A stretch of DNA of 64,000 nucleotides from assembly GCF_900186585.1 (NCBI RefSeq), contig NZ_FYDD01000002.1, forward strand, positions 186,001 through 250,000, in the 5' to 3' direction. The translations under genes and the position numbers were made by a program. Below, piece after piece: positions 1 through 64,000 of this stretch (the stretch's first letter is position 1; every line of letters begins with the position of its first letter). The notes under the pieces were generated by a model that searched no databases, was not told the DNA's origin, and was given only the letters and a program-made list of their open reading frames with translations. Source of the stretch: Massiliimalia timonensis (lineage in GTDB: Bacteria; Bacillota; Clostridia; Oscillospirales; Ruminococcaceae).

Positions 1-703
1 TTTGCAGCGGCCACAGATTCCGGTCGGTGATGTACATGACCGCATCAAAGAAGGAGTTCCAGTGCCAAACTGCGTAGAACAGCCCGATAGAGGCAAGCAC
101 CGGTTTGGATACCGGCAGCACGATCTGGAACAGGATCTTAAAATCTCCGCATCCGTCGATCCTGGCCGCTTCTTCCAGTTCCTCTGGGACGCCCATGAAA
201 AATGTCCGCATGATGATCATGTTGTAAACATTCAGCACCCCCGGCAGGATAAACGCCCAAATGGTATCGGTCAACCCAAGAGTACGGACGACCAGGAAAG
301 TGGGGATCATGCCGGCGGTAAAGATCATAGTGAAGAAGAAATATTTCATCAATCCATTGCGGAACGGCAGGCTCCTTTTAGAGAGCGGGTAAGCGGTCAG
401 TGCAGTTACCAGAAGGCTTAGCAGCGTGCCGACAACCGTCCGGAACACGGTGACGCCCATTGCTCGGAGGATGGCGTTGTTCCCGCGGAAGACATATTCA
501 TAGTGGCTTAATGTAGGATGCGTCGGGATCGTGATCAGGTTTTTAGCGCCTTTGACGATCTCCTCAGTTGGGGTGATCGAGGTCAGGACTACATCCAAAA
601 ATGGGAAAAGGGTGCAGATCCCGGCCAAAATCAAAATGATGTAAATAAAGGTGCTGAACACAAGGTCAGCCTTTGTTTGTTTCACCTTTTTTCTGGTTCG
701 CAT
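1..703 (-). CDS. Carbohydrate ABC transporter permease, MalG/YtcP type (partial)
   Basis: Inner-membrane subunit of a binding-protein-dependent sugar importer. The reading frame is open from an ATG at 703 to the window edge, so only the first 234 residues are visible and the C-terminus lies outside. An AGGAGGGG ribosome binding site sits 8 bases upstream. Residues 15-40 form the first membrane segment. The cytoplasmic EAA loop that docks to the ATPase is at residues 177-200, with the core EEAARIDGCGDF. It starts 16 bases after the stop of the upstream permease gene, so the two form an operon and probably a heterodimeric pore. No ATPase is in view; such systems usually borrow a shared MsmX-type ATPase. 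The substrate cannot be told from sequence; LplC/YtcP relatives take up oligosaccharides such as uronate-containing ones. Confidence 0.93.
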   Translation of the reverse strand, partial: MRTRKKVKQTKADLVFSTFIYIILILAGICTLFPFLDVVLTSITPTEEIVKGAKNLITIPTHPTLSHYEYVFRGNNAILRAMGVTVFRTVVGTLLSLLVTALTAYPLSKRSLPFRNGLMKYFFFTMIFTAGMIPTFLVVRTLGLTDTIWAFILPGVLNVYNMIIMRTFFMGVPEELEEAARIDGCGDFKILFQIVLPVSKPVLASIGLFYAVWHWNSFFDAVMYITDRNLWPLQ

Positions 704-719
704 GTGTTATCCCCTCCTA

Positions 720-1673
720 TCAAAACAGGCTTTCCTGCCCGGCACGCTTGGCGAGCCAGTTGCAGAAAACGACCATGAAGCAGGCAATAACCGATTTGAA
801 CAGTCCGGCGGCTGTTGCAAAGCCGTACTGTACGTCAATGATCCCGACCCGGTAAACATAGGTGTCAATAATATCCGCAACGTCATAAACCGGCTGGCTG
901 TACATGGTAAACACTTGTTCAAACCCTACGTTGACAATACTTCCGACCCGCAGCAGGAGCATGATCACGATCGTTGGGATCAAACTGGGCAGGGTGATGT
1001 AAATAAGCTTTTGAAATTTGGAGGCGCCGTCAATGGTTGCCGCTTCATACATATCAGTCGGGATACCGGACAGCGCAGCCAGGTAAACGATCGCGGACCA
1101 GCCCATTTCTTTCCAGATGTCGGAGATCACTAAGACGCCCCGGAAATAATTAGAATCCCCCATGAAAAAGATCGGGTCCCCACCTAAGCTTTGGATCACG
1201 GAGTTTAAAAAGCCATCGTTTGGGGAAAGCAGCGTCGTTGCCAGGGAGGCGATCACGACCCAAGAGATAAAGTGGGGCAGATAAACGACTGTTTGAACGG
1301 TTTTTTTGAAGGGCTGACACTGTACTTCGTTGAGTAAAAGGGCAAGCAAAATAGGGATCGGAAATCCAAAAATCAGCTTATATAACCCAATGATCAATGT
1401 GTTTTTAAAAATTTGAGCAAACTGGTCGGCTTCAAATAACCGGATAAAGTTATCGAACCCGCACCAAGGGCTTTCAAACGGGCCCATAAAAATTTTGTAG
1501 TCCTTGAAAGCAATGAAATTTCCCAAAATTGGGAGATACAAAAAGATGGTGACTGCCAAAAGACCGGGGATCAACATAATATAATAGTTCCGGTGCTTTG
1601 CCATAGAACGGAGCAGACTGCCTTTTTGATGTTGTTTGTCCTTGCGCTTGGATCGTTTGGCGGCATTTACCAT
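720..1673 (-). CDS. Sugar ABC transporter permease, LplB/MalF type
   Basis: First permease of the same sugar importer. I place the start at the ATG at 1673 (317 residues), because an AGGAGG lies 6 bases before it. The frame is open 31 codons further upstream, but that part has no ribosome binding site and an unconvincing composition. The protein has a basic cytoplasmic N-terminus rich in Lys and Arg, about six membrane segments starting near residue 30, and the EAA loop in the last third (YEAATIDGASKFQKL). It is co-transcribed with the permease at 1-703 and divergent from the AraC-type regulator at 2141, the usual arrangement for the LplABC/YtcQP class. The solute-binding protein is not in the window and may follow beyond the left edge. 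Confidence 0.92.
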   Translation of the reverse strand: MVNAAKRSKRKDKQHQKGSLLRSMAKHRNYYIMLIPGLLAVTIFLYLPILGNFIAFKDYKIFMGPFESPWCGFDNFIRLFEADQFAQIFKNTLIIGLYKLIFGFPIPILLALLLNEVQCQPFKKTVQTVVYLPHFISWVVIASLATTLLSPNDGFLNSVIQSLGGDPIFFMGDSNYFRGVLVISDIWKEMGWSAIVYLAALSGIPTDMYEAATIDGASKFQKLIYITLPSLIPTIVIMLLLRVGSIVNVGFEQVFTMYSQPVYDVADIIDTYVYRVGIIDVQYGFATAAGLFKSVIACFMVVFCNWLAKRAGQESLF

Positions 1674-2140
1674 ATCCATCCTCCTTTTTAAGTTGTAATA
1701 GCGCTGTGGCTTACAGCATGGGGCAATGTGTTTGCAAACCCGTGCACCATGAAGAAATTGCCGCATCCTGTGTTAGGAAGCTGCTGCAGCAAGACAACTC
1801 TTATGGTATAATCAAACTTTAAAGGGTGCGAAATATTCGCTTTTCCTGAAGCCGATGTGCCAAGTATAGCACTGGTTGTTGTGAAAAGAAATATACAATT
1901 CCGAATATTGGACGAAAATAATGTATACAATTAACAAAGTACAGGAAATGTTTGCTAATTGTACATGGCTTTCTAGAATATTTTTCGATATGATAAAAAT
2001 ACACAAGAGGAAGCATTTCGGAAAGTTATACATTTTCGTTCCTTAAAAAAGACGGAAAAAGCACTCAAAAAACAACCTAAAATCGCGAATATCCGGTTTG
2101 AACGAAAAATGATAGTTTTTAGGGTAAGGAGTTTTATTCT
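1674..2140. promoter_or_regulatory. Divergent intergenic control region, permease operon / AraC regulator
   Basis: 467 AT-rich bases without a credible gene between the minus-strand permease operon and the plus-strand regulator. A 13-base palindrome, GCGAA-ATA-TTCGC, lies at 1828-1840, and a related half-site (GCGAATATCCGG) lies near 2086-2097 close to the regulator. Both are candidate binding sites, by position only. A TAAGGAG ribosome binding site precedes the regulator start. I could not identify a convincing -35/-10 pair for either direction. Confidence 0.35.
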
Positions 2141-4471
2141 ATGCGCGTTCCACATTTTGTTTTCAAGTCAACGAAAAAAAGTTACTCAAAAAGGGTTTTT
2201 GTTTCCTTTGTGTTAATCGCAACGATCTGCACCTCTTTGTGCGGGGGGATTTTAAGCTGTTATTTTTTGACAAAGCTGTCTTGGAATAACGAACAGTATA
2301 ACTTTAATACCATTCAGTACACTCAGACTGAAATTCAGCAGATCATTGACAACATTGTTGTTTCCGCTTATCAGATGGGGCTGGACCCCTTGGTAGAAAA
2401 ATATCTCCGTCCCTATAATCAGGTGGATTATCTGGAGATCGGCAATATCTCACGTTCTGTTTACAATACATATTCCTCGCTCTCTGACTATGTAGACTCC
2501 ATTTATGTGGTGTACCCGTACCACAACATGGTGATCAGTTCTTACGGGATCTACGCATGGGATACTTTTAACGACCGTGTCTGGTATGAGGATTCTCCGC
2601 CGTCGCAAAGTATCCGCTGGGTGGGTGAGCATACGGTCAAACGGACAGGCAATCTAAGCGATATGGAATCGGAGCCGGTGATCACGGCGGTTTACCAGCT
2701 TCCCTTTTATGCTGCCAGCCGGCCGAACGGATATATTGTTATGAACATCCGCCAGCCGGCTTTAGAGGAGATCCTTTTAAAGGCCGTATTTCAGAAGAGT
2801 CATTTGCTGGTTACCAGCAGTGACTATCAGCTTCTTGCCAGCTCTAACTCCCTTGACCTGTCGGATTATTACGATCACTACATCTCTATCTGCAAGAAGA
2901 CGCTTCCCGAAGACGGCAAACAAAAAATACATTTGGATTCCGGGATCCATCGGGTCCAAATGCTGAAGGACCCGGTCAACCAGTGGAACTACTTTGTATT
3001 TTCCCCGTTGGGCGACCTGTATCAAACCACATTGTGGGGCATCTGTATTGTAGCGTGCACGCTTTTGTTTACTATTTGTTTGGCGGTGGTCCTGTCCAGT
3101 CGGTTCCGGACCTTTATTTACCGTCCGGTAGAGCAACTGATGAAAAAAGCCTCCGGGGAAGATATCCAGAAGGGGGAACTAGTGGAGTACCAGGAATTTA
3201 AGACGATTCACGGGCATTTTGACGATATAGAGAGTGAAAATAAGGAATTGCAGCATAAAATGCAGGAGCTGGCTCCCTATTTACAGGAAAAATTCTTTTC
3301 CGATTTGCTGACCGGCCAGCTGATCGGCCCGGGCCAGATCCGGGAAAGGTTGTCCTTTCTGCGGCTGGACCAGCTCCCTTACCAAAGATATGTAGTTTCC
3401 GTGATAAAGATTCTGGAAACGGATACCAGCATGTTTGAGATCAAACAGTCAAGAAATGAGATCCAGATTTTGGTAATGATGGCTATGCAGGAACAAATGA
3501 GGCAGCTATGCGGGCAGGAAAAAATATTTTTCCGTGATGTTGGGGTCAATCAGGAATCTTTGGAATTTATTTTTGGGTTTTCCGAAGGACAATACAGCAC
3601 CGGCAAACTGACCGAGCTGCATCGTTTGCTGGCGGAATACAGTAAGCAGGCGCTAGACACCAGTATTATTGTGGGGATCGGGCACTCTGTCAAGGAGATT
3701 TCCTCCCTGCAAATTTCATTTCAGCAGGCACAGGAGGTCGTGGAACAGAACTATGTTTATGGGAGCGACCAGATCGTTTTTTACCGGCAGGTGGAAAAAA
3801 ACACGCCGGTTTCTTATCTGAACCCATTATCTTATGAAAAAACACTGTCAGCGGCTATGAAAAATGATAACCGGGAAGAAATTGTGCAAATTTTGGAAGA
3901 CATGTATCATATGGTGGAGCAAAGCCATTATAATATCAGGATGATCCGGCAGTTTTATATTGGGATCATGAATATGGTTTTCCTACTGGGCCATGAGGGG
4001 GAAGACGGGGAATCGCTGAGCGCTTCCTTTTATGAGATCACTGGGAATATTTATCGCGCAAGCCAGCTTCAGGAGATCCATCAGTTCGTGCTGGAACTGT
4101 GCTGCAAAACCGCACATCGTTTTGAACAGCAGCGCAATATCAAGTCCAGAAAACTGGCGCAGAATATTGCGGAGTATCTTCAAACCCATTTTTCCATGGA
4201 TCTGTCTTTGGACCAAATTGCAGAGGAATTTTCCTATACCTCGCCCTATATCAATAAAATTTTAAAAATTTATTCCAATACGACTTTTTACGACATGCTG
4301 ACCGAGATCCGGATGAAAAACGCGAAGCAGATGCTGGAGGACACCAACATGCAGATTTATCAAATATCGGAGGCCGTTGGATATAACAACACACAAAGCT
4401 TTATCCGGATGTTTAAAAAGACCGTTGGCATGACACCGGGGAAATACCGCCAGCAGGCGCAGGATCAATAA
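2141..4471 (+). CDS. Membrane-anchored AraC-family regulator with extracellular sensor domain
   Basis: A 776-residue one-component regulator of the YesN/YtdP kind. Membrane segments lie at about residues 20-43 and 297-321 and enclose an extracellular domain of roughly 250 residues, probably Cache-like. A cytoplasmic linker follows. The C-terminal 105 residues (about 670-773) carry two helix-turn-helix units of AraC type, including LSLDQIAEEFSYTSPYINKI and the ending VGYNNTQSFIRMFKKTVGMT. Proteins of this design sense an external sugar or stress and switch on the neighbouring sugar ABC operon. Here that would be the divergent permease pair. The start ATG at 2141 has TAAGGAG 8 bases upstream. 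The target genes are inferred from position. Confidence 0.9.
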   Translation: MRVPHFVFKSTKKSYSKRVFVSFVLIATICTSLCGGILSCYFLTKLSWNNEQYNFNTIQYTQTEIQQIIDNIVVSAYQMGLDPLVEKYLRPYNQVDYLEIGNISRSVYNTYSSLSDYVDSIYVVYPYHNMVISSYGIYAWDTFNDRVWYEDSPPSQSIRWVGEHTVKRTGNLSDMESEPVITAVYQLPFYAASRPNGYIVMNIRQPALEEILLKAVFQKSHLLVTSSDYQLLASSNSLDLSDYYDHYISICKKTLPEDGKQKIHLDSGIHRVQMLKDPVNQWNYFVFSPLGDLYQTTLWGICIVACTLLFTICLAVVLSSRFRTFIYRPVEQLMKKASGEDIQKGELVEYQEFKTIHGHFDDIESENKELQHKMQELAPYLQEKFFSDLLTGQLIGPGQIRERLSFLRLDQLPYQRYVVSVIKILETDTSMFEIKQSRNEIQILVMMAMQEQMRQLCGQEKIFFRDVGVNQESLEFIFGFSEGQYSTGKLTELHRLLAEYSKQALDTSIIVGIGHSVKEISSLQISFQQAQEVVEQNYVYGSDQIVFYRQVEKNTPVSYLNPLSYEKTLSAAMKNDNREEIVQILEDMYHMVEQSHYNIRMIRQFYIGIMNMVFLLGHEGEDGESLSASFYEITGNIYRASQLQEIHQFVLELCCKTAHRFEQQRNIKSRKLAQNIAEYLQTHFSMDLSLDQIAEEFSYTSPYINKILKIYSNTTFYDMLTEIRMKNAKQMLEDTNMQIYQISEAVGYNNTQSFIRMFKKTVGMTPGKYRQQAQDQ

Positions 4472-4485
4472 CTGTTGCCATGAAT

Positions 4486-4529
4486 AAAAAGGCGGCTTGT
4501 GCGAAATACCGCACAGGCCGCCTTTTTTT
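4486..4529 (+). terminator. Rho-independent terminator after the AraC-type regulator
   Basis: GC-rich stem with arms AAAAAGGCGGC and GCCGCCTTTTT plus an inner TGTGCG/CGCACA stem, followed by a run of T. It lies 15 bases after the regulator stop and separates it from the spoVA operon. Confidence 0.9.
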
Positions 4530-4616
4530 GAAAATTTCAGAATATCAAGGTTATTCTGGGAAAAAATGATACTATCCTTGTGTAAAACAAGAAAATAACG
4601 GAAGAAGGAACATGGT

Positions 4617-5060
4617 ATGAAAATTACACCGAATGAATATAACGAAATGACCAAAAAGGCCTCGCCGGGTACAAAATCCTATAAAACGATCCCTATGGCG
4701 TTTTTGATCGGGGGACTTATCTGTATGGCAGGCGAAGGGCTTTTGAACCTGTATCAGTATATGGGGATGAGCAAGGACGCCGCAGGCGCCGTGACCTCGA
4801 TCACATTGATCTTTGTGGCCGCCTTATTGACAGGATTGGATCTTTACAACACGATCGCCAAGTATGCGGGCGCGGGAACACTGGTGCCGATCACCGGATT
4901 TTCCAACGGCGTGGTTTCCCCAGCATTAGAATTTAAGTCTGAGGGCTATGTTCTGGGATTGGGCGCGAAGCTGTTTGTGATCGCAGGACCAGTCATTGTA
5001 TACGGGATCAGCGCCTCTATTATTTATGGGATCATCTTATATCTGTTTAAACTATATTAA
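4617..5060 (+). CDS. spoVAC: Stage V sporulation protein AC
   Basis: 147-residue polytopic membrane protein of the spore inner membrane. In Bacillus SpoVAC is a mechanosensitive channel component needed for dipicolinic acid movement during sporulation and germination. The sequence has about four hydrophobic segments and the typical text PITGFSNGVVSPALEFKSEG. A GAAGGA ribosome binding site precedes the ATG at 4617. It is the first gene of a three-gene spoVAC-spoVAD-spoVAE operon, the minimal set common in Clostridia (no spoVAA, AB or AF here). Expression in the forespore (sigma G) is expected from the family, but I could not fix a clear sigma G promoter upstream. Confidence 0.96.
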   Translation: MKITPNEYNEMTKKASPGTKSYKTIPMAFLIGGLICMAGEGLLNLYQYMGMSKDAAGAVTSITLIFVAALLTGLDLYNTIAKYAGAGTLVPITGFSNGVVSPALEFKSEGYVLGLGAKLFVIAGPVIVYGISASIIYGIILYLFKLY

Positions 5061-5073
5061 GGAGGGGAAAGCC

Positions 5074-6093
5074 ATGTCGCAAAAAATTGGAAGAAGCACC
5101 CTGCTTCTAAACAGCTATCCCAGTGTGAAAGCCTTTGCGGCGATCGTCGGGAAAAAAGAAGGGGAGGGCCCCTTGGCACGCCATTTCGACGTTATTTTTG
5201 ACGACACCACCCTGGGCGAAGAAACCTGGGAAAAAGCAGAAAGCCGGATGCAGCGGGAAGCTGTGATCAAGGCGCTGGAAAAAGCAAAAAGCGCCAGCAC
5301 AGAGATTGATTTTATCTTTGCGGGAGACCTGTTGAACCAGTGTATCAGCTCCCACTATGGACTAAGGGATCTGAACATCCCGTTTTATGGATTGTACGGC
5401 GCCTGTTCTACCATGGCGGAGGGGCTGTCTTTGGCTTCGATTTTCGTGGATAACGGGCTTGCAAAACACGCTATGGCGGTTACCTCTTCCCATTTCTGCT
5501 CGGCGGAACGGCAGTTTAGGCTCCCGCTGGAATATGGGGGACAGCGTCCGCCGACCAGCCAATGGACTGCTACGGCGGCGGGAGCCGCTATGGTGGCAGA
5601 AAGCGCCGGGCCCCCCTATGTAAAAGCGACCTGCGCCGGGACGATCACCGACCTTGGCATCAAGGATATCAACAACATGGGAGCCGCAATGGCTCCGGCC
5701 GCTGCCCATACCATTAAAACCTATTTGTATGACAGCCATACCGCGCCGCAGGACTACGACCTGATCATTACCGGGGATCTGGGGATGATCGGGAGCGATT
5801 TGCTGATCGACCTGTTAAAAAGGGAAGGAATCGACATTTCCAAAGTACACAACGACTGTGGAAAACTGCTGTATGATCTGGAAGCGCAGGATGTCCACGC
5901 GGGTGGATCCGGGGCTGGATGCTCGGCCTCTGTACTTTGCTCTTATCTGCTGACCCGGATCCAGGAAGGGGCGCTTCAAAATGTTTTGTTTGTGGCCACC
6001 GGAGCGCTGATGTCCACCACCAGCTTCCAGCAGGGAGAAACGATCCCCGGGATCGCGCATCTGGTACACCTGACCTATCAAAAGGGGAATTAG
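5074..6093 (+). CDS. spoVAD: Stage V sporulation protein AD
   Basis: 339-residue soluble or membrane-associated component of the SpoVA dipicolinic acid channel, with a thiolase-like fold; the Bacillus protein binds dipicolinic acid directly. I chose the ATG at 5074 because a GGAGGGG lies 7 bases before it and the length matches the family (about 338). A longer frame from 4996 overlaps spoVAC and has no ribosome binding site. Recognisable stretches are LNQCISSHYGLRDLNIPFYG, GACSTMAEGLSLA and the C-terminal GAGCSASVLCSYLL. It starts 13 bases after spoVAC and is followed 13 bases later by spoVAE. Confidence 0.97.
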   Translation: MSQKIGRSTLLLNSYPSVKAFAAIVGKKEGEGPLARHFDVIFDDTTLGEETWEKAESRMQREAVIKALEKAKSASTEIDFIFAGDLLNQCISSHYGLRDLNIPFYGLYGACSTMAEGLSLASIFVDNGLAKHAMAVTSSHFCSAERQFRLPLEYGGQRPPTSQWTATAAGAAMVAESAGPPYVKATCAGTITDLGIKDINNMGAAMAPAAAHTIKTYLYDSHTAPQDYDLIITGDLGMIGSDLLIDLLKREGIDISKVHNDCGKLLYDLEAQDVHAGGSGAGCSASVLCSYLLTRIQEGALQNVLFVATGALMSTTSFQQGETIPGIAHLVHLTYQKGN

Positions 6094-6106
6094 GGAGGAA
6101 CAAGAG

Positions 6107-6475
6107 ATGGAGATTTTTAAAGAATATATGTGGGCCTTTGTTGTCGGCGGGCTTTTTTGTGCGGTTGGACAGGTTCTGATCGACTATACGAAGCTGACGC
6201 CGGCTAGGATTTTGGTGGCCTTTGTGATCGCAGGGGTCATTTTAGGCGGGATCGGCGTATACGAGCCGTTGGTTGAACTGGCTGGCGGAGGGGCCACCGT
6301 GCCGCTGACCGGCTTTGGGTACCTGCTGGCGAAGGGCGTCAAGGAAGCTGTTGCGGAAAAGGGACTTTTGGGTGCTATTACCGGGGGATTTACCGCCGCC
6401 AGCGCCGGGCTTGGGGCAGCCGTTTTCTTCGGGCTGATCATCGCGTTGATTTTTAAACAAAAAGATAAGGTATAA
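6107..6475 (+). CDS. spoVAE: Stage V sporulation protein AE
   Basis: 122-residue membrane protein of the SpoVAEb type, third gene of the operon, with hydrophobic segments over most of its length. The conserved central text GGGATVPLTGFGYLLAKGV echoes the PITGF motif of SpoVAC, to which it is distantly related. A GGGAGGAA ribosome binding site precedes the ATG. The gene ends at a strong terminator shared with the convergent azlD gene. Confidence 0.96.
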   Translation: MEIFKEYMWAFVVGGLFCAVGQVLIDYTKLTPARILVAFVIAGVILGGIGVYEPLVELAGGGATVPLTGFGYLLAKGVKEAVAEKGLLGAITGGFTAASAGLGAAVFFGLIIALIFKQKDKV

Positions 6476-6516
6476 AAAACCGCCTGTCTTGGTTAAAAAC
6501 CAAGACAGGCGGTTTT
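6476..6516. terminator. Bidirectional terminator between spoVAE and azlD
   Basis: A perfect 19-base inverted repeat (6476-6494 and 6498-6516) with a 3-base loop, A-rich on one side and T-rich on the other. It works on both strands for the convergent spoVAE and azlD genes and starts directly after the spoVAE stop. Confidence 0.93.
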
Positions 6517-6518
6517 AG

Positions 6519-6848
6519 TTACATAGGAACACCGCACAGCTTTAATATTGTTTCTGTGATAAATACTACCCCCACAGAGCCCAGCGCTACAGTTAAAAGC
6601 CCCCGGTTAAAGTAGGACAGTACCAACGCGGTGGCAAGCCCGGCGATAGCCGACCACAGGCAGGCCGTGGAATAAAGGATCTCCGGCAGGGTCATGGCGG
6701 CAAGCACCGCAAATGGGACATAGGCCAGAAAGGATTTGATAAACCGGTTTTGGATTTTTTTGCGGAATACAGCCAGCGGCAGTACCCGCGGCAGGTAGGT
6801 GACAAGCGCCATGATCGCAACGGCGGTTAAAATTTTAGGATAATTCAT
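6519..6848 (-). CDS. azlD: Branched-chain amino acid export subunit AzlD
   Basis: 109-residue small membrane subunit of the AzlCD exporter, which in Bacillus exports branched-chain amino acids and confers 4-azaleucine resistance. It has about four hydrophobic segments and the family text TYLPRVLPLAVF near the N-terminus and YVPFAVLAAMTLPEIL in the middle. Its start overlaps the end of azlC by four bases (ATGA), so the two are translationally coupled. The terminator at 6476-6516 ends the unit. Confidence 0.92.
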   Translation of the reverse strand: MNYPKILTAVAIMALVTYLPRVLPLAVFRKKIQNRFIKSFLAYVPFAVLAAMTLPEILYSTACLWSAIAGLATALVLSYFNRGLLTVALGSVGVVFITETILKLCGVPM

Positions 6849-7576
6849 GCCGGCACCTCCTCGGGATCATCCTCAGCCACCGGGAATTTCCAGGCGGCAA
6901 GCCCGGAGGCAATCACGGCGCAGATAATAATGACCCACCCGCTGGAAAGAGTGTTCAGCACCGGCACATACCGGAAAATACAGCTTAACCCTGCGGCGAT
7001 GGCCACGACGAAGAGGATCGGGCGGCTTTTGGCGGCCGGCGGTACGATGATAGCGATAAACATGCCATAAATGGCAATCCCCAAGGCTGAACGGACCGCA
7101 AGGGGCAAAAAGCCGGTTGCGGCGGCGCCCAGAAACGTTCCGGCCGCCCAGCCAAAATAAGGGGTAAGGATCAGCCCGGTCAGGTAACGGGCGTTGATCA
7201 GCCCCCGCTGCTGCATGGCTACGGCAAAAATTTCATCGGTGATGCCAAAGGAAAGGCCGAGCCGCTGGGGCATAGTCATGCTGTCCTCTACCTTCTGTGA
7301 AAGGGAGAGGGACATCAGCATATACCGGATATTGATGACAAAGGTAGTTACCGCGATTTCTATGTACATTCCGCCGCTTAAGATCAGCGCCGTTCCGGCA
7401 AACTGCCCGGCGGAAGTCAGGTTGGTCATGGAGATCAGTACTGCGATCCAGACAGGAAGGCCGCCCTCTGTCGCCATCATCCCGAAGGTGAACGATACCG
7501 AAAGATAGCCAAGGCAGATCGGGATGCCATCCCGAAGGCCTTTCTGAAAGGAAAGCGGCTGCAATGGTTGATTCAA
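6845..7576 (-). CDS. azlC: Branched-chain amino acid exporter AzlC
   Basis: Large membrane subunit of the AzlCD exporter, about 243 residues in this reading. The first convincing start is a TTG at 7576 with GAGGTG 7 bases upstream. An ATG-started frame extends to 7675 but overruns the 3' region of ypeB, lacks a ribosome binding site and adds residues unlike the family. Typical text includes GLRDGIPICLGYLSVSFTFG, then SAGQFAG and GLSFGITDEIFAV. Seven or so membrane segments follow. It lies 95 bases downstream of ypeB on the same strand. Confidence 0.9.
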   Translation of the reverse strand: MNQPLQPLSFQKGLRDGIPICLGYLSVSFTFGMMATEGGLPVWIAVLISMTNLTSAGQFAGTALILSGGMYIEIAVTTFVINIRYMLMSLSLSQKVEDSMTMPQRLGLSFGITDEIFAVAMQQRGLINARYLTGLILTPYFGWAAGTFLGAAATGFLPLAVRSALGIAIYGMFIAIIVPPAAKSRPILFVVAIAAGLSCIFRYVPVLNTLSSGWVIIICAVIASGLAAWKFPVAEDDPEEVPA

Positions 7577-7671
7577 AACAGAGCACCTCGCTGTGAAATG
7601 TGTGCTTCGCTGATAAGAAGCCTCATCCATTATAGAAGATATTGTCAAAACTTGCAACCGCCAGTTCAGGA

Positions 7672-9021
7672 TCATAGGGTCAAAGTACCATTTTCGTCAA
7701 TATACAGGATCAGAAGCTGTTCTTCTTTCCCGGTCTGTGCGTTGATATACACCAAAACATGGTCGCCCTGTTCGGAGATGCACTCCAGCTCGTAACAGAA
7801 TTTTTCACTGGTCCCATCGCTTGGGATAACGCAGAGCGAAGTCTTTTGAATGGTCAGGAGCGGGCTGATTTTTTCGGTCAGTGTCCCTTGTTCTATGGTC
7901 GGGGCCAGGTCAGAACGGGTCTTGTGGTTCGTAAGGTACCCTCTCGCGTCATAGCGCACCACTTCCCCGGTGTCCATGGCGACGCTCACCTTCATCAGGT
8001 CCGGGTAGCAGGTCACTTTGTCCTGCGTCGCGGCGTAGTTGATCGTGATCAGGTTGCCGTTGATCTCATAATAGGTCTGCTTCATGGAAGAATACCCCAT
8101 GCTGTTGAGGAACCGTGCCGCAGCCTGCAAACAGTCCTCCTCTGATACGGAGCGTTCCCCGATCTGCCGGCTGTTGACCAGATAGCTCAGGTATCCGCCC
8201 TGTTTGGTGACGGCAACATTCAGGTTGTCCGAATAAAAACAGTAGGAGGGCATTTTTCCCGCTTCGTCCGAATCGTCCTTTAACTCGTCTGTAGAAATTT
8301 TCAGTAATTTTGCAACGGAGGATTTCGCCTCTTCGCGGGATACCTCTTTCGCGGACTTCACCATTTCCGGCTCCCGTTCCAGAAGGTTGTCGGAGAACGG
8401 CCCGTCATAGATCAGGGTCGGGTAGGAGGAAAAGCCTTCTTCAAATTCCTGGAACCCTTCGGTAAATGAAGCGGTCTGGACCTGGTCCTTTGTCTGACTG
8501 ACATCCTCCTTGACCCGTTCAAAGGAAAGGGAACCGGAACGCACGCCATCCTGCACGGCAAGGACCTCCTGCAAAAAGCTGTGGGTATAGCCTTTGAGGG
8601 TGGTCAGGTTTTCACGTTCCTCTTCCGAAATCATGTTTCCGTCAGCAAGCTGGCGGGAAAGGCTGACGGTGTAATCGCCGGCCTGCGATAAAAATTTATA
8701 GGTGTTTTCCAGCCGGAGGGAGCCGACCGGGAGATTTGACAGGCATTCTTTGGCAAACCCGGTTTCCCGCCACAGCTTCGAGGCAAGAGGCGTCATGGTG
8801 GTCGGGCTTCCAGAATAAAGAAGCTTTAACAGGGTGTTGTCGATATTATCCATGTGGGTGGTCAGGTCGTCGATATTTTTCAGGTATTGGTATTCCAGCT
8901 GAAGCTCTGCTTTTTGGGCGCGCTTTAAGTTTGTGTAACAGAAAAAAGATAAGCCGAGGATCAGCGCAGCGGCAAAGGAAACGACGCGTACGATCCCGCG
9001 GCGGGAGAATGTTTTTTGCAT
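7672..9021 (-). CDS. ypeB: Germination protein YpeB
   Basis: 449 residues, matching the usual length of about 450. In Bacillus YpeB holds and protects the cortex-lytic enzyme SleB in the dormant spore and is degraded on germination. An N-terminal membrane anchor (about residues 8-30) is followed by a long helical region and C-terminal PepSY-type repeats, seen in the VARYDARGYLTNHK-like stretch near residue 375. The ATG at 9021 has GGAGG 8 bases upstream; the frame opens 7 codons earlier without a site. Oddly, sleB is not next to it: the upstream gene is a divergent cysteine desulfurase and the downstream genes are azlCD. Confidence 0.93.
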   Translation of the reverse strand: MQKTFSRRGIVRVVSFAAALILGLSFFCYTNLKRAQKAELQLEYQYLKNIDDLTTHMDNIDNTLLKLLYSGSPTTMTPLASKLWRETGFAKECLSNLPVGSLRLENTYKFLSQAGDYTVSLSRQLADGNMISEEERENLTTLKGYTHSFLQEVLAVQDGVRSGSLSFERVKEDVSQTKDQVQTASFTEGFQEFEEGFSSYPTLIYDGPFSDNLLEREPEMVKSAKEVSREEAKSSVAKLLKISTDELKDDSDEAGKMPSYCFYSDNLNVAVTKQGGYLSYLVNSRQIGERSVSEEDCLQAAARFLNSMGYSSMKQTYYEINGNLITINYAATQDKVTCYPDLMKVSVAMDTGEVVRYDARGYLTNHKTRSDLAPTIEQGTLTEKISPLLTIQKTSLCVIPSDGTSEKFCYELECISEQGDHVLVYINAQTGKEEQLLILYIDENGTLTL

Positions 9022-9196
9022 CACAAAGACCTCCAGAATCAATTTCCCTGTTATTATGTGTTTTATCAGGAAAAATATACCGAGGAAGTTTTGCTTTTTT
9101 CCCGCAATTTATTCATAAAAAATATAGAAATGGCGGGGGAGATGTTGTATAATAAACAATGTATATGGAATTAGCAGGAAAGGAATTGGACAAAGG

Positions 9197-10342
9197 TTGG
9201 AACAACGGGAAGTCTACTTGGACAACAGCGCCACAACACAGGTGTGCGAAGAAGCGGCGCAGGCTGTGCTCCGCGCGATGCGGCAGGAGTACGGGAACGC
9301 CGCGAGCTTACATAAAAAGGGCTGGGAAGCGCAGAAGCTTTTAATAGAAGCAAAAAAAGGGCTTGCCCGCTTGCTTGCCTGTGAGGAAGGGGAAATTTAT
9401 TTCACCTCAGGGGCGACGGAATCAAACAATATCAGTATTTTAGGCGGCACGGCCGCGGCCAAGCGCCGGGGGGACCGGATCGTTACCACGGCGGTCGAAC
9501 ATGCGTCGGTGCTGGCGTGCGCCGGGGAGCTGGAACGCCAGGGATATGAGGTGGTGAAGATCCTCCCCAGAGAGGATGGCAACTTTGACCCAATGGATTT
9601 TTACGAGGCGGTGGACGACCGCACTGTGTTGGTGTCTGCAATGTATGTCAACAATGAAACCGGGCTGTTATTGCCGGTCGAGGAGATCGGAAAGGCAGTA
9701 AAGCGGAAAAACCCGAATGTGCTGTTTCACGTTGACGCTGTGCAGGGCTTTTTGAAACAGCCGCTTCGGCTCAAACGCTCCCAGATCGACCTTTTGAGCG
9801 CGAGCGGGCATAAAATTTATGCGCCCAAGGGCGTGGGGTTGTTATACCTTCGCAAAGGGGTGCGGGTAAAACCGCTTTTCTTCGGCGGAGGACAGCAGGA
9901 TGGCATCCGGGTGGGGACCGAAGCGGTTCCTCTTGCCGCGGGATTTTACGCCGCCGCAAAACAGGTTGCAGAACACCAGAAACAAGACCTTGCCCATTAC
10001 GAAAAATTGAAAGAACACTTGTTGTCCCGTATGGCGCAGATCGAGGATGTTTCCATTAACGAAAAGGGGAACTGCGTGCCGTACATTGTCAACCTGTCTG
10101 TGAAAAGGGTTCGTTCCGAGGTCATGCTCCATTTTCTGGAACAGTATGGGATTTATGTATCCAGCGGGTCGGCCTGCTCCAAGGGGGCAAAAAGCCATGT
10201 GCTTTCGGCGTTTGGATATGCGGACGATCGGATCGATACGGCGCTTCGGCTGAGCTTTTCCCCGCAGACAACAAAAGAAGATCTGGATTATTTTGCAGAT
10301 AAGCTGAAAGAGGGCGCACAGACCCTGATGAAATTAAAATAG
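9197..10342 (+). CDS. Cysteine desulfurase, NifS/IscS family
   Basis: 381-residue pyridoxal-phosphate enzyme that takes sulfur from cysteine as a persulfide and passes it to acceptors. Visible motifs are YLDNSATTQ at the N-terminus, VEHASVL with the cofactor-stacking His, the Schiff-base lysine in SASGHKIYAPKG near residue 205, and the active cysteine in SSGSACSKG near residue 326. The start is a TTG at 9197 preceded by AAAGGA. The gene lies 13 bases before thiI, the same pairing as nifZ-thiI in Bacillus, so its likely job is to feed sulfur to ThiI for 4-thiouridine in tRNA. Confidence 0.93.
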   Translation: MEQREVYLDNSATTQVCEEAAQAVLRAMRQEYGNAASLHKKGWEAQKLLIEAKKGLARLLACEEGEIYFTSGATESNNISILGGTAAAKRRGDRIVTTAVEHASVLACAGELERQGYEVVKILPREDGNFDPMDFYEAVDDRTVLVSAMYVNNETGLLLPVEEIGKAVKRKNPNVLFHVDAVQGFLKQPLRLKRSQIDLLSASGHKIYAPKGVGLLYLRKGVRVKPLFFGGGQQDGIRVGTEAVPLAAGFYAAAKQVAEHQKQDLAHYEKLKEHLLSRMAQIEDVSINEKGNCVPYIVNLSVKRVRSEVMLHFLEQYGIYVSSGSACSKGAKSHVLSAFGYADDRIDTALRLSFSPQTTKEDLDYFADKLKEGAQTLMKLK

Positions 10343-10355
10343 AAGAGGACAGAAC

Positions 10356-11534
10356 ATGAAAAAAGAAGTGATTATGATAAAGTTGGGGGAGATCGCCTTA
10401 AAGGGGTTGAACCGGAAGACGTTTGAAGACACCTTGGTCAAGAATATCAAATGGCGTCTGCGCGGTGTGGGGAAATTTTCAGTGACCCGTGCGCAGTCTA
10501 CCATGTATATCGAGCCGAAAGAAGACGATATCGACTTTGAGGAAGCGGTGGAGCACCTGCAAAAGGTATTTGGCATCGCCGCCTTTACCCGCGCGCTGGT
10601 CACCGAGAAAGAGCTCTCTTGTATCCAAAAAGACGCGGTGGAATACATGAAAGACGTACTGCCCTATGCGAAAACCTTTAAGGTGACCGCAAAACGGGCG
10701 GATAAAAAATTCCCGCTGACCTCTCCGCAGATCCAGCAGGAGCTGGGCGGCGTGCTTTTGGAGGCTTATCCGCACCTGAAGGTAGACGTCCATCATCCGG
10801 AAGTGACGGTGACGATCGAAGTCCGGGATTTTGGCGCGTATATCCATGCGAAACAGCTGCCGGGAGCAGGCGGGATGCCGGTGGGTTCGTCCGGGAAAGC
10901 GATGGTGTTGATCTCCGGCGGGATCGACAGCCCGGTGGCGGCTTACATGATGGCGAAGCGGGGGCTTATTTTGCATGCGATCCATTTTGTCAGTCCGCCC
11001 TACACCAGCGACCGCGCCCAGCAGAAAGTAGAGGACTTGTGCGAGATCGTTAGCCAGTATGCAGGGAAGATCACCTTTCACTGTGTGCCCTTTACTAAGA
11101 TCCAGGAGGCGATCAAGCTTCACTGCCCGGAAGAGTTCTTCACCATTATTATGCGCCGCCTGATGATGGAGATCGCCATCCGCGTCAGCGAGGAAAATGA
11201 TTTGAAAGCGCTGATCACCGGGGAAAGCCTGGCACAGGTGGCAAGCCAGACCATTGGGGCTATCGCGGCGACCGACGAGGTCTGCACCATGCCGGTGTTC
11301 CGTCCATTGATTGGGATGGATAAGAATGAGATCATTGAGATCGCACGCAAAATCGGGACCTTTGAAACCTCGATCCTTCCATTTGAGGACTGCTGTACTG
11401 TGTTTACGCCAAAGCATCCGAAAACACGCCCTAATCTGGAACAGGTGCGGGCGTCACAGGCGGCCTTTGATTTCGCGCCTTTGATAGAAGAGGCGATCCA
11501 AGGTATTGAGGTGAAAACCATCGCCGCCCTATAA
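10356..11534 (+). CDS. thiI: tRNA 4-thiouridine synthase ThiI
   Basis: 392 residues. It adenylates U8 of tRNA and replaces its oxygen with sulfur; in some bacteria it also supplies sulfur for thiamine. The N-terminal ferredoxin-like and THUMP domains cover about residues 1-165. The PP-loop ATP pyrophosphatase motif SGGIDSPVA is near residue 187. As in Bacillus, the C-terminal rhodanese domain of the Escherichia coli protein is absent, so sulfur must come directly from a dedicated desulfurase, fitting the gene just upstream. The ATG at 10356 has AGAGGA nearby. cinA follows after 26 bases. Confidence 0.96.
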   Translation: MKKEVIMIKLGEIALKGLNRKTFEDTLVKNIKWRLRGVGKFSVTRAQSTMYIEPKEDDIDFEEAVEHLQKVFGIAAFTRALVTEKELSCIQKDAVEYMKDVLPYAKTFKVTAKRADKKFPLTSPQIQQELGGVLLEAYPHLKVDVHHPEVTVTIEVRDFGAYIHAKQLPGAGGMPVGSSGKAMVLISGGIDSPVAAYMMAKRGLILHAIHFVSPPYTSDRAQQKVEDLCEIVSQYAGKITFHCVPFTKIQEAIKLHCPEEFFTIIMRRLMMEIAIRVSEENDLKALITGESLAQVASQTIGAIAATDEVCTMPVFRPLIGMDKNEIIEIARKIGTFETSILPFEDCCTVFTPKHPKTRPNLEQVRASQAAFDFAPLIEEAIQGIEVKTIAAL

Positions 11535-11560
11535 TTTATAGAAAGAAAGCTGGAATTACC

Positions 11561-12826
11561 ATGAACGCAGAAATTATTTCTGTCGGCACGGAGATCGTGC
11601 TGGGGGATATTCTGAACACACACTCACAATTCCTTTCCCGCGAGCTTGCCGGGATGGGCATCAACGTATATTACCACACCGCAGTAGGCGACAATGACCG
11701 GCGCTTTACCGGAATGCTGGAAAATGCGTTAAACCGGAGCGATATTGTTTTTCTGACCGGGGGGCTTGGCCCAACAACGGATGACATCACCAAAGAAACT
11801 GCCTGCCAGCTTATGGGGCTGGAGTGCCATTATGATGAAGCGATCGGAGAAAGGATCCGCAGTTATTTTGCCCGCTCCGGCAGAAGGATGAGCGAAAACA
11901 ACAAAAAGCAGGCAATGGTGCCCCAGGGTGCTGTCGTCCTGCAAAACGACTGGGGGACTGCCCCGGGCTTTATTCTGGAAAAGGAAGGGAAGACCGTAGT
12001 GTTGCTGCCCGGCCCACCGCGTGAATTGCAGCCGATGTTTCTTCAGCGGGTGAAGCCTTATCTGGAACAGAAAACGAATGGGATCATCTTTTCTAAAAAC
12101 GTCCGGGTGTTTGGGATCGGGGAGTCCCTGTTGGAGGAAGAGATCGTTGACTTGGTGACCTCTGGAAACCCGACCGTCGCCTTGTATGCAAAAACAGGAG
12201 AAGTATTGATCCGTGTTACAGCGAAAGCACCCAATCAGCAGCAGGCGGAAGAGCTGGTGGATGGGATGATAGGCCAGCTTCGGGAACGGCTGGGAAACAC
12301 GGTTTATGGGATTGACGTCGCGGGACTGAACGAGGCGCTTGTCGCGGAACTGAAGCGGCAGAAGAAGACGGTAGCGACAGCAGAAAGCTGCACCGGCGGG
12401 ATGATCGCAGAACAGATCACCGATGTCCCTGGCTCGTCTGAGGTGTTTGAAATGGGGACAGTGACCTATGCCAACCGGATCAAACGGGATCTGTTAGGGG
12501 TATCGGAGCAGACCCTGCAGACAGTTGGGGCTGTCAGCCGGGAATGTGCACTGGAAATGGCGCGCGGCCTTGCTCAAAAAAGCGGCGCGGATTTTAACGT
12601 GGCAGTGACCGGGATCGCGGGTCCTTCCGGCGGGACGACAGAAAAGCCGGTGGGAACAGTATACATTGCAGTAGAGCATGGCGGAAAGGTTTGGTGTCAC
12701 CACTACTATTTTGCAAGGAATCAGAAAGAGCGGGATTACAACCGCACCCAAGCCTGCCTGAACGCAATGAATATGGTCCGGCTAACGCTGACGGACCCTA
12801 AAATTTACGAGGAATATTATGAGTAA
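11561..12826 (+). CDS. cinA: CinA family protein (nicotinamide-nucleotide amidase)
   Basis: 421 residues, two domains. The N-terminal MoCF/COG1058 domain starts AEIISVGTEIVLGDI and continues to FLTGGLGPTTDDITKE near residue 75. The C-terminal PncC-type deamidase domain (about 255-415) has the motifs ATAESCTGGMIAEQI and TGIAGPSGGT. The family deamidates nicotinamide mononucleotide in pyridine nucleotide salvage, and was first named as competence-induced. An AAAGAAAG site precedes the ATG. Its 3' end overlaps the sortase gene by 8 bases, which suggests translational coupling. Confidence 0.95.
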   Translation: MNAEIISVGTEIVLGDILNTHSQFLSRELAGMGINVYYHTAVGDNDRRFTGMLENALNRSDIVFLTGGLGPTTDDITKETACQLMGLECHYDEAIGERIRSYFARSGRRMSENNKKQAMVPQGAVVLQNDWGTAPGFILEKEGKTVVLLPGPPRELQPMFLQRVKPYLEQKTNGIIFSKNVRVFGIGESLLEEEIVDLVTSGNPTVALYAKTGEVLIRVTAKAPNQQQAEELVDGMIGQLRERLGNTVYGIDVAGLNEALVAELKRQKKTVATAESCTGGMIAEQITDVPGSSEVFEMGTVTYANRIKRDLLGVSEQTLQTVGAVSRECALEMARGLAQKSGADFNVAVTGIAGPSGGTTEKPVGTVYIAVEHGGKVWCHHYYFARNQKERDYNRTQACLNAMNMVRLTLTDPKIYEEYYE

Positions 12827-13724
12827 AAAAAAAGTAGTGATGACACAGGAAAGACGGAAAAAGAACCGCGTCTATAATATCTTGATCGCTGTGTTTGCGC
12901 TGATTTTTATCGTATCCTTGGCAGTTTTAGGCTATTGGCTGTATGATTATTACAGCGCCAGCCAGTTTGTAGGGAAGATCCAGGAGATGCGCCAGCAGAT
13001 CCCGACGCAGGAAGAAATCGATGCTATGCCGGAGGGTGCGGAGGATCAATTTGCGGCGATCTATGCCAAGCATCCGGACTTCCGGGGCTGGATCACCATT
13101 GATGGCACCAAGATCGACTATCCGGTTGTGCAAGGGAAGGACAACGACTTTTACCTGCGGCGGAATATGGATGGGGAATACCACCGGTTGGGAACGGTAT
13201 TCACCGATTACCGCTGTCAGTTTGGGCCGGACGCCTTTTCGGACAACACCGTTGTGTATGGACATAGTGCGGTAAACGGCTCCTATTTCCGCGATTTGCT
13301 AAAATATAAAAAGCTGGACTACTACAAGGAACACCCGGTCATCCAATTCGACACCATTTACGGCGAGCAGGAGTGGGTGATCATTGGGGCGTTTATGTCC
13401 GGCATCTACCCGTCGCAGGGGGAAATGTTTGAATACCACAATTTTATTGAGGCAGGCTCGGAAGATAAATTTAACGCCTATGTGGAGGAGGTGGCCCGCC
13501 GCAGTTATATCACGACGGACATCCCAGTATCCTACGGCGACGACCTGCTGACATTATCTACCTGTGACTATGAATTTGAGGATTCCCGTTTTGTGGTCGT
13601 AGCAAAACGGTTAGAAGAAGGCGAGGACGGTGCAGCAATGGCGCAAAGCGCTGTAGAGCATCCCGACCACTTTATGCCGGATGCCTGGTATGAGGCAACA
13701 GGCAGGGAAAATCCAAACCAATGA
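12819..13724 (+). CDS. srtB: Class B sortase
   Basis: 301-residue membrane-anchored transpeptidase that joins proteins with a C-terminal sorting signal to the cell wall or to each other. A Lys/Arg-rich N-terminus and one membrane segment (about residues 22-44) precede the catalytic domain. The catalytic histidine is in VVYGHSAVNG, the cysteine in LLTLSTCDYEF, and the arginine in EDSRFVVVAKRL. Class B assignment rests on length and on the TLSTCDYE context. No obvious substrate with a sorting motif or pilin gene is nearby, so this is probably a housekeeping enzyme with substrates elsewhere. It overlaps cinA by 8 bases. Confidence 0.93.
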   Translation: MSKKKVVMTQERRKKNRVYNILIAVFALIFIVSLAVLGYWLYDYYSASQFVGKIQEMRQQIPTQEEIDAMPEGAEDQFAAIYAKHPDFRGWITIDGTKIDYPVVQGKDNDFYLRRNMDGEYHRLGTVFTDYRCQFGPDAFSDNTVVYGHSAVNGSYFRDLLKYKKLDYYKEHPVIQFDTIYGEQEWVIIGAFMSGIYPSQGEMFEYHNFIEAGSEDKFNAYVEEVARRSYITTDIPVSYGDDLLTLSTCDYEFEDSRFVVVAKRLEEGEDGAAMAQSAVEHPDHFMPDAWYEATGRENPNQ

Positions 13725-13740
13725 TAAAGGAGTGTTTTTT

Positions 13741-14799
13741 ATGACAAGTATTACAAGCAGGCCCTTTGGACTGACCTACGACGGACAGCAGGCCGCGCTC
13801 TACACGCTGACAAACGGCATAGCGGAAGTAGACGTTTCCAATTACGGTGCAACGCTGGTTTCGATCCGTATACCGGATCAGGGAGGACAGTACCGCGATC
13901 TTTTGTTGGGAGAAGACGATGTGCAGGGCTACCAGCGGCAGGGCAATTATTTTGGCGCTCTGATTGGAAGAAATGGGAACCGGATCAAAGGCGGACGGGT
14001 CGAGATCAACCGCCAAGCTTACCAAATGGAAGTTGGGGAGGGCGGAAACAACCTTCACAGCGCACCGAACGGGTTTGACAAACGGATGTGGAATACGGCT
14101 GTTGTACAGACAGAGCACGGCCAGTCTTTGGAATGCTCGCTGTTCAGCCCGGCGGGAGACCAGGGGCTTCCGGGGAATTTGCAGGTTTGCGTACGGTATT
14201 CTCTGGCGGCGGACAACGGGCTGATCCTAGAATATTTTGCAAAGACTGATGCGGATACTCTGGTAAACATGACAAACCATGCGTATTTTAACCTAAATGG
14301 GCACGACAGCGGCTCGGTAGAAGGGCACCGCGTGTGCCTGATGGCAGATTTTTACACCCCGACCGATGAAACCAACTGCCCGACCGGAGAAGTGCGCTTT
14401 GTCAAGGACACGCCTTATGACTTTACAGAATTCCATACCATTGGGGAACGCCTGCGCCAAACCCCGGACTTTTCCTATACAGGCGGTTATGACTTAAACT
14501 ATATTCTGCGCACGAAGGAACGCCAGATGGCCCTGAGCGCCAAAGTGATCGGCGACCAGAGCGGGATCCAGATGGAAGTTTATACCAATCAGCCTGCTAT
14601 GCAGTTCTACACCGGGAACGGCATTCAGGATGTGGAAGGAAAAAATGGGGCGCGCTACCAGCCGTTCGGCGGCTTTTGCCTGGAAACCCAAAGCGTGCCA
14701 AACGCCATTAACTTGCAGCATTTCGGTGCGCCGATCCTGCGTGCGGGCGATGTTTATAACTATACGACAGTGTACCGTTTCTCTTCTCATGCGGAATAA
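13741..14799 (+). CDS. galM: Aldose 1-epimerase (galactose mutarotase)
   Basis: 352 residues in the cytoplasm; interconverts alpha and beta anomers of galactose, glucose and other aldoses. I start it at the ATG at 13741, which has AAAGGAG 8 bases upstream; a longer frame from 13681 overlaps the sortase gene. Family landmarks are IGRNGNRIKGG, the NNLHSAPNGFDKRMW stretch with a catalytic-site histidine, MTNHAYFNLNGH with the second histidine, and the C-terminal FCLETQSVPNAIN containing the glutamate base. No other galactose-pathway gene lies nearby. Confidence 0.94.
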   Translation: MTSITSRPFGLTYDGQQAALYTLTNGIAEVDVSNYGATLVSIRIPDQGGQYRDLLLGEDDVQGYQRQGNYFGALIGRNGNRIKGGRVEINRQAYQMEVGEGGNNLHSAPNGFDKRMWNTAVVQTEHGQSLECSLFSPAGDQGLPGNLQVCVRYSLAADNGLILEYFAKTDADTLVNMTNHAYFNLNGHDSGSVEGHRVCLMADFYTPTDETNCPTGEVRFVKDTPYDFTEFHTIGERLRQTPDFSYTGGYDLNYILRTKERQMALSAKVIGDQSGIQMEVYTNQPAMQFYTGNGIQDVEGKNGARYQPFGGFCLETQSVPNAINLQHFGAPILRAGDVYNYTTVYRFSSHAE

Positions 14800-14834
14800 T
14801 ATGAATAAACTGTGAATAGGAAAACACAATATTT

Positions 14835-14880
14835 TCACATTCATTCATAAAAAAATGTGGCAAATATGAATGAAATGTGA
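14835..14880. repeat. Imperfect inverted repeat, possible operator or hairpin
   Basis: Arms of 15 and 16 bases (14835-14849 and 14865-14880) match except for one extra base, around the core TCACATT-CATTCATA. They flank a 15-base centre. The repeat sits between galM and the galM-side terminator at 14922, in AT-rich DNA. It is not followed by a T run, so it is not a terminator itself. Confidence 0.5.
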
Positions 14881-14921
14881 TATATTAATAATTGTTGTTT
14901 TGTCTATTTTAGATTCGGAAC

Positions 14922-14951
14922 AACAGACGCCCGTTTTGGCGTCTGTTTTCC
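14922..14951 (+). terminator. Terminator upstream of the Gld-like ABC operon
   Basis: Stem AACAGACGCC / GGCGTCTGTT with a 6-base loop, followed by TTCC. It most likely ends transcription from galM. It could also attenuate a promoter lying between 14800 and 14920. Confidence 0.8.
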
Positions 14952-15027
14952 TGTCTGTATGATAAGGGGCGGCGGCAAAGCTGCTTTGAAAAATGGACGC
15001 AAAAAATGAAAATTGGAGGGAGAACGG

Positions 15028-16068
15028 ATGATCGAGATAAAAAACCTGACCAAGCGTTACGGTAACAAGATGGCAGTTGACAATGTATCTTTTACAGTAA
15101 ACAAAGGTGAGATTTTAGGTTTTTTAGGTCCGAACGGTGCGGGGAAATCCACGACCATGAATATTTTGACAGGATACCTTTCCGCAACAGAGGGACAGGC
15201 AATCATCGATGGGTTTGATATTTTGGAAAACCCGACCGAAGCAAAAAAGAAGATAGGTTATCTGCCGGAACAGCCTCCGCTGTATGTTGATATGACAGTG
15301 GATGAATATCTGGACTTTATGTATGACCTGAAACGCGTGAAAGTAGGCGCAAGTAAAAAAACACACATCAGTGAAATTTGCAGCCTTGTAAAGATTTCCC
15401 ATGTGCGCAAGCGTTTGATTCGCAACCTGTCAAAGGGGTACAAACAGCGTGTGGGGATCGCACAAGCACTGCTTGGCAATCCGGAAGTTCTGATTTTGGA
15501 CGAGCCGACGGTTGGCTTGGACCCGAAACAGATCATTGAGATCCGGACCCTGATTAAATCACTCAGTGAAAGCCATACGGTAATTCTGTCTTCCCATATC
15601 CTGCCGGAAATCCAGGCAGTTTGTGACAGGGTGATCGTAATCAACCAGGGCAAACTGGTGGCGGACGATACCGAAAGCAACTTGTCCAATAAATTGTCGG
15701 ACGATATCCGCTACACGATTCGGATTGACGGGCCGGAAAAAGATGTTCTGTCCATGCTGCGCTCGATCCCGGCAATGACGGAAGTGCAGGCATTGGGAAT
15801 GCGCGAACCGGGTGTTTACGAGTATAATATCGAAGCGGAGAAAGGATTTGACATCCGCCGTGAGGTATTTAAGCGCGCGGCAGGGCGCAACTGGCCGATT
15901 ATGGGCTTAAAGAGCAGCGAACTGACCTTGGAAGACATCTTCCTCCAGCTGACAGAGGGCCGGATGGACGACACGGTTTTGGTTGCTCCAGTCAATGTGG
16001 AGGAGCCTGAAACAGAACCGGTAGAAAAAGCTGATTCTGAAGAAAAAGACGGGGGTGACGAAGAATGA
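15028..16068 (+). CDS. ABC transporter ATP-binding protein, GldA-like
   Basis: 346-residue ATPase of an ABC-2 type transporter. Walker A is GPNGAGKST near residue 38, the signature is LSKGYKQRVGIAQ near residue 137, Walker B is VLILDEPTVGLDP, and the H-loop is in SSHIL. The C-terminal 120 residues form an acidic extension rich in Glu and Asp. The start at 15028 has GGAGGGAG upstream; an in-frame ATG at 15013 lacks a site. The stop overlaps the following permease by four bases. With the next three genes it forms an operon resembling gldA-gldF-gldG plus DUF4340. Confidence 0.93.
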   Translation: MIEIKNLTKRYGNKMAVDNVSFTVNKGEILGFLGPNGAGKSTTMNILTGYLSATEGQAIIDGFDILENPTEAKKKIGYLPEQPPLYVDMTVDEYLDFMYDLKRVKVGASKKTHISEICSLVKISHVRKRLIRNLSKGYKQRVGIAQALLGNPEVLILDEPTVGLDPKQIIEIRTLIKSLSESHTVILSSHILPEIQAVCDRVIVINQGKLVADDTESNLSNKLSDDIRYTIRIDGPEKDVLSMLRSIPAMTEVQALGMREPGVYEYNIEAEKGFDIRREVFKRAAGRNWPIMGLKSSELTLEDIFLQLTEGRMDDTVLVAPVNVEEPETEPVEKADSEEKDGGDEE

Positions 16069-16766
16069 GCGCAATTTTAAGACGCGAATTCGCGACCTAT
16101 TTCAGAGCGCCGCTGGGATATATTTATTTGGCGATCTTCTATTTCTTTGGAGGACAGTTCTTTTCCAGCGTGCTGTATAGTATGACCAATGACATTTCTA
16201 TCATATTTTCCAGCATGTTCAGCATTATGCTCTTTACGATCCCGCTGCTGACGATGAGGCTGATGAGTGAAGACAAACGTCTGAAAACGGATCAGGCACT
16301 GCTGACCGCCCCGGTTTCCTTAAATGGGATCGTATGGGGGAAATTTTTGGCGGCATTTGCGCTGTTTGGGATCGGGATCGCGATCACAGTGATCTATTTC
16401 CTGATCCTTTCTGCCATGGCAAGCCCGCAGTGGAACATCTTTTTCGGGAACCTGCTGGGGATCATTCTGCTGGGCGCTGCGCTGATCTCGATCGGTATGT
16501 TCATCTCTTCCCTGACGGAAAGCCAGATGATCGCAGCGATCGGTGGTTTCGCAGCAATGTTCTTTATTTTCCTGATCGACAGCATTGCTTCTTTGATCCC
16601 GATCAGCTGGTTGGGGGATGCGATCAAACAGCTGTCTTTCACCACGCGTTACAATGACTTTACCTCTGGGATTTTGGACTTTACCCATATCCTGTTTTTC
16701 CTCAGTGTAGTTGTGATCTTCAACTTCCTGACGGTCCGTATTTTAGAAAGAAAACGCTGGAGCTAA
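16065..16766 (+). CDS. ABC-2 type permease, GldF-like
   Basis: 233 residues with about six membrane segments; begins ILRREFATYFRAPLGYIYLA, the typical opening of ABC-2 permeases. The text DISIIFSSMFSIMLFTIPLL and TMRLMSEDKRLKTDQALLTA matches the GldF/NosY-like group. It is translationally coupled to the ATPase (ATGA overlap) and followed 14 bases later by the GldG-like gene. It would form the membrane channel. In Bacteroidetes the homologues are needed for gliding, but outside that phylum the substrate is unknown. Confidence 0.92.
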   Translation: MSAILRREFATYFRAPLGYIYLAIFYFFGGQFFSSVLYSMTNDISIIFSSMFSIMLFTIPLLTMRLMSEDKRLKTDQALLTAPVSLNGIVWGKFLAAFALFGIGIAITVIYFLILSAMASPQWNIFFGNLLGIILLGAALISIGMFISSLTESQMIAAIGGFAAMFFIFLIDSIASLIPISWLGDAIKQLSFTTRYNDFTSGILDFTHILFFLSVVVIFNFLTVRILERKRWS

Positions 16767-16780
16767 GGAGTTGAAGTGAG

Positions 16781-18247
16781 ATGAAGAAATTAAAGATATT
16801 AAATAGTCGTCGCTTTAAACATGGCTCTATGGCGACGATTCTGACCGTTGGTTTTATTGCGCTTGTGATCGTGATCAACGTGATCGCAAACCTGCTTTTG
16901 GCCCGTTTCCCGGTGAATATTGACCTGACAGAGGATAACATTTATCAGCTGACTCAGGAATCGGTAGATTACGCAAAGAATGTAAAGACAGACGTGGATA
17001 TTTATGTCTGTGCAGATCATTCCACACTGGAATCTATAGCCTCCAGTACGGTGTATTATAAGCAGGCGATGGAGATCATTGAAGCCTATGAGAAACAGAA
17101 TTCCCATATCAATGTAGAATATGTAAACCTGCTGGAAGAACCGGAATTTGCGAATGAATATGCAGGCTACAATGTGTCTGAATACAGTATCATTGTAAAA
17201 AGCGACAAGCGCGTTAAGGTGATCGCCAGCTTGACCGACTTGTTGGACCAGCAGTATGATTCACAGGGGAATACAAAGATCTCCTCCAAAGCGGAGCAGG
17301 TCATGACCTCTGCGCTGATGTATGTTACAGATGAAGAAGTTTTGAAGGCCTCTCTTCTGACTGGGCACAGTGAAACAGATATTTCCGGCTTTACCTCTTT
17401 GCTCAATTCCAACAACTATGAGGTGACCGAGCAGAACATTACCACAGAAGAACTGGATCCGGAAGCTTCTATGGCGGTTATCTATGCACCGACCACCGAC
17501 TACACCAATGAAGAATTAAAGAAGCTGGATGCTTTTTTGGACAACGATGGTAAATTTGGAAAAACTTTGATCTACATCGCATCTGTCAATCAGCCGGATC
17601 TTCCAAATCTGGAAGAGTTTTTAGGCGAATGGGGCATCGAGATCGGTGATGGCCTTGCATATGAGACCAACACGAAAAATGTATATGGACAGCAGGGCTA
17701 CATCATGGGTCTGGATTACACAGATACCGATTATACCGCTGACTTAAGACAGCCTGATCTGCCGTTCTTGAGCTATTATACCCGTCCGCTTTCCGCAAAA
17801 TGGGAGGAATACAGTAATGCGACTACAAAAGTGCTGCTCTCCACTCCAGAAACCAGCATTGTAGTACCGCTCAACCCTGATGAGGACTTTGATGTTAACT
17901 CCCAGCCGCAGGAATCTCATCCAGTGGCAATTTTAGGCCAGCGCACCCGTTATGAAGGCACTGACCCGACTTCCTCCAACGTATTGGTATTTGGCGGAGA
18001 TACGATGTTTAATGCACAGGTACTGGCCAGTGCAAATTACAATAATAACGAGTACACTGTCAATCTGGTCAACAAGCTGATGGGAAAAGAAGACAGCCTG
18101 AACATCGTTTCTGTCAGCTTTGATCAGGAAGCACTCAGCATCACACAGTCCCAGTACATGACCTTCAGCATCGTCTTTATGTTCGCGCTGCCGATCGTCT
18201 GTGTGATCGTGGGGATTGTGATCTGGGTCGTCAGGAGGCACAAATAA
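16781..18247 (+). CDS. GldG-like ABC transporter auxiliary protein
   Basis: 488 residues. An N-terminal membrane segment (about 23-45) is followed by the signature NIDLTEDNIYQLTQESVDY typical of GldG/ABC_transp_aux proteins. A large extracytoplasmic domain follows, with a second membrane segment at the C-terminus (about 460-484) and a basic tail. The domain resembles intraflagellar-transport-like proteins and probably cooperates with the permease outside the membrane. AAGGAG lies upstream of the ATG. Function outside gliding bacteria is not established. Confidence 0.9.
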   Translation: MKKLKILNSRRFKHGSMATILTVGFIALVIVINVIANLLLARFPVNIDLTEDNIYQLTQESVDYAKNVKTDVDIYVCADHSTLESIASSTVYYKQAMEIIEAYEKQNSHINVEYVNLLEEPEFANEYAGYNVSEYSIIVKSDKRVKVIASLTDLLDQQYDSQGNTKISSKAEQVMTSALMYVTDEEVLKASLLTGHSETDISGFTSLLNSNNYEVTEQNITTEELDPEASMAVIYAPTTDYTNEELKKLDAFLDNDGKFGKTLIYIASVNQPDLPNLEEFLGEWGIEIGDGLAYETNTKNVYGQQGYIMGLDYTDTDYTADLRQPDLPFLSYYTRPLSAKWEEYSNATTKVLLSTPETSIVVPLNPDEDFDVNSQPQESHPVAILGQRTRYEGTDPTSSNVLVFGGDTMFNAQVLASANYNNNEYTVNLVNKLMGKEDSLNIVSVSFDQEALSITQSQYMTFSIVFMFALPIVCVIVGIVIWVVRRHK

Positions 18248-18250
18248 CCT

Positions 18251-19693
18251 ATGAACAAGAAGAAAAAAACGTTGCTCATCGGCGCAGTTGTGCTGGTACT
18301 TTTGATCGCTGCGATGCTGGTACTGCTTTTTACTCAGCCGAAAGGGGAAGAAGACACTTCTTCGGTAGATTCTACGACCTCTTCTGAATCGGTATATCTG
18401 TATGAGGAAGAGGAAGGCAGCCTGAAAACTTTGGAAGTTACCAACAGCCACGGCACCTATACCTTGGAAAAGGTTGGGGAAGAAAAGTGGGGCGTACCTG
18501 CGCTGGATGACTATAAGGTCGATACAGAAATGTATGAAGATGTAGCCGACCGGTATACACAGATGTCGGCAAAGGAAAAACTGTTGGATACAGTAGAAGA
18601 CAAGGCGAAATATGGTTTGGATAAGCCAGGTGCAACTGGGGTGGCAACCTTTGAAAACGGGAATACCCACACTGTCTATGTTGGGGATATGACTCCGGAC
18701 GAGGCGGGCTACTATGCCATGGCAGAGGGCGATGACGCGCTTTACATTATTACAGTTGTCAATGGGGAACGCCTGCTGGGCTCCGAGCTGATTTATCTGG
18801 ATCTGACTTTATTGAATTCATTTGACACGGAAGATGCGGAAAGCTACCCGACGCTTGAAAACTTTACCTTGGAACGGAAAGATCTGGATTATAAGGTCGT
18901 ATTGGAGCAGCAGCCGAAACAGGAAGCTTCTGATGATGAAAATAACACGCAAATGTATGCTTCCAGTTTGATGATGACTGCCCCGATCCAGTGTGATGTG
19001 GATGCCCAGCGCGCGGATGAAGAAATGATCATGACCCTGTTTGGCTTGGAAGCAGAAGAAGCAGTTGCGTTGGACGCTGATTCCGTCAAAGAAAAATATG
19101 GGTTGGACGATCCGTTTGCGAAGATCCATCTGGAATACGATGGGCGAAGTGTGGATATGGCCTTTGGAGATAAGGCGGATGACGAGTCCTATTACATGAC
19201 ATTTGGCAAGAACAATGTTGTTTACCGGGTAAAAGCGGAAAGTGTCGCTGCTTTAACGGTAGATCCTAATAATTTGATCTCCCGTCTGTCTATCCTGCCG
19301 TACATCGATGATGTCAGCAAGGTAAAAATCCGTTTCCAGGATAAGACCTATGAATATGTTTTAGACGGGGAAGATGATGACTTATCTGTGTCGATCGATG
19401 GCAAAACCGTTGATACTGATAACTTTAAACAGTTGTATCAGTTGATCCTCAATCCGAGTTTGAATGCGATCTATTTGGGAGAACAACTGTCTGATCCTGC
19501 GGTCAAGATCACCTTTGAATACCGTGATGGTTCTGACCCTGATGTCGTCAGCATGTACAATGATGGCGGCCGGCAGATGGTATTTGGGATTAACGGAGTT
19601 GTTAACCGTACAGGACGGAGCGCATATCTGGATAAATTGGAGAAAGAAATTCAAAATCTGATTGACGGCAAAGAAGTCACGACAGATTGGTAA
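18251..19693 (+). CDS. DUF4340 domain protein of the Gld-like operon
   Basis: 480 residues. A lysine-rich start and one membrane segment (about 7-29) are followed by a Ser/Thr-rich stretch and an acidic extracellular region containing the DUF4340 repeats. Duplicated phrases such as DKAKYGLDKPGATG and VKEKYGLDDPFAKI mark the repeats at about residues 115 and 285. It begins 3 bases after the GldG-like gene. The family is known almost only from this operon, so it is presumably an extracytoplasmic partner of the transporter. No enzyme motif was seen. Confidence 0.88.
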   Translation: MNKKKKTLLIGAVVLVLLIAAMLVLLFTQPKGEEDTSSVDSTTSSESVYLYEEEEGSLKTLEVTNSHGTYTLEKVGEEKWGVPALDDYKVDTEMYEDVADRYTQMSAKEKLLDTVEDKAKYGLDKPGATGVATFENGNTHTVYVGDMTPDEAGYYAMAEGDDALYIITVVNGERLLGSELIYLDLTLLNSFDTEDAESYPTLENFTLERKDLDYKVVLEQQPKQEASDDENNTQMYASSLMMTAPIQCDVDAQRADEEMIMTLFGLEAEEAVALDADSVKEKYGLDDPFAKIHLEYDGRSVDMAFGDKADDESYYMTFGKNNVVYRVKAESVAALTVDPNNLISRLSILPYIDDVSKVKIRFQDKTYEYVLDGEDDDLSVSIDGKTVDTDNFKQLYQLILNPSLNAIYLGEQLSDPAVKITFEYRDGSDPDVVSMYNDGGRQMVFGINGVVNRTGRSAYLDKLEKEIQNLIDGKEVTTDW

Positions 19694-19706
19694 ACAGGTG
19701 TGATAA

Positions 19707-19739
19707 AAAGCGTTAGGTCATTGTGCCTAGCGCTTTTTT
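19707..19739 (+). terminator. Terminator of the Gld-like ABC operon
   Basis: Stem AAAGCGTTAGG / CCTAGCGCTTT (one G-T pair) with an 8-base loop and a T run, between the DUF4340 gene and tex. Confidence 0.9.
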
Positions 19740-19755
19740 CTCAGAAAGGATATTT

Positions 19756-21909
19756 ATGGAGATACAAAAACGTTTACAGGAAGAGTTCCATCTGCGAAAA
19801 GAACAGGTAGAGAACACGATCAAGCTGATCGACGAGGGAAACACCATCCCTTTTATTGCTCGTTACCGAAAAGAACTGACTGGGTCTTTGGATGATCAGG
19901 TGTTGCGGGAACTGTCGGAAAGGCTTGCCTACCTGCAGGGGCTGGAAAAACGAAAAGAGGAGGTGGTCGCTTTAATCGACGGCCAGGGCAAGCTGACTGA
20001 TGAACTGGCTCAGGCGATTGGACAGGCGAACACCATGACCGAGGTCGACGACTTATACCGCCCATATCGACCCAAACGGAAAACGCGTGCTTCCGTGGCA
20101 AAAGAAAAGGGATTGGAGCCTTTGGCAGAATTGATCGTACATCAGGACCATAAAATAAATGTGACAGCAGAAGCTGAAAAATTTATTACGGAAGAAGTAC
20201 CAGACGCCCAATCTGCTATTGCCGGGGCTTTGGACATTATTGCAGAGCGGGTTTCTGATGACGCTGCCCTGCGCAAGGAACTGCGCGCGCATATGACGCG
20301 GCAGGGGAAGCTCTCTGCCAAAGCCGTTGACCCGGAGGCGGAGAGTGTTTATACGATGTATTACGACTATTCGGAGCCGGTGTTAAAGATCGCTGGACAC
20401 CGTGTATTGGCGGTAGACCGCGGGGAACGGGAAGGCTTTTTAAAGGTCGGGATCGACGTGGAGGAAGGGCCTGCCCTGCGGCTGATCTCTTCCCGTTTCG
20501 TGACTGGAAAAGGGGAGGCCAGCGGGCTGGTGCTGCAGGCATGTGAAGACAGCTACTCCCGGTTGATTTTCCCGTCTTTGGAGCGGGAGATCCGCAGCTA
20601 CCTGACAGAAAAAGCTGATGAACAGGCAATACGCGTATTCTCTGAAAACTTGGGCAAGCTTTTGATGCAGCCCCCTGTTAAGGATTGTGTCACCTTAGGC
20701 TTAGACCCAGCCTACCGGACCGGCTGTAAAATCGCTGTAGTGGACGGCACAGGAAAGGTTTTGGAAACAACTGTCATTTATCCAACTCCTCCACAGAATA
20801 AGGTGGAAGAGGCTAAAAGGAAATTAAAGGCGCTGATCGAAAAATATCATGTCACTGTGATCTCTATCGGAAACGGAACGGCTTCCAGGGAAAGCGAAGC
20901 CTTTGTGGCGGATCTGATCCGGGAGATTCCAACGCCGGTTTCTTATATGGTGGTGTCAGAAGCGGGGGCATCTGTTTATTCGGCGTCTAAGCTGGCGGCA
21001 GAGGAATTCCCGGATTACGATGTTTCATTAAGAAGCGCGGTATCCATTGCACGGCGCTTGCAGGATCCATTAGCAGAACTGGTAAAGATCGACCCAAAAG
21101 CAATCGGGGTAGGCCAATATCAGCATGATATGCCAAAAGCACAGCTGGACGCCGCACTTGGCGGAGTGGTAGAGCAATGCGTGAATACGGTCGGGGTAGA
21201 CCTGAACACCGCTTCCCAGCCCCTGCTGGCGCGGGTAGCGGGGATTAACGCTTCCGTAGCAAAAAATATCGTATCCTACCGGGAAGAGAATGGTGCGTTC
21301 CAAAATCGGAAAGAACTGATGAAAGTCCCCAAATTAGGAGCTAAGGCATTTACCCAATGCGCCGGCTTCCTGCGGATACCGGGCGGAAAAAATGTGCTGG
21401 ATTACACAGGGGTTCATCCAGAATCCTATCAGGCCGCTGAGGGCCTTTTGAAAGAATGCTCCTTTGAACTGTCCGATGTAGCAGATCAAAAGATCGGGGA
21501 TTTAAAAGAGCGTGCATCTGAGATCGGGCTTTCAACTCTGTCGGAGCGTTTGGGGATAGGAGTTCCCACATTGCAGGACATTATTGCGGAGCTTTTGAAG
21601 CCTGGCCGCGACCCAAGAGATGAGCTGCCAAAACCCTTGCTGCGGTCTGATGTGCTGGAGTTAAAGGACCTGAAACCGGGGATGGAACTAAAAGGCACAG
21701 TCCGCAATGTCATTGATTTTGGGGCGTTTGTAGATATTGGTGTCCATGAGGATGGCCTGGTCCATATCTCCCAACTGGCGGACCGTTTTGTGAAACACCC
21801 GCTGGATGTGGTCAGCGTGGGGGACATTGTCACCGTTTGGGTGCTGGATGTCGATGTAAAGAGAAAAAGGATTGGTTTGACAATGAAAAAACCAGCCGGA
21901 TCCAAATAA
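19756..21909 (+). CDS. tex: RNA-binding transcriptional accessory protein Tex
   Basis: 717-residue cytoplasmic nucleic-acid-binding protein. Domains in order: N-terminal helical Tex domain with IPFIARYRKELTGSLDD; a YqgF/RNase H-like fold starting LGLDPAYRTGCKIAVVDGTG near residue 316; helix-hairpin-helix repeats with NTASQPLLARVAGI and MKVPKLGAKAF; and a C-terminal S1 domain with GTVRNVIDFGAFVDIGVHED. The start at 19756 has AGAAAGGA upstream; the frame opens 11 codons earlier inside the preceding terminator, so that start is rejected. Tex is near-universal and is linked to transcription and to toxin or stress gene expression in several species. Confidence 0.96.
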   Translation: MEIQKRLQEEFHLRKEQVENTIKLIDEGNTIPFIARYRKELTGSLDDQVLRELSERLAYLQGLEKRKEEVVALIDGQGKLTDELAQAIGQANTMTEVDDLYRPYRPKRKTRASVAKEKGLEPLAELIVHQDHKINVTAEAEKFITEEVPDAQSAIAGALDIIAERVSDDAALRKELRAHMTRQGKLSAKAVDPEAESVYTMYYDYSEPVLKIAGHRVLAVDRGEREGFLKVGIDVEEGPALRLISSRFVTGKGEASGLVLQACEDSYSRLIFPSLEREIRSYLTEKADEQAIRVFSENLGKLLMQPPVKDCVTLGLDPAYRTGCKIAVVDGTGKVLETTVIYPTPPQNKVEEAKRKLKALIEKYHVTVISIGNGTASRESEAFVADLIREIPTPVSYMVVSEAGASVYSASKLAAEEFPDYDVSLRSAVSIARRLQDPLAELVKIDPKAIGVGQYQHDMPKAQLDAALGGVVEQCVNTVGVDLNTASQPLLARVAGINASVAKNIVSYREENGAFQNRKELMKVPKLGAKAFTQCAGFLRIPGGKNVLDYTGVHPESYQAAEGLLKECSFELSDVADQKIGDLKERASEIGLSTLSERLGIGVPTLQDIIAELLKPGRDPRDELPKPLLRSDVLELKDLKPGMELKGTVRNVIDFGAFVDIGVHEDGLVHISQLADRFVKHPLDVVSVGDIVTVWVLDVDVKRKRIGLTMKKPAGSK

Positions 21910-21920
21910 ATGTTTTTATG

Positions 21921-21960
21921 GACAGAGGAATGACAGCCGTTCCTCTGTCTTATTTTTATT
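21921..21960 (+). terminator. Terminator of tex
   Basis: Stem GACAGAGGAA / TTCCTCTGTC with a 9-base loop, followed by TTATTTTTATTT. Confidence 0.9.
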
Positions 21961-22105
21961 TGGAAATCATGATTTGGTTTGACAAAATATAACATTTTGT
22001 AATTATTTTTTTATCACTATCAAGAATGTGATATAATAATAAAACTAATAGTATATTTTTATAATATATTTCTATATGTATATAATATGGGAGAGGAAAT
22101 AAGAA

Positions 22106-22180
22106 ATGATCCAGAAATATTATGATCTTTTACAAAGACTGATTTGTAAAAAGATACAAAGCGAGAGGAACATTAGGTAA
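22106..22180 (+). CDS. Possible 24-residue small protein or leader peptide
   Basis: A short frame begins with ATG at 22106 behind GGAGAGGAAATAAGA, a good ribosome binding site, and ends at a TAA at 22178. The peptide is MIQKYYDLLQRLICKKIQSE plus four residues, basic and amphipathic. A TATAAT lies at 22032-22037, about 70 bases before it. It lies in the 479-base gap between tex and the G5/3D gene and upstream of that gene's own promoter. Nothing else was recognised in the gap. Coding is only a possibility. Confidence 0.3.
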   Translation: MIQKYYDLLQRLICKKIQSERNIR

Positions 22181-22283
22181 AAAAGAGAAAAAATTACCGA
22201 GAATTATGTCTGGAATCTGTGGAAAATAGGAAGAAATACCTGTTGTTTTCGTGATAATGCTATATATCATTGGATCGCTTCGC

Positions 22284-22312
22284 TTGACAAAACAGGAAGA
22301 AATCCGTATAAT
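22284..22312 (+). promoter_or_regulatory. Consensus sigma-A promoter of the G5/3D gene
   Basis: TTGACA (22284-22289), exactly 17 bases, then TATAAT (22307-22312). The start codon of the G5/3D protein is 77 bases downstream. Confidence 0.85.
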
Positions 22313-22388
22313 ATTACAAAAGAGTAACAATAGTAACAAAACACTGTTCCGTTTTCCAGAAAAAGGGACAGGGAAAGAGGTATCAAAC

Positions 22389-23579
22389 ATGGACGTACAA
22401 GAGCAGAACAAGGGTACGGAAAAGCTTGATCCCCCCAAAAAAGAACAGCAGGTAAAGCAGTTTGTTTCCAATGCTTATCAAGGTCTTACAGACCAGTTCA
22501 GCAAAATTGGGACAGCTGTTGCTGAAAATACACAGAGTTTTGTAAAGGGCGTCGCCTCTAAAAGGCTGTCACGTACCATGAGCAAGGTTTTGGCGATCGG
22601 ACTGATCGGTACAATGACATTGGCTGTCTGTACGGGACTGACTGTTGCAGACCACCGCATCGCTGTGTATGAGGGAGATGAAGTATATTACCGGTACACC
22701 CCATATTCCGAACTGGAGGATATTCTGGAGGAGCAGAAGATCACTTTAGGAAAAGATGATATTTGTGTGTTTTCCGGATTTAATAGTGAAAATGAAGCTA
22801 GCATTGTTGTGAAGCGCGCATTTAACGTGACTGTCAGCGCAGACGGGGAAACCCAGACTGTCGTGATGGCAGAGGGAACGGTAAAAGACGCTTTGAAAAA
22901 AGCGGGCGTTACCTACAGTGAAGACGATTTGATCAATGTTCCATTAACAGAACAGGCAGTTGCTGACATGAATATTCAGATCAATCGCGTTACCTTTAAA
23001 ACATTTGAAGAAACAGAAGAGATTCCTTTTGAAACAAAACGTCCGGATCAGGATTGTCCCAGCAACCAGCGTGAAGTTGTGACCCAAACAGGGAGAAATG
23101 GGGAAAAGATCCTGACCAAGCAGACACGGTTTGTGGACGGCGTGGAAAAAGAAACTACTTTGATCAAGGAAACTGTTTCCAAGGAGCCGGTTGATAAGGT
23201 GATCGAGTACCGCGCTAAGGTTTCCTGGGGCGGTAGCGTGCTTAAATACGACAGCAGCGACCTGCAACTAGATGAAAACGGCATTCCGAAGAACTACAAA
23301 TATAAGGTGACCGGCAAGGCGACTGCTTATAGTGCGCTGGGCCGTCCAACCCAACTGGTCCCGGGCTGTGTGGCAATGGATTTAAGCCGGTTCCCGAAAG
23401 GGACAAAGCTCTATATCCGTACGCCAAGCGGAAGCTATGTTTATGGTTATTCCAAAGTGGCGGACACCGGAGCCTTTGTACACAATGGAAGCGGAGTATT
23501 GGTAGACCTGTTCTTTAACACCTATGAAGAAAGTTGCCGGTTCGGCGCAAAGACCGTTGATGTATATGTATTAGAGTAG
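22389..23579 (+). CDS. YabE-like G5 and 3D domain cell-wall protein
   Basis: 396 residues, secreted or membrane-anchored. I start it at the ATG at 22389 (AAAGAGG upstream) because the consensus promoter lies inside any longer reading. A 70-residue hydrophilic N-terminus precedes one membrane segment (about 72-95). Two DUF348 repeats follow (RIAVYEGDEVYYRY and FNVTVSADGETQTVV), then a G5 domain and a C-terminal 3D domain. The three aspartates of the 3D domain are in VAMD, VADTG and VDLFF. The 3D domain is related to lytic transglycosylases and Rpf/MltA-type wall enzymes. Such proteins are thought to remodel peptidoglycan in resting cells or spores. Confidence 0.92.
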   Translation: MDVQEQNKGTEKLDPPKKEQQVKQFVSNAYQGLTDQFSKIGTAVAENTQSFVKGVASKRLSRTMSKVLAIGLIGTMTLAVCTGLTVADHRIAVYEGDEVYYRYTPYSELEDILEEQKITLGKDDICVFSGFNSENEASIVVKRAFNVTVSADGETQTVVMAEGTVKDALKKAGVTYSEDDLINVPLTEQAVADMNIQINRVTFKTFEETEEIPFETKRPDQDCPSNQREVVTQTGRNGEKILTKQTRFVDGVEKETTLIKETVSKEPVDKVIEYRAKVSWGGSVLKYDSSDLQLDENGIPKNYKYKVTGKATAYSALGRPTQLVPGCVAMDLSRFPKGTKLYIRTPSGSYVYGYSKVADTGAFVHNGSGVLVDLFFNTYEESCRFGAKTVDVYVLE

Positions 23580-23581
23580 TC

Positions 23582-23614
23582 AAAAAGGCACAGCTTTTAA
23601 GCTGTGCCTTTTTT
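23582..23614. terminator. Terminator between the G5/3D gene and the MATE gene
   Basis: Stem AAAAGGCACAGCTT / AAGCTGTGCCTTTT around a TTA loop. It is A-rich on one side and T-rich on the other, so it can serve both convergent genes. Confidence 0.88.
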
Positions 23615-24962
23615 ATTGTGTTTTTTCAGAAAGCTTAAAATTTTTCCATTTTCCAGTACGGATGTAAAAGAAAGCGACTACGATCGATAAAAAGCTAGCC
23701 AAAGGCGCCGCCAGCCCTACCTCAAATAAGCCGCCGTTTAGCGTCATGACAATATAGGATACCGGGATACGGATTAGTATCGTAGCAGCAATGCCATTGA
23801 TCATGGTAAAGGTGGTTTTGCCGCAGCCGTTGCAGAAGCCGTTCATGCTGAACACAAAAGCCACCAGCAAAAAGTCGATGCTGAAGCTTCTTAAGTAAGA
23901 TACCCCCGCTTCAGTGACCTCTGGGGAAGCGTTGAAGATGGCAAAGATCGTTTCGGGCAGGAGCTGGGACCACAGGAAAAACAGGACGGCAGGAAGCAAG
24001 GCGGAAATAATACTCCAATGAAGCCCTTTTTGCGCGCGTTCCGGCTTGCCGGCCCCCATATTCTGCGCCGCAAAGGTGGCAATGGCACCGGAAAAGGCTG
24101 CCGCCGGCAGCATGGCAAAGCCCTCGAATTTATTGGCGATGCCAACCGCCGCGGAGGCGATCAGTCCCATGTGGTTAATAATGGCGGCGATAATTAAAAA
24201 AGAGATATGAACCATCGTATCCTGCAAGGAGATTGGGAACCCGATCTGGAAAACCAGCTTCAGCTTTTCGACCGATAAGCGGAGCCTCTTCCAATGAAGG
24301 TCTATCAAATGAGTTTGGCGTTTTAAAAACAGCAGGGAAACCACCATGCTCAGCGCTTGGGAACAAATCGTTGCCAAAGCAGCCCCTGCCGGCCCCATGC
24401 CAAGTCCCCCCACCATCAGTACATCTAATACCATGTTGGTAACGCAGGCAATAGCGATAAAGATCAGCGGATGTCTGGAATCCCCGGTCCCGCGCAGAAC
24501 CGCGCTGACCGCGTTGTACATTACCAGAAACAGGATCCCGGCGGAGCAGACCATCACATATTCCCGCGCCATCTGCATGGCTTCTTTGGGCGTCTGTAAT
24601 AAAAACAGGATTCCATCACAGGACAGAAACATCACCCCGGTCAGTATCAAAGAGAATACGGTAAAGGTCAGCAGCATGGTGCTGATCGTTTGGGAAACAT
24701 CCTGCCGTTTCTGCCCGCCGCAGTACTGTGCGATCAATACCGTTCCGCCGGTGGTAAGCCCTACCATAAACGCCTGAATGATCTGCATGACCTGAGAACC
24801 AATGGATACGGCTGAGATCCCGGCATCGTTGGAAAACCAGCCTACCACTGCGGTATCAACTGCGCCATAAAGCGCCTGTACAAAGTTGGCGAGTAAAAAA
24901 GGGATCGCGAAGCGCAGAAGGGAGGGAAGTATTCTCCCCTGCGTCAAATCATTTTGCTGCAT
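23613..24962 (-). CDS. MATE family efflux transporter (MepA-like)
   Basis: 449 residues with twelve predicted membrane segments in the two-bundle arrangement of multidrug and toxin extrusion proteins, which export cationic compounds using Na+ or H+ gradients. It opens LTQGRILPSLLRFAIPFLLA and has the family glycine-rich text GLTTGGTVLIAQYCGGQ. AAAGGATG precedes the ATG at 24962. The leader holds a terminator and a structured element resembling the guanidine-IV riboswitch, typically found before mepA-type MATE genes. If that is right, the physiological substrate may be guanidine or a guanidino compound. Confidence 0.92.
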   Translation of the reverse strand: MQQNDLTQGRILPSLLRFAIPFLLANFVQALYGAVDTAVVGWFSNDAGISAVSIGSQVMQIIQAFMVGLTTGGTVLIAQYCGGQKRQDVSQTISTMLLTFTVFSLILTGVMFLSCDGILFLLQTPKEAMQMAREYVMVCSAGILFLVMYNAVSAVLRGTGDSRHPLIFIAIACVTNMVLDVLMVGGLGMGPAGAALATICSQALSMVVSLLFLKRQTHLIDLHWKRLRLSVEKLKLVFQIGFPISLQDTMVHISFLIIAAIINHMGLIASAAVGIANKFEGFAMLPAAAFSGAIATFAAQNMGAGKPERAQKGLHWSIISALLPAVLFFLWSQLLPETIFAIFNASPEVTEAGVSYLRSFSIDFLLVAFVFSMNGFCNGCGKTTFTMINGIAATILIRIPVSYIVMTLNGGLFEVGLAAPLASFLSIVVAFFYIRTGKWKNFKLSEKTQ

Positions 24963-24990
24963 GGGCTTGTTTCATCCTTTCTGTCCAAAT

Positions 24991-25100
24991 AAAAAAGCCG
25001 GGTAAGAAGTTGGATGTTCCAATCATCTTATCCGGCCTGACGTCATAAAGTTGAGTCGTTCGGCCTGTTGGAATCAGCAGAACCGAAAGCCCTCCGATTT
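24991..25100 (-). promoter_or_regulatory. Structured terminator-bearing leader, probable guanidine-IV (mepA motif) riboswitch
   Basis: Read on the minus strand, the transcript from the promoter at 25107-25135 starts near 25100. It first forms a hairpin, TTTCGGTTCTG pairing with CAGGCCGAA, around 25085-25050. A strong intrinsic terminator then follows (25036-24991; arms GCCGGATAAGA and TCTTACCCGGC, with an inner TTGG/CCAA), ending in six U. The MATE start codon is 28 bases after the U run. A terminator inside the leader means expression is decided by read-through. The mepA motif is a known class found in Clostridia before MATE genes, and acts as a guanidine-sensing ON switch. I assign it by context and general form, not by an alignment. 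Confidence 0.6.
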
Positions 25101-25106
25101 AATTTT

Positions 25107-25135
25107 ATTATAGCAAAGCAAAAAAATACTGTCAA
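25107..25135 (-). promoter_or_regulatory. Consensus promoter for the MATE leader
   Basis: On the minus strand TTGACA (25135-25130), 17 bases, then TATAAT (25112-25107). It lies just after the pflA stop, so the MATE gene has its own transcript. Confidence 0.88.
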
Positions 25136-25138
25136 TCA

Positions 25139-25876
25139 CTATACGGCATTTAACCCTCGCGTGCGGAAGAGCTCTTTAGCTTGCTCCATTTCTTCTGCGG
25201 AAGGTGGTTCCACCGCTCCTAATCGGTAAGGGGTATCAAGGTATTCCCACTTGTAGCTTCCCATTTGGTGGAATGGGATCAGCTCCACCCGGTCGACACA
25301 CTGAAAAGATTTCAGATAATCGGCCATTTGTGCCAGCTTGCCGCTGTCCAGCGTATAACCCGGCACGCAGACATGGCGCAGCCATATCTTTTTTCCGGTC
25401 TGTTCGCAGTACGCAAGCGTTTGCAGCGCGTGACGGTTATCCTGTCCGGTCAGGGAAAGACATTCTTGTGGGTCTATCGCTTTCAGATCCAGCAAAAGCA
25501 TGTCCGCAAGGTCGATTCCTTCTTTGGATACTTCCAAGGGGATCGCGCCGGAGGTATCTACCGCAGTGTGGATCCCATGTTCCCGGCACAGGGAAAGCAA
25601 CGCTTTTACAAATTCCATCTGGGCGAACGGCTCCCCGCCTGACAGGGTAACGCCGCCCCGGCGGATATAGCTTTTATATCCCAGTATTTCCTGCATGAGG
25701 TCATTTGCGGAACGTTTTTGCCCCTCTTTGAATTTCCAGGAATCAGGGTTGTGGCAGTACAGGCACCGCAGAGGGCATCCCTGCAAAAATACCACAAAAC
25801 GGATGCCGGGGCCGTCTACCGCGCCAAAGCTGTCTACAGAGTGGATATATCCGATCACATCATTGTTGTTTGCCAT
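25139..25876 (-). CDS. pflA: Pyruvate formate-lyase activating enzyme
   Basis: 245-residue radical SAM enzyme that generates the glycyl radical on PflB under anaerobic conditions. The iron-sulfur cysteines are in GCPLRCLYCHNPDSW, the CxxxCxxC signature, near residue 33; the SAM-binding glycine motif is GGVTLSGGEPFAQ. I start at the ATG at 25876, 7 bases after AGGAGA; another ATG two codons upstream is too close to that site. It lies 61 bases downstream of pflB with a hairpin between them. Confidence 0.96.
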   Translation of the reverse strand: MANNNDVIGYIHSVDSFGAVDGPGIRFVVFLQGCPLRCLYCHNPDSWKFKEGQKRSANDLMQEILGYKSYIRRGGVTLSGGEPFAQMEFVKALLSLCREHGIHTAVDTSGAIPLEVSKEGIDLADMLLLDLKAIDPQECLSLTGQDNRHALQTLAYCEQTGKKIWLRHVCVPGYTLDSGKLAQMADYLKSFQCVDRVELIPFHQMGSYKWEYLDTPYRLGAVEPPSAEEMEQAKELFRTRGLNAV

Positions 25877-25893
25877 TATCATTCTCCTATAAG

Positions 25894-25923
25894 AATCGGG
25901 ACAAGAATGGTCTTGTCCCGATT
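25894..25923. repeat. Hairpin between pflB and pflA
   Basis: Perfect 13-base inverted repeat AATCGGGACAAGA / TCTTGTCCCGATT with a 4-base loop. There is no T run on either side, so it is probably not a full terminator. It may act as an RNA-processing or stability element that lowers pflA relative to pflB. Confidence 0.6.
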
Positions 25924-25937
25924 TATAATGGTGTAGT

Positions 25938-28151
25938 TTAGAATTTTTCGTGGAATGTCCGGCTGATGACGTCTAACTGCTGTTCCCGGGTCAGCTTGAT
26001 AAAGTTGACCGCATAACCGGAAACACGGATGGTCAGCTGCGGATACAGTTCCGGATGATCCATCGCATCCAGCAGGACTTCCCGTTTTAAAACATTGACG
26101 TTTAAATGGTAGCCGTTATCTTCAAAGTAGCCGTCCATCAGGGAAACCAGATTGTTCACCTGTTCCGCTTCGGTCTTGCCCAAAGCGCCCGGCACGATGG
26201 AGAAAGTATTGGAGATACCGTCCTGTGCGTATTTAAACGGCAGCTTGGCAACGGATTTCAGGGAAGCGACACAGCCGTGGGTATCTCTTCCATGCATTGG
26301 GTTCGCACCCGGCGCAAACGGTTCCCCGGCACGGCGGCCGTCCGGCGTGTTCCCGGTCTTTTTGCCGTAAACTACGTTTGAGGTGATCGTCAGTATAGAC
26401 ATGGTCGGCACGCTGTCCCGGTAGGTGGTGTGGCGGGAAAGCTTTTTCATAAACTCTTTGACCACTTCCACAGCGATCTCGTCAGCACGCGGGTCGTTGT
26501 TCCCAAATTTGGGGTAATCGCCCTCGATCTCAAAATCGGTGATCAATCCGTCTTCGTTTTTGATAGCTTTTACCTTGGCATATTTGATCGCCGACAGGGA
26601 GTCAACGACAACAGAAAGGCCAGCGATCCCGCCCGCAGAGGTGCGGAACACCTTTTCGTCATGCAGGGCCATCTGTAATTTTTCATAGCAGTATTTGTCG
26701 TGCATGTAGTGGATGATGTTCAGGGTGTTGATATACAGCTTGGAAAGCCATTCGCACATATAATCAAACCGGCCGACAACCTCCGCATATTCCAGACGAT
26801 CGCTTTTCAGCGGCGCGATATACGGGCCCACCTGGGTGCCGTACCGTTCATCTTTCCCGCCGTTGATCGCATATAACAGCGCCTTTGCAAGGTTGCAGCG
26901 CGCGCCGAAGAACTGCATTTGTTTCCCGATCTTCATCGGGGAAACGCAACAGGCGATGCCGTAATCGTCCCCGAACTGTTCCAGCATGATGTTGTCTGAT
27001 TCATACTGGATCGCCGAGGTTTGAATGGACATCTTGGCACAGTAATCCTTAAAGTTTTCCGGAAGCCGGGTGTTCCACAAAATGGTCATATTTGGTTCCG
27101 GGGCGGGTCCAAGGTTCGTGAGGGTGTGCAGGTAGCGGTAGCTCATTTTGGTTACCATGTGGCGGCCGTCTACGCACATACCGCCGATAGATTCTGTCAC
27201 CCAAGTCGGGTCGCCGGAGAACAGCTCGTCATAGGCGGGCGTTCTCAAAAAGCGGACCATCCTCAGCTTCATGATGAAGTGATCTACAAATTCCTGAATT
27301 TGTTCTTCGGTATAACGTCCCTCTTTCAAATCGCGTTCTGCGTAAATGTCTAAGAAAGTAGAGGTGCGGCCCAAGCTCATCGCGGCGCCGTTCTGTTCCT
27401 TTACTGCGGCAAGATACGCGAAATACAGCCACTGGATCGCTTCTTTGGTATCTTGTGCCGGGCCAGAAATGTCATACCCATATTTGGCAGCCATCACTTT
27501 CAATTCTTCCAGTGCGCGGATCTGCTCGGAAATTTCTTCCCGCAGGCGGATCGTTGGGCTGTCCATAATGTCCAGGATCATTTCCTTTTTTGCGGTCTTT
27601 TTCTGTTCGATCAGATAATCGACGCCGTAAAGGGGAACGCGGCGGTAGTCGCCAATGATCCTTCCACGGCCGTAAGCGTCCGGCAGGCCGGTGATGATGC
27701 CTGTATGCCGGGCCAGCTTCATCTCGTCGGTATATGCGTCAAAGACCCCGTCGTTATGGGTCTTTCGGTATTTAAAGATCTCCTTTACGTGCTCGTCCTC
27801 CTGAAAACCGTATGCCTCCAGGGAATTTTTCACCATCCGGTAACCGCCGAACGGCATAATGGCACGCTTTAACGGCGCGTCTGTCTGCAAACCAACGATG
27901 GTTTCCAAATCTTTGTCAATATATCCTGCATCGTGGGAAGAAATGGTAGAAACGGTGTCGGTAGAAATATCCAGGACCCCGTTTCGTTCCCGTTCTGTCT
28001 TCATCAGGTCGCAAACTTCCTCCCAAAGCTTGCGGGTGCGTTCTGTCGGAGCTGTCAGGAAACTTTCATCCCCGTCATAGGGGGTGTAATTTTTTACGAT
28101 AAAATCGCGGGTATTGATTTCCTGAGTCCATGCGCCTTCTTTAAATTGCAT
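25938..28151 (-). CDS. pflB: Pyruvate formate-lyase (formate acetyltransferase)
   Basis: 737-residue glycyl radical enzyme that splits pyruvate and coenzyme A into acetyl-CoA and formate, central to anaerobic fermentation. The paired catalytic cysteines are in [12 protein letters not shown] near residue 405. The radical glycine is in [10 protein letters not shown] close to the C-terminus. GGAGGAGG lies 9 bases before the ATG. Its promoter is at 28213-28241 and the activase gene follows on the same strand. The enzyme is destroyed by oxygen once activated, which supports a strictly or mainly anaerobic life. Confidence 0.97.
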
Positions 28152-28212
28152 TGATGAGCCTCCTCCTATTTATCAAGAACACTTAATGTGGACTAATTTT
28201 GTGTACATTTGA

Positions 28213-28241
28213 ATTTTACCACAAAGGCCGTACTTTGTCAA
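28213..28241 (-). promoter_or_regulatory. Promoter of pflB
   Basis: On the minus strand TTGACA (28241-28236), 17 bases, TAAAAT (28218-28213), about 62 bases before the pflB start codon. I saw no clear Rex operator. Confidence 0.8.
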
Positions 28242-28269
28242 GAGCCGGCTGGTATTAGGTTGCCATGGC

Positions 28270-28308
28270 AAAACAAAAATATGTGACTGGTAAAAATACA
28301 GTCACATA
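28270..28308 (-). terminator. Terminator of the dCMP deaminase-like gene
   Basis: Minus-strand stem TATGTGACTG / CAGTCACATA with a 9-base loop, followed by TTTTTGTTTT. Confidence 0.85.
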
Positions 28309-28324
28309 AGTGAAACTCTTTTGG

Positions 28325-28726
28325 TCAATATCCCCGCTGCCCGATCAAAGAATCGTCATGTTCGATCCATTGGTCTGTATTGATGACACGATAATCCTGA
28401 GCAGTATCACGCACGATCACGGTAGTGATGCCGGCATTGAGAATCATTCGTTTGCACATAACGCAGGAATTGGTTCCCGCAACCAGTTCCCCTGTTACGG
28501 GATCGGCGCCGCAAAGGTATAAGGTCGCGCCCAGCATCTGTTCCCGGGTGCAGTATCCTAAATCGGAACAATTTTTCCGTCCGCGGGGCGAGCCGACATA
28601 TCCGGTTGAAAGGATACTGTCGTTTTTAACAATGATCGCCCTGAAACTGCGCCGCAGACAGGTACAGCGTTTGGCAACCGTTTGCGCGATGACTAAATAA
28701 TAATTGATCTTATCCTGCCGTTTCAA
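28325..28726 (-). CDS. dCMP deaminase-like protein lacking the catalytic HAE segment
   Basis: 133 residues from a TTG start at 28726, about 10 bases after AAGGGG. The frame is open up to 28786, but the family begins at the KRQDKINYYL text. N-terminal text CLRRSFRAIIVKNDSI, GSPRGRKNCSDLGYC and C-terminal SCVMCKRMILNAGI are those of ComEB-like deoxycytidylate deaminases, which make dUMP from dCMP. However, GYCTREQ runs straight into MLGATLYLCG. About 29 residues normally between them, including the zinc-binding, proton-shuttling HAE motif, are missing in frame. The two zinc-binding cysteines remain (SCVMC). Unless the sequence is wrong here, the protein should be inactive. Confidence 0.85.
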   Translation of the reverse strand: MKRQDKINYYLVIAQTVAKRCTCLRRSFRAIIVKNDSILSTGYVGSPRGRKNCSDLGYCTREQMLGATLYLCGADPVTGELVAGTNSCVMCKRMILNAGITTVIVRDTAQDYRVINTDQWIEHDDSLIGQRGY

Positions 28727-28816
28727 CCGGTATTCGCCCCTTTTTGTCACTGCTATTATTATACAGGATTCGACGGGGGAATACAATTGTCAAACCATAC
28801 GGAAACTTTCCTCATT

Positions 28817-28845
28817 TTGCTTTCCAGTTCGTTCTGTGATACAAT
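28817..28845 (+). promoter_or_regulatory. Promoter of rsmA-hemW
   Basis: TTGCTT (28817-28822), 17 bases, TACAAT (28840-28845), 31 bases before the rsmA start codon. Confidence 0.6.
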
Positions 28846-28876
28846 AAAGGCAGGAAAAAGGAATGGAGAAAGAGCG

Positions 28877-29749
28877 ATGGAACAGCTTTGTAATATTTCA
28901 GTCATTAAAGAGGTTTTGGCACGGCACCAGTTTCAGTTTTCAAAAGCGTTGGGGCAGAATTTTCTGATCAATCCCTCCGTTTGTCCGCGCATTGCCGAGG
29001 ACGGCGTGCGCGATCCGAAATTTGGCGCGATCGAGATCGGGACAGGGATTGGCGTACTGACCAATGAACTGGCAAAACGGGCCAAAAAGGTTGTGGCGGT
29101 GGAGATTGACGGCCGTCTGCTGCCGATCCTTGCTGAAACCCTTTCAGAATACGACAATGTGGAGATCGTTAACGAGGACATTATGAAGGTGGATCTTCCC
29201 GCACTGCTGAAGGAGAAGTTTGACGGGATGGAGGTCTGCGTCTGCGCCAATCTGCCATATTATATCACCTCGCCGATCATCATGACCCTTTTGGAACAGC
29301 GGCTCCCGATCCGTTCCATCACCGTTATGGTGCAGAAGGAGGCGGCGGCCCGGCTGTGCGCCCAGGTGGGAACCCGGGACTGCGGGGCTGTGACTTTTGC
29401 GGTGCGGTATTACAGCGAGCCGAAACAGCTTTTCCCGGTTTCCAGGGGCAGCTTTATGCCGGCGCCGAATGTGGATTCCGCAGTGATCCGTCTGGAGGTA
29501 AAGCCGGAAACCTGTCATGATGTGAAAGACGAACGGTTTTTGTTCCGTGTGGTAAAGGCAGGCTTTTCCCAGCGGCGGAAAACGCTGGTGAATCCGGTTT
29601 CTACGGTGCTTGGGCTGAATAAAGCAGTGGTTTCCGGGGTGCTGGAAGAGCTTGGCGTCAAAAAGACGGTGCGGGCGGAAGAAATGAAGTTTGAGGAATG
29701 GATCTCATTTGCCAACCGTTTGGCGGAGGAATGCGGCCATGGGAAATAA
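28877..29749 (+). CDS. rsmA: 16S rRNA dimethyladenosine transferase
   Basis: 290-residue methyltransferase (KsgA) that dimethylates two adjacent adenosines near the 3' end of 16S rRNA during small-subunit assembly. Motifs: GQNFLINPSVCPRI, the SAM-binding EIGTGIGVLTNELA, acidic VEIDGRL, and catalytic NLPYYITSPI. I start at the ATG at 28877 with GGAGAAAGAG upstream, giving the family length; a longer frame to 28787 runs through the promoter. It overlaps hemW by 11 bases, so the two are co-translated. Confidence 0.96.
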   Translation: MEQLCNISVIKEVLARHQFQFSKALGQNFLINPSVCPRIAEDGVRDPKFGAIEIGTGIGVLTNELAKRAKKVVAVEIDGRLLPILAETLSEYDNVEIVNEDIMKVDLPALLKEKFDGMEVCVCANLPYYITSPIIMTLLEQRLPIRSITVMVQKEAAARLCAQVGTRDCGAVTFAVRYYSEPKQLFPVSRGSFMPAPNVDSAVIRLEVKPETCHDVKDERFLFRVVKAGFSQRRKTLVNPVSTVLGLNKAVVSGVLEELGVKKTVRAEEMKFEEWISFANRLAEECGHGK

Positions 29750-30833
29750 AACTGGGATCTATGTGCACATCCCGTTTTGCACCGCTAAATGCCCCTACTG
29801 TGATTTTTATTCCCTGCCTGCTTCCGACAAGATGCACCGGCAGTATATAAAAACTGTCTGCGACAGCATAAATCGGGAACAGAACGTACAGGCAGATACC
29901 CTTTATTTTGGCGGCGGGACTCCATCCCTGCTAGAGCCGGCGCTGCTGGAGCAGGTGATCAAAACCGCGCAGGAGCAGTTTTCCCTGTCCGGGGAGACCA
30001 CCATCGAAGCAAACCCCTGCACCGTTACCCCGCAAAAGCTGGTTGCATGGAAGAAAGCGGGGATCAACCGCCTTTCGTTGGGGATGCAGTCCGCGGACCC
30101 TAAAGAACAGCAGGTGCTGGGACGGCGGCATTCCACCAAACAGGTGGAACAGGCGGTGCTGTGGGCGAAAGAGGCGGGATTTGAAAACCTGTCGGTAGAT
30201 TTGATGCTGGGCGTCCCTTACCAGACCATAGAAAGCCTTCTTGGGAGCATCGCGTTTCTTAGCAGGCTGGGGATACAGCATGTGTCCGCCTACTTATTAA
30301 AGATCGAAGAAGGTACGCCGTTTGCAGCGTCTGGGATCGAAAAGGATCTTCCGGACGAGGATTTGACCTGCGAGCTATATTTAACTGCTTGCCGGGAGTT
30401 AGAAAAACTGGGATTCATGCAATATGAGATCTCCAATTTTGCAAAGCCCGGGATGGAAAGCAAACACAATTTAAAGTATTGGAACAGCGAAGACTATTTG
30501 GGATACGGGCCATCTGCACATTCCTTTTATCAGGGAAAACGCTTTTATTATCCTAGAGACCTTGACGCATATCTGAAGTCCGGCGGCACGAACCGGCTGG
30601 AAGAGGCGTGCTCCAAGCAGGCTTGGGAGGATTTTTTGATGCTGCGGTTCCGGCTGCGGAAAGGTATAGGGCAGGAAGAATTGCTGCGCTGCTGCCCGGA
30701 AGAGGCTCGGCGTATCTGGCAAAGCTGCCGGCGCTATGTAACGGCAGGGCTGATGGAAGAGACCGATGGCCGGATCGCCATGACGCCGAAAGGCTTTTTG
30801 GTGTCCAACGCGATTCTGTCGCAGCTTTTGTAG
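29739..30833 (+). CDS. hemW: Radical SAM protein HemW
   Basis: 364 residues, related to oxygen-independent coproporphyrinogen oxidase HemN but of the shorter HemW type, which binds heme and inserts it into proteins. The iron-sulfur motif CTAKCPYCDF is near residue 17, and the HemW-typical His-Asn/Tyr-Trp motif appears as KHNLKYWNSEDYLGYGPSAH. I start at the ATG at 29739 with GGAGG 9 bases upstream, inside the 3' end of rsmA. Older annotations call this family HemN, but the length and HNLKYW motif point to HemW. Confidence 0.93.
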   Translation: MGNKTGIYVHIPFCTAKCPYCDFYSLPASDKMHRQYIKTVCDSINREQNVQADTLYFGGGTPSLLEPALLEQVIKTAQEQFSLSGETTIEANPCTVTPQKLVAWKKAGINRLSLGMQSADPKEQQVLGRRHSTKQVEQAVLWAKEAGFENLSVDLMLGVPYQTIESLLGSIAFLSRLGIQHVSAYLLKIEEGTPFAASGIEKDLPDEDLTCELYLTACRELEKLGFMQYEISNFAKPGMESKHNLKYWNSEDYLGYGPSAHSFYQGKRFYYPRDLDAYLKSGGTNRLEEACSKQAWEDFLMLRFRLRKGIGQEELLRCCPEEARRIWQSCRRYVTAGLMEETDGRIAMTPKGFLVSNAILSQLL

Positions 30834-30959
30834 GGACCCTGTCACAGGCTGTTTCGAGGTTTTTCACAATTTTTTTACAATAAATAGGAATCCTGTATAG
30901 GATTTTAGAAGAATAAAAGGAACTTTTTAGGGGAATAATAGAACTTCTTTTAGGGTGGT

Positions 30960-31065
30960 TGACACTTTTTGATTTGAGTTGTATCATAAAAACAAGCTAA
31001 TAATTTCTTTGAATTTTTTCTTATACATTCTTTTGAAGAGCAGGATATTCTTGCTCTATTTTTTT
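30960..31065 (+). ncRNA. Candidate short non-coding transcript
   Basis: A near-consensus promoter (TTGACA 30960-30965, 17 bases, TATCAT 30983-30988) is followed only by an AT-rich stretch and a terminator: AGAGCA (31037-31042) pairing with TGCTCT (31052-31057), then seven T. The product would be roughly 70 bases. No open frame with a ribosome binding site lies inside. It occupies the gap between hemW and the convergent ABC ATPase gene. Expression is unproven. Confidence 0.35.
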
Positions 31066-31069
31066 ACCC

Positions 31070-31104
31070 AAAAGCTGATTGCCCCAATCAGCTTTTCCTT
31101 TTTT
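31070..31104. terminator. Hairpin terminator overlapping the end of the lone ABC ATPase gene
   Basis: Stem AAAAGCTGATTG / CAATCAGCTTTT with a 3-base loop and T run on the plus strand. The stop codon of the minus-strand ATPase lies within the right arm. Confidence 0.75.
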
Positions 31105-31777
31105 GGTCAAAGGTGACCCTGCCGTTTTGAATTTGGATCATCCGTTTTGTACGGGCGGCGATAGAAGGATCATGCGTGATCAGGATCACTGTTTTGCCGC
31201 TTTGATTAAGACGGGTCAATAGGGTTAGAACCTCTTGACTGGATTCAAAATCAAGGTTTCCGGTCGGCTCATCGGCTAAGATCATTTCCGGATCGGCTGC
31301 TAGGGCGCGGGCAATGGCAACACGCTGCTGCTGTCCGCCGGACATTTGGCTTGGGGTGTGATTCATGCGGTGCGCTAATCCAACGGCACAAAGCGCCTTT
31401 TGGGCCAGTGCCCGCCGGCGGCGTTTGTTAAAATTACGGTAAGTAAGGGGCAGCTCCACATTTTCTAAAGCATTCAGGCTTGGGATCAAATTAAAACCCT
31501 GAAACACAAAGCCGATTTTTTGGTTGCGAATCTTAGAAAGCTCTCGATCGGTCAGGGAGCATACGTCTGTTCCATCTAACTCGTAAAGACCTTCTGCGGG
31601 CAGGTCCAAGCAGCCTAACAGGTTCATCAGAGTGGATTTTCCAGAGCCGGAGGTGCCGGTGATAGCAACAAATTCCCCCTTTTGTATGGAAAGACTGACT
31701 CCATCCAACGCGCGGATCTCGCTTTCCCCAGAGGGATAGCGTTTGATAATATTCGACAATCGAATCAGTTCTTTCAC
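31088..31777 (-). CDS. ABC transporter ATP-binding protein, LolD/MacB-like, without permease
   Basis: 229 residues from a GTG start at 31777 placed 8 bases after GGGAG; the frame opens five codons earlier at an ATG overlapping that site. Walker A is [15 protein letters not shown], the signature [15 protein letters not shown], Walker [13 protein letters not shown]. This is the SalX/LolD group, which normally pairs with an FtsX-type permease. No permease is adjacent: the neighbours are a terminator and a divergent ABC-F gene. It may serve a permease encoded elsewhere or be a leftover of a broken pair. Confidence 0.9.
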
Positions 31778-31828
31778 AATAACAACTCCCATTTCACATT
31801 CAAATCAAAGTTATTTTACGCAAAAAAC

Positions 31829-31857
31829 TTGTAAAAACCCAGTTTTTTAGATAAAAT
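31829..31857 (+). promoter_or_regulatory. Promoter of the ABC-F gene
   Basis: TTGTAA (31829-31834), 17 bases, TAAAAT (31852-31857), 50 bases before the start codon. Confidence 0.6.
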
Positions 31858-31906
31858 AAAAAAGGAAAATAAAAGGAATTTTCAAACCAGAAACAGGAGA
31901 AAGAAC

Positions 31907-33817
31907 ATGGTTTTGACAATAAAAGACGTGACCAAAAGCTTTGGAGAGCGCGTTATTTTAAATGAGATCAATTTGACCATCGAAGACCGGGACAGGATCG
32001 GCCTGATCGGGGTAAACGGCGCGGGAAAGACGACCTTGCTGAATTTGATTGCCGAGCATACCGATTTTGACAGCGGTGATATTTTTTTAGAAAAAGGCAT
32101 CCAGATCGGTTATCTGCGCCAAAACACAGGGCTTGACAGGGAAAATACCATTTACGCGGAGATGCTCAGCGTATTTTCTTCCCTGCGGGAAGTGGAGGCG
32201 CAGCTGCGGGACTTAGAACACAGGATCGCGGCCTGCGGCCATGAAACGGAAGAATACCAGAAGCTGACCGAGGAGTATGGACGTCTTTCCGCTTATTTTG
32301 AGGCGAAGGACGGATACCAGATCGACGTAAAAATAAAAACGGTGCTCACTGGTATGGGCTTTGCGGACAAGGCCTACAGCACCAATATTGCTACCCTGTC
32401 CGGCGGTGAAAAAACGCGTTTGGCGCTGGCGAAGCTTTTGCTGGAGGAGCCGGGGCTTTTGATTTTGGACGAACCGACCAACCACCTGGATTTCCAGACC
32501 CTGCTGTGGCTGGAGGATTATCTCAGTGAATATAAAGGCGCGTTGCTGGTCGTTTCCCATGACCGGTATTTTTTGGATAAAATGGTGGGCAAGATCTGGG
32601 AGGTATCCCACAGCCGGGTCTACACTTATCAGGGGAATTACACCAAGTATAAACAGCTTAAAGCCGAACGGATCGCCAGAGAAAAAAAGGAATACGAACA
32701 GCAGCAGAACAAGATCGCTTCCATGTTGGAATATGCGGAGAAAAATATTGCAAGGGCTTCTACCTCAAACAGTGCGAAAAGCCGTCTGCATCAGCTGGAA
32801 AATATGGAGATTCTGGAGGCCCCGCAGGAATATGATAAAACGCCGAATTTTTCCTTTACCTTTGACCGTGCTTCCGGGCGCGACGTGCTGTTTGCGGACG
32901 ATCTGGTGCTTCGGGTGGGAAGAGAACAGAAAAAACTGTGCGGCCCGCTGAGCTTTGAGATCAAACGCGGTGAAAAGATTGCGCTGATCGGGCGCAATGG
33001 GATCGGGAAATCCACCATGCTGAAAACCCTACTGGGGCTAAACCCGCAAAGCATAGGGGAGGTTACCTGGGGAAAAGGCGTGACGACCTCCTTTTATGAG
33101 CAGGAGAATCAAAATCTGAATTTTGAAAACACAGTACTGGAAGAGCTTTGGGAACGCTTCCCCAATCTTCCTGAATTTAAGGTGCGTTCTATCCTAGGGC
33201 AGATGCTGATCACAGGGGAAAATGTTTATAAAAAGATCAATGTCATCAGCGGGGGCGAACGCGCCCGGCTAAGCTTTGCGATCATGGTCAGCGAGCACAG
33301 CAACACATTGTTATTTGACGAACCGACCAACCACTTAGATCTGGCAAGTAAAGAGGCCTTGGAAAAAGCTTTGCGGGAATTTGAAGGCACCTTGATCTTT
33401 GTTTCCCATGACCGGTATTTTTTAAATACGATCCCAACGAAAATCATTGATATGACAGAACAGGGCATCCAGATCTATGACGGAGGATTTGATTATTATC
33501 TGGAAAAATCCAAGCTCCGCCAGCCGGGGCAGGAATCCCGGCAGGAAACGCTGCTGGCGGAAAAGAAAGGCGCGCAGGGATATTACCGCTCCAAGCAGCA
33601 GCGGGCTTTAGAGGCCAAACGCAGAAACCGGATCGCCCAGCTGGAAAAGGAGATGGCCGAATACGAAGAGGAGGCCACGGAGCTGGAACAGGGGATCGCC
33701 AGCCCGGAAGCTGCCTCCGACTATGAACGGTTGGCCCAAATGTGCGCCCGGCTGGAAGAAGTGAAAGCAAAGGCTGACGAGTGTATGGAAGAATGGCTCA
33801 CATTACAGGAGGATTAA
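31907..33817 (+). CDS. ABC-F family ATPase (Uup/YdiF-like)
   Basis: 636-residue soluble protein with two ABC domains in one chain and no membrane segment, the mark of ABC-F ribosome-associated factors. First Walker A GVNGAGKTTLLN near residue 35, signature LSGGEKTRLALAKLL, Walker B LLILDEPTNHLDF. Second Walker A GRNGIGKSTMLK near 365, signature ISGGERARLSF, Walker B LLFDEPTNHLD. A linker rich in charged residues and a C-terminal coiled coil (about 560-636) follow. Members resolve stalled ribosomes or protect against ribosome-targeting antibiotics. Which role applies here cannot be told. The FkbM-type gene starts directly after the stop. Confidence 0.94.
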   Translation: MVLTIKDVTKSFGERVILNEINLTIEDRDRIGLIGVNGAGKTTLLNLIAEHTDFDSGDIFLEKGIQIGYLRQNTGLDRENTIYAEMLSVFSSLREVEAQLRDLEHRIAACGHETEEYQKLTEEYGRLSAYFEAKDGYQIDVKIKTVLTGMGFADKAYSTNIATLSGGEKTRLALAKLLLEEPGLLILDEPTNHLDFQTLLWLEDYLSEYKGALLVVSHDRYFLDKMVGKIWEVSHSRVYTYQGNYTKYKQLKAERIAREKKEYEQQQNKIASMLEYAEKNIARASTSNSAKSRLHQLENMEILEAPQEYDKTPNFSFTFDRASGRDVLFADDLVLRVGREQKKLCGPLSFEIKRGEKIALIGRNGIGKSTMLKTLLGLNPQSIGEVTWGKGVTTSFYEQENQNLNFENTVLEELWERFPNLPEFKVRSILGQMLITGENVYKKINVISGGERARLSFAIMVSEHSNTLLFDEPTNHLDLASKEALEKALREFEGTLIFVSHDRYFLNTIPTKIIDMTEQGIQIYDGGFDYYLEKSKLRQPGQESRQETLLAEKKGAQGYYRSKQQRALEAKRRNRIAQLEKEMAEYEEEATELEQGIASPEAASDYERLAQMCARLEEVKAKADECMEEWLTLQED

Positions 33818-33818
33818 C

Positions 33819-34919
33819 ATGCTGGAATTGCTGCGGGAAAAGCAAACTGTTTGGGAACGGCTGAAACAGACAGAAAAACCAGTCGTCCTGTATGGAATGG
33901 GGGATGGCGCCCTAAAAATCATGGCTGCACTGAAGAAGTATGAGATCCCGCTGGCCGGGATCTTTGCCAGTGATGAATTTGTGCGCGGGCATTCTTTCGA
34001 GGGGTATCCGGTGCGTTCTTTTTCCCAGACCAAAGAGCTGTACCGGGATTTTGTGATCGTGCTGGCGTTTGGGACCTTTCGGGAGCCGCTGCTGAGTTAT
34101 TTATATCAATTAAGTGAAGCATATGAGATGGTGGCGCCGGATGTTCCGGTGATTCTGGACGGTCCGATTTCTTCCTGGTGTGAAGAGCCGGGCAGTATGT
34201 TTGATCTGGAGTACGTGAAAAATCATGAAGAGGAACTTGACCAGGTGTATCAACTGCTGGCGGATACCCATTCCCAAAAGGTGATGCGCAGTATTTTGGA
34301 TTACAAAATCAGCGGGAAGCTGTGTTACTTGAAGGAGGCGACCTCTCCGATGGAAGAAGTCTACACTTCTTTGATCTGCCCCGGTAGGGAGGATGTATAC
34401 GTTGATCTGGGCGCGTATACCGGAGACACGGTCGAAGAATTTGTACGGGCCGCCGGCGGCGCCTGCCGCCAGATTTGGGCCATGGAACCGGACCGCAAAA
34501 ATTATCAGAAACTATTAAAGCGGGCAGAGGCGATGGGATTGACGAATATTACGGCAGTAAATGCAGGAAGCTATGATAGAACAGATACCCTTCTATTTTC
34601 GGCCCGTGCAGGCAGAAATTCTTCGATAGACCAGATAAAAGGAAAGCCGGTGAAGGTAGATTCGGTCGATCATTTGCTGGGCGGCGCTTCTGTCAGCGTC
34701 ATAAAATTTGATGTGGAGGGCGCAGAGGAAAAAAGTATTTTAGGCTGTGAGCAAACGATCCGGCGGTATCGCCCGAGGCTTATGGTATCCGCCTATCACC
34801 GCAACAGCGATTTGTTTAAGCTTCCTCTATTGATCCGCCGAATGAACCCGGATTACCGGTTTTACCTGCGGCATCACCCTTATATTCCTGCATGGGAAAC
34901 AAATTTTTATATGATATAA
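33819..34919 (+). CDS. FkbM family methyltransferase with N-terminal nucleotide-binding-like domain
   Basis: 366 residues. The N-terminal 165 residues contain VVLYGMGDGALKIMAALKKY, a Rossmann-like glycine motif, and resemble the extra domain often found before FkbM modules. The C-terminal half is a SAM-dependent methyltransferase with DLGAYTGDTVEEFVRA, MEPDRKNYQKL and IKFDVEGAEEKSILGCEQTI. FkbM proteins methylate sugars or small molecules, often in surface polysaccharide loci; no such locus is nearby. It starts one base after the ABC-F stop, with AGGAGGATTAAC overlapping that stop, so the two are coupled. Confidence 0.88.
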   Translation: MLELLREKQTVWERLKQTEKPVVLYGMGDGALKIMAALKKYEIPLAGIFASDEFVRGHSFEGYPVRSFSQTKELYRDFVIVLAFGTFREPLLSYLYQLSEAYEMVAPDVPVILDGPISSWCEEPGSMFDLEYVKNHEEELDQVYQLLADTHSQKVMRSILDYKISGKLCYLKEATSPMEEVYTSLICPGREDVYVDLGAYTGDTVEEFVRAAGGACRQIWAMEPDRKNYQKLLKRAEAMGLTNITAVNAGSYDRTDTLLFSARAGRNSSIDQIKGKPVKVDSVDHLLGGASVSVIKFDVEGAEEKSILGCEQTIRRYRPRLMVSAYHRNSDLFKLPLLIRRMNPDYRFYLRHHPYIPAWETNFYMI

Positions 34920-34935
34920 AAGAGGAAAAATTCAG

Positions 34936-34963
34936 TTGACATAACATACAAAAAGAGTATAAT
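34936..34963 (+). promoter_or_regulatory. Promoter of the flavin reductase-rubredoxin gene
   Basis: TTGACA (34936-34941), 16 bases, TATAAT (34958-34963), 43 bases before the start codon. Confidence 0.85.
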
Positions 34964-35006
34964 TAAAGAAAAACAGAATTTTCTGTCAAAAAAGGAGCGG
35001 TTTGCG

Positions 35007-35912
35007 ATGTCAATGGATCTCAGTTTGTTGCACTATGTCACCTATGGAATGTATGTTGTTACGGCCAGAGATGGCGGTCAGCAGGGAGGATGTATCATCA
35101 ATACCTGCATGCAGATCACCAGCGAAAATCCGATTTTCGCGATCAGTATGAATAAAAACAATAAAACACACGATCTGATTTTAAATGGTAAGGTGTTTGC
35201 TTTGTCGATCCTGTCAGAACAGACAAGTCCGTCTGTCATCTCAAGTTTTGGCTTTTTCAGCAGCCGGGAACGCAATAAGTTTGAAGGGATCCGTTATTCC
35301 GTGCTGGAAAATGGGCTGCCGATCCTGGAAGAGGATACCTGTATTTCTTTGGTGTTTGATGTGATAGACCATGTGGAGATGGAGACTCATTCTGTGATCT
35401 TTGGACGCTTAAACGACATCGTTATGGGGACGCAGACAGATCCAATGAGCTACGATTATTACCACAAGGTAGTAAAGGGTAAAGCACCGAAAAATGCCCC
35501 GACCTATGTGGCGGAAACTGCCGCCGTAACTTCCCGTTACACCTGCGATGTGTGCGGCTACGTGTATGAAGGGGAGGAACTCCCGGCTGACTTTGTATGT
35601 CCGGTCTGCGGGGTAGATGCGAGCCACTTTGAGAAGGAAGAGGCACAGGCAGAAGCAGGACAGCCTACCCGGTATGCTTGTGAGGTTTGTGGTTATGTGT
35701 ATGAAGGGGAGGAACTCCCGGCTGACTTTGTATGTCCGGTCTGCGGGGTGGATTCCAGCCATTTTGAAAAACAAACTCCGGTCATTGTGAGACAGCAAAC
35801 AAAACGGTATGTTTGTGATGTGTGCGGGTATGTCTATGAAGGGGATAGTCTGCCGGAAGGATACACATGCCCGGTTTGCGGGGTAGATTCCACTCATTTT
35901 CAAGCTGAATAA
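35007..35912 (+). CDS. Flavin reductase fused to three tandem rubredoxin-like domains
   Basis: 301 residues. Residues 1-160 form an FMN-binding flavin reductase domain ([20 protein letters not shown], then [14 protein letters not shown]). Three rubredoxin-like iron domains follow at about residues 177-212, 223-256 and 266-300. Each has [10 protein letters not shown] and CPVCGVD, giving the four iron-binding cysteines. The single-rubredoxin version is known as high-molecular-weight rubredoxin, which passes electrons from NADH to flavodiiron proteins that reduce oxygen or nitric oxide. Three domains in a row is unusual. AAAGGAG precedes the ATG. The partner flavodiiron gene is not in the window. 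Confidence 0.92.
35562..35749 (+). repeat. Internal duplication within the rubredoxin region
   Basis: The 53 bases at 35562-35614 are repeated without a mismatch at 35697-35749, a spacing of 135 bases. They encode most of the first and second rubredoxin domains. The third domain is similar in protein but diverged in DNA, which points to a recent duplication of the first two or to gene conversion. Confidence 0.9.
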
Positions 35913-36000
35913 AACATGGAAACTAAGCGCCTGTTTTTAGCAGGTGCTTAAATTTTGCATAAGTTCATGCAAAATTTACATAGATTTTTCATTTCTCTCC

Positions 36001-36030
36001 TTTACATAAATAATTTTACAGTGCTATAAT
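36001..36030 (+). promoter_or_regulatory. Promoter of the Na/Pi cotransporter gene, with TTTACA repeats
   Basis: TTTACA (36001-36006), 18 bases, TATAAT (36025-36030). TTTACA recurs at 36015-36020 and TTTACAT occurs near 35977. Spaced TTTACA-like repeats are the form of PhoP boxes in Bacillus, and phosphate control would suit the gene, but the spacing is not standard. Confidence 0.55.
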
Positions 36031-36092
36031 ATAAAATGAATCATTATGAGATATTTTATTAACAGTATGTAACGGTACATGGAGGAAAAATT

Positions 36093-37907
36093 ATGGACGT
36101 ATTTTTTCAGATTGTGACCATGGCGGGCGGACTTGCTCTGTTTTTGTTTGGGATGCATATGCTCTCCGCCGGGTTAGAGAAGTTTTCCGGTGGCCGCTTA
36201 GAACAGATTTTGGAAAAACTGACAAGCAATGTGATCAAAGGGGTCCTGCTTGGGGCCGTTGTCACGGCGGCGATCCAAAGCTCGTCCGCAACCACGGTGA
36301 TTGTAGTGGGATTAGTCAATGCAGGGATCCTAAAGCTTCATTCCGCGGTGGGGATCATTATGGGCGCCAATATCGGGACCACGGTAACGGGGCAGATCCT
36401 GCGTTTGGCAGAACTGGATTCCAGCGGAAGCGCCAGTACGATCATCCAGATGATCAAACCGAACTTTTGGGCTCCGCTTATCGCGATCATTGGCGTTGTC
36501 CTGCTGATGACAGCCAAAAAGAAAAAAGTGAAGATCGTTTCCGAGATCTTACTGGGATTCGGGGTTTTGTTCCAGGGAATGTTTATTATGACCGAAGCAG
36601 TAGAACCGTTGAGTGATTCACCAATGTTCCACAGCCTGTTCCAGACTTTGGGAAATAATCCGCTGTTAGGCGTTCTGGTTGGTGCGGGAGTCACTGCTAT
36701 TATTCAAAGTTCCTCTGCTTCTGTGGGGATCTTGCAGGCAGTGGCTTCTACCGGTGCAGTTAGTTATTCCGCGGCATTCCCCATCATTATGGGACAGAAT
36801 ATCGGGACCTGCGTCACGTCCTTGCTCTCCAGTATCGGGACCTCGAAAAATGCAAAACGGGCGGCAATGGTACACCTGTATTTTAACATTATTGGGACGA
36901 TCGTCTTTTTGATTGCCGTTTATACGATCAATGCTTTTTGGCCGTTTTCTTTCTGGACGGAGTCTATCGGTATGGGCGGGATTGCCAATGTCCATACGTT
37001 GTTTAACATTGTAGTTACGATTTTGTTCCTGCCGTTTACTCGTGTTTTGGAAAAGCTCGCAGTACTTACGATTCGCAATGGTTCCCAAGATGAAGAAGAT
37101 GGGATAGAAGCTTCTGCAGAGATCAATACGTTGGATGACCGTTTCTTAGTTTCTCCGTCTTTGGCGTTGAACCAATGTAAGGATGTTGTTTTAAAAATGG
37201 GCGAATATGCACAGACGAATTTTACAAAGTGTATTACGCTTCTTGGAAAATATGACGCGAAAAAAGCGGACAAGATCCGTCAGCGGGAAGAATCCATTGA
37301 TAAGATGGAGGACCGGCTGAATAACTACATTGTGAAAATGTCGGATCATGAGCTGACAGACAGCGAAAATAAAATGATGAGCAATATTTTGCGTATGATT
37401 CCCGAATTTGAGCGAATTGGGGATTATACTATCAATATTGTAGAATGTGCAGAGGCGATCGAAGAAAAAGAAGCGAAGATCTCAGCCAAGGCTATGGAAG
37501 AATTAAAAGTACTGCATGCTGCAGTCAGTGAGATCATTGAAATGGCCATTAAGAGTTTCCGCGACAATGATATTACCACCGCGATCCATGTGGAACCACT
37601 GGAAGAAACGATTGACATGATTCAGGACGTTCTAAAGGCAAAACATATTGAACGCTTGAAAAAAGGCAAGTGCACCATTGACGGTGGTCTTGCGTTCTTA
37701 GAAGTGCTTTCCAACATGGAACGGATCTCCGATCACTGCTCTAATGTTGCAGTTTATATTATTGGCTATCAACAGGGCGGGGACTTGATTAACCGGCATG
37801 AATATATCCGCCGGATGCATGAAGGCGATTTTAACGACTATGCATACTATATGGATGATTATAAAAAACGTTACTTTGACAAGATCATAAGCAAAGTAAA
37901 AGCATAA
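36093..37907 (+). CDS. Na+/phosphate cotransporter with PhoU-like domain
   Basis: 604 residues. The N-terminal half (about 1-330) is a NptA-type sodium/phosphate cotransporter. It has eight or so membrane segments and the duplicated signature AAIQSSSATTVIVVG (near residue 53) and AIIQSSSASVGILQA (near 203). The C-terminal half is a cytoplasmic PhoU-like helical domain (about 365-590) with IRQREESIDKMEDRLNNYI and IPEFERIGDYTINI. It would import phosphate with sodium, or export it, and sense phosphate state through PhoU. GGAGG precedes the ATG. Confidence 0.95.
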   Translation: MDVFFQIVTMAGGLALFLFGMHMLSAGLEKFSGGRLEQILEKLTSNVIKGVLLGAVVTAAIQSSSATTVIVVGLVNAGILKLHSAVGIIMGANIGTTVTGQILRLAELDSSGSASTIIQMIKPNFWAPLIAIIGVVLLMTAKKKKVKIVSEILLGFGVLFQGMFIMTEAVEPLSDSPMFHSLFQTLGNNPLLGVLVGAGVTAIIQSSSASVGILQAVASTGAVSYSAAFPIIMGQNIGTCVTSLLSSIGTSKNAKRAAMVHLYFNIIGTIVFLIAVYTINAFWPFSFWTESIGMGGIANVHTLFNIVVTILFLPFTRVLEKLAVLTIRNGSQDEEDGIEASAEINTLDDRFLVSPSLALNQCKDVVLKMGEYAQTNFTKCITLLGKYDAKKADKIRQREESIDKMEDRLNNYIVKMSDHELTDSENKMMSNILRMIPEFERIGDYTINIVECAEAIEEKEAKISAKAMEELKVLHAAVSEIIEMAIKSFRDNDITTAIHVEPLEETIDMIQDVLKAKHIERLKKGKCTIDGGLAFLEVLSNMERISDHCSNVAVYIIGYQQGGDLINRHEYIRRMHEGDFNDYAYYMDDYKKRYFDKIISKVKA

Positions 37908-37937
37908 AAGGAAGCCGGGATTCCCCGGCTTCCTTTT
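37906..37937 (+). terminator. Terminator of the Na/Pi cotransporter gene
   Basis: Stem AAAAGGAAGCCGGG / CCCGGCTTCCTTTT, beginning within the stop codon, followed by ATG rather than a long T run. Confidence 0.85.
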
Positions 37938-37993
37938 ATGTTACATACGGTTTTTGCAGGCAAAGGATTTTGGTTAGGCCAGTGATTTTTATC

Positions 37994-38022
37994 TTGACAA
38001 ACGCCGTCAAATGTAGTATTAT
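37994..38022 (+). promoter_or_regulatory. Promoter of tRNA-Leu
   Basis: TTGACA (37994-37999), 17 bases, TATTAT (38017-38022), 30 bases before the mature tRNA end. Confidence 0.8.
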
Positions 38023-38052
38023 ATATAAGCATTCGGTTGGATAACCAATGTC

Positions 38053-38139
38053 GCTGGTGTGGCGGAACAGGCAGACGCAAGGGACTTAAAATCCCTCGGT
38101 AGCAATACCGTACCGGTTCAAGTCCGGTCACCAGCACCA
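38053..38139 (+). tRNA. tRNA-Leu (anticodon UAA)
   Basis: 87 bases. The acceptor stem GCTGGTG pairs perfectly with CACCAGC, followed by the discriminator A and an encoded CCA. The anticodon stem AGGGA/TCCCT holds the loop CTTAAAA with anticodon TAA, reading UUA and UUG. A long variable arm (TCGGTAGCAATACCG) identifies a class II tRNA. The T-arm contains GTTCAAGTC. A promoter and a terminator flank it, so it is transcribed alone. Confidence 0.97.
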
Positions 38140-38140
38140 T

Positions 38141-38176
38141 GATGGAGTGACGAAAAAAATGTCACTCCATCTTTCT
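38141..38176 (+). terminator. Terminator of tRNA-Leu
   Basis: Stem GATGGAGTGAC / GTCACTCCATC with a 9-base loop and TTTCTT, 2 bases after the CCA end. Confidence 0.9.
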
Positions 38177-38188
38177 TAGTATTCATGC

Positions 38189-38483
38189 GGTTTTTGGGGC
38201 TTTTTAAAGCAAAATCCCAAAAACCATTTTACCGTGGAGGCCTAAAAATAAAACCGAATCAAATAGCGAGAAAGCGGAGCCTCGGGCCTGAAAAATCAGG
38301 CCCGAGGCTCCGCTTTTTTGCGTTTTTACTCTTTTTTCTACTGTCAGAAGTGTAGAAGTTTCCGGCAGTTTCATAGATAGATTGACAGATCTCTTCACAA
38401 AGGAAGGCTTTTAAATCCTCAAATCACATGGGGTCAGTGCGCCCTTTTTTAAACCTCTCTCCGATACGGAGAGAGGTTTTTTG
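38189..38483. other. Non-coding stretch with three further hairpins
   Basis: Three inverted repeats follow one another without a credible gene. GGTTTTTGGG / CCCAAAAACC spans 38189-38225. A perfect 21-base stem with a 4-base loop and T run spans 38271-38318 (core GCGGAGCCTCGGGCC). AAACCTCTCTCCG / CGGAGAGAGGTTT with T run spans 38452-38483. The last two have terminator form on the plus strand although nothing obvious is left to terminate. A lost small gene or RNA, or remnants of mobile DNA, are possible. Confidence 0.6.
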
Positions 38484-38811
38484 CGGCAGAGACCTGCTTT
38501 CCACCTCTCTCAGACGCTCTCCCCTGATATCTTACTAGCTGGGAAGAAGAATATGGGCTTACGCCATATCTTCCTGAAGAATCACTTACAGATCATACCG
38601 CAGGATCTGTATTTTGCTGTGCAAAACCGTGCTTTTTCACACTGTTGTTTAAACATAAGCAATTTTCGACAATCAAACAGAAAGGATGAGGAAACGATTG
38701 AAACATTGTAATCTAAGTACTATTCCAAAAAAAGGCGCACAAAACCAAGCCCCCTAAAAGCAGGCAAAAATGAAGATATGCTTAAGGTCTAAGATGTTAG
38801 TGGAGCAGTCA
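38484..38811. other. Non-coding stretch before the IS110 relic
   Basis: 328 bases in which I recognise no gene, RNA or repeat. A short plus-strand frame around 38560-38711 (text KNHLQIIPQDLYFAVQNRA) has no ribosome binding site or family I know. The stretch may include one outer end of the IS110 relic, which carries no terminal inverted repeats to mark it. Confidence 0.4.
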
Positions 38812-40007
38812 CTAAATAACCTTGCCGTTGTAGAATGAAGATGGCTTCTTCCACGGAAACTTCTCAATGTGCGGGTGGCTGTTCGCCCTTGCGGTGTAAG
38901 GCTCGTTCTTCTTGAGCATGTTATAGATAGCCGTGAGCAGCATTCTGGCGATGGCAATAATGGCTTTCTTGTGTCCTCTGCACTTTTTGAGGGCAAGATA
39001 GCGATTACGTACTTCCGGGAACTGCTTGACACAAATGGCACAAAGAGCGCACTGAACGACAACGGTTTGATGTAGGCACCGGCTCGGCTGATTTTTCTTC
39101 TTCCCGGCACTTTCGTTGTTCTACAACGTAATCCCAGCCCAAGAGCAAAGATGCTTCGAGGTAGGAAACACGGACATATCCACTCCGATTTCAGAGATAA
39201 TGCCGATTGCGGCAAAGGATTGGATGCCCGGAGCCGTCATAACAAGACCCAGTTGGGGGAGGTACTTCTCAGCAACAGACAGAATCAGGGATTCCAGATT
39301 GAGTTTGCACAGTTCAAGGCTGTCCATGTGGGAACAGTTGATGCGAAACTTTTCAGCCTGTTCTTCACACATCACTCCGTCCACAGCGGCAAGCACCTGT
39401 TCATTGGTCGCTTTCATGCCTTTGGTTCGGAAACCAGAAACATCCGTAATTTTCTCCGTTGGATTTTCCAGAATACGGGCAGTGATTGCGGAGGCTGCCT
39501 TGCCGAACACATCTGAGAACACATTATCCAGTTTGAAATTGGAGACCGTCAGACAGTTTTGCGCCCGGTTTTTCTAGCCGATGGCAAAGCTGGTAAGTTT
39601 GCAACGGTAACGAACCAAGTCCCGAAGCTGGCGAATATCCGCAGGAGAGATGAAGCTCCCGGTGACAAGATCATGTTTGAAGATATCAGCAATCCATTTA
39701 GCGTCTCGCTTGTCCGTTTTTTGCCCCGCATAGCTTTCACATACTTAGGGTGAGCGAGAACAATGTTGCAGGTGTGCTCTAGAATGTTGTAGATGGGGAT
39801 CCAATACTTCCCGGTGGATTCCATACACACATCTTTGCAGTTGTTTTCGGCCAGCCAAGCTGCACACCGCCGCAAATCTCCGGTAAAGGTGGAAAACCGC
39901 TTGCTCTTGTAGGTTGTCACTCCCTGCTCACTGGTAGAGGCAATACAGGCTACGACGAAGGACTTGTGGACACATCCCTAGCAGATGCGGTAAACAATTT
40001 TAAGCAT
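38812..40007 (-). pseudogene. IS110-family transposase, multiply broken
   Basis: Conceptual joining of frames on the minus strand gives an IS110-type DEDD transposase. Recognisable text, in order: CAAWLAENNCKDVCMESTGKYW, ILEHTCNIVLAHPKYVKAM, VLAAVDGVMCEEQAEKF and CSWAGITL. The original start is the ATG at 40007 (AAGGAG upstream). Damage includes a stop eight codons in, a one-base loss in an A run near 39715, a stop at about 39575 (usual Glu), a stop at about 39137 (usual Gln), and frameshifts near 39100 and 39060. The first catalytic Asp region (usual GMDVHK) reads GCVHK. The element cannot make a working recombinase. Confidence 0.9.
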
Positions 40008-40312
40008 AACACATCTCCTTAAAAAAATTTTGAGGGAACAGGCAGTGCGCACCGTCCGGTGGATGAACAGTGCGCTTGGACGCTCACTGAAGTCCGTCTC
40101 TCCAAAGATAAGGTTACAGGGTTCTTGCCCTACTCATTGATGATTGAAAGAGCGTCCGGCACACATAATTATTCAGTCCAACACAAAGGTTGAGCCTACT
40201 TACCTTCACGTGCTCTGTCATGTGCCTGCTTTCTCAAGTACATTTTAACAAATTACGACTGGCTGCGTTAGAAACACCTTGATTTTTTTGTGTACAGCGT
40301 CTTTGTTGCGTA
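40008..40312 (-). other. Non-coding end of the IS110 relic, possible former bridge-RNA region
   Basis: 305 bases upstream of the broken transposase on the minus strand, with no gene. Around 40035-40080 complementary stretches (GTGCGCAC and CAGTGCGC) can fold into hairpins. In IS110 elements the non-coding end next to the recombinase encodes a structured bridge RNA that pairs with donor and target DNA, so this is where a remnant would be. The right limit against the GH109-like gene end at 40313 is not visible. Confidence 0.4.
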
Positions 40313-41524
40313 TTATCTGTCAACTGGTTTTCTAGTGATCCATTTTCCGTCCGTAAAATCAGGGAAAGCTACGGGCTGGCTGCCTAGGGCGATGGATTGT
40401 TCCGACAGCAAAGAAATAACTGACCAAGAAGCCATGTCATATACGTCGATTGGCATCGATTTTTTGTTTTTTAAGGCGTCAATAAAATCTTGGAAGACTA
40501 GCCAATCCATTCCGCCGTGTCCGCCTTTTACCCCGTCGTTTAAAAAAGAATTCCATAACGGATGTTCATATTCCTTACGGTATTGTTCTATGTTTTGATA
40601 TTGTTCGTGCCACTTCCACTCAAATTCTGTATGGACTCCGTCTATAAACAGCGAACGGTTGTCTTCCATGAACATGGCTTTGGTACCCTTTACAATAAGC
40701 CCCCTGGAATAAGCGCCGGGAAGCGTAGTATCAAGGGTGATGGTGATAGTTTCCCCATTGGCGCATCGAATTACGGTAGTAACCACATCTCCCTGAGCGA
40801 AATAAGCGTTTCGCAATGCCTGATCCTCAGCTTTGTGTTCTAATATATATTGGTGCAGACCCGCTGATTTTGACGAGGTGGAAGTAAGCGAAACCATAGC
40901 GTTGCCACGATTGATATCAAGAAGCCGTGCGATCGGGCCGATTTCATGGGTGGGGTAATTTTCGCAGTTGCGGTGCAGGTAGTTATCCAAGCGGTAATGC
41001 CTGTTTTCACGGCCAAATGAAACTTCGTTTCTCAGGTCATGGTGGTATCCGCCTGCACAGTGTACGATCTCGCCGAACACTCCTTTTTTCCGCATATTCA
41101 TCAGCATCATCTCATCTCTGCCATAGCAGCAGTTTTCCATAAACATGCAGGGGGTTTTGGTATTTTCATAGGTGCGCACAAGCTTCCATATTTCATTTAG
41201 TGAAAAAGCTCCGCCTACATCACAGGCGACCGGAACTCCCGCTTCCAAAGCGGCGGCGGCAATTTCAAAGTGTGTTTGCCAGGAAGTAGCGATATATACC
41301 GCCTCTAAATCCTGAATCTTTAAAAGTTCCCTATAATCCGCAAAACCTAAAGGCAGATTGTGGTTGTGCTCTTTCGTCATAGCAATGGCGTCGTTTATCC
41401 TATCTTCGTATACATCACAAACCGCGATCACTTCTACGTCTTCCATTGGCAGCAGAACGTCTTTTAAAATCATTGTTCCACGAGCGCCTAGCCCGATAAC
41501 GCCCATTTTAATGCTGTTTTTCAT
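40313..41524 (-). CDS. Gfo/Idh/MocA-fold protein, GH109-like glycosidase
   Basis: 403 residues. An N-terminal NAD-binding Rossmann domain has GVIGLGARG at residues 9-17. The usual Lys of the dehydrogenase EKP motif is absent (VPVACDVGGAFSL instead). Text FMENCCYGRDEMMLMNMRKK, then NYPTHEIGPIARLLDINRGN, closely resembles GH109 alpha-N-acetylgalactosaminidases. These use tightly bound NAD for an oxidation-elimination-reduction mechanism without net redox. GH109-like action on GalNAc or a related sugar is therefore my first reading; a plain oxidoreductase is the alternative. GGAGG lies upstream of the ATG. It is the last gene of the minus-strand glycan operon, 169 bases after the cyclase gene. 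Confidence 0.85.
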   Translation of the reverse strand: MKNSIKMGVIGLGARGTMILKDVLLPMEDVEVIAVCDVYEDRINDAIAMTKEHNHNLPLGFADYRELLKIQDLEAVYIATSWQTHFEIAAAALEAGVPVACDVGGAFSLNEIWKLVRTYENTKTPCMFMENCCYGRDEMMLMNMRKKGVFGEIVHCAGGYHHDLRNEVSFGRENRHYRLDNYLHRNCENYPTHEIGPIARLLDINRGNAMVSLTSTSSKSAGLHQYILEHKAEDQALRNAYFAQGDVVTTVIRCANGETITITLDTTLPGAYSRGLIVKGTKAMFMEDNRSLFIDGVHTEFEWKWHEQYQNIEQYRKEYEHPLWNSFLNDGVKGGHGGMDWLVFQDFIDALKNKKSMPIDVYDMASWSVISLLSEQSIALGSQPVAFPDFTDGKWITRKPVDR

Positions 41525-41693
41525 AAAATTGACCTCCGCATTCTTATAATTGCAATCATCCCTTGGAAATCAAAACGCAGGTTATCAACCGCCTTGAAGG
41601 GAAAGGGAAATTAACAGAACCACCGCCTCTGTTGATGGTTGTCTTATAACAGTAATTTTTTCTGAATCAGATGAATGAAAAGGGAAGGATTTG

Positions 41694-42356
41694 TCATTCC
41701 TCCGCCGTTAACACGGCTCTGGCGGGGGCACAGCAGGTATCCGTGAGGTTTGGCGTCAAAACAGTCAGCCGTCCTCCGCTTATTGGGGCGTCTTTCAGGT
41801 TTACCAGAGGAGCCAAAAGAAGGCTGTTGTGTTTGGAGAATATTTCAAACACATCCTCCTCGGCGGGTCCCTGCCACGCCGGAATATCCGATCCTATGAT
41901 TTTTGGCTCCCATGATAACAACCATTGGATGGCCGATCTGGTTAAATAGGGGGAATCGTCAAGAAAATCGCCGGAATCCCAGTTTTCCCAGCCGCAGCTG
42001 AAAAGAATCGCGGAATTTGGCGCAAAATCAGCTCCGCCTGCCGCTTGCTTTAGATCGGCGGCAGAAATGGGGGAGTTTGGACGTCCAAACCGCAATGGGT
42101 CAAGATGGATAACATAACAGGGGATATCGACAAGCTCCTTGATGTCAATATCTTGCAATAATGGATTGCCCTCATATCCATTAAAATGTGCGGTGGTTTC
42201 AAGATATGTGCCTGTGTGGGAACTAAATCCATCAAACACATCGCAGAAATAAGTATTTTTCGCAACTTGGATCCGTCTGGGATGAAACTCTGGATAAACA
42301 TCCCCATAAAGCCAAATCCCTTTCTTTATTTTTCCGCTTAAATCAATTACTCTCAT
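41694..42356 (-). CDS. Cyclase-family (kynurenine formamidase-like) metal hydrolase
   Basis: 220 residues from the ATG at 42356, with AAAAGGAAA upstream; the frame opens 20 codons earlier inside the preceding gene. The fold is that of PF04199 proteins, which hydrolyse amide bonds using a metal site formed by HxGTHxDxPxH. Here the motif reads HTGTYLETTAH, so the second His is Tyr and the Asp is Glu; metal binding may differ. The C-terminal part has GSDIPAWQGPAEEDVFEIF. In this operon it might act on an N-acyl or lactam group of the sugar, but that is a guess from position. It follows the DUF1961 gene by 20 bases. Confidence 0.78.
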   Translation of the reverse strand: MRVIDLSGKIKKGIWLYGDVYPEFHPRRIQVAKNTYFCDVFDGFSSHTGTYLETTAHFNGYEGNPLLQDIDIKELVDIPCYVIHLDPLRFGRPNSPISAADLKQAAGGADFAPNSAILFSCGWENWDSGDFLDDSPYLTRSAIQWLLSWEPKIIGSDIPAWQGPAEEDVFEIFSKHNSLLLAPLVNLKDAPISGGRLTVLTPNLTDTCCAPARAVLTAEE

Positions 42357-42376
42357 AGCAGTATTTTCCTTTTCAG

Positions 42377-43012
42377 CTAAAATTCTACGGTGTATTCCAT
42401 TACAACCGGTTTCCACGAGATCTGCCTTAATTTGAAGTTCCTGTACTGGATAAAGCTGGCATAGGTGCCGAATCCTACACGGTTAAAGCGATTGGAATCA
42501 ATTGGGTCTGGGTCTGACGCTTCAATCACCAATTTTCCGTCTACAAAGATGAAGCACAAGCCATCAATACTGCCTGCCTGGATATGATAAGTCTGCCCAG
42601 GCACCAAAGTAAAAAGGGTGGTTGTAGAACGCATTTTGCATTCAGGGTAATGTTCAATTCCCGCTTTCTTTTCCCACCAGCCGTTTAGTCCAGCAATGTA
42701 ACCGATCCCGGCGTCGTTTGCATGATAATCCCAGCCTTCGGAACACCAGGTGAAATTCAAATCATTATCACAGGGAGGGACGGTTCTTGCCTCAAAATCA
42801 AGCAGGACATTTCCGGGATACCCTTTTTTAGAGTAAAGCAATCCCCCTGAATTGCCACGGTGACGTCCGGTAAGCCAGCCGTCCTCGACCCACCATTCTC
42901 CTGTGGAGTGCTCCAAATCCCAGTTTTCGCTTAAGGACGGATTTGAAAAATCATCTTCCAGCAGGATCGGACTGGCTGCTAAATCGATCTCCTTTTCCAT
43001 AACTTTCAACAT
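42377..43012 (-). CDS. DUF1961-type concanavalin-like protein (YesU-like)
   Basis: 211 residues, no signal peptide, predicted all-beta. Text DDFSNPSLSENWDLEHSTGE and EDGWLTGRH at the start and GKLVIEASDPDPID near the end matches the YesU/DUF1961 family, a jelly-roll fold seen in rhamnogalacturonan clusters of Bacillus. It is related to the DUF1080 fold that includes 3-keto-glycoside hydrolases or lyases. Its activity is not established. AAAGGAG lies 7 bases before the ATG. It sits 46 bases after the GH20 gene and before the cyclase gene, pointing to intracellular processing of the imported sugar. Confidence 0.75.
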   Translation of the reverse strand: MLKVMEKEIDLAASPILLEDDFSNPSLSENWDLEHSTGEWWVEDGWLTGRHRGNSGGLLYSKKGYPGNVLLDFEARTVPPCDNDLNFTWCSEGWDYHANDAGIGYIAGLNGWWEKKAGIEHYPECKMRSTTTLFTLVPGQTYHIQAGSIDGLCFIFVDGKLVIEASDPDPIDSNRFNRVGFGTYASFIQYRNFKLRQISWKPVVMEYTVEF

Positions 43013-43058
43013 AAAAATACTCCTTTGTTCTCATATCATCTGCGTAGGAAGATTGTTG

Positions 43059-44942
43059 TTAAGCGCGGGGGGCAATCCTGCTGGCGGAAACAATATCACC
43101 GTAGCAGTTATTATAAATGCCCTCTTCGCTGCTTCCGCTGTAAGGAAGCCGTTCCTGTTCCAACTCTTCTATTTTGTCGATCGTCCCGTTTAGGTAATCA
43201 GAAAGGGTCTCCTTTGCTGATGTGATCCGTGCTAAAAGGGCGCCGTAACGCATATCAATAATATCGAAACCGATTGGCTTACAGGTGGACATCCACAATG
43301 CCCGGTGCAGTTTTCTGAGGTTTACCACCTTTGTGAAAAGTTCAGGAAGTGTAGCTTCCTTTAATTGTTCCAGCAAAGCAGTGTTTTTTTCCAGATATGC
43401 CCGAGTGAGTTTTAAACCGAGTTCTGATTTTATGGAAAGCACATCAGCAACGGAAGCGTTAAACTGGAAAAGCTGGTTGAATCTTCCGTTTCTTGCGGAG
43501 GCATTGCCCATCTCCCGCGCCAGTTTTTTATAATGCGAATCCAACGGGAGCCCTTCGATGTTTTTATCATAAAGGCCGGTCAGCAGATCCTGCCACATCA
43601 GGATTTTAGAAGTGTTGTATTCATCAGGATTGTTTTCCTTACAATTCGGCACTTCGTCAAAATATTTCAAGTTGACAAAATCATCAAAATTTCCGCCGGT
43701 ACAAAAATGAAACCGCTGTTTGACTTCCTTCATATCGACTTTTTCCCGATACCCGTGTTCTGCAAAAAGCGAAAGCCCCGCCATGGTAGCCAATGGGTTG
43801 CATTCAGTCCCATTATCGCCCCAAATGGTTGCAAAAACCTGTTTGATCCCCATCTTTTTGGCTGCGCTTAAGCCTAAATTGGTGGTTGTAATGGTTTTTC
43901 CATAATTGGCGCCAAAACTTGACCATGACCAGACTCCGCCTGCGAAAATAGTTTCGCCAAGCAGTTTATGCCTTTGCAGCATCGTTTCATAATAGTCCTG
44001 TGTTTCATGGTAATAATCCCAGTAGATCACCTGCATATCTTTTGGAACGCTTTGGATGACTTCTTCTGTGATCACATTGGAAAGGTCATAATAATCTTTT
44101 CCGGCCGTGCGGAAAAACATATCTCCCCACATCATAGGTTTCAACCCAAGTTTCCGCACGATTTCCATGACTTTTAACAAGTGTTCTTTCATGATCTTGT
44201 ATGGAGGGACTATGCCATGCTTTTCAAGATAAGTTCCCAGCCCCAGCCGCCATGCTTCATCCATCCCGATATGGATCCTTTTTGTTTGAAAGGGCGCTGA
44301 TGCAGATTTTAAGATATCCCTGATAAAGGCGTAGGTTTTTTCTTCTCCTACAAGCAGTGTGGAACTGTCTTCCTTAATATCCCGAAAACATTCCCATCTT
44401 AAGGTATCGGTCAGATGCGCTAATGTTTGCACACAGGGGATCATTTCGATCCCAAACAAGCTTGCGTAGGTGTCCAGTTCTTTTAATTCCTCTTGACTGT
44501 ATTTGGAACGCATATAACCAAAATAGGGCTGATTCTTAACTTCAAAGCTGTCTTCGCAGTAAACCATCAGCATATTAAGCCCCATGACAGCCATACTTCT
44601 AATGATGCTTTTCAACGTTTCTACTGTGATGACGGCGTTTCCTTGGGAAACGTCGAACATAGCGCCGTTCATGGAAAACTGCGGGGTTTCTGAATATTCA
44701 AAATCCTGCTCTCCGTTTTCCAAATGTTCCAGCAGCAGCCCAAAGCCCCGGAAAAAATGAATGTTTTCTTTATAAACGATCGTTGCGGAATCGGAATGGA
44801 AAGAAACCGCAAGTTCAGAGGAATCACGCTGTATTACAGTGACTGGGATCCCATCTTTTGAGATGGAAAAACGATACGTTTCCTGCAATTCTTTTAACGC
44901 TGGTAAAAATTGATTTGCAAAAGTAAAATGAAACTGCTTCAT
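43059..44942 (-). CDS. Glycoside hydrolase family 20 beta-N-acetylhexosaminidase
   Basis: 627 residues without a signal peptide, so cytoplasmic, the same size as the GcnA-type enzymes of streptococci. An N-terminal domain (about 1-85) precedes a TIM barrel. The catalytic Asp-Glu pair is in RIHIGMDEAWRLG near residue 229. Other landmarks are EYSETPQFSMNGAMFDVS at the barrel entry and YWDYYHETQDYY and GGVWSWSSFGAN around the substrate tryptophan. GH20 enzymes remove terminal beta-linked GlcNAc or GalNAc by substrate-assisted catalysis. It would trim oligosaccharides brought in by the permeases upstream. Confidence 0.92.
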   Translation of the reverse strand: MKQFHFTFANQFLPALKELQETYRFSISKDGIPVTVIQRDSSELAVSFHSDSATIVYKENIHFFRGFGLLLEHLENGEQDFEYSETPQFSMNGAMFDVSQGNAVITVETLKSIIRSMAVMGLNMLMVYCEDSFEVKNQPYFGYMRSKYSQEELKELDTYASLFGIEMIPCVQTLAHLTDTLRWECFRDIKEDSSTLLVGEEKTYAFIRDILKSASAPFQTKRIHIGMDEAWRLGLGTYLEKHGIVPPYKIMKEHLLKVMEIVRKLGLKPMMWGDMFFRTAGKDYYDLSNVITEEVIQSVPKDMQVIYWDYYHETQDYYETMLQRHKLLGETIFAGGVWSWSSFGANYGKTITTTNLGLSAAKKMGIKQVFATIWGDNGTECNPLATMAGLSLFAEHGYREKVDMKEVKQRFHFCTGGNFDDFVNLKYFDEVPNCKENNPDEYNTSKILMWQDLLTGLYDKNIEGLPLDSHYKKLAREMGNASARNGRFNQLFQFNASVADVLSIKSELGLKLTRAYLEKNTALLEQLKEATLPELFTKVVNLRKLHRALWMSTCKPIGFDIIDMRYGALLARITSAKETLSDYLNGTIDKIEELEQERLPYSGSSEEGIYNNCYGDIVSASRIAPRA

Positions 44943-44966
44943 ATTAAAAATTCACTCCCATTTCTT

Positions 44967-46070
44967 TTAAAATGCCCCCTTTTGGAAGATTACATCTTCC
45001 ACCTTGGCAGGCGAATACCCATGGTCAACAGCCCACTGGCAGGCTTTAAACACCTTTTCACGATATTCGGGCTGATAGAGGCAATAATGCTCATAAAAAT
45101 ATTCTTCGTGGATCAGCAGATTTAAAAACGACTGCTGTTTATGATTTTCGATAGAACGGAGATCTAAATAACCATCGATATCCTCTAATTTTACAGAATC
45201 CAGCACAATATCGTCTTTTAAAAAGATAATATCTTCTTTGGTATCGATCCAAAAATCCCGTTCCGCCGCATGCTCTGTTTGTTCGGGGTTCAAATAATAG
45301 GAAACATCGGGATTTCCGTTTTCATCAAAGATGAAATATGCCTGTAAAACCTGATATCCCAAGTCGCGGAATCCCTTAGTAGCTTCTAAGTTGGAATCAG
45401 CCCAATGCTCTGCGGTGGCGCGGCACATGACCTCTTTCCCTGCAAATCTGAGGATCTCGTTGTTCACAAGGGTGCCGTCTTTGATAACCTGGTCATAAGT
45501 AGCATGCCGGTAGGGTCTGTCAGGCTCATTTTTAAAAGCATGGAATGTGAGCTGCAACCAGTCAGAATTATCAATAAATTCCTGCTTATATATATCCGGG
45601 AACATGGAAAGATTAAAGCTGTTATCATCATTTTGATAATAAACGTGCATCTGGACATGATTGTGATATTGATGATGTAGTTCTTGGAACAGCTTGAAAA
45701 ACGGGTTTTCAAAAATGGAATGGTATTTGTTTTTATAAATGTCTTCCAAACACCAGATTACGTCGTCTACGCAGATCCGATATGTTTTATATCCATTTTT
45801 CAGCCAAAGCACCTGAATGGTTTCGGTATAGCCTGTATTTTCGTCAAGCAGTTGAATTTTGTTTTGATAGGAATTCAGAAATATTTCTGCAGTAAAGATT
45901 CCGTGATCTTCTTTTGCCGGCACCCCATTGATTTTGATATTGCTTAAATTTGGAGCCTGAACAGTAACTTTGGTGAAAAGCTTATTATCAATTACTTTCC
46001 CATCTGCAATACTAAATAAAACATCCCCATCGACCGGGAATATAAATTGAAAGTCAGTTTTTTCTAACAT
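44967..46070 (-). CDS. Divergent polysaccharide deacetylase-like protein
   Basis: 367 residues, no signal peptide. The first 90 residues look like a beta-sandwich. The rest carries what may be a NodB-type active site: RICVDDVIW near residue 101 (Asp-Asp), QLTFHAF near 183 (His), and LLIHEEYFYEH near 318 (His). The overall match to known deacetylases is weak, and other residues of the classical motifs are not obvious. Removal of acetyl groups from an N-acetylated sugar would suit the operon. AAGGAG precedes the ATG. It lies between the permease genes and the GH20 gene. I do not recognise a named family. Confidence 0.6.
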   Translation of the reverse strand: MLEKTDFQFIFPVDGDVLFSIADGKVIDNKLFTKVTVQAPNLSNIKINGVPAKEDHGIFTAEIFLNSYQNKIQLLDENTGYTETIQVLWLKNGYKTYRICVDDVIWCLEDIYKNKYHSIFENPFFKLFQELHHQYHNHVQMHVYYQNDDNSFNLSMFPDIYKQEFIDNSDWLQLTFHAFKNEPDRPYRHATYDQVIKDGTLVNNEILRFAGKEVMCRATAEHWADSNLEATKGFRDLGYQVLQAYFIFDENGNPDVSYYLNPEQTEHAAERDFWIDTKEDIIFLKDDIVLDSVKLEDIDGYLDLRSIENHKQQSFLNLLIHEEYFYEHYCLYQPEYREKVFKACQWAVDHGYSPAKVEDVIFQKGAF

Positions 46071-46140
46071 ATAAACAGCTCCTTATGTAGTAAAATGGAC
46101 AGAATTTATATTTTTATATTTCTTTACATTTTAGCAGGCT

Positions 46141-46953
46141 TTATCCTTTGATTCCGCTGAGCGCGATCCCTTCCACAAACTGCTTCTGCAAGAAGATGTA
46201 CAAAGTAAACGGGACGATAAACGTTAATGTGGCACCGGCCATGACTAACCCGTAATTCGTTAGGTATAGCCCCTGTAAAGTAGACAGTCCCAATGTCAGC
46301 GTTGTCATGTCGTCTGTACTAACAACTACCAAAGGCCAGATAAAGTCGTTCCATACAGTGATAAAGGTAAACGTCGTGAGAGAAATGATGACCGGCTTTA
46401 CCAAGGGGATCACGATGCTGAAGAAAGTTCTTATTTCGCCGGAGCCGTCAATTTTAGCGGCTTCAATCAACTCATTGGGGATCCCTTCCATAAACTGTTT
46501 CATCATAAATACGCCAAACGCACCTACGTTAGGTAAAATTAACGAAGCATAGCTGTTAAGCAATCCCAGCTTATTAAACATTGTAAATACCGGGATAATC
46601 GTCACCTGACCGGGGATCATCATGGTAGCTAAAAATAGCGAGAACAGAAGATCTTTGCCTTTAAAGCGTTTTTTGGCAAAACCGTAGCCGGCCAGGGCGC
46701 TGACCGCAATATTCAGCGCGCAGGAACAAATCACAATGATCATACTGTTTTTAAAATATGTCAAAAAAGGCATATTGGTAAAAACAGCCCGGTAGTTATC
46801 AAAGTTAAAATCGCTTAACTGAAAATTGAAGTCCGTCAGGGAATAAACCTGCCTGAATGAGGTAAACAGCATATAGATAAAGGGAATGATCGCGGTGAAC
46901 GTCATGATTATAAAAAGCAGGTTGATAAAAAGTTTCGATATTCTTTGCTTCAT
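46141..46953 (-). CDS. Carbohydrate ABC transporter permease, MalG/LacG type
   Basis: 270 residues, six membrane segments. The EAA loop is ELIEAAKIDGSGEIRTFFSI near residue 160. AGGAGGGAC lies before the ATG. It is the second permease of the glycan importer, 33 bases after the first. The permeases open the minus-strand operon, while the solute-binding protein is across the regulator on the plus strand. No ATPase gene is present, so a shared MsmX-like ATPase is expected. Confidence 0.94.
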   Translation of the reverse strand: MKQRISKLFINLLFIIMTFTAIIPFIYMLFTSFRQVYSLTDFNFQLSDFNFDNYRAVFTNMPFLTYFKNSMIIVICSCALNIAVSALAGYGFAKKRFKGKDLLFSLFLATMMIPGQVTIIPVFTMFNKLGLLNSYASLILPNVGAFGVFMMKQFMEGIPNELIEAAKIDGSGEIRTFFSIVIPLVKPVIISLTTFTFITVWNDFIWPLVVVSTDDMTTLTLGLSTLQGLYLTNYGLVMAGATLTFIVPFTLYIFLQKQFVEGIALSGIKG

Positions 46954-46986
46954 AATTAGTCCCTCCTGTCATCGGAATAGTAGTTG

Positions 46987-47865
46987 TTATATGTCGTCTT
47001 TTGGATTTAAGAATTTTCGCTGGATAAACGAAACAATCAAAATAATGACAAATAGCAACATGGCGGCCGCACAAGCATAGCCCATTCTGTATTCACGGAA
47101 CGCCGCGTTATAAATCGTAGAAACCAGCGTTACTGTGGAAGTGCCGGGTCCGCCGCCTGTCATGGCGTATACAAGGTCAAATACCTGGAACGACCAAATG
47201 GTTCCCAGCGTGATGACAAGATAGGTGATTGGTTTGAGCATCGGCAGGGTAATGTGCAAAAACTGCTGAATGCCGCTGGCTCCGTCTACACGGGCGACTT
47301 CGTAAAGGTCGCGCGGGATATCCATAAGGGCGGCTATGTATATTACCATAAAATACCCAACGTTTTTCCAGATAGATACGACGCAGACGCTGAGCAGGGC
47401 GAGATCCTTGGATCCCAGCCAGTTAGGGGTGGGAAGATTGAAGATACTTAAAAACTGGTTTAACAACCCCACTTCCGGATTGTAGATAATACGCCACAAA
47501 GTACCGACCAAGATCATAGAGGAAATGACCGGGATAAACAAGGCGCTTTTTACAAAACCGTTCCACCAATTCTGCTTTTGAGCGGCGATTAGGGCGGCGA
47601 TCAGCATAGACAGAAATGTTTGCAGCGGAACGACGATGATCGTGAAAACCAGCGTGTTTTTTAAAGCGGCTTTGATATATGGGTCATCGACCATCCTGAC
47701 GTAGTTTTCAACGCCAATAAATTCCATGGACTGCACAAGATTGTATTTGTGGAAGCTGTAGACACAGCATACAATAATGGGAATTAAGGCGAATACCAGG
47801 ATAAAAATAGTTGCAGGCAAAACATAAAGATATCCTGACAGATCTGATTTTGGTTTTGATTTCAT
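46987..47865 (-). CDS. Sugar ABC transporter permease, MalF/LacF type
   Basis: 292 residues, six membrane segments beginning near residue 12. The EAA loop is DLYEVARVDGASGIQQFLHI near residue 187. It is the first gene of the seven-gene minus-strand glycan operon, whose promoter is probably at 47976-48005, and the partner of the permease at 46141-46953. The closest groups take up N-acetylglucosamine, lactose or oligosaccharides, so the substrate is better read from the hydrolases downstream than from this gene. Confidence 0.94.
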   Translation of the reverse strand: MKSKPKSDLSGYLYVLPATIFILVFALIPIIVCCVYSFHKYNLVQSMEFIGVENYVRMVDDPYIKAALKNTLVFTIIVVPLQTFLSMLIAALIAAQKQNWWNGFVKSALFIPVISSMILVGTLWRIIYNPEVGLLNQFLSIFNLPTPNWLGSKDLALLSVCVVSIWKNVGYFMVIYIAALMDIPRDLYEVARVDGASGIQQFLHITLPMLKPITYLVITLGTIWSFQVFDLVYAMTGGGPGTSTVTLVSTIYNAAFREYRMGYACAAAMLLFVIILIVSFIQRKFLNPKDDI

Positions 47866-47975
47866 TTGGAATACCCCTTTCTATTTGTTTTAGGCGTTTT
47901 TAAGAAAACACAGCCGCTCAACAGCTTTTTGGGAAAGAAAGCCGCCAGCGGCGGATGTTTTCTTTTGTTAAAATC

Positions 47976-48005
47976 ATTGTAATATGGTTTGCCCTGCCAA
48001 GTAAA
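47976..48005 (-). promoter_or_regulatory. Probable promoter of the minus-strand glycan operon
   Basis: On the minus strand TTTACT (48005-48000), 18 bases, TACAAT (47981-47976), 110 bases before the first permease. It lies in the 308-base divergent region 47866-48173, which holds no gene. Confidence 0.5.
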
Positions 48006-48093
48006 TAATCCATTTTTTATTGGTTAACAGATCAGGCGGATATGGCGGGTTTGCAATTAACCAAATTTGATTCGCTGATCATTATGTGCTCAT

Positions 48094-48123
48094 TTGACAA
48101 AAATAGCATTTATTTGGTATTAT
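48094..48123 (+). promoter_or_regulatory. Promoter of the AraC/YesN-type regulator
   Basis: TTGACA (48094-48099), 18 bases, TATTAT (48118-48123), 50 bases before the regulator start. Confidence 0.7.
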
Positions 48124-48173
48124 ATTTAGTGTAAATATCAAATCAGCGCTTCGGTAAGAAAGGTTCTAAGAAA

Positions 48174-50408
48174 ATGAAATGGAAGAAAAAATTGTTTTCA
48201 AAATTTATCAATCCTTATATTTTTATGGTGCTGATCACCGTGGCTTTAGCTGGCGTTGCTGGCTATGCCACTAAAAAGATTTTGACCAATGATATGATCC
48301 AAAAGCACGCCACAATGGTGGATTTTGTAAACAGTTATGTGGATAACCATATTTTAGAAATCGAACAACTAGCTTACGAGTTGGATTTTTCCAAACAGAT
48401 CCCTCTTTCGGATTCTTTGAATATAAAAGACGATGTCCTTTTGGCGAATCAACTCAGTGTGATCCAGTCCTCTTCAGGGATCATTCAGACAATAGGAGTT
48501 TACTACCCGGACTCCGACCGGGTGATCAGCGACAGCGGACCGTTTACCGTCCGGTGTTTTTACCGGCTTTACCATCAGGATAATGCGGATTATTATGCGT
48601 CGTATTTAGAACAGCTTGCGGAACAACCCGTTTCTACCTTTAAAATATTCACCGATACAGGACGTCTGGACGGACATATAAATGATGTTTATTACTACTA
48701 TACGCTTAAAAATTCAAGCGCTTTGGAAAAAATGCCGGTAATCATTATCAAAATAGATATGAAGAAGATCAATAATTTAATTGGCGAACTGATCTCGAAC
48801 ACCTCGGAATGCTTCGCGATCTTAAATGAAGAGGTGGGCGTCATTACGATTACCGGCAATGAAGAACTTTTAGAGCATGTGGATTTGACGAAGATAGACG
48901 ATCAGAATGATATCACGGCGAAGGTTGTGGGAGATCATGTCGTTTATTATGGATCTTCGGCTTATCAGGATATCAATTATTTATCCATTACGCAGCAAAA
49001 CGGATTGATGAGCGCGCTCTTTACCTCTTATAAGGTCATGTTTGCCGGCGTGGCGCTGGTGTTTTTAATAGACCTTATTATTTCTGTCTATTCTTCCAAA
49101 AAATACCGGAAATCATTCTCCCGGATCGTGGGAATGATGCAGGAAAATCCTGAAAAATCCGTGATCTCTGACAACCCATTTTCTTATATCGAATCGAATA
49201 TCCAATCCATGATTGATAAAAACGAAACGCTCAGCAATCAATTGAACCGGCAGGAAACAGAACTGTGCAATACCTTTTTGGCAGAGGCGTTAAAGGGCGA
49301 TATTCAAGAAGAAGCGGTTTTCGCCGCAAATATCCAAAAATATAAACTGGATTTCGCCGGGGATTATTTTGGCGTATTGATTTTTGATTCCTTAGATAAA
49401 AGTTTGATTTATGAAAATATCGAGGAGTTTCGAAGCCGGTTAGAATATGCCGCGAAAAAGTGCTCCAATACATATTGTCAGGCAACGCTGTGCGTGCTGG
49501 ACGATTTCTATTGCATGATAATCAGCCAGACAGAGGAAGAGATGCAACATTGCCGCGCTTTTATAACAGAACTTTCTTCCTGCCTGATTCAGGAATTTCA
49601 GGCAGGGCTACAAATTGGCTGCGGAAATGTTTACAAGGGATACGCCCAGATCCCCATTTCTTACAGCGAAGCAAAAAGCAGTTTAAAATATTTAGCGAAC
49701 AGCGAACGGTCTGGAATGCTTGTTTACGCGGATCTTCCCAAAGAATTCCTGTATAAAAAAAGCGATTCGCTTGACCTGCTTGCAAAAGTGGTAAATTGTA
49801 TTAAATTGCAGGATTACGAAAATTGTATCGAGGTGATCCCAGCCCTGTTTTCTTGTATTGATGAAGAAGGGAACGAGGAAGCTGCCAAAGCGACGCTGTT
49901 TATCGCTTTTATGATGTTGGAAGAAGCATCCGTTTCCTTTGAACGAATGAACTATCATTATTATTACCGCTGTTTGGCCAGCGGTGCCGCAGATAATGGC
50001 AAGCTGCAGAAGGCTGTTCTGGAACTGCTGGAAGAATTAAAAAGCATGAAGCAGGAGAAAATTTTGATCAATTTTGATAAGAAGATCGTAATGATCAAAA
50101 ATTATATTGATGAAAACTTCTGCGACCCGAATATTGGTCTGAATCTATTGTCAGAGCACTTTTCTATGAATAACAGCTACCTTTCCAAGGTGTTCAAAAA
50201 GAGTTTTGGGGTCGGAGTGCTGGAATACATCAACAAATTGCGTATTGAAAAGTCGAAACAAATGCTGATCGACACCAACCTTTCTTTGCTGCAAATTTCC
50301 GAATCCATTGGGTATATCAGTGATATTACGTTCATTCGGATTTTTAAACGCTATGAGGGCACAACGCCGGGAAAATTCAGGGAGGCAATGTCGCCAAATG
50401 ATAGCTGA
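48174..50408 (+). CDS. Membrane-anchored AraC/YesN-type regulator of the glycan locus
   Basis: 744 residues. Membrane segments at about 14-34 and 285-305 frame an extracellular sensor domain. A cytoplasmic middle region precedes the C-terminal AraC-type DNA-binding domain (about 640-740), seen in GLNLLSEHFSMNNSYLSKVF and SIGYISDITFIRIFKRYEGT. It has the same design as the regulator at 2141-4471 but is clearly a different protein. It lies between the divergent permease operon and the solute-binding gene, so it probably switches both on in response to the external glycan. AGAAAGG precedes the ATG. Confidence 0.92.
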   Translation: MKWKKKLFSKFINPYIFMVLITVALAGVAGYATKKILTNDMIQKHATMVDFVNSYVDNHILEIEQLAYELDFSKQIPLSDSLNIKDDVLLANQLSVIQSSSGIIQTIGVYYPDSDRVISDSGPFTVRCFYRLYHQDNADYYASYLEQLAEQPVSTFKIFTDTGRLDGHINDVYYYYTLKNSSALEKMPVIIIKIDMKKINNLIGELISNTSECFAILNEEVGVITITGNEELLEHVDLTKIDDQNDITAKVVGDHVVYYGSSAYQDINYLSITQQNGLMSALFTSYKVMFAGVALVFLIDLIISVYSSKKYRKSFSRIVGMMQENPEKSVISDNPFSYIESNIQSMIDKNETLSNQLNRQETELCNTFLAEALKGDIQEEAVFAANIQKYKLDFAGDYFGVLIFDSLDKSLIYENIEEFRSRLEYAAKKCSNTYCQATLCVLDDFYCMIISQTEEEMQHCRAFITELSSCLIQEFQAGLQIGCGNVYKGYAQIPISYSEAKSSLKYLANSERSGMLVYADLPKEFLYKKSDSLDLLAKVVNCIKLQDYENCIEVIPALFSCIDEEGNEEAAKATLFIAFMMLEEASVSFERMNYHYYYRCLASGAADNGKLQKAVLELLEELKSMKQEKILINFDKKIVMIKNYIDENFCDPNIGLNLLSEHFSMNNSYLSKVFKKSFGVGVLEYINKLRIEKSKQMLIDTNLSLLQISESIGYISDITFIRIFKRYEGTTPGKFREAMSPNDS

Positions 50409-50486
50409 ATCAAATTTTGTTAAGGGAAAAAACCGCTAAAAAGCTGCTTTTACTATAAAAACGGTTAGGGTATAAAAAAAGGTTTG

Positions 50487-50515
50487 TTTACGAAAATGTA
50501 AATAGTAGCTATAAT
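50487..50515 (+). promoter_or_regulatory. Promoter of the solute-binding protein gene with overlapping palindrome
   Basis: TTTACG (50487-50492), 17 bases, TATAAT (50510-50515). A palindrome TTTAC-GAAAAT-GTAAA (50487-50502) covers the -35 box and may be the binding site of the regulator just upstream. The leader to the ATG at 50569 is about 47 bases. Confidence 0.65.
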
Positions 50516-50568
50516 TTTATTATAAAGTTTGATTTATTTATCAAAAACAAACAAAGGAGTGTGCTACT

Positions 50569-51870
50569 ATGAAAAAACATTTGAAAACTATTTTTTGTTT
50601 GCTACTAACCGGTGCAATGATGTGCAGTATGGCGGCTTGCGGAAAAGGACAGACTGGCGGAAATGAAAGCGGCCAGTCTAAAGAAGAAAACACCATCAAA
50701 GACGTTCGTGTATGGCTGCCTCCATATGGTACGGAAGATTCTTTGGATAAAGCTGTGTGGCAGAAAACCTTTGATGAATTCACAGAGGAAACCGGCGGGA
50801 AAGTTGAATGCCAGATAATTGGCTGGGAAGCATACCCGGATAAGTACCTTTCCGGTGTAAACTCTGGAAACGGCCCGGATTTAGGGTATATGTATGCGGA
50901 TATGGTGCTGGAATTCATCAACACAAATGGAATCGAGGATGTTGGCCCTTACTTAACAGACGCCGACCGGGACAACTTCCTTTACTTAGAGCAGGGATTT
51001 ATTCAGGGTAAGCAATACGGTCTTCCGATCATTGTAGGAAACCCAAGGGTTATTTTGTATAACAAAACCCTGTTGGAAGAAGCGGGTGTGCAGCCGCCAA
51101 AAACGCGGGATGAGTTTGTAGAAGCCTGCAAGAAGCTGACGATCGACAAAGACGGCGATGGCGAGATCGACCAGTGGGGCTACGCCCAGGGCTGGGGGGA
51201 CAAAGCTTACGGCTGTATGCAGGAAATTTTCACCCCGTTTTTACTGTCTGCCGGGGGACAGCTTTTCTCTGACGACGGTACAAAGGCTGATTTTGGAAAT
51301 GAAGCAGGGGTAGAAACAGCCCAGTTCCTTTGGGATCTTGTATATACGCATAAAGTTATGCCCGAAAACTGCACCGGTATGACTGGTCCCGATGTCGGCG
51401 ATATGTTTAAGGCTTCCAAAGTAGCGTTTGTTTCTTCGGCAACCAGCAGCGCTTCCACAATCGATACGGTAGACTGGGGTTACATCCTTGGTCTGGAGGT
51501 GAATGGACAGGAAGCGAAAACCATGATGGTTGCGGACTACCTGGTATTGATGTCCGCGGCAAGAAACAAAGAACTGACCGTTGAACTGATGCGCAAAATG
51601 CTCAGCGGCGAAAGCATGGAAAGATTCCATACCGAACTGACTCCTTTCCCGCCGGTTGCAAAAGATGAAGAATATCACGATAACCCTGTATTCCAGGATC
51701 TGTACGAAAACCATTCTCATCAGTTGATCGCTGAAAAGCCAGTAAAAAATTCCTTTAAGATCAACGATTATCTTTATAAAAATATGCAGATGGTCATGAT
51801 GAATGAATTATCTCCAGAAGAAGGGATTAAAGGTGCGGCCGACTTTGCCAACGAATTGCTGGCTGAATAG
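50569..51870 (+). CDS. Sugar ABC transporter solute-binding lipoprotein
   Basis: 433 residues. A lipoprotein signal peptide ends at the lipobox MAAC with the lipidated cysteine at residue 24, followed by a Gly/Ser-rich linker. The body is a family 1 extracellular solute-binding protein. An EF-hand-like loop DKDGDGEID near residue 195 probably binds calcium, common in sugar-binding members. It captures the glycan and hands it to the permeases at 46141-47865. AAAGGAG precedes the ATG. A strong terminator follows. Placing the binding protein apart from its permeases, across the regulator, allows it to be expressed more strongly. Confidence 0.94.
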   Translation: MKKHLKTIFCLLLTGAMMCSMAACGKGQTGGNESGQSKEENTIKDVRVWLPPYGTEDSLDKAVWQKTFDEFTEETGGKVECQIIGWEAYPDKYLSGVNSGNGPDLGYMYADMVLEFINTNGIEDVGPYLTDADRDNFLYLEQGFIQGKQYGLPIIVGNPRVILYNKTLLEEAGVQPPKTRDEFVEACKKLTIDKDGDGEIDQWGYAQGWGDKAYGCMQEIFTPFLLSAGGQLFSDDGTKADFGNEAGVETAQFLWDLVYTHKVMPENCTGMTGPDVGDMFKASKVAFVSSATSSASTIDTVDWGYILGLEVNGQEAKTMMVADYLVLMSAARNKELTVELMRKMLSGESMERFHTELTPFPPVAKDEEYHDNPVFQDLYENHSHQLIAEKPVKNSFKINDYLYKNMQMVMMNELSPEEGIKGAADFANELLAE

Positions 51871-51924
51871 CAGGATACTTAATTGACGATCCTCCTGAAA
51901 TTAACATCATTTTTAGAAAATCTT

Positions 51925-51970
51925 AAAAAGGCAGGGATGCGGCGTTTCAATGCCGCATCCCTGCCTTTTT
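51925..51970 (+). terminator. Terminator of the solute-binding protein gene
   Basis: Perfect 19-base stem (core GGCAGGGATGCGGC / GCCGCATCCCTGCC) with an 8-base loop and T run. Confidence 0.95.
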
Positions 51971-52334
51971 CCTTACCGGGCAACAAAACAGCCGCGATCT
52001 GGGACTCAGAAATGAGATTATCCAAGTCAGTATCTTTTTTATGTTATAAACCCAGTATTTAAGCCGCTTTTCTAGGCTTACGCATTTTGTAAAAACGAGA
52101 CGTGGTTTTACAGTGTTCCTGAGATGAAATGATCGGAAAGTGTGATCCTTGAAAACAATTTATTTCTTGGGGAACTGCACGACTTGCGTAAAAAACAGGA
52201 TGGCTGGATGCTCTCAAAATTTGACGATAATACCTGAAAATTCGCGCGTCAAGTGCTTGCACTGGAAACCAGCTTTTACCGGCAGAATTGTCCGGTCGAC
52301 AAAAGGATCCGTTCGGTTACGCCCAAATTAGTAC
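51971..52334. other. Non-coding stretch at the left edge of the conjugative element relic
   Basis: 364 bases without a recognisable gene. A frame near 52150-52330 contains ALETSFYRQNCPVDKRIRS-like text in one phase but is broken by stops. The left junction of the mobile DNA probably lies here; no attachment-site repeat could be identified. Confidence 0.4.
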
Positions 52335-52685
52335 AGCGCTGACTTTTTCTACAAGCTGTGGAAGCGGATTAGGAAATACAACGGACTGGTGACAGGGCTG
52401 ACGCGGAATGTGGAGGAGCTCCTCCGTTCCGACACTGCCCGCCTCATGCTGGCCAACTCAGAGTTTTTAATCCTGCGGAACCAATCCGCAACTGACCGGG
52501 AAGAACTGGCGAAGCTATTAAACATTTCAGAAACACAGCTCGGTTATATCACCAATGTATTAGCCGGATGCGGACTGATCCGGTGCGCCGGGAACATCGT
52601 TCCTTTTGAAAACAGCTTCCCGCACAGCCCCCGTCTTTACCAGCTTATGACTACCAAACCAGATGAGGCGCTTCGGAGCGTATAA
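52335..52685 (+). pseudogene. VirB4-like conjugation ATPase, C-terminal fragment
   Basis: About 116 residues remain, beginning SADFFYKLWKRIRKYNG and continuing LTRNVEELLRSDTARLMLAN, then SATDREELAKLLNISETQL. This is the well-conserved tail of the VirB4/TraE-type ATPase that powers conjugative type IV secretion. The Walker motifs and several hundred residues upstream are missing. An in-frame ATG at 52389 gives a 98-residue frame, but it is only a remnant. The fragment is followed, as in intact elements, by the CD1108-like gene. Confidence 0.85.
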
Positions 52686-52703
52686 TCTGTTAGGAGGAAT
52701 CTG

Positions 52704-53013
52704 GTGAAGGATATTAAACAAAAGCCGGAGAAAACCGAAGCTGTTAGAAAGCGCTGCCAAAGCTCCCAAGACAGCTATGAAGGACCTATGGCTGAAGTCG
52801 AAAGAAAAGGCTGTCTCGGATGAACAAACCGCAGTATCTTCGAATGATCCGGCGAACTCTGCGGCGGAGCAATACAGATTTACGCCGGAGCAAGACCGGC
52901 AGCCTGCCAAACTTTTAAAGCTGGAGAACCAAAGCCTCTGGTCGGCTGCCCTGTACGGGATCGGAAACAACAGCGGGGATCTGGTCACGCTTGCTCTTTC
53001 TCAGGTAGGAAAT
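52704..53013 (+). pseudogene. CD1108-family mobile element protein, frameshifted fragment
   Basis: A GTG start at 52704 behind TTAGGAGGAATCTG opens VKDIKQKPEK. A one-base shift near 52727 then moves the frame into KLLESAAKAPKTAMKDLWLK. The text continues to SNDPANSAAEQ and LVTLALSQVGN, the approach to the wall-hydrolase domain of CD1108-family conjugation proteins. It breaks at about 53013 and runs without a stop into a TnpV fragment. The hydrolase domain itself is absent. Confidence 0.7.
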
Positions 53014-53326
53014 GCAAGGGGATTATTCTTCCTTGCCTCACAGTACCCACCCAGAACGAAGCCCATAGGCGTATGGGGGCAAAAACATTTGCGGTATCTG
53101 AAAGAGTACCGCAGAGCCGTCTACATAACCCTACCCACAAGCGGCAGGCTGAACGCTTACCTTGCCAACATCGACGGGCAGTCACAGGAGAGCATGGAAA
53201 GGCTTACGGAGCAGATGAAATAGGCGCAGGGTATCCACAGAGCAGTTAAAGGCGGAAAATGCCTTAGAATGGGTGCAGAGAATGAATAACATACGGGCGT
53301 GTGCAAGGGAGATTATTTTTAATTAA
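53014..53326 (+). pseudogene. TnpV-like transposon protein fragment, frameshifted
   Basis: Text TKPIGVWGQKHLRYLKEYRR and LPTSGRLNAYLANIDGQSQE matches TnpV, a small protein of unknown role in Tn4451-type and conjugative transposons. It is joined in frame to the CD1108-like fragment. A stop at 53221-53223 is followed, in the next phase, by the expected ending EQLKAENALEWVQRMNNIR, so a small frameshift has split it. The N-terminus is missing. Confidence 0.78.
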
Positions 53327-53345
53327 GACTTATTAGCGATGATTG

Positions 53346-53374
53346 TTGATGATTTGTTTCAAACTGCCTATAAT
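53346..53374 (+). promoter_or_regulatory. Promoter of the Bce-like operon
   Basis: TTGATG (53346-53351), 17 bases, TATAAT (53369-53374), 95 bases before the ATPase start. A second TA-rich region near 53440 could hold another promoter. Confidence 0.6.
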
Positions 53375-53469
53375 TTATATTATATTTGAGATTGCAGTAT
53401 AGTTTGTAATGAGATTGTAAGAAGTGAATGCTATACTAAAATCACAAAACAAATTTGGAGGTTTTAGCT

Positions 53470-54156
53470 ATGGCAATATTGGAGACGAAAAACTTACGAA
53501 AGATATACGGAAGTGGAGAAAATGAAGTCCACGCTTTGGACGGTGTATCTATTTCCGTGGACGAGGGCGAATTTGTCGCTGTTGTCGGTACATCGGGCAG
53601 TGGTAAATCCACCCTCTTAAATATGATCGGCGGGTTAGACCGCCCCACTTCCGGCAGCGTCACAATTCGGGGCAAAGAGCTTTTGAAAATGAAAGACGAG
53701 GAATTAACCATTTTCCGCCGTAGAAACATCGGCTTTGTCTTTCAGAATTACAATCTGCTCCCTGTCCTTAATGTGTACGAAAATATTGTGTACCCTATCG
53801 AGATTGACGGGGCGAAAGCCGATACGGAGTTTGTTCGGCAGATCATTCATACGCTTGGACTGGAAAAGAAGCTCAAAAATATGCCGAATAATCTGTCCGG
53901 CGGTCAGCAGCAGCGTGTAGCGATTGCCCGTGCATTGGCTACCAAGCCCGCCATTATCCTTGCCGATGAGCCGACTGGAAATCTGGACTCCAAAACGAGT
54001 ATGGATGTTATTCTGCTGATGCAGGCTATCAGCCGCCAGTTCCACCAGACTACCATTATGATTACCCACAATGAGGAAATTGCTCAGATGGCAGACCGCA
54101 CAATACGCATTGAGGACGGAAAGGTCGTTTCGGGAGGTGTGAAGTATGCACGCTAA
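53470..54156 (+). CDS. ABC transporter ATP-binding protein, BceA/MacB-like
   Basis: 228 residues. Walker [17 protein letters not shown] near residue 39, signature [15 protein letters not shown], Walker [13 protein letters not shown]. The ATG at 53470 has GGAGG 8 bases upstream; a TTG five codons earlier is part of that site region and is rejected. The permease gene overlaps its end by 11 bases, and a response regulator and histidine kinase follow. ATPase-permease-regulator-kinase sets of this type typically sense and remove peptide antibiotics acting on the cell envelope. Confidence 0.94.
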   Translation: MAILETKNLRKIYGSGENEVHALDGVSISVDEGEFVAVVGTSGSGKSTLLNMIGGLDRPTSGSVTIRGKELLKMKDEELTIFRRRNIGFVFQNYNLLPVLNVYENIVYPIEIDGAKADTEFVRQIIHTLGLEKKLKNMPNNLSGGQQQRVAIARALATKPAIILADEPTGNLDSKTSMDVILLMQAISRQFHQTTIMITHNEEIAQMADRTIRIEDGKVVSGGVKYAR

Positions 54157-56707
54157 CCGGAATAAAAGCGCAGTCAAGCGAGTGGAAAAAGGCATGATGA
54201 AAGCAAACCGCACCCGTAATCTGTTTGCGGTGTTTGCAATCGTCCTCACCACCTTTATGATCACCACGGTGTTCAGTTTGGGCATTAACTATATGGAAAA
54301 TATGAAGTTAATGCAGGTGCGTACTGCGGGTACGACCGCCGATGTTTCCCTTGCTATGCCAACGGCAGAGCAGGAACAGCAGATCCGGAACTTGGATTAT
54401 GTCAAAACCGTCGGTACGCAGTATATGGTCGGTTCAGTTGCCGAGGAGAACGACGAGGGGCGTGAGCTTTCCATTGCGCTCCAGTATTACGACACCACTG
54501 AATGGGAAAAACACTATCAGGAAACCATTAAGGATTTGGAGGGCAAATATCCCGCAAGCGAAAATGAAATCATGCTGTCGGAAGACGCCCTTTCACAGCT
54601 CGGTATTACAGAACCGAAACTGAATATGGAAATTCCGCTGTCCTACTATAATAAAAACGGTCAGCAGGAAAAAACTTTCACATTAAGCGGCTGGTTTCAT
54701 TCCTATACAGGTACGGGAATGGGCTTTGTTTCCGAGGCGTATTGTAAAAACGCAGGCTATACAATGGCACAGGACGGCATCCTCTCTTTGTCGCTGAATA
54801 AAATGCCCGATGATTTTCACCGTATTCAAAAAGATGTGGAATTAAACGAAAACCAGTCTTTCAGCGGTGCGGTTTCGATGAAATCATCAAGCAGTTCAGT
54901 TATCGCAATGGTAGCCCTTTTGGTATTCTTTATCATCGGCAGCGGGTATCTCCTTATTTACAATGTCCTGTATATCTCCATATCAAAGGACACCCGTTTT
55001 TACGGCTTGATGAAAACATTGGGTACAACACAGGCACAGATCAAGTCGCTGGTAAAAAATCAAGCGGTCAAGTTTGCCTGTATTGGTATTCCGATTGGTA
55101 TTGTGTTAGCTACCGCCGTTTCCTTTGGAATTGTCCCCCTTGTTTTGAATGAGGGCTTTGAACAGGGCAAGTCGATCATGGAGGCCGAGGTGTTCTTCCA
55201 CCCGTCGATCTATATTCTGTCCATCCTCTTTTCAGCGGTAACAGTTTGGATTTCCTGCAATGCACCGGCAAAAGCGGCGGCAAAGATTTCGCCTGTGGAG
55301 GCGCTGAAATTCCAGAACTTCGCGCCGAAGAAAACGAAAAGCAGAAATTCCACCAACGGCGGAAAGCTGCACATGATGGCGTTCCACAATGTATTCCGTG
55401 ACAGAAAGCGCGCGATCCTTGTGTTTATGTCCTTGTTTATGGGTATCACAATGATTTTAGGCGTAAACGGAGTCATAAGAAGTATGACCGCCGAAAACTT
55501 TATTAAAGAATATATGGATTATCACTTTGAGTACAACGATATCCAGTTTGAACAGCCCGAACAGCCCAACAAGGAAGTACCGCAGTTTGACGAACATTTT
55601 GTGGAACAGATCAAGCAAGTCAATGGTATTGAAAATGTGGATGTTCAAAAGACCGTTTGGGCGGGCATTGACTTTGATGAAACCGCTTTGGAAGGCTTTA
55701 TGAAAATCCAATATGAGGACAGCAGATATAAGTCCAAAGGGCAGTCTTATGAACAGATGATAGAGGCGCTGAAAGGGTATGCTGAATCCGGTGAGTACGG
55801 CTGCTATATCACAACGCTTGACGATGACAAGGCGCTGAAAGAATACAATGCCAAGCATCCGGATACGCCCATTGACATGGAAGCATTCAAGCGTGGCGAA
55901 ACAGCGATTGCAGGAAAAGATACCGAATATAATGCGCCCAATGCCGCATTAGTGGGTGAAACACTGACGCTGACCGCCGACAGCACTGACGGCAAGGCAA
56001 CCGATTTCAAAATCGGCGGAGCTTTTTACTATGACGATTATGGGAATAATCTTTCCGATAGTATTGGAAGACGCAAAGACATTCAAATTGTGCCGAATAT
56101 CATCTTTGTCAGCGAAGCGGGGATGGAACGACTGACGAAAGAACCGATCATTTCCGCAATCGGTGTGAATATTAAAGATTTTAACGACTTAGATCAGATT
56201 GACGGCGAATTGCAGGCCATCAACAGCACCTTGACCACATCGGAATGGCAGATGAAATCTGCCATTAATCAGAAAGAACAATTTAATCAGATGTTCTATT
56301 CTGTCAATCTGTTAGGAAATGGTGCGGCGATTCTGCTCATTGTTATCGGCTTGATTAACTTTGTCAATGTGATGCTGACGGGTGTCGTGGCAAGGAAAAA
56401 TGAATTTGCCATTATGGAAAGCATCGGCACAACGAAAAAGCAGATTATGAAGATACTGACCTTGGAAGGCGGTGTTTACGCTTTGATTTCTACTCTGCTG
56501 ATTATGACTTTTGGCAATGCGTTTTTGCTGCTGGTAGCGGACGCCGTTCCCCACATAGCAAACTATGCGGTGTTTGAGTATCCTGTTGCGCTTGTCATCG
56601 GTTTGATTGCGGCAATCTTTGTAATTTGTTTGAGTGTTCCCGCCATTGTTTACAAGGTGACTTCTGATGAAACGGTCATTGAGCGACTGCACAATTTTGA
56701 TAACTAA
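54146..56707 (+). CDS. FtsX-type ABC permease, large (Bce-like module)
   Basis: 853 residues. A first membrane segment (about 26-48) is followed by an extracellular domain of about 200 residues and three segments between 250 and 375. A second half starts near residue 430 with another extracellular domain of about 270 residues, and the last three segments lie at about 715-850. The duplicated MacB-like plan and RATGTT/TLGTTQAQIKSLV-type coupling helices fit peptide or antibiotic exporters. It is longer than classical BceB proteins (about 650), so transport of a different peptide is possible. GGAGGTGTGAAGT precedes the ATG. Confidence 0.92.
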   Translation: MHANRNKSAVKRVEKGMMKANRTRNLFAVFAIVLTTFMITTVFSLGINYMENMKLMQVRTAGTTADVSLAMPTAEQEQQIRNLDYVKTVGTQYMVGSVAEENDEGRELSIALQYYDTTEWEKHYQETIKDLEGKYPASENEIMLSEDALSQLGITEPKLNMEIPLSYYNKNGQQEKTFTLSGWFHSYTGTGMGFVSEAYCKNAGYTMAQDGILSLSLNKMPDDFHRIQKDVELNENQSFSGAVSMKSSSSSVIAMVALLVFFIIGSGYLLIYNVLYISISKDTRFYGLMKTLGTTQAQIKSLVKNQAVKFACIGIPIGIVLATAVSFGIVPLVLNEGFEQGKSIMEAEVFFHPSIYILSILFSAVTVWISCNAPAKAAAKISPVEALKFQNFAPKKTKSRNSTNGGKLHMMAFHNVFRDRKRAILVFMSLFMGITMILGVNGVIRSMTAENFIKEYMDYHFEYNDIQFEQPEQPNKEVPQFDEHFVEQIKQVNGIENVDVQKTVWAGIDFDETALEGFMKIQYEDSRYKSKGQSYEQMIEALKGYAESGEYGCYITTLDDDKALKEYNAKHPDTPIDMEAFKRGETAIAGKDTEYNAPNAALVGETLTLTADSTDGKATDFKIGGAFYYDDYGNNLSDSIGRRKDIQIVPNIIFVSEAGMERLTKEPIISAIGVNIKDFNDLDQIDGELQAINSTLTTSEWQMKSAINQKEQFNQMFYSVNLLGNGAAILLIVIGLINFVNVMLTGVVARKNEFAIMESIGTTKKQIMKILTLEGGVYALISTLLIMTFGNAFLLLVADAVPHIANYAVFEYPVALVIGLIAAIFVICLSVPAIVYKVTSDETVIERLHNFDN

Positions 56708-56789
56708 GTGAGTTTGCGGGACGGAGGCAGCGTTGCTGCGCCTGTTCCTGCAACTCTATATATTGAGGAAGGTGGTGTGTTCTGCGACT

Positions 56790-57455
56790 ATGGCAAATAT
56801 TTTTCTCCTTGAAGACGACAAAATTTTGAGCAAAGGAATTTCTATCGCCTTAAAAAAGGACGAGCATACGGTTACGGCAGTCTATGGTTATCTGGAAGCC
56901 TTACAGCAATATCAAAAACAAAAGTATGATTTGTTCCTGCTCGATATTAACCTGCCCGACGGCAGCGGTCTTGCCCTTTGTGAAAAAATCCGTGAAACTT
57001 CTGAAACACCTGTTTTGTTCCTGACTGCCAACGACACCGAGGAAGATATGCTTTCCGGCTTTTCGGCAGGTTGTGATGATTATATTTCTAAACCCTTTCC
57101 CATTGAGGTTTTGCGAAAAAAGGTGCTGGCGGTCTTAAAACGGACGGGCGGCGGAGCTGCCCGCGTCCGATACCGGGATTTGGAAGTGGATAAAGAAAAA
57201 TGCCTTGTTTTGATGAAAGGGCAGGAAATACACTTGACCTCAACGGAATACAAATTATTCCTTTATCTAATGGAAAACAGGGGCAGGGTTGTTACAAAGG
57301 CAATGCTTTTAGAACAGCTTTGGGATATAGACGGAAACTTTGTTGATGACAATACGGTGCGTGTGAATATTAAGAGGCTGCGGCAGAAACTGAATGATGA
57401 AAATCAAGAATACATTGTGACGGTTTTTGGTATGGGCTACACTTTTGGAGAATGA
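56790..57455 (+). CDS. OmpR-family response regulator
   Basis: 221 residues from the ATG at 56790. The frame is open 19 codons further upstream, but the family starts at ANIFLLEDDKILSKGI. The receiver domain has the acidic pocket EDD, the phospho-accepting Asp in LFLLDINLPDGSG near residue 52, and the conserved Lys in DYISKPFP. The C-terminal winged helix (about 125-220) has LTSTEYKLFLYLMENRG and VDDNTVRVNIKRLRQKL. It should activate the ABC pair upstream. It ends in TGA just before the kinase start. Confidence 0.94.
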   Translation: MANIFLLEDDKILSKGISIALKKDEHTVTAVYGYLEALQQYQKQKYDLFLLDINLPDGSGLALCEKIRETSETPVLFLTANDTEEDMLSGFSAGCDDYISKPFPIEVLRKKVLAVLKRTGGGAARVRYRDLEVDKEKCLVLMKGQEIHLTSTEYKLFLYLMENRGRVVTKAMLLEQLWDIDGNFVDDNTVRVNIKRLRQKLNDENQEYIVTVFGMGYTFGE

Positions 57456-57457
57456 CG

Positions 57458-58474
57458 ATGAAGCATTTTGGAATTTACAGAAAACTAATTTTAATTGTAG
57501 GTACTGCCACAGCGGCGGTATCTATCGGTGTGTTCTTTTTTATGGAGGACATCCTTTTCCGTATGCTTTTTATCGTTTCCGCTTTTGTGCTTTTATGCGG
57601 GTTGTTGTTTCTGTTGGACTTTCTGTACAACCGCTATAATGATACTCTGTTAGAAGATATTACGCTGCTCATTGAGGCTTTGGTGGAACAACAGGAACGG
57701 ACTGTCTTTTCAGAAGCCGAGGATACTTTGACTGCACGCTTGCAACACCAACTTTTGAAACTCCGCAACATTTTGACGGCGCAGAATCAAATGCTGGCAC
57801 AGGAAAAAGAACGCATCAAGACCTTGATTTCCGATATTTCCCACCAAATCAAAACGCCGGTAGCGGCGGCGAATACCTTTGCACAGCTGCTCGGTGATAC
57901 AGGGCTATCCGATGAGGAGAGAAGCGAATATATTGCCACCCTGCAAACATCCCTTGAAAAGCTGACCTTTTTGACAAACAGCCTGATTAAAATGTCCCGT
58001 TTGGAAAGCGGCATTATCCGTCTAAAACCCGAACGAACCAGCCTGAACGATATTGTTTTGCAGGCGGTAAAAACGGTTTATGCCAAGGCGAGGGAAAAAA
58101 ACATCATCATTACCTTTGACTGCGAACAGACCTTTGAGGCCCTGCTCGATTTTAACTGGACGGCGGAGGCCATTACCAATGTGCTTGACAATGCTGTGAA
58201 ATACACGCCAGACGGCGGCGTCGTGGGTTTAAAAATCACCGAATACCCATCCTATCTGCGGCTGGATATATCCGATAACGGAATTGGGATTCCCGAAGAA
58301 GAACAGGCAAAAATCTTCGGCAGATTTTACCGTGGGAAGCAGTCGGCGGGGGTTGACGGCGTAGGGATCGGCTTATATCTTACCCGTGATATTGTGAATA
58401 AGCAGAAAGGATACATCAAGGTGGCGTCCGATGAAAACGGCAGCACTTTTTCGATCTTTTTGAAAAAGATTTAA
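57458..58474 (+). CDS. Sensor histidine kinase (BceS-like)
   Basis: 338 residues from the ATG at 57458, 8 bases after GGAG. Two closely spaced membrane segments (about 8-28 and 34-54) leave almost no external loop, as in intramembrane-sensing kinases, which read the state of their partner transporter. The phosphorylated His is in ISDISHQIKTPVAA near residue 127. The ATP-binding domain has NVLDNAVKYTPDGG, DISDNGIGIPEEE and GIGLYLTRDIV. It acts with the response regulator directly upstream. Confidence 0.94.
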   Translation: MKHFGIYRKLILIVGTATAAVSIGVFFFMEDILFRMLFIVSAFVLLCGLLFLLDFLYNRYNDTLLEDITLLIEALVEQQERTVFSEAEDTLTARLQHQLLKLRNILTAQNQMLAQEKERIKTLISDISHQIKTPVAAANTFAQLLGDTGLSDEERSEYIATLQTSLEKLTFLTNSLIKMSRLESGIIRLKPERTSLNDIVLQAVKTVYAKAREKNIIITFDCEQTFEALLDFNWTAEAITNVLDNAVKYTPDGGVVGLKITEYPSYLRLDISDNGIGIPEEEQAKIFGRFYRGKQSAGVDGVGIGLYLTRDIVNKQKGYIKVASDENGSTFSIFLKKI

Positions 58475-58500
58475 CTATATAAAAAGGGAGGAGGAATATT

Positions 58501-58655
58501 ATGCAGGAAATACACTGGGTACTATGTCCTGTATGCGAAAATAAAACTCGTGACAGAATTAGAGAAGATACCGTATTGAAGAATTATCCTCTCTACTGTC
58601 CTAATGCAAACGAGAAACTATAATCAGTCCGCCATATAAAAAAACGGAGTTTTGA
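58501..58655 (+). pseudogene. Cys-rich KTR domain protein, frameshifted
   Basis: A good site (GGAGGAGG) and ATG open MQEIHWVLCPVCENKTRDRI, a small zinc-ribbon-like protein of conjugative elements with two CxxC pairs. After PLYCPN a one-base loss destroys the second pair (usual CPKC) and the frame stops at 58623 after 40 residues. In the next phase CKRETIIS-like text continues to a TGA at 58655. The truncated peptide would lack its second metal-binding half. Confidence 0.8.
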
Positions 58656-58681
58656 CGGACTGTATTGCTATGCCCTAATGC

Positions 58682-58717
58682 TCCCTCCAAATCCGTTTTG
58701 AGTTTGGAGGGATTTTT
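58682..58717 (+). terminator. Terminator of the Bce-like operon
   Basis: Stem TCCCTCCAAA / TTTGGAGGGA with an 11-base loop and six T. The following 309 bases (58718-59026) hold no recognisable gene. Confidence 0.88.
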
Positions 58718-59026
58718 TGCGTCTTTCTTCATTTGCTATTCTGCCGCTAATTCATGTGACGTTCTACATATTACCAGACAGAAACGAGGATAACCTGTTA
58801 AAAAAATCCTTGTTCTGATATGGCTCTTTTACGCGCTAAAAGTAGATGTCAAATATCTATATAAAAGAGCTTTTACTTCTCATAGCCGCAATGGCCTGAC
58901 AGTCTTTGCGGTTTTTCTTTTGTCGCTTTTTATCAAGAGACAGGACAAGTCTGTTTCTGGCGTTGGGTGTCGCTCTGCGCCTGCCAATCTGGATTTTCAA
59001 AAAATTCAGATTGGAGGTAAAGAACA

Positions 59027-59453
59027 GTGGCATACAATCACGGAAAGGCAGAGCGCAGATGGCGGCTCTGAAAAGAGAAAGAAGAAAAGATTTTACGGAA
59101 GTGCGGCGTTGATGAAGAAACGATTGATGAAATTCGCACTTTTGACAGGGAAGAATTTAATTCCGACAGACGGTTTTTACACACGCTTGAATGATATTGG
59201 GGAATACATAGCGGAAACCACCATGCAGGAGACGCCTATGGAGGTCAATACAGTTTGGGATATACTGAATGAAATCGAGGACGAAAACCTGTACCGTGCA
59301 TTGCTTACGGTGGATAAGCGTGCCCTGCAAATTGTCCTGCAGAAAATGCAGGGATATTCCTTAAAGGAGACTGTGCCGATGGTTGATTTATCGGCGGGCG
59401 CTGTCTATACAAGGTTAGACCATCTGCGGAAAAAGCTGAGAAAATGCTTATAG
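59027..59453 (+). pseudogene. Conjugative-element sigma-70-like / helix-turn-helix protein, broken
   Basis: A GTG at 59027 behind GGAGG opens VAYNHGKAERRWRL, followed at once by a TGA in place of the usual Trp. The same phase continues EKIRKCGVDEETIDE-like text to about 59195. The frame then shifts to GFYTRLNDIGEYIAETTMQE and the C-terminal sigma-type helix-turn-helix (LQKMQGYSLKETVPMVDLSA, then LDHLRKKLRKCL). At least one stop and one frameshift make it a pseudogene. A shadow frame from 58920 that seems intact is a misreading across the break. Confidence 0.82.
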
Positions 59454-59617
59454 TATCTAAAGCCCTGCTGTTTCCTGCTAAAAAGAAAGAAAAAGATGTG
59501 TTTTTTAAAATACATCTTTTTAAATATTCTCTTTTTTCTTCTCATATAATATTTTCAATTTAGCAACAGATAATATCAATATGGCCATTTAGACTCAGAA
59601 AGGAAAGGTGAATCTAC

Positions 59618-61501
59618 TTGTATCCATCGATCAAATTGATTTCTAATCAAGACGGAACCTATGACCTTATTCTCAATTATGAAAAGTATGATGTAGAATT
59701 TGCAGAAGAATTTGACATTAGAGCGGAAAAACAAAGACTCCCAAAATCTCTTTTTTCGCATATTAAGAACCTAAGAATAAAAAGTGTAAAGATTCTGGTT
59801 TCCGGTGTGCTAGTTACCACGCTGGCTTTCCCAGCGTTTATAAATGTTTTTGCAGCGACAGACCGTTATACAATGGGGTATCTATACGGTGGTACCGACC
59901 ATCAGCAAATCGCATATGTTGACCAATCAAACAATGCCTTAGATGTTGTCTCGCCCAGCTATTTTGACCTGCGTGAAGATGGCAGTTTGAAGTTAAATTA
60001 TCTTAGCCCATTCTTTATTAAAAGTATGCACGACAAGGGAATAAAGGTTGTTCCATTTTTAAGCAACCATTGGAACCGCACTGCAGGAATGAATGCCTTA
60101 AAAGACGTCGATTCATTATCTACACAGCTTGCCGAGTATATAGAAGAATACGATTTAGACGGGATTAATGTAGATATTGAAAATGTAACCCACGAACAAA
60201 AAGATCAGTATACGCAGCTAGTAAAGCTTTTGCGTGAAAAAATCCCAAGTCATAAAGAAATTTCTGTTGCAGTAGCGGCAAATCCGAATAATTGGCAGAC
60301 TGGCTGGCATGGTTCCTATGATTATACTGCACTTGCAAAATATGCCGATCATCTTCTCATTATGGCATATGATGAACATTACGAAGGCGGCACAGCCGGT
60401 CCAGTAGCTAGTATCGACTTCGTGGAACGGTCTATTCAATATGCTTTGAGTAAAACCTCGCCGGATAAAATTGTTGTTGGGGTTCCATTTTATGGCCGTA
60501 TTTGGGGACTCGACAGCAATCGGATTACGGGAAAAGGGGTTAGTACCAAAACTATTCAACAGATATTGGAAAACTGTGAGTCAATAATCACCTATGATGA
60601 GCAAAATCAAGCTGTTAAAGCAGAAGTTACCGTTACTGAGTCAAGCGGCCACTTTACTGTTGGTGGGGATTTTGTCTTGCAGCCTGGAAGGTATGTTATC
60701 TGGTTTGAAAATGACCAGTCCTATCAGTCTAAACTAAACTTAATTGAAAAATATAATTTAAAGGGAGCTGGTGCCTGGTCTTTAGGGCAAGAGGATCCTT
60801 CTATCTGGGAGCATTATGAAGACTGGATTGATGGAGAAAATACTAGCGTAGACGGAACACTTCCACCTGCTTCCACTGATCCCTCCCCCCTTCCACCTGA
60901 TACGGACGATTCGGTTACTCCTCCTTCTGAAAACGACTTTGTTAATGCATGGATCAAACAAGAGATAAAACAGGCTTCTGTTTACAAGAACCCAAATTTA
61001 AAAGGCAAAGTTGTCGCAACGCTTTCCGGCGGAACAGCTGTTTCAGTATTGGAATATAAAAAGGACGTTTATCAGGTCAAACTTACTAATGGAGAAATTG
61101 GATATCTTTCTGCAAATCATCTGTCCTTTCAAGAATCTACTCCCGAGGTCAAACCTCCTTCTCAGGAATATTTTATCTATGAAGTGAAGTCCGAGGATAC
61201 GTTATGGAAAATAGCGGAACGGTTTTTGGGAGCAGGAAAACGATATCCGGAGATTGTAGAGTTAAATAACCTGTCATCTGACTATATTACACCTGGTATG
61301 AAGTTAAAGATTCCCGGAACTGAAAGTCTTTCTAAGCCAGAAATGTCTTATACGGAATATACTGTCAAACGTGGAGATACACTATGGAAAATAGCCAAAG
61401 CGAAACTGGGATACGGTAGTCGTTATACTGAGATTATGAAACTTAATAATCTAAACAGTGAAACGATTTATCCGGGGCAGGTTTTAAAATTGCCCAAATA
61501 A
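59618..61501 (+). CDS. GH18 glycosidase with SH3 and two LysM domains
   Basis: 627 residues, TTG start behind AAAGGAAAGG. A hydrophilic N-terminus of about 58 residues precedes a membrane segment (about 62-84), then a GH18 barrel (about 88-415). The catalytic motif is DLDGINVDIENV near residue 187, with the acid Glu present and an Asn replacing one Asp of the usual DxxDxDxE. A proline-rich linker, a bacterial SH3 domain (about 448-503) and two LysM repeats (EDTLWKIAERFLG; GDTLWKIAKAKLG) follow. It resembles the YaaH/YdhD spore-cortex and wall hydrolases. The DNA looks more AT-rich than its neighbours and lies between mobile elements, so acquisition is possible. Confidence 0.9.
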   Translation: MYPSIKLISNQDGTYDLILNYEKYDVEFAEEFDIRAEKQRLPKSLFSHIKNLRIKSVKILVSGVLVTTLAFPAFINVFAATDRYTMGYLYGGTDHQQIAYVDQSNNALDVVSPSYFDLREDGSLKLNYLSPFFIKSMHDKGIKVVPFLSNHWNRTAGMNALKDVDSLSTQLAEYIEEYDLDGINVDIENVTHEQKDQYTQLVKLLREKIPSHKEISVAVAANPNNWQTGWHGSYDYTALAKYADHLLIMAYDEHYEGGTAGPVASIDFVERSIQYALSKTSPDKIVVGVPFYGRIWGLDSNRITGKGVSTKTIQQILENCESIITYDEQNQAVKAEVTVTESSGHFTVGGDFVLQPGRYVIWFENDQSYQSKLNLIEKYNLKGAGAWSLGQEDPSIWEHYEDWIDGENTSVDGTLPPASTDPSPLPPDTDDSVTPPSENDFVNAWIKQEIKQASVYKNPNLKGKVVATLSGGTAVSVLEYKKDVYQVKLTNGEIGYLSANHLSFQESTPEVKPPSQEYFIYEVKSEDTLWKIAERFLGAGKRYPEIVELNNLSSDYITPGMKLKIPGTESLSKPEMSYTEYTVKRGDTLWKIAKAKLGYGSRYTEIMKLNNLNSETIYPGQVLKLPK

Positions 61502-61508
61502 TTGGATG

Positions 61509-61567
61509 AAAAGGGGCCGGAATTGGGAACTCAAAAAATGAGATATCCAAATTCGGACCTCTTTTTT
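61509..61567 (+). terminator. Terminator of the GH18/LysM gene
   Basis: Imperfect stem AAAAGGGGCCGGAATTGG with CCAAATTCGGACCTCTTTT (G-T pairs), A-rich loop, long T run. Confidence 0.8.
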
Positions 61568-61630
61568 ATTTCATAAAGCTAGTACTGAAGTTGTTTTCAG
61601 GGTTTATGATTATTTCACGCCAAGGGATCC

Positions 61631-61653
61631 GGGTCTGAGCTTTGCTCAGACCC
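61631..61653. repeat. Hairpin near the left end of the IS21 element
   Basis: Stem GGGTCTGAGC / GCTCAGACCC with a 3-base loop; CTCAGACCC recurs at 61665-61673. It lies between the GH18 gene and istB. It may belong to the element's end, but the IS21 terminal repeat itself could not be fixed with the other end outside the window. Confidence 0.5.
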
Positions 61654-61708
61654 ACTGATTTTTCTCTCAGACCCAGCAATACGCTTTTGGGATCCACCGG
61701 TGTGTTTT

Positions 61709-62461
61709 TTACCTTTTATGCTTGGCACAGTATTCCCTCATATTGGTGCTGCCAGTTTCAATCCAGAAGGCTGTGTATGCGTAACGGTCTACAATCGCTT
61801 CTGCCCGTACTCCTTCGCCCAGACGTTTCACCCAGTCATCCTTGCGGTATTGTGTACAGAAGATGGTAGAGGTTGTATCCGAGCGCCTTTCCATAAGTTC
61901 AAACAGGAAGTAGAGTTCCGCATCCGATATGTCAGACACCAGCCACTCATCCAGTATCAGGAGAGGTATCCGGCTGTAACGTTCAAGCAGCTTCCTTTGA
62001 TTCCCGGCAACTACGGTGGAGTCCCCATACTCCATTAGCAGATCAGGCAGCCTGACATACCGTACCCTGACATGGTTCAGGCAGGCTTCTTTTCCCAGGG
62101 CACAGGCCAGGTAGGTCTTCCCTGAACCGGTAAATCCCTGGAGGATGATGCTCTGGTGCAAACCGATGTACTGGCCACTGAACAGGTTCTCAATGAGCTC
62201 CCTGTTTAATCCGCGGCTGGCATAGATGACTCCCTGCCGGTTTGCCTGCGGAAAACGGAGCTTTGCTGACTTGATCAGCCGCTGTATCTTCCCATTGTAT
62301 TTCTCCTGGTAAATGTAGTCCACCAGCCGCTGCATCCTTTCATCGAAGGGCAGGGCTATTGTCGCAGGATCCGCCTGCTGTACCTCCAGCCCTTTGATTG
62401 CCTCGCCCAGATTAATTTCACGCAGCTTGCGCCTGGTCTCTTCATTGATCATCTCTGCCAC
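61709..62461 (-). CDS. istB: IS21 helper ATPase IstB
   Basis: 250 residues. AAA+ ATPase that assembles on target DNA and activates the IstA transposase. Walker A is GFTGSGKTYLACALG near residue 105; Walker B is IPLLILDEWLVSD. The start overlaps the end of istA by 20 bases, as usual in IS21 elements. The gene is intact. Confidence 0.95.
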   Translation of the reverse strand: MAEMINEETRRKLREINLGEAIKGLEVQQADPATIALPFDERMQRLVDYIYQEKYNGKIQRLIKSAKLRFPQANRQGVIYASRGLNRELIENLFSGQYIGLHQSIILQGFTGSGKTYLACALGKEACLNHVRVRYVRLPDLLMEYGDSTVVAGNQRKLLERYSRIPLLILDEWLVSDISDAELYFLFELMERRSDTTSTIFCTQYRKDDWVKRLGEGVRAEAIVDRYAYTAFWIETGSTNMREYCAKHKR

Positions 62462-64000
62462 CTCCGTAATAGCTGCTTCCCCTCAGGTATCCCATCTGGG
62501 AATGGTCCTTTGCATTTGCTTTTTTGCGCTCTACGTAAATCTCATCTTGATTGGATGCAAGGATTGAATTAAGATGGTGGTAACGGGGCTTTTTAATCCC
62601 GCTGGTGATGGCAAACTCACAGGCAGCTTCCAGGCGCGCTTCGGAGTATTTGTTGCTCAGTCTCAGGACGGCCAGCGCAGGGTTATAGCCCTGTTCTTTT
62701 ATGGGAACCCCCTCAAAGATACGGTCAATCGCCTGTACCGTATAATCGCCGATGGATCGTGCCCAGTTTTTGATCCGGATATCATCCCATGGGGAAAACT
62801 TGAACTTATCCGGCATATCTTCCGGATGGGTGGAATACTGGTTCCTCCGGCCAGCCGGGAAGCGGTTATGCGTGGCTATGCGAGCAGAACCGCTGTAGAT
62901 CTCCACGGTGCTGTCCGTAACCTTTAGGTCAACACTCTTCCTGGCGTACTGGTAAGGACAAGAGTACCGGTTATACTCAAAGACGACATGGTAGTCGATG
63001 TTTACCTTCCTGCCATAGACCCACGTGGCGATCTCATAAGGGACAGACGGCAGTGGATGCAGGAACGGCTTCTCATCCAGGTAAGCGTCATAGCGGCTCC
63101 CTTCACGTTTCTGGAAACTCTCGTGGTTGAAGCCGTAGAGCTTTTTTGCAACGGCAGCTTTCAGATCCTCAAAGCTGTAAAAAGTCTCGTTCCTCAGCCG
63201 TGCGATGATCGCTGTTGCAATCTTCCCCACTGTGCCTTCCACGGAAGCTTTCTGTTTGGGTTTACAGATGCCTGCCGGCATGATGGCTGTCTGGTAGTGG
63301 CTGCCCAGGGCTTCATAATCCGCAGTCAGGACAACTTCCCCTTCTCTGGGATGGGATACAACGCCCGTCTTCAGGTTATCGCAGACAAGACGCGTGGCAA
63401 CCCCGCCGAAGAACCCATACATGTGGATGTGGGCGCGGATAAAGCTGTCCATCTTCATGTCCCGGCAGGGTTCCACGTAGGAGTACTGGCTGTAGGGCAG
63501 TGTCCCTACAAACAGGTATACGGTTACGATCTCCCCTGTGGAAGTGTCGACATAGGTCATGGTAGGCCCTGACCAATCTACCTCCACAGCAACGCCGGGC
63601 TTATGTTCCAGGTGGTTCGTAAGCTTGTTTACAATCGTGTATTCGCTGTAGCCCTGGCAGTATTTCGTATATCCCATGGGAATGTTGCCAGACGCCCTGC
63701 ATTTGTCCTGGTATTCCTGCCAAAGGAGCTTCAGCGTCACGCCCGTACGTTTCAGTTCCTGATGGACATACTCGTAATCCGGCTTGTCATACAAGCTTTC
63801 CAGGGCAAACTTGTCCGGATAAAACTTGCGGTAAACCGTATCCTCATCCATCTGGGCGATGTCCTCATAGGATATGCCCATCCTGTCAGCGATGTGGAAC
63901 ACATCACCGACAGAGTTCTTTGAAATGTGCCTGCTGGCGGCGATTGCATTCCGCCCCATCCCGGCACTGCGAAGCTCCAGTATCAGCTTCACGTTAATCT
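62442..64000 (-). CDS. istA: IS21 transposase IstA (partial at window end)
   Basis: At least 516 residues, open to the window edge. A GTG at 63992 gives LILELRSAGMGRNAIAASRH, but the frame continues upstream, so the true start is probably outside. An N-terminal helix-turn-helix is followed by a DDE catalytic core: VEVDWSGPTMTYV (Asp, near 136), RLVCDNLKTGVV (Asp, near 205) and KQKASVEGTVGKIA (Glu, near 247). IstA cuts and joins the element's ends. With intact istB this element may still be mobile. Confidence 0.94.
   Translation of the reverse strand, partial: INVKLILELRSAGMGRNAIAASRHISKNSVGDVFHIADRMGISYEDIAQMDEDTVYRKFYPDKFALESLYDKPDYEYVHQELKRTGVTLKLLWQEYQDKCRASGNIPMGYTKYCQGYSEYTIVNKLTNHLEHKPGVAVEVDWSGPTMTYVDTSTGEIVTVYLFVGTLPYSQYSYVEPCRDMKMDSFIRAHIHMYGFFGGVATRLVCDNLKTGVVSHPREGEVVLTADYEALGSHYQTAIMPAGICKPKQKASVEGTVGKIATAIIARLRNETFYSFEDLKAAVAKKLYGFNHESFQKREGSRYDAYLDEKPFLHPLPSVPYEIATWVYGRKVNIDYHVVFEYNRYSCPYQYARKSVDLKVTDSTVEIYSGSARIATHNRFPAGRRNQYSTHPEDMPDKFKFSPWDDIRIKNWARSIGDYTVQAIDRIFEGVPIKEQGYNPALAVLRLSNKYSEARLEAACEFAITSGIKKPRYHHLNSILASNQDEIYVERKKANAKDHSQMGYLRGSSYYGGGRDDQ

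Follow-up and report, generated by a model that had tools for sequence, protein, structure and literature searches.

Nine genes between positions 40,313 and 51,870 of the window (the whole 64,000-nucleotide stretch of Massiliimalia timonensis DNA that was analysed) may form an inducible operon whose products take up a short N-acetylhexosamine (HexNAc)-containing oligosaccharide, or a glycoconjugate fragment of this kind, and break it down in the cytoplasm, a reading to which we give about an even chance. It draws on the order of the genes, their family membership, conserved residues and the linkage of the gene for an unnamed CE4-like protein to GH109 and GH20 genes in another phylum; from these we infer the substrate, a deacetylation, the order of steps and the roles of the accessory proteins.

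Organisation and proposed working of the operon

The nine open reading frames, seven on the minus strand and two divergent on the plus strand, lie where the earlier note had placed them (Table 1), and Pfam recognised the GH109, cyclase, GH20, permease, AraC HTH and solute-binding families. From 47865 to 40313 the order is permease, permease, deacetylase-like, GH20, beta-sandwich protein, cyclase-like and GH109, with intergenic gaps of 33, 70, 24, 46, 20 and 169 bp, the last before GH109. Permease 1 also matched an NCBIfam UgpA-like model at 2e-37, under the equivalog cut-off. The sensor-regulator contains transmembrane segments at residues 7-26 and 278-296, an extracytoplasmic domain, a GGDEF_2-like domain and an AraC HTH. 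A promoter-like site at 48094-48123 had the top score of the region (11/12), and a strong terminator-like hairpin was located at 51925-51970. No riboswitch was found by Rfam across 36-56 kb. Just upstream of the operon region are a tRNA-Leu (38053) and, at about 39.1-39.9 kb, the remnant of an IS110 element.

Table 1. Coordinates and identification of the genes of the locus.
Feature	Coordinates	Strand	Basis
GH109 glycoside hydrolase (NAD-dependent, Gfo/Idh/MocA fold)	40313..41524	-	2IXA E=1.3e-85; Glyco_hydro_109_C
Cyclase-superfamily (PF04199) protein, replaced metal site	41694..42356	-	PF04199 5e-15
ConA-like beta-sandwich protein, 211 aa, probable divergent PF06439 relative	42377..43012	-	Weak PF06439 match; YesU-near fold
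GH20C beta-N-acetylhexosaminidase, GcnA type, intracellular (by sequence)	43059..44942	-	2EPK E=2.5e-104; 5A69 E=3e-98
Unnamed CE4-like protein, 367 aa	44967..46070	-	Confident AF2 model; Foldseek; conserved residues
ABC transporter permease 2 (CUT1/UgpE-like)	46141..46953	-	Pfam BPD_transp_1 4e-20
ABC transporter permease 1 (CUT1/UgpA-like), first gene of operon	46987..47865	-	Pfam BPD_transp_1 1.9e-12
Membrane sensor-regulator, 744 aa, AraC-type	48174..50408	+	Pfam HTH_18 1e-17, GGDEF_2 3e-6
Solute-binding lipoprotein of ABC importer	50569..51870	+	SBP_bac_8 2e-29; lipobox MAAC

A simple hydropathy scan detected no hydrophobic N-terminus in any of the operon enzymes, so that a cytoplasmic location, and with it the intracellular breakdown put forward in the earlier note, is plausible. 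In the proposed pathway, the membrane regulator would detect the glycan outside the cell and turn on the divergent operon, and the lipoprotein and both permeases would import the glycan, powered by a shared ATPase whose gene lies elsewhere. Inside the cell, GH20C would cut beta-linked GlcNAc or GalNAc off the non-reducing end and GH109 would release alpha-linked GalNAc through an NAD redox cycle. The CE4-like protein would take an acyl group, most likely acetyl, off HexNAc once it is released, or off a remnant that still bears HexNAc. GH20 catalysis requires the 2-acetamido group of the substrate, and this step would therefore come after GH20 or act on a different residue or an O-acetyl group. 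The products would enter amino-sugar metabolism via chromosomal NagA and NagB, both present in the genome above cut-offs; no GalNAc-specific AgaS was found above cut-off in the genome. The beta-sandwich protein and the altered cyclase would be accessory, most likely in the handling of an unusual product or in sugar binding.

The glycosidases and the CE4-like protein

Judged by sequence, the GH109 product is a genuine family member with the catalytic His retained, and the GH20 product is a genuine member of the intracellular GH20C/GcnA type. The GH109 alignment with the alpha-N-acetylgalactosaminidase 2IXA covered residues 5-399, and further matches were obtained to 6T2B (E=3.6e-70), PF21252 (1.2e-57) and the Rossmann NAD-binding PF01408 (7.6e-13). 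The protein retains YPTH (190-193) and GHGGMD. Its His193 aligns with His228 of 2IXA, and the equivalent His225 is essential in the Spirosoma linguale GH109 (PMC6521355). A Bacteroides GH109 cuts the alpha-GalNAc of Tn, Forssman and blood-group-A (PMC11992087); substrate specificity in the window enzyme is not fixed by sequence. The GH20 matched PF00728 (1e-10) and PF18088 (Glyco_H_20C_C, 1e-61) and has its catalytic D228-E229 within GMDEAW. These retained residues bear out the HexNAc orientation that had been assigned to both glycosidases. GH20C relatives of 47-54% identity in other Clostridia are solitary genes.

The CE4-like protein comprises an N-terminal beta-sandwich (about residues 8-90) and a NodB-like domain (about 95-365). 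No family in Pfam or NCBIfam matched it. PF01522 (CE4) matched neither this protein (E<=1) nor 57 relatives, and a search of its own genome with PF01522 found four CE4 proteins, with the window protein not among them. The AF2 model (pLDDT 95.5, pTM 0.92) was matched by Foldseek to the insect chitin deacetylase 5ZNT/5ZNS (prob 1.00, TM 0.46-0.47) and to Vibrio COD (prob up to 1.00), with TM values from 0.33 to 0.47 overall. The predicted fold is confidently NodB-like/CE4-like. Conserved in the family are D102, D103, H177, R208, H222, D276 and H321-E322. With respect to the Asp-His-His metal triad, the two Asp (102-103) and His177 are present and the second His of HxxxH is absent; the invariant His222 might replace it. 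The alignment of the family with true CE4 proteins by hhalign was weak (prob 31%). Given this and the absent second His, deacetylase chemistry is a tentative assignment for the CE4-like protein.

Neighbourhoods of the CE4-like gene

A single-protein scan of contigs gave no CE4-like relatives, and an alignment query was used instead; the relatives found in this way span at least four phyla. The gene was not found in any of the genomes searched from the same genus (3) or the same family (33). In 25 of the 39 Bacteroidota loci, it and a GH109 gene shared a strand and lay 7-127 bp apart, and GH20 was nearby in 27 of the 39. The trees placed the window GH109 in a Bacillota clade split from the Bacteroidota GH109s (support 100/100) and the window CE4-like gene within a Bacillota clade (100/99), and the Bacteroidota GH20s have a different domain make-up (GH20b plus catalytic). 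The fact that the Bacteroidota GH109s and GH20s belong to other clades than those of the window indicates at least two separate assemblies of the GH109-GH20-CE4-like trio. The GH109 studied in S. linguale (PMC6521355) was considered as the CE4-adjacent one and rejected: its reverse primer encodes a C-terminus unlike those of the CE4-adjacent Spirosoma proteins.

Among Clostridia genomes, with no linkage required, the CE4-like gene co-occurred with GH109 (observed 11, expected 3.7; P=2e-4) and GH20C (observed 10, expected 2.8; P=1e-4), values that are uncorrected for phylogeny or saccharolytic lifestyle. Co-occurrence of GH109 with the PF06439-like (P=0.34) or cyclase family (P=0.18) was not significant in these genomes. 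Of the loci examined, nearly all those from Clostridia and every one from Paenibacillus had neither GH109 nor GH20 beside the CE4-like gene, and the sugars on which the family acts may accordingly vary; a Pfam tally of its neighbours in Bacillota loci showed no dominant function.

The complete five-enzyme set was not found clustered anywhere else. The earlier note had taken a lack of conservation as grounds for refutation, and in Clostridia the five-enzyme set as a whole was not conserved: close relatives of the genes are mostly scattered and single, and no cluster is shared by the nearest relatives of the PF06439-like, cyclase, GH109 and GH20C genes except at two loci. At L161, a PF06439-like relative has as neighbours a CE4-like relative and an oxidoreductase of the generic Gfo/Idh/MocA type, and at L057 a GH20C C-terminal stretch immediately precedes a CE4-like gene. 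The core of GH109, GH20 and deacetylase-like gene stood, through its linkage in Bacteroidota.

Accessory proteins, alternatives and known systems

The beta-sandwich protein had been named DUF1961. PF09224 (DUF1961) found nothing in the window genome at E<=10, while the B. subtilis control matched, and the name was dropped on sequence and kept as a fold resemblance alone. Of the earlier reading as a whole, the HexNAc-oriented intracellular operon was retained, on the GH109 and GH20C residues and the Bacteroidota linkage, whereas this name and full-set conservation were not; the modified GalNAc/GlcNAc oligosaccharide suggested there is a candidate substrate. PF06439 matched the protein at E=3e-5 (24.4 bits; gathering cut-off 26.8) and matched 9 of 9 members of its family (best 1.7e-7). 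With the AF2 model (pLDDT 91), Foldseek gave its best E-value to CBM66, a binding module (2.7e-8), and its top full-length TM-score to YesU (1OQ1, 0.71); 3-keto-2-hydroxy-glucal hydratases 8V31/8TDA (E 2.6e-6 to 4e-6) and the 3-keto-glycoside eliminase 9FBE were also matched. The protein is probably related, at a distance, to the 3-keto-disaccharide hydrolases (PF06439/DUF1080), and its fold is close to that of YesU.

The cyclase-like protein scored 56.3 bits against PF04199 (cut-off 23.1). Its metal motif reads HTGTYLETTAH in place of the canonical HxGTHxDxPxH, and downstream a His is replaced by Phe and a Glu by Pro. The altered motif pointed out before was confirmed by aligning the protein with 9 relatives from its clade (34-39% identity) and with 6 canonical members; it is conserved across the nine relatives, whose first His is Gln. 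In the Clostridia clade of this protein, nearly the entire canonical metal site has been replaced.

It is possible, though doubtful, that this is an ordinary HexNAc operon in which the PF06439-like protein is a cytoplasmic YesU-like sugar binder, the cyclase is a non-metallo enzyme or binder, and the CE4-like protein removes O-acetyl groups from the oligosaccharide before GH20 and GH109 act. The TM-score of YesU and its binding of glycans (PMC6120924) favour a binder, and removal of O-acetyl would leave GH20 unblocked. However, the partners of the CE4-like gene are HexNAc enzymes and do not point specifically to esterase substrates. Since the CE4 fold occurs in enzymes acting on N-acetyl as well as O-acetyl groups, sequence cannot separate the two actions.

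We consider it distinctly unlikely that the substrate is broken down by redox-elimination and not by simple hydrolysis, with the GH109-fold protein oxidising C3, the PF06439-like protein acting as a 3-keto-glycoside hydrolase or hydratase, and the cyclase and CE4-like proteins processing the 3-keto or glycal product. The probable relationship to PF06439, the fold matches to 8V31/8TDA and 9FBE, the pairing of PF06439 proteins with 3-dehydrogenases (PMC9007349) and the arrangement at L161 are consistent with this route, but the window oxidoreductase is GH109 proper in its residues and 2IXA match, doing the whole redox cycle alone, the operon is without a separate 3-dehydrogenase, and a ConA-like fold also resembles numerous lectins and CBMs that are unrelated, a binding module giving the best E-value. 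A chance collection of genes brought by horizontal transfer near the tRNA-Leu, with no joint pathway, is very unlikely: the adjacent tRNA-Leu and IS110 remnant, the failure to find the CE4-like gene in the related genomes searched (0/3 and 0/33) and the mostly solitary relatives would fit it, but the close spacing of six genes on one strand (gaps of 20-70 bp), with GH109 at 169 bp, an importer and a regulator of their own, and the independent linkage in Bacteroidota argue against it.

The inducible HexNAc operon is the reading we prefer. HexNAc breakdown in Clostridia has been described mostly via NagA and PTS routes. The CE4-like protein, widespread, without a Pfam or NCBIfam name and repeatedly beside GH109 and GH20, offers a clear candidate, open to experiment, for a step still lacking in GalNAc/GlcNAc metabolism. 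More speculatively, and in our view improbably, it could be an unnamed cytoplasmic deacylase of HexNAc or oxidised HexNAc in an unrecorded amino-sugar branch, in which HexNAc released by secreted GH109/GH20, or by these enzymes after import, would be deacylated without prior phosphorylation; the Bacteroidota dehydrogenases, enolase-family dehydratase, RidA and DHDPS-type aldolase would complete a non-phosphorylative route, and the altered cyclase and PF06439-like protein would be new clostridial steps. The cyclase clade, with its conserved non-canonical active site, points to an activity that current annotation would mislabel.

The B. thetaiotaomicron locus BT4240-50 for mucin core GalNAc (PMC11992087) is likewise a HexNAc utilisation locus with a GH109 alpha-GalNAcase and a transporter. 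Unlike the window, it has SusC/D and a GalNAc kinase together with GH2 and an M60-like protease, and the paper's main text nowhere uses the words GH20 or deacetylase. With CE4/NodB deacetylases (PF01522), the CE4-like protein shares the predicted fold, the Asp pair, the first His, the Arg, the Asp and the late His, but it differs in having no PF01522 match, no second His, an extra N-terminal beta-sandwich and a putative cytoplasmic location. The beta-sandwich protein shares its fold with the 3-keto-disaccharide hydrolases, which it matches weakly below cut-off, and with YesU, without a DUF1961 sequence match. The cyclase-like protein has the Pfam match and the GT, AH, D and PxR positions of putative cyclases and kynurenine formamidase, whereas the metal-ligand positions are replaced throughout its own clade. 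Streptococcal GcnA/GH20C (2EPK, 5A69) has the same architecture, catalytic Asp-Glu and absence of a signal peptide, whereas the window GH20C shares its operon with GH109 and with accessory proteins that are unnamed. The Bacteroidota clusters (Dyadobacter, Spirosoma, Runella) have in common with the window a CE4-like gene beside GH109 with GH20 near; unlike the window, their GH109 has a twin-arginine-like signal and their GH20 a signal-like N-terminus, and they additionally carry creatininase, RidA, enolase, DHDPS, SDR, 3HCDH and EamA proteins.

Gene order and surroundings of the locus

All nine genes described in the earlier note, seven on the minus strand and two on the plus strand, were present as it stated, and its observation as a whole is sound, with one label wrong. 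According to Pfam, the minus-strand run encodes, in order of transcription, two CUT1-type permeases, a family-less protein, GH20 with a GH20C C-terminal domain, a sub-threshold PF06439 protein, Cyclase and GH109; the divergent genes encode an AraC-type regulator and a solute-binding protein. Intergenic gaps along the run are 33, 70, 24, 46, 20 and 169 bp, assuming that the cyclase starts at the ATG at 42356. As the note had claimed, the five enzyme-like proteins lacked a signal-like N-terminus in a hydropathy scan.

Features of the locus and its flanks
Feature	Strand	Position in window
tRNA-Leu		38053-38139
IS110-family transposase, interrupted (Transposase_20 and DEDD fragments)		~39.1-39.9 kb (to 39920)
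GH109	minus	40313-41524
Cyclase	minus	41694-42356
PF06439-like protein	minus	42377-43012
GH20C	minus	43059-44942
CE4-like protein (367 aa)	minus	44967-46070
Permease	minus	46141-46953
Permease	minus	46987-47865
Membrane AraC-type regulator	plus	48174-50408
Solute-binding lipoprotein	plus	50569-51870
Strong hairpin, then T-rich sequence, 3' of the binding-protein gene		51925-51970

The stretch 38053-39920, directly upstream of the locus, is likely an island boundary. Because the locus adjoins this tRNA gene and broken transposase, it was likely gained by horizontal acquisition. A search of 3 genomes of the same genus and 33 of the same family did not find the CE4-like gene. The clustered arrangement of the genes in the window was found nowhere else in a sample of about 390 Clostridia genomes. 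Within this sample, with shared lifestyle and phylogeny uncorrected, the CE4-like gene shared a genome with GH109 in 11 cases (3.7 expected, P=2e-4), with the PF06439-like family in 4 (0.39 expected, P=2e-4), with the altered-cyclase clade in 4 (0.51 expected, P=8e-4) and, among 361 genomes, with GH20C in 10 (2.8 expected, P=1e-4). One genome, G071, has all five enzyme families, spread over different contigs.

Glycosidases and accessory proteins

The GH109 matched the alpha-N-acetylgalactosaminidase 2IXA (E=1.3e-85) and the GH109 6T2B (E=3.6e-70), and His193 of its YPTH motif aligned with His228 of 2IXA. By sequence it is a proper family member. The equivalent His is essential in Spirosoma linguale GH109 (PMC6521355). 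A GH109 from Bacteroides cleaves alpha-GalNAc in Tn, Forssman and blood-group-A structures (PMC11992087). The GH20 matched 2EPK (E=2.5e-104) with the catalytic D228-E229 retained, which assigns it to GH20C.

The interpretation in the earlier note was supported in part; by sequence, the name DUF1961 fails. A search of the host genome with PF09224 (DUF1961) at E<=10 gave no match, while the B. subtilis control was detected. PF06439 (3-keto-disaccharide hydrolase) was matched by the window protein (24.4 bits, cut-off 26.8) and 8/8 relatives (best 1.7e-7). The predicted model is a ConA-like sandwich (pLDDT 91), with CBM66 as top fold match by E-value, YesU (1OQ1) by TM-score (0.71), and 3-keto-glucal hydratases also among the matches. 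Since YesU, the B. subtilis DUF1961 protein, tops the TM-scores, the likeness behind the name is structurally real.

Together with 9 relatives found in other Clostridia (34-39% identity), the cyclase makes up a separate set with the motif [Q/H]TGTYLETxAH, in contrast to the canonical HTGTHxDxPAH of ordinary relatives; further, a downstream His is replaced by Phe and the Glu of IEN by Pro. Conservation of the substituted residues within the set points to another function, which may not need a metal. An AAC(3)-like acetyltransferase gene adjoins some relatives: at L166, L168, L169 and L170 (loci in other genomes) an aminoglycoside 3-N-acetyltransferase-like gene and a third short conserved gene lie beside the relative. 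GH38 adjoins one relative (L164), and neither GH109 nor GH20 lay beside any in the stretches read.

The CE4-like protein and a proposed pathway

Searches of Pfam and NCBIfam gave no match for the CE4-like protein, and none for its relatives except Glucodextran_B-like in 13/57 and stray single ones. Its model is confident (pLDDT 95.5, pTM 0.92), and top fold matches include chitin and chito-oligosaccharide deacetylases (probability up to 1.00, TM 0.33-0.47), with other, poorly superposed folds also listed. Residues D102, D103, H177, R208, H222, D276, H321 and E322 are invariant or nearly so and come in the order of the CE4 motif. However, the second metal His of that motif is missing, and hhalign of the family against four true CE4s of the host genome was weak (probability 31%). 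The protein therefore probably works like a CE4, judging from motif order and fold, but does not classify as a CE4 family member. The gene occurs in four tandem copies, one partial, at L099 (3-3733).

In the proposed pathway, the ABC system would import the substrate, GH20C and GH109 would cleave it exolytically, and products would enter metabolism via NagA and NagB, both encoded in the host genome. Since GH20 catalysis requires the acetamido group, the CE4-like protein would deacylate once GH20 has acted, or apart from that step. The substrate identity, the deacetylation and the roles of the two accessory proteins are what we infer. Elsewhere in the host genome (contig C2, 569613-572153), nagA and a class II aldolase gene (tagatose/fructose-bisphosphate type) are divergent and ~0.7 kb apart, possibly forming a GalNAc catabolic locus.

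Recurrent partnership with GH109 and GH20

Of most interest to us is the CE4-like family, which has no name and is repeatedly partnered with GH109 and GH20. Its members are spread over Bacillota, Bacteroidota, Acidobacteriota and Planctomycetota. Among 39 Bacteroidota loci, 25 had a same-strand GH109 <=127 bp away and 27 had GH20 within the available stretch. The chance of CE4-like/GH109 adjacency is negligible under a rough null of 20 GH109 copies per 7-Mb genome, related species not being independent. Beyond Bacteroidota, GH109 was in range at only one other CE4-like locus, L104.

Many Bacteroidota clusters also hold creatininase, RidA, 3HCDH, enolase-family, DHDPS and SDR proteins. At L093 (1503-12475), L088, L074 and other loci these are conserved together with GH20, EamA, CE4-like and GH109 proteins, a combination resembling a non-phosphorylative amino-sugar (acid) pathway. 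At L057 (7984-9567), a GH20C C-terminal stretch (46% identity to that of the window) lies immediately before the CE4-like gene and behind a response-regulator gene, possibly a remnant of a window-like GH20C/CE4-like pairing or an assembly joint. Another Clostridia genome (L161, 5527-10336) carries a single run of genes for a PF06439-like protein, a Gfo/Idh/MocA protein, a short CE4-like relative, a DegT aminotransferase and a creatininase-like protein.

In the trees, the window GH109 fell among Bacillota GH109s, split from those of Bacteroidota at 100/100 support, and the CE4-like protein fell among Bacillota at 100/99. The GH20 of the Bacteroidota clusters has a GH20b domain, whereas the window GH20C differs. 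These separate clades and the different GH20 make-up indicate that the trio of GH109, GH20 and CE4-like protein was assembled at least twice, which is our strongest argument that its parts work together.
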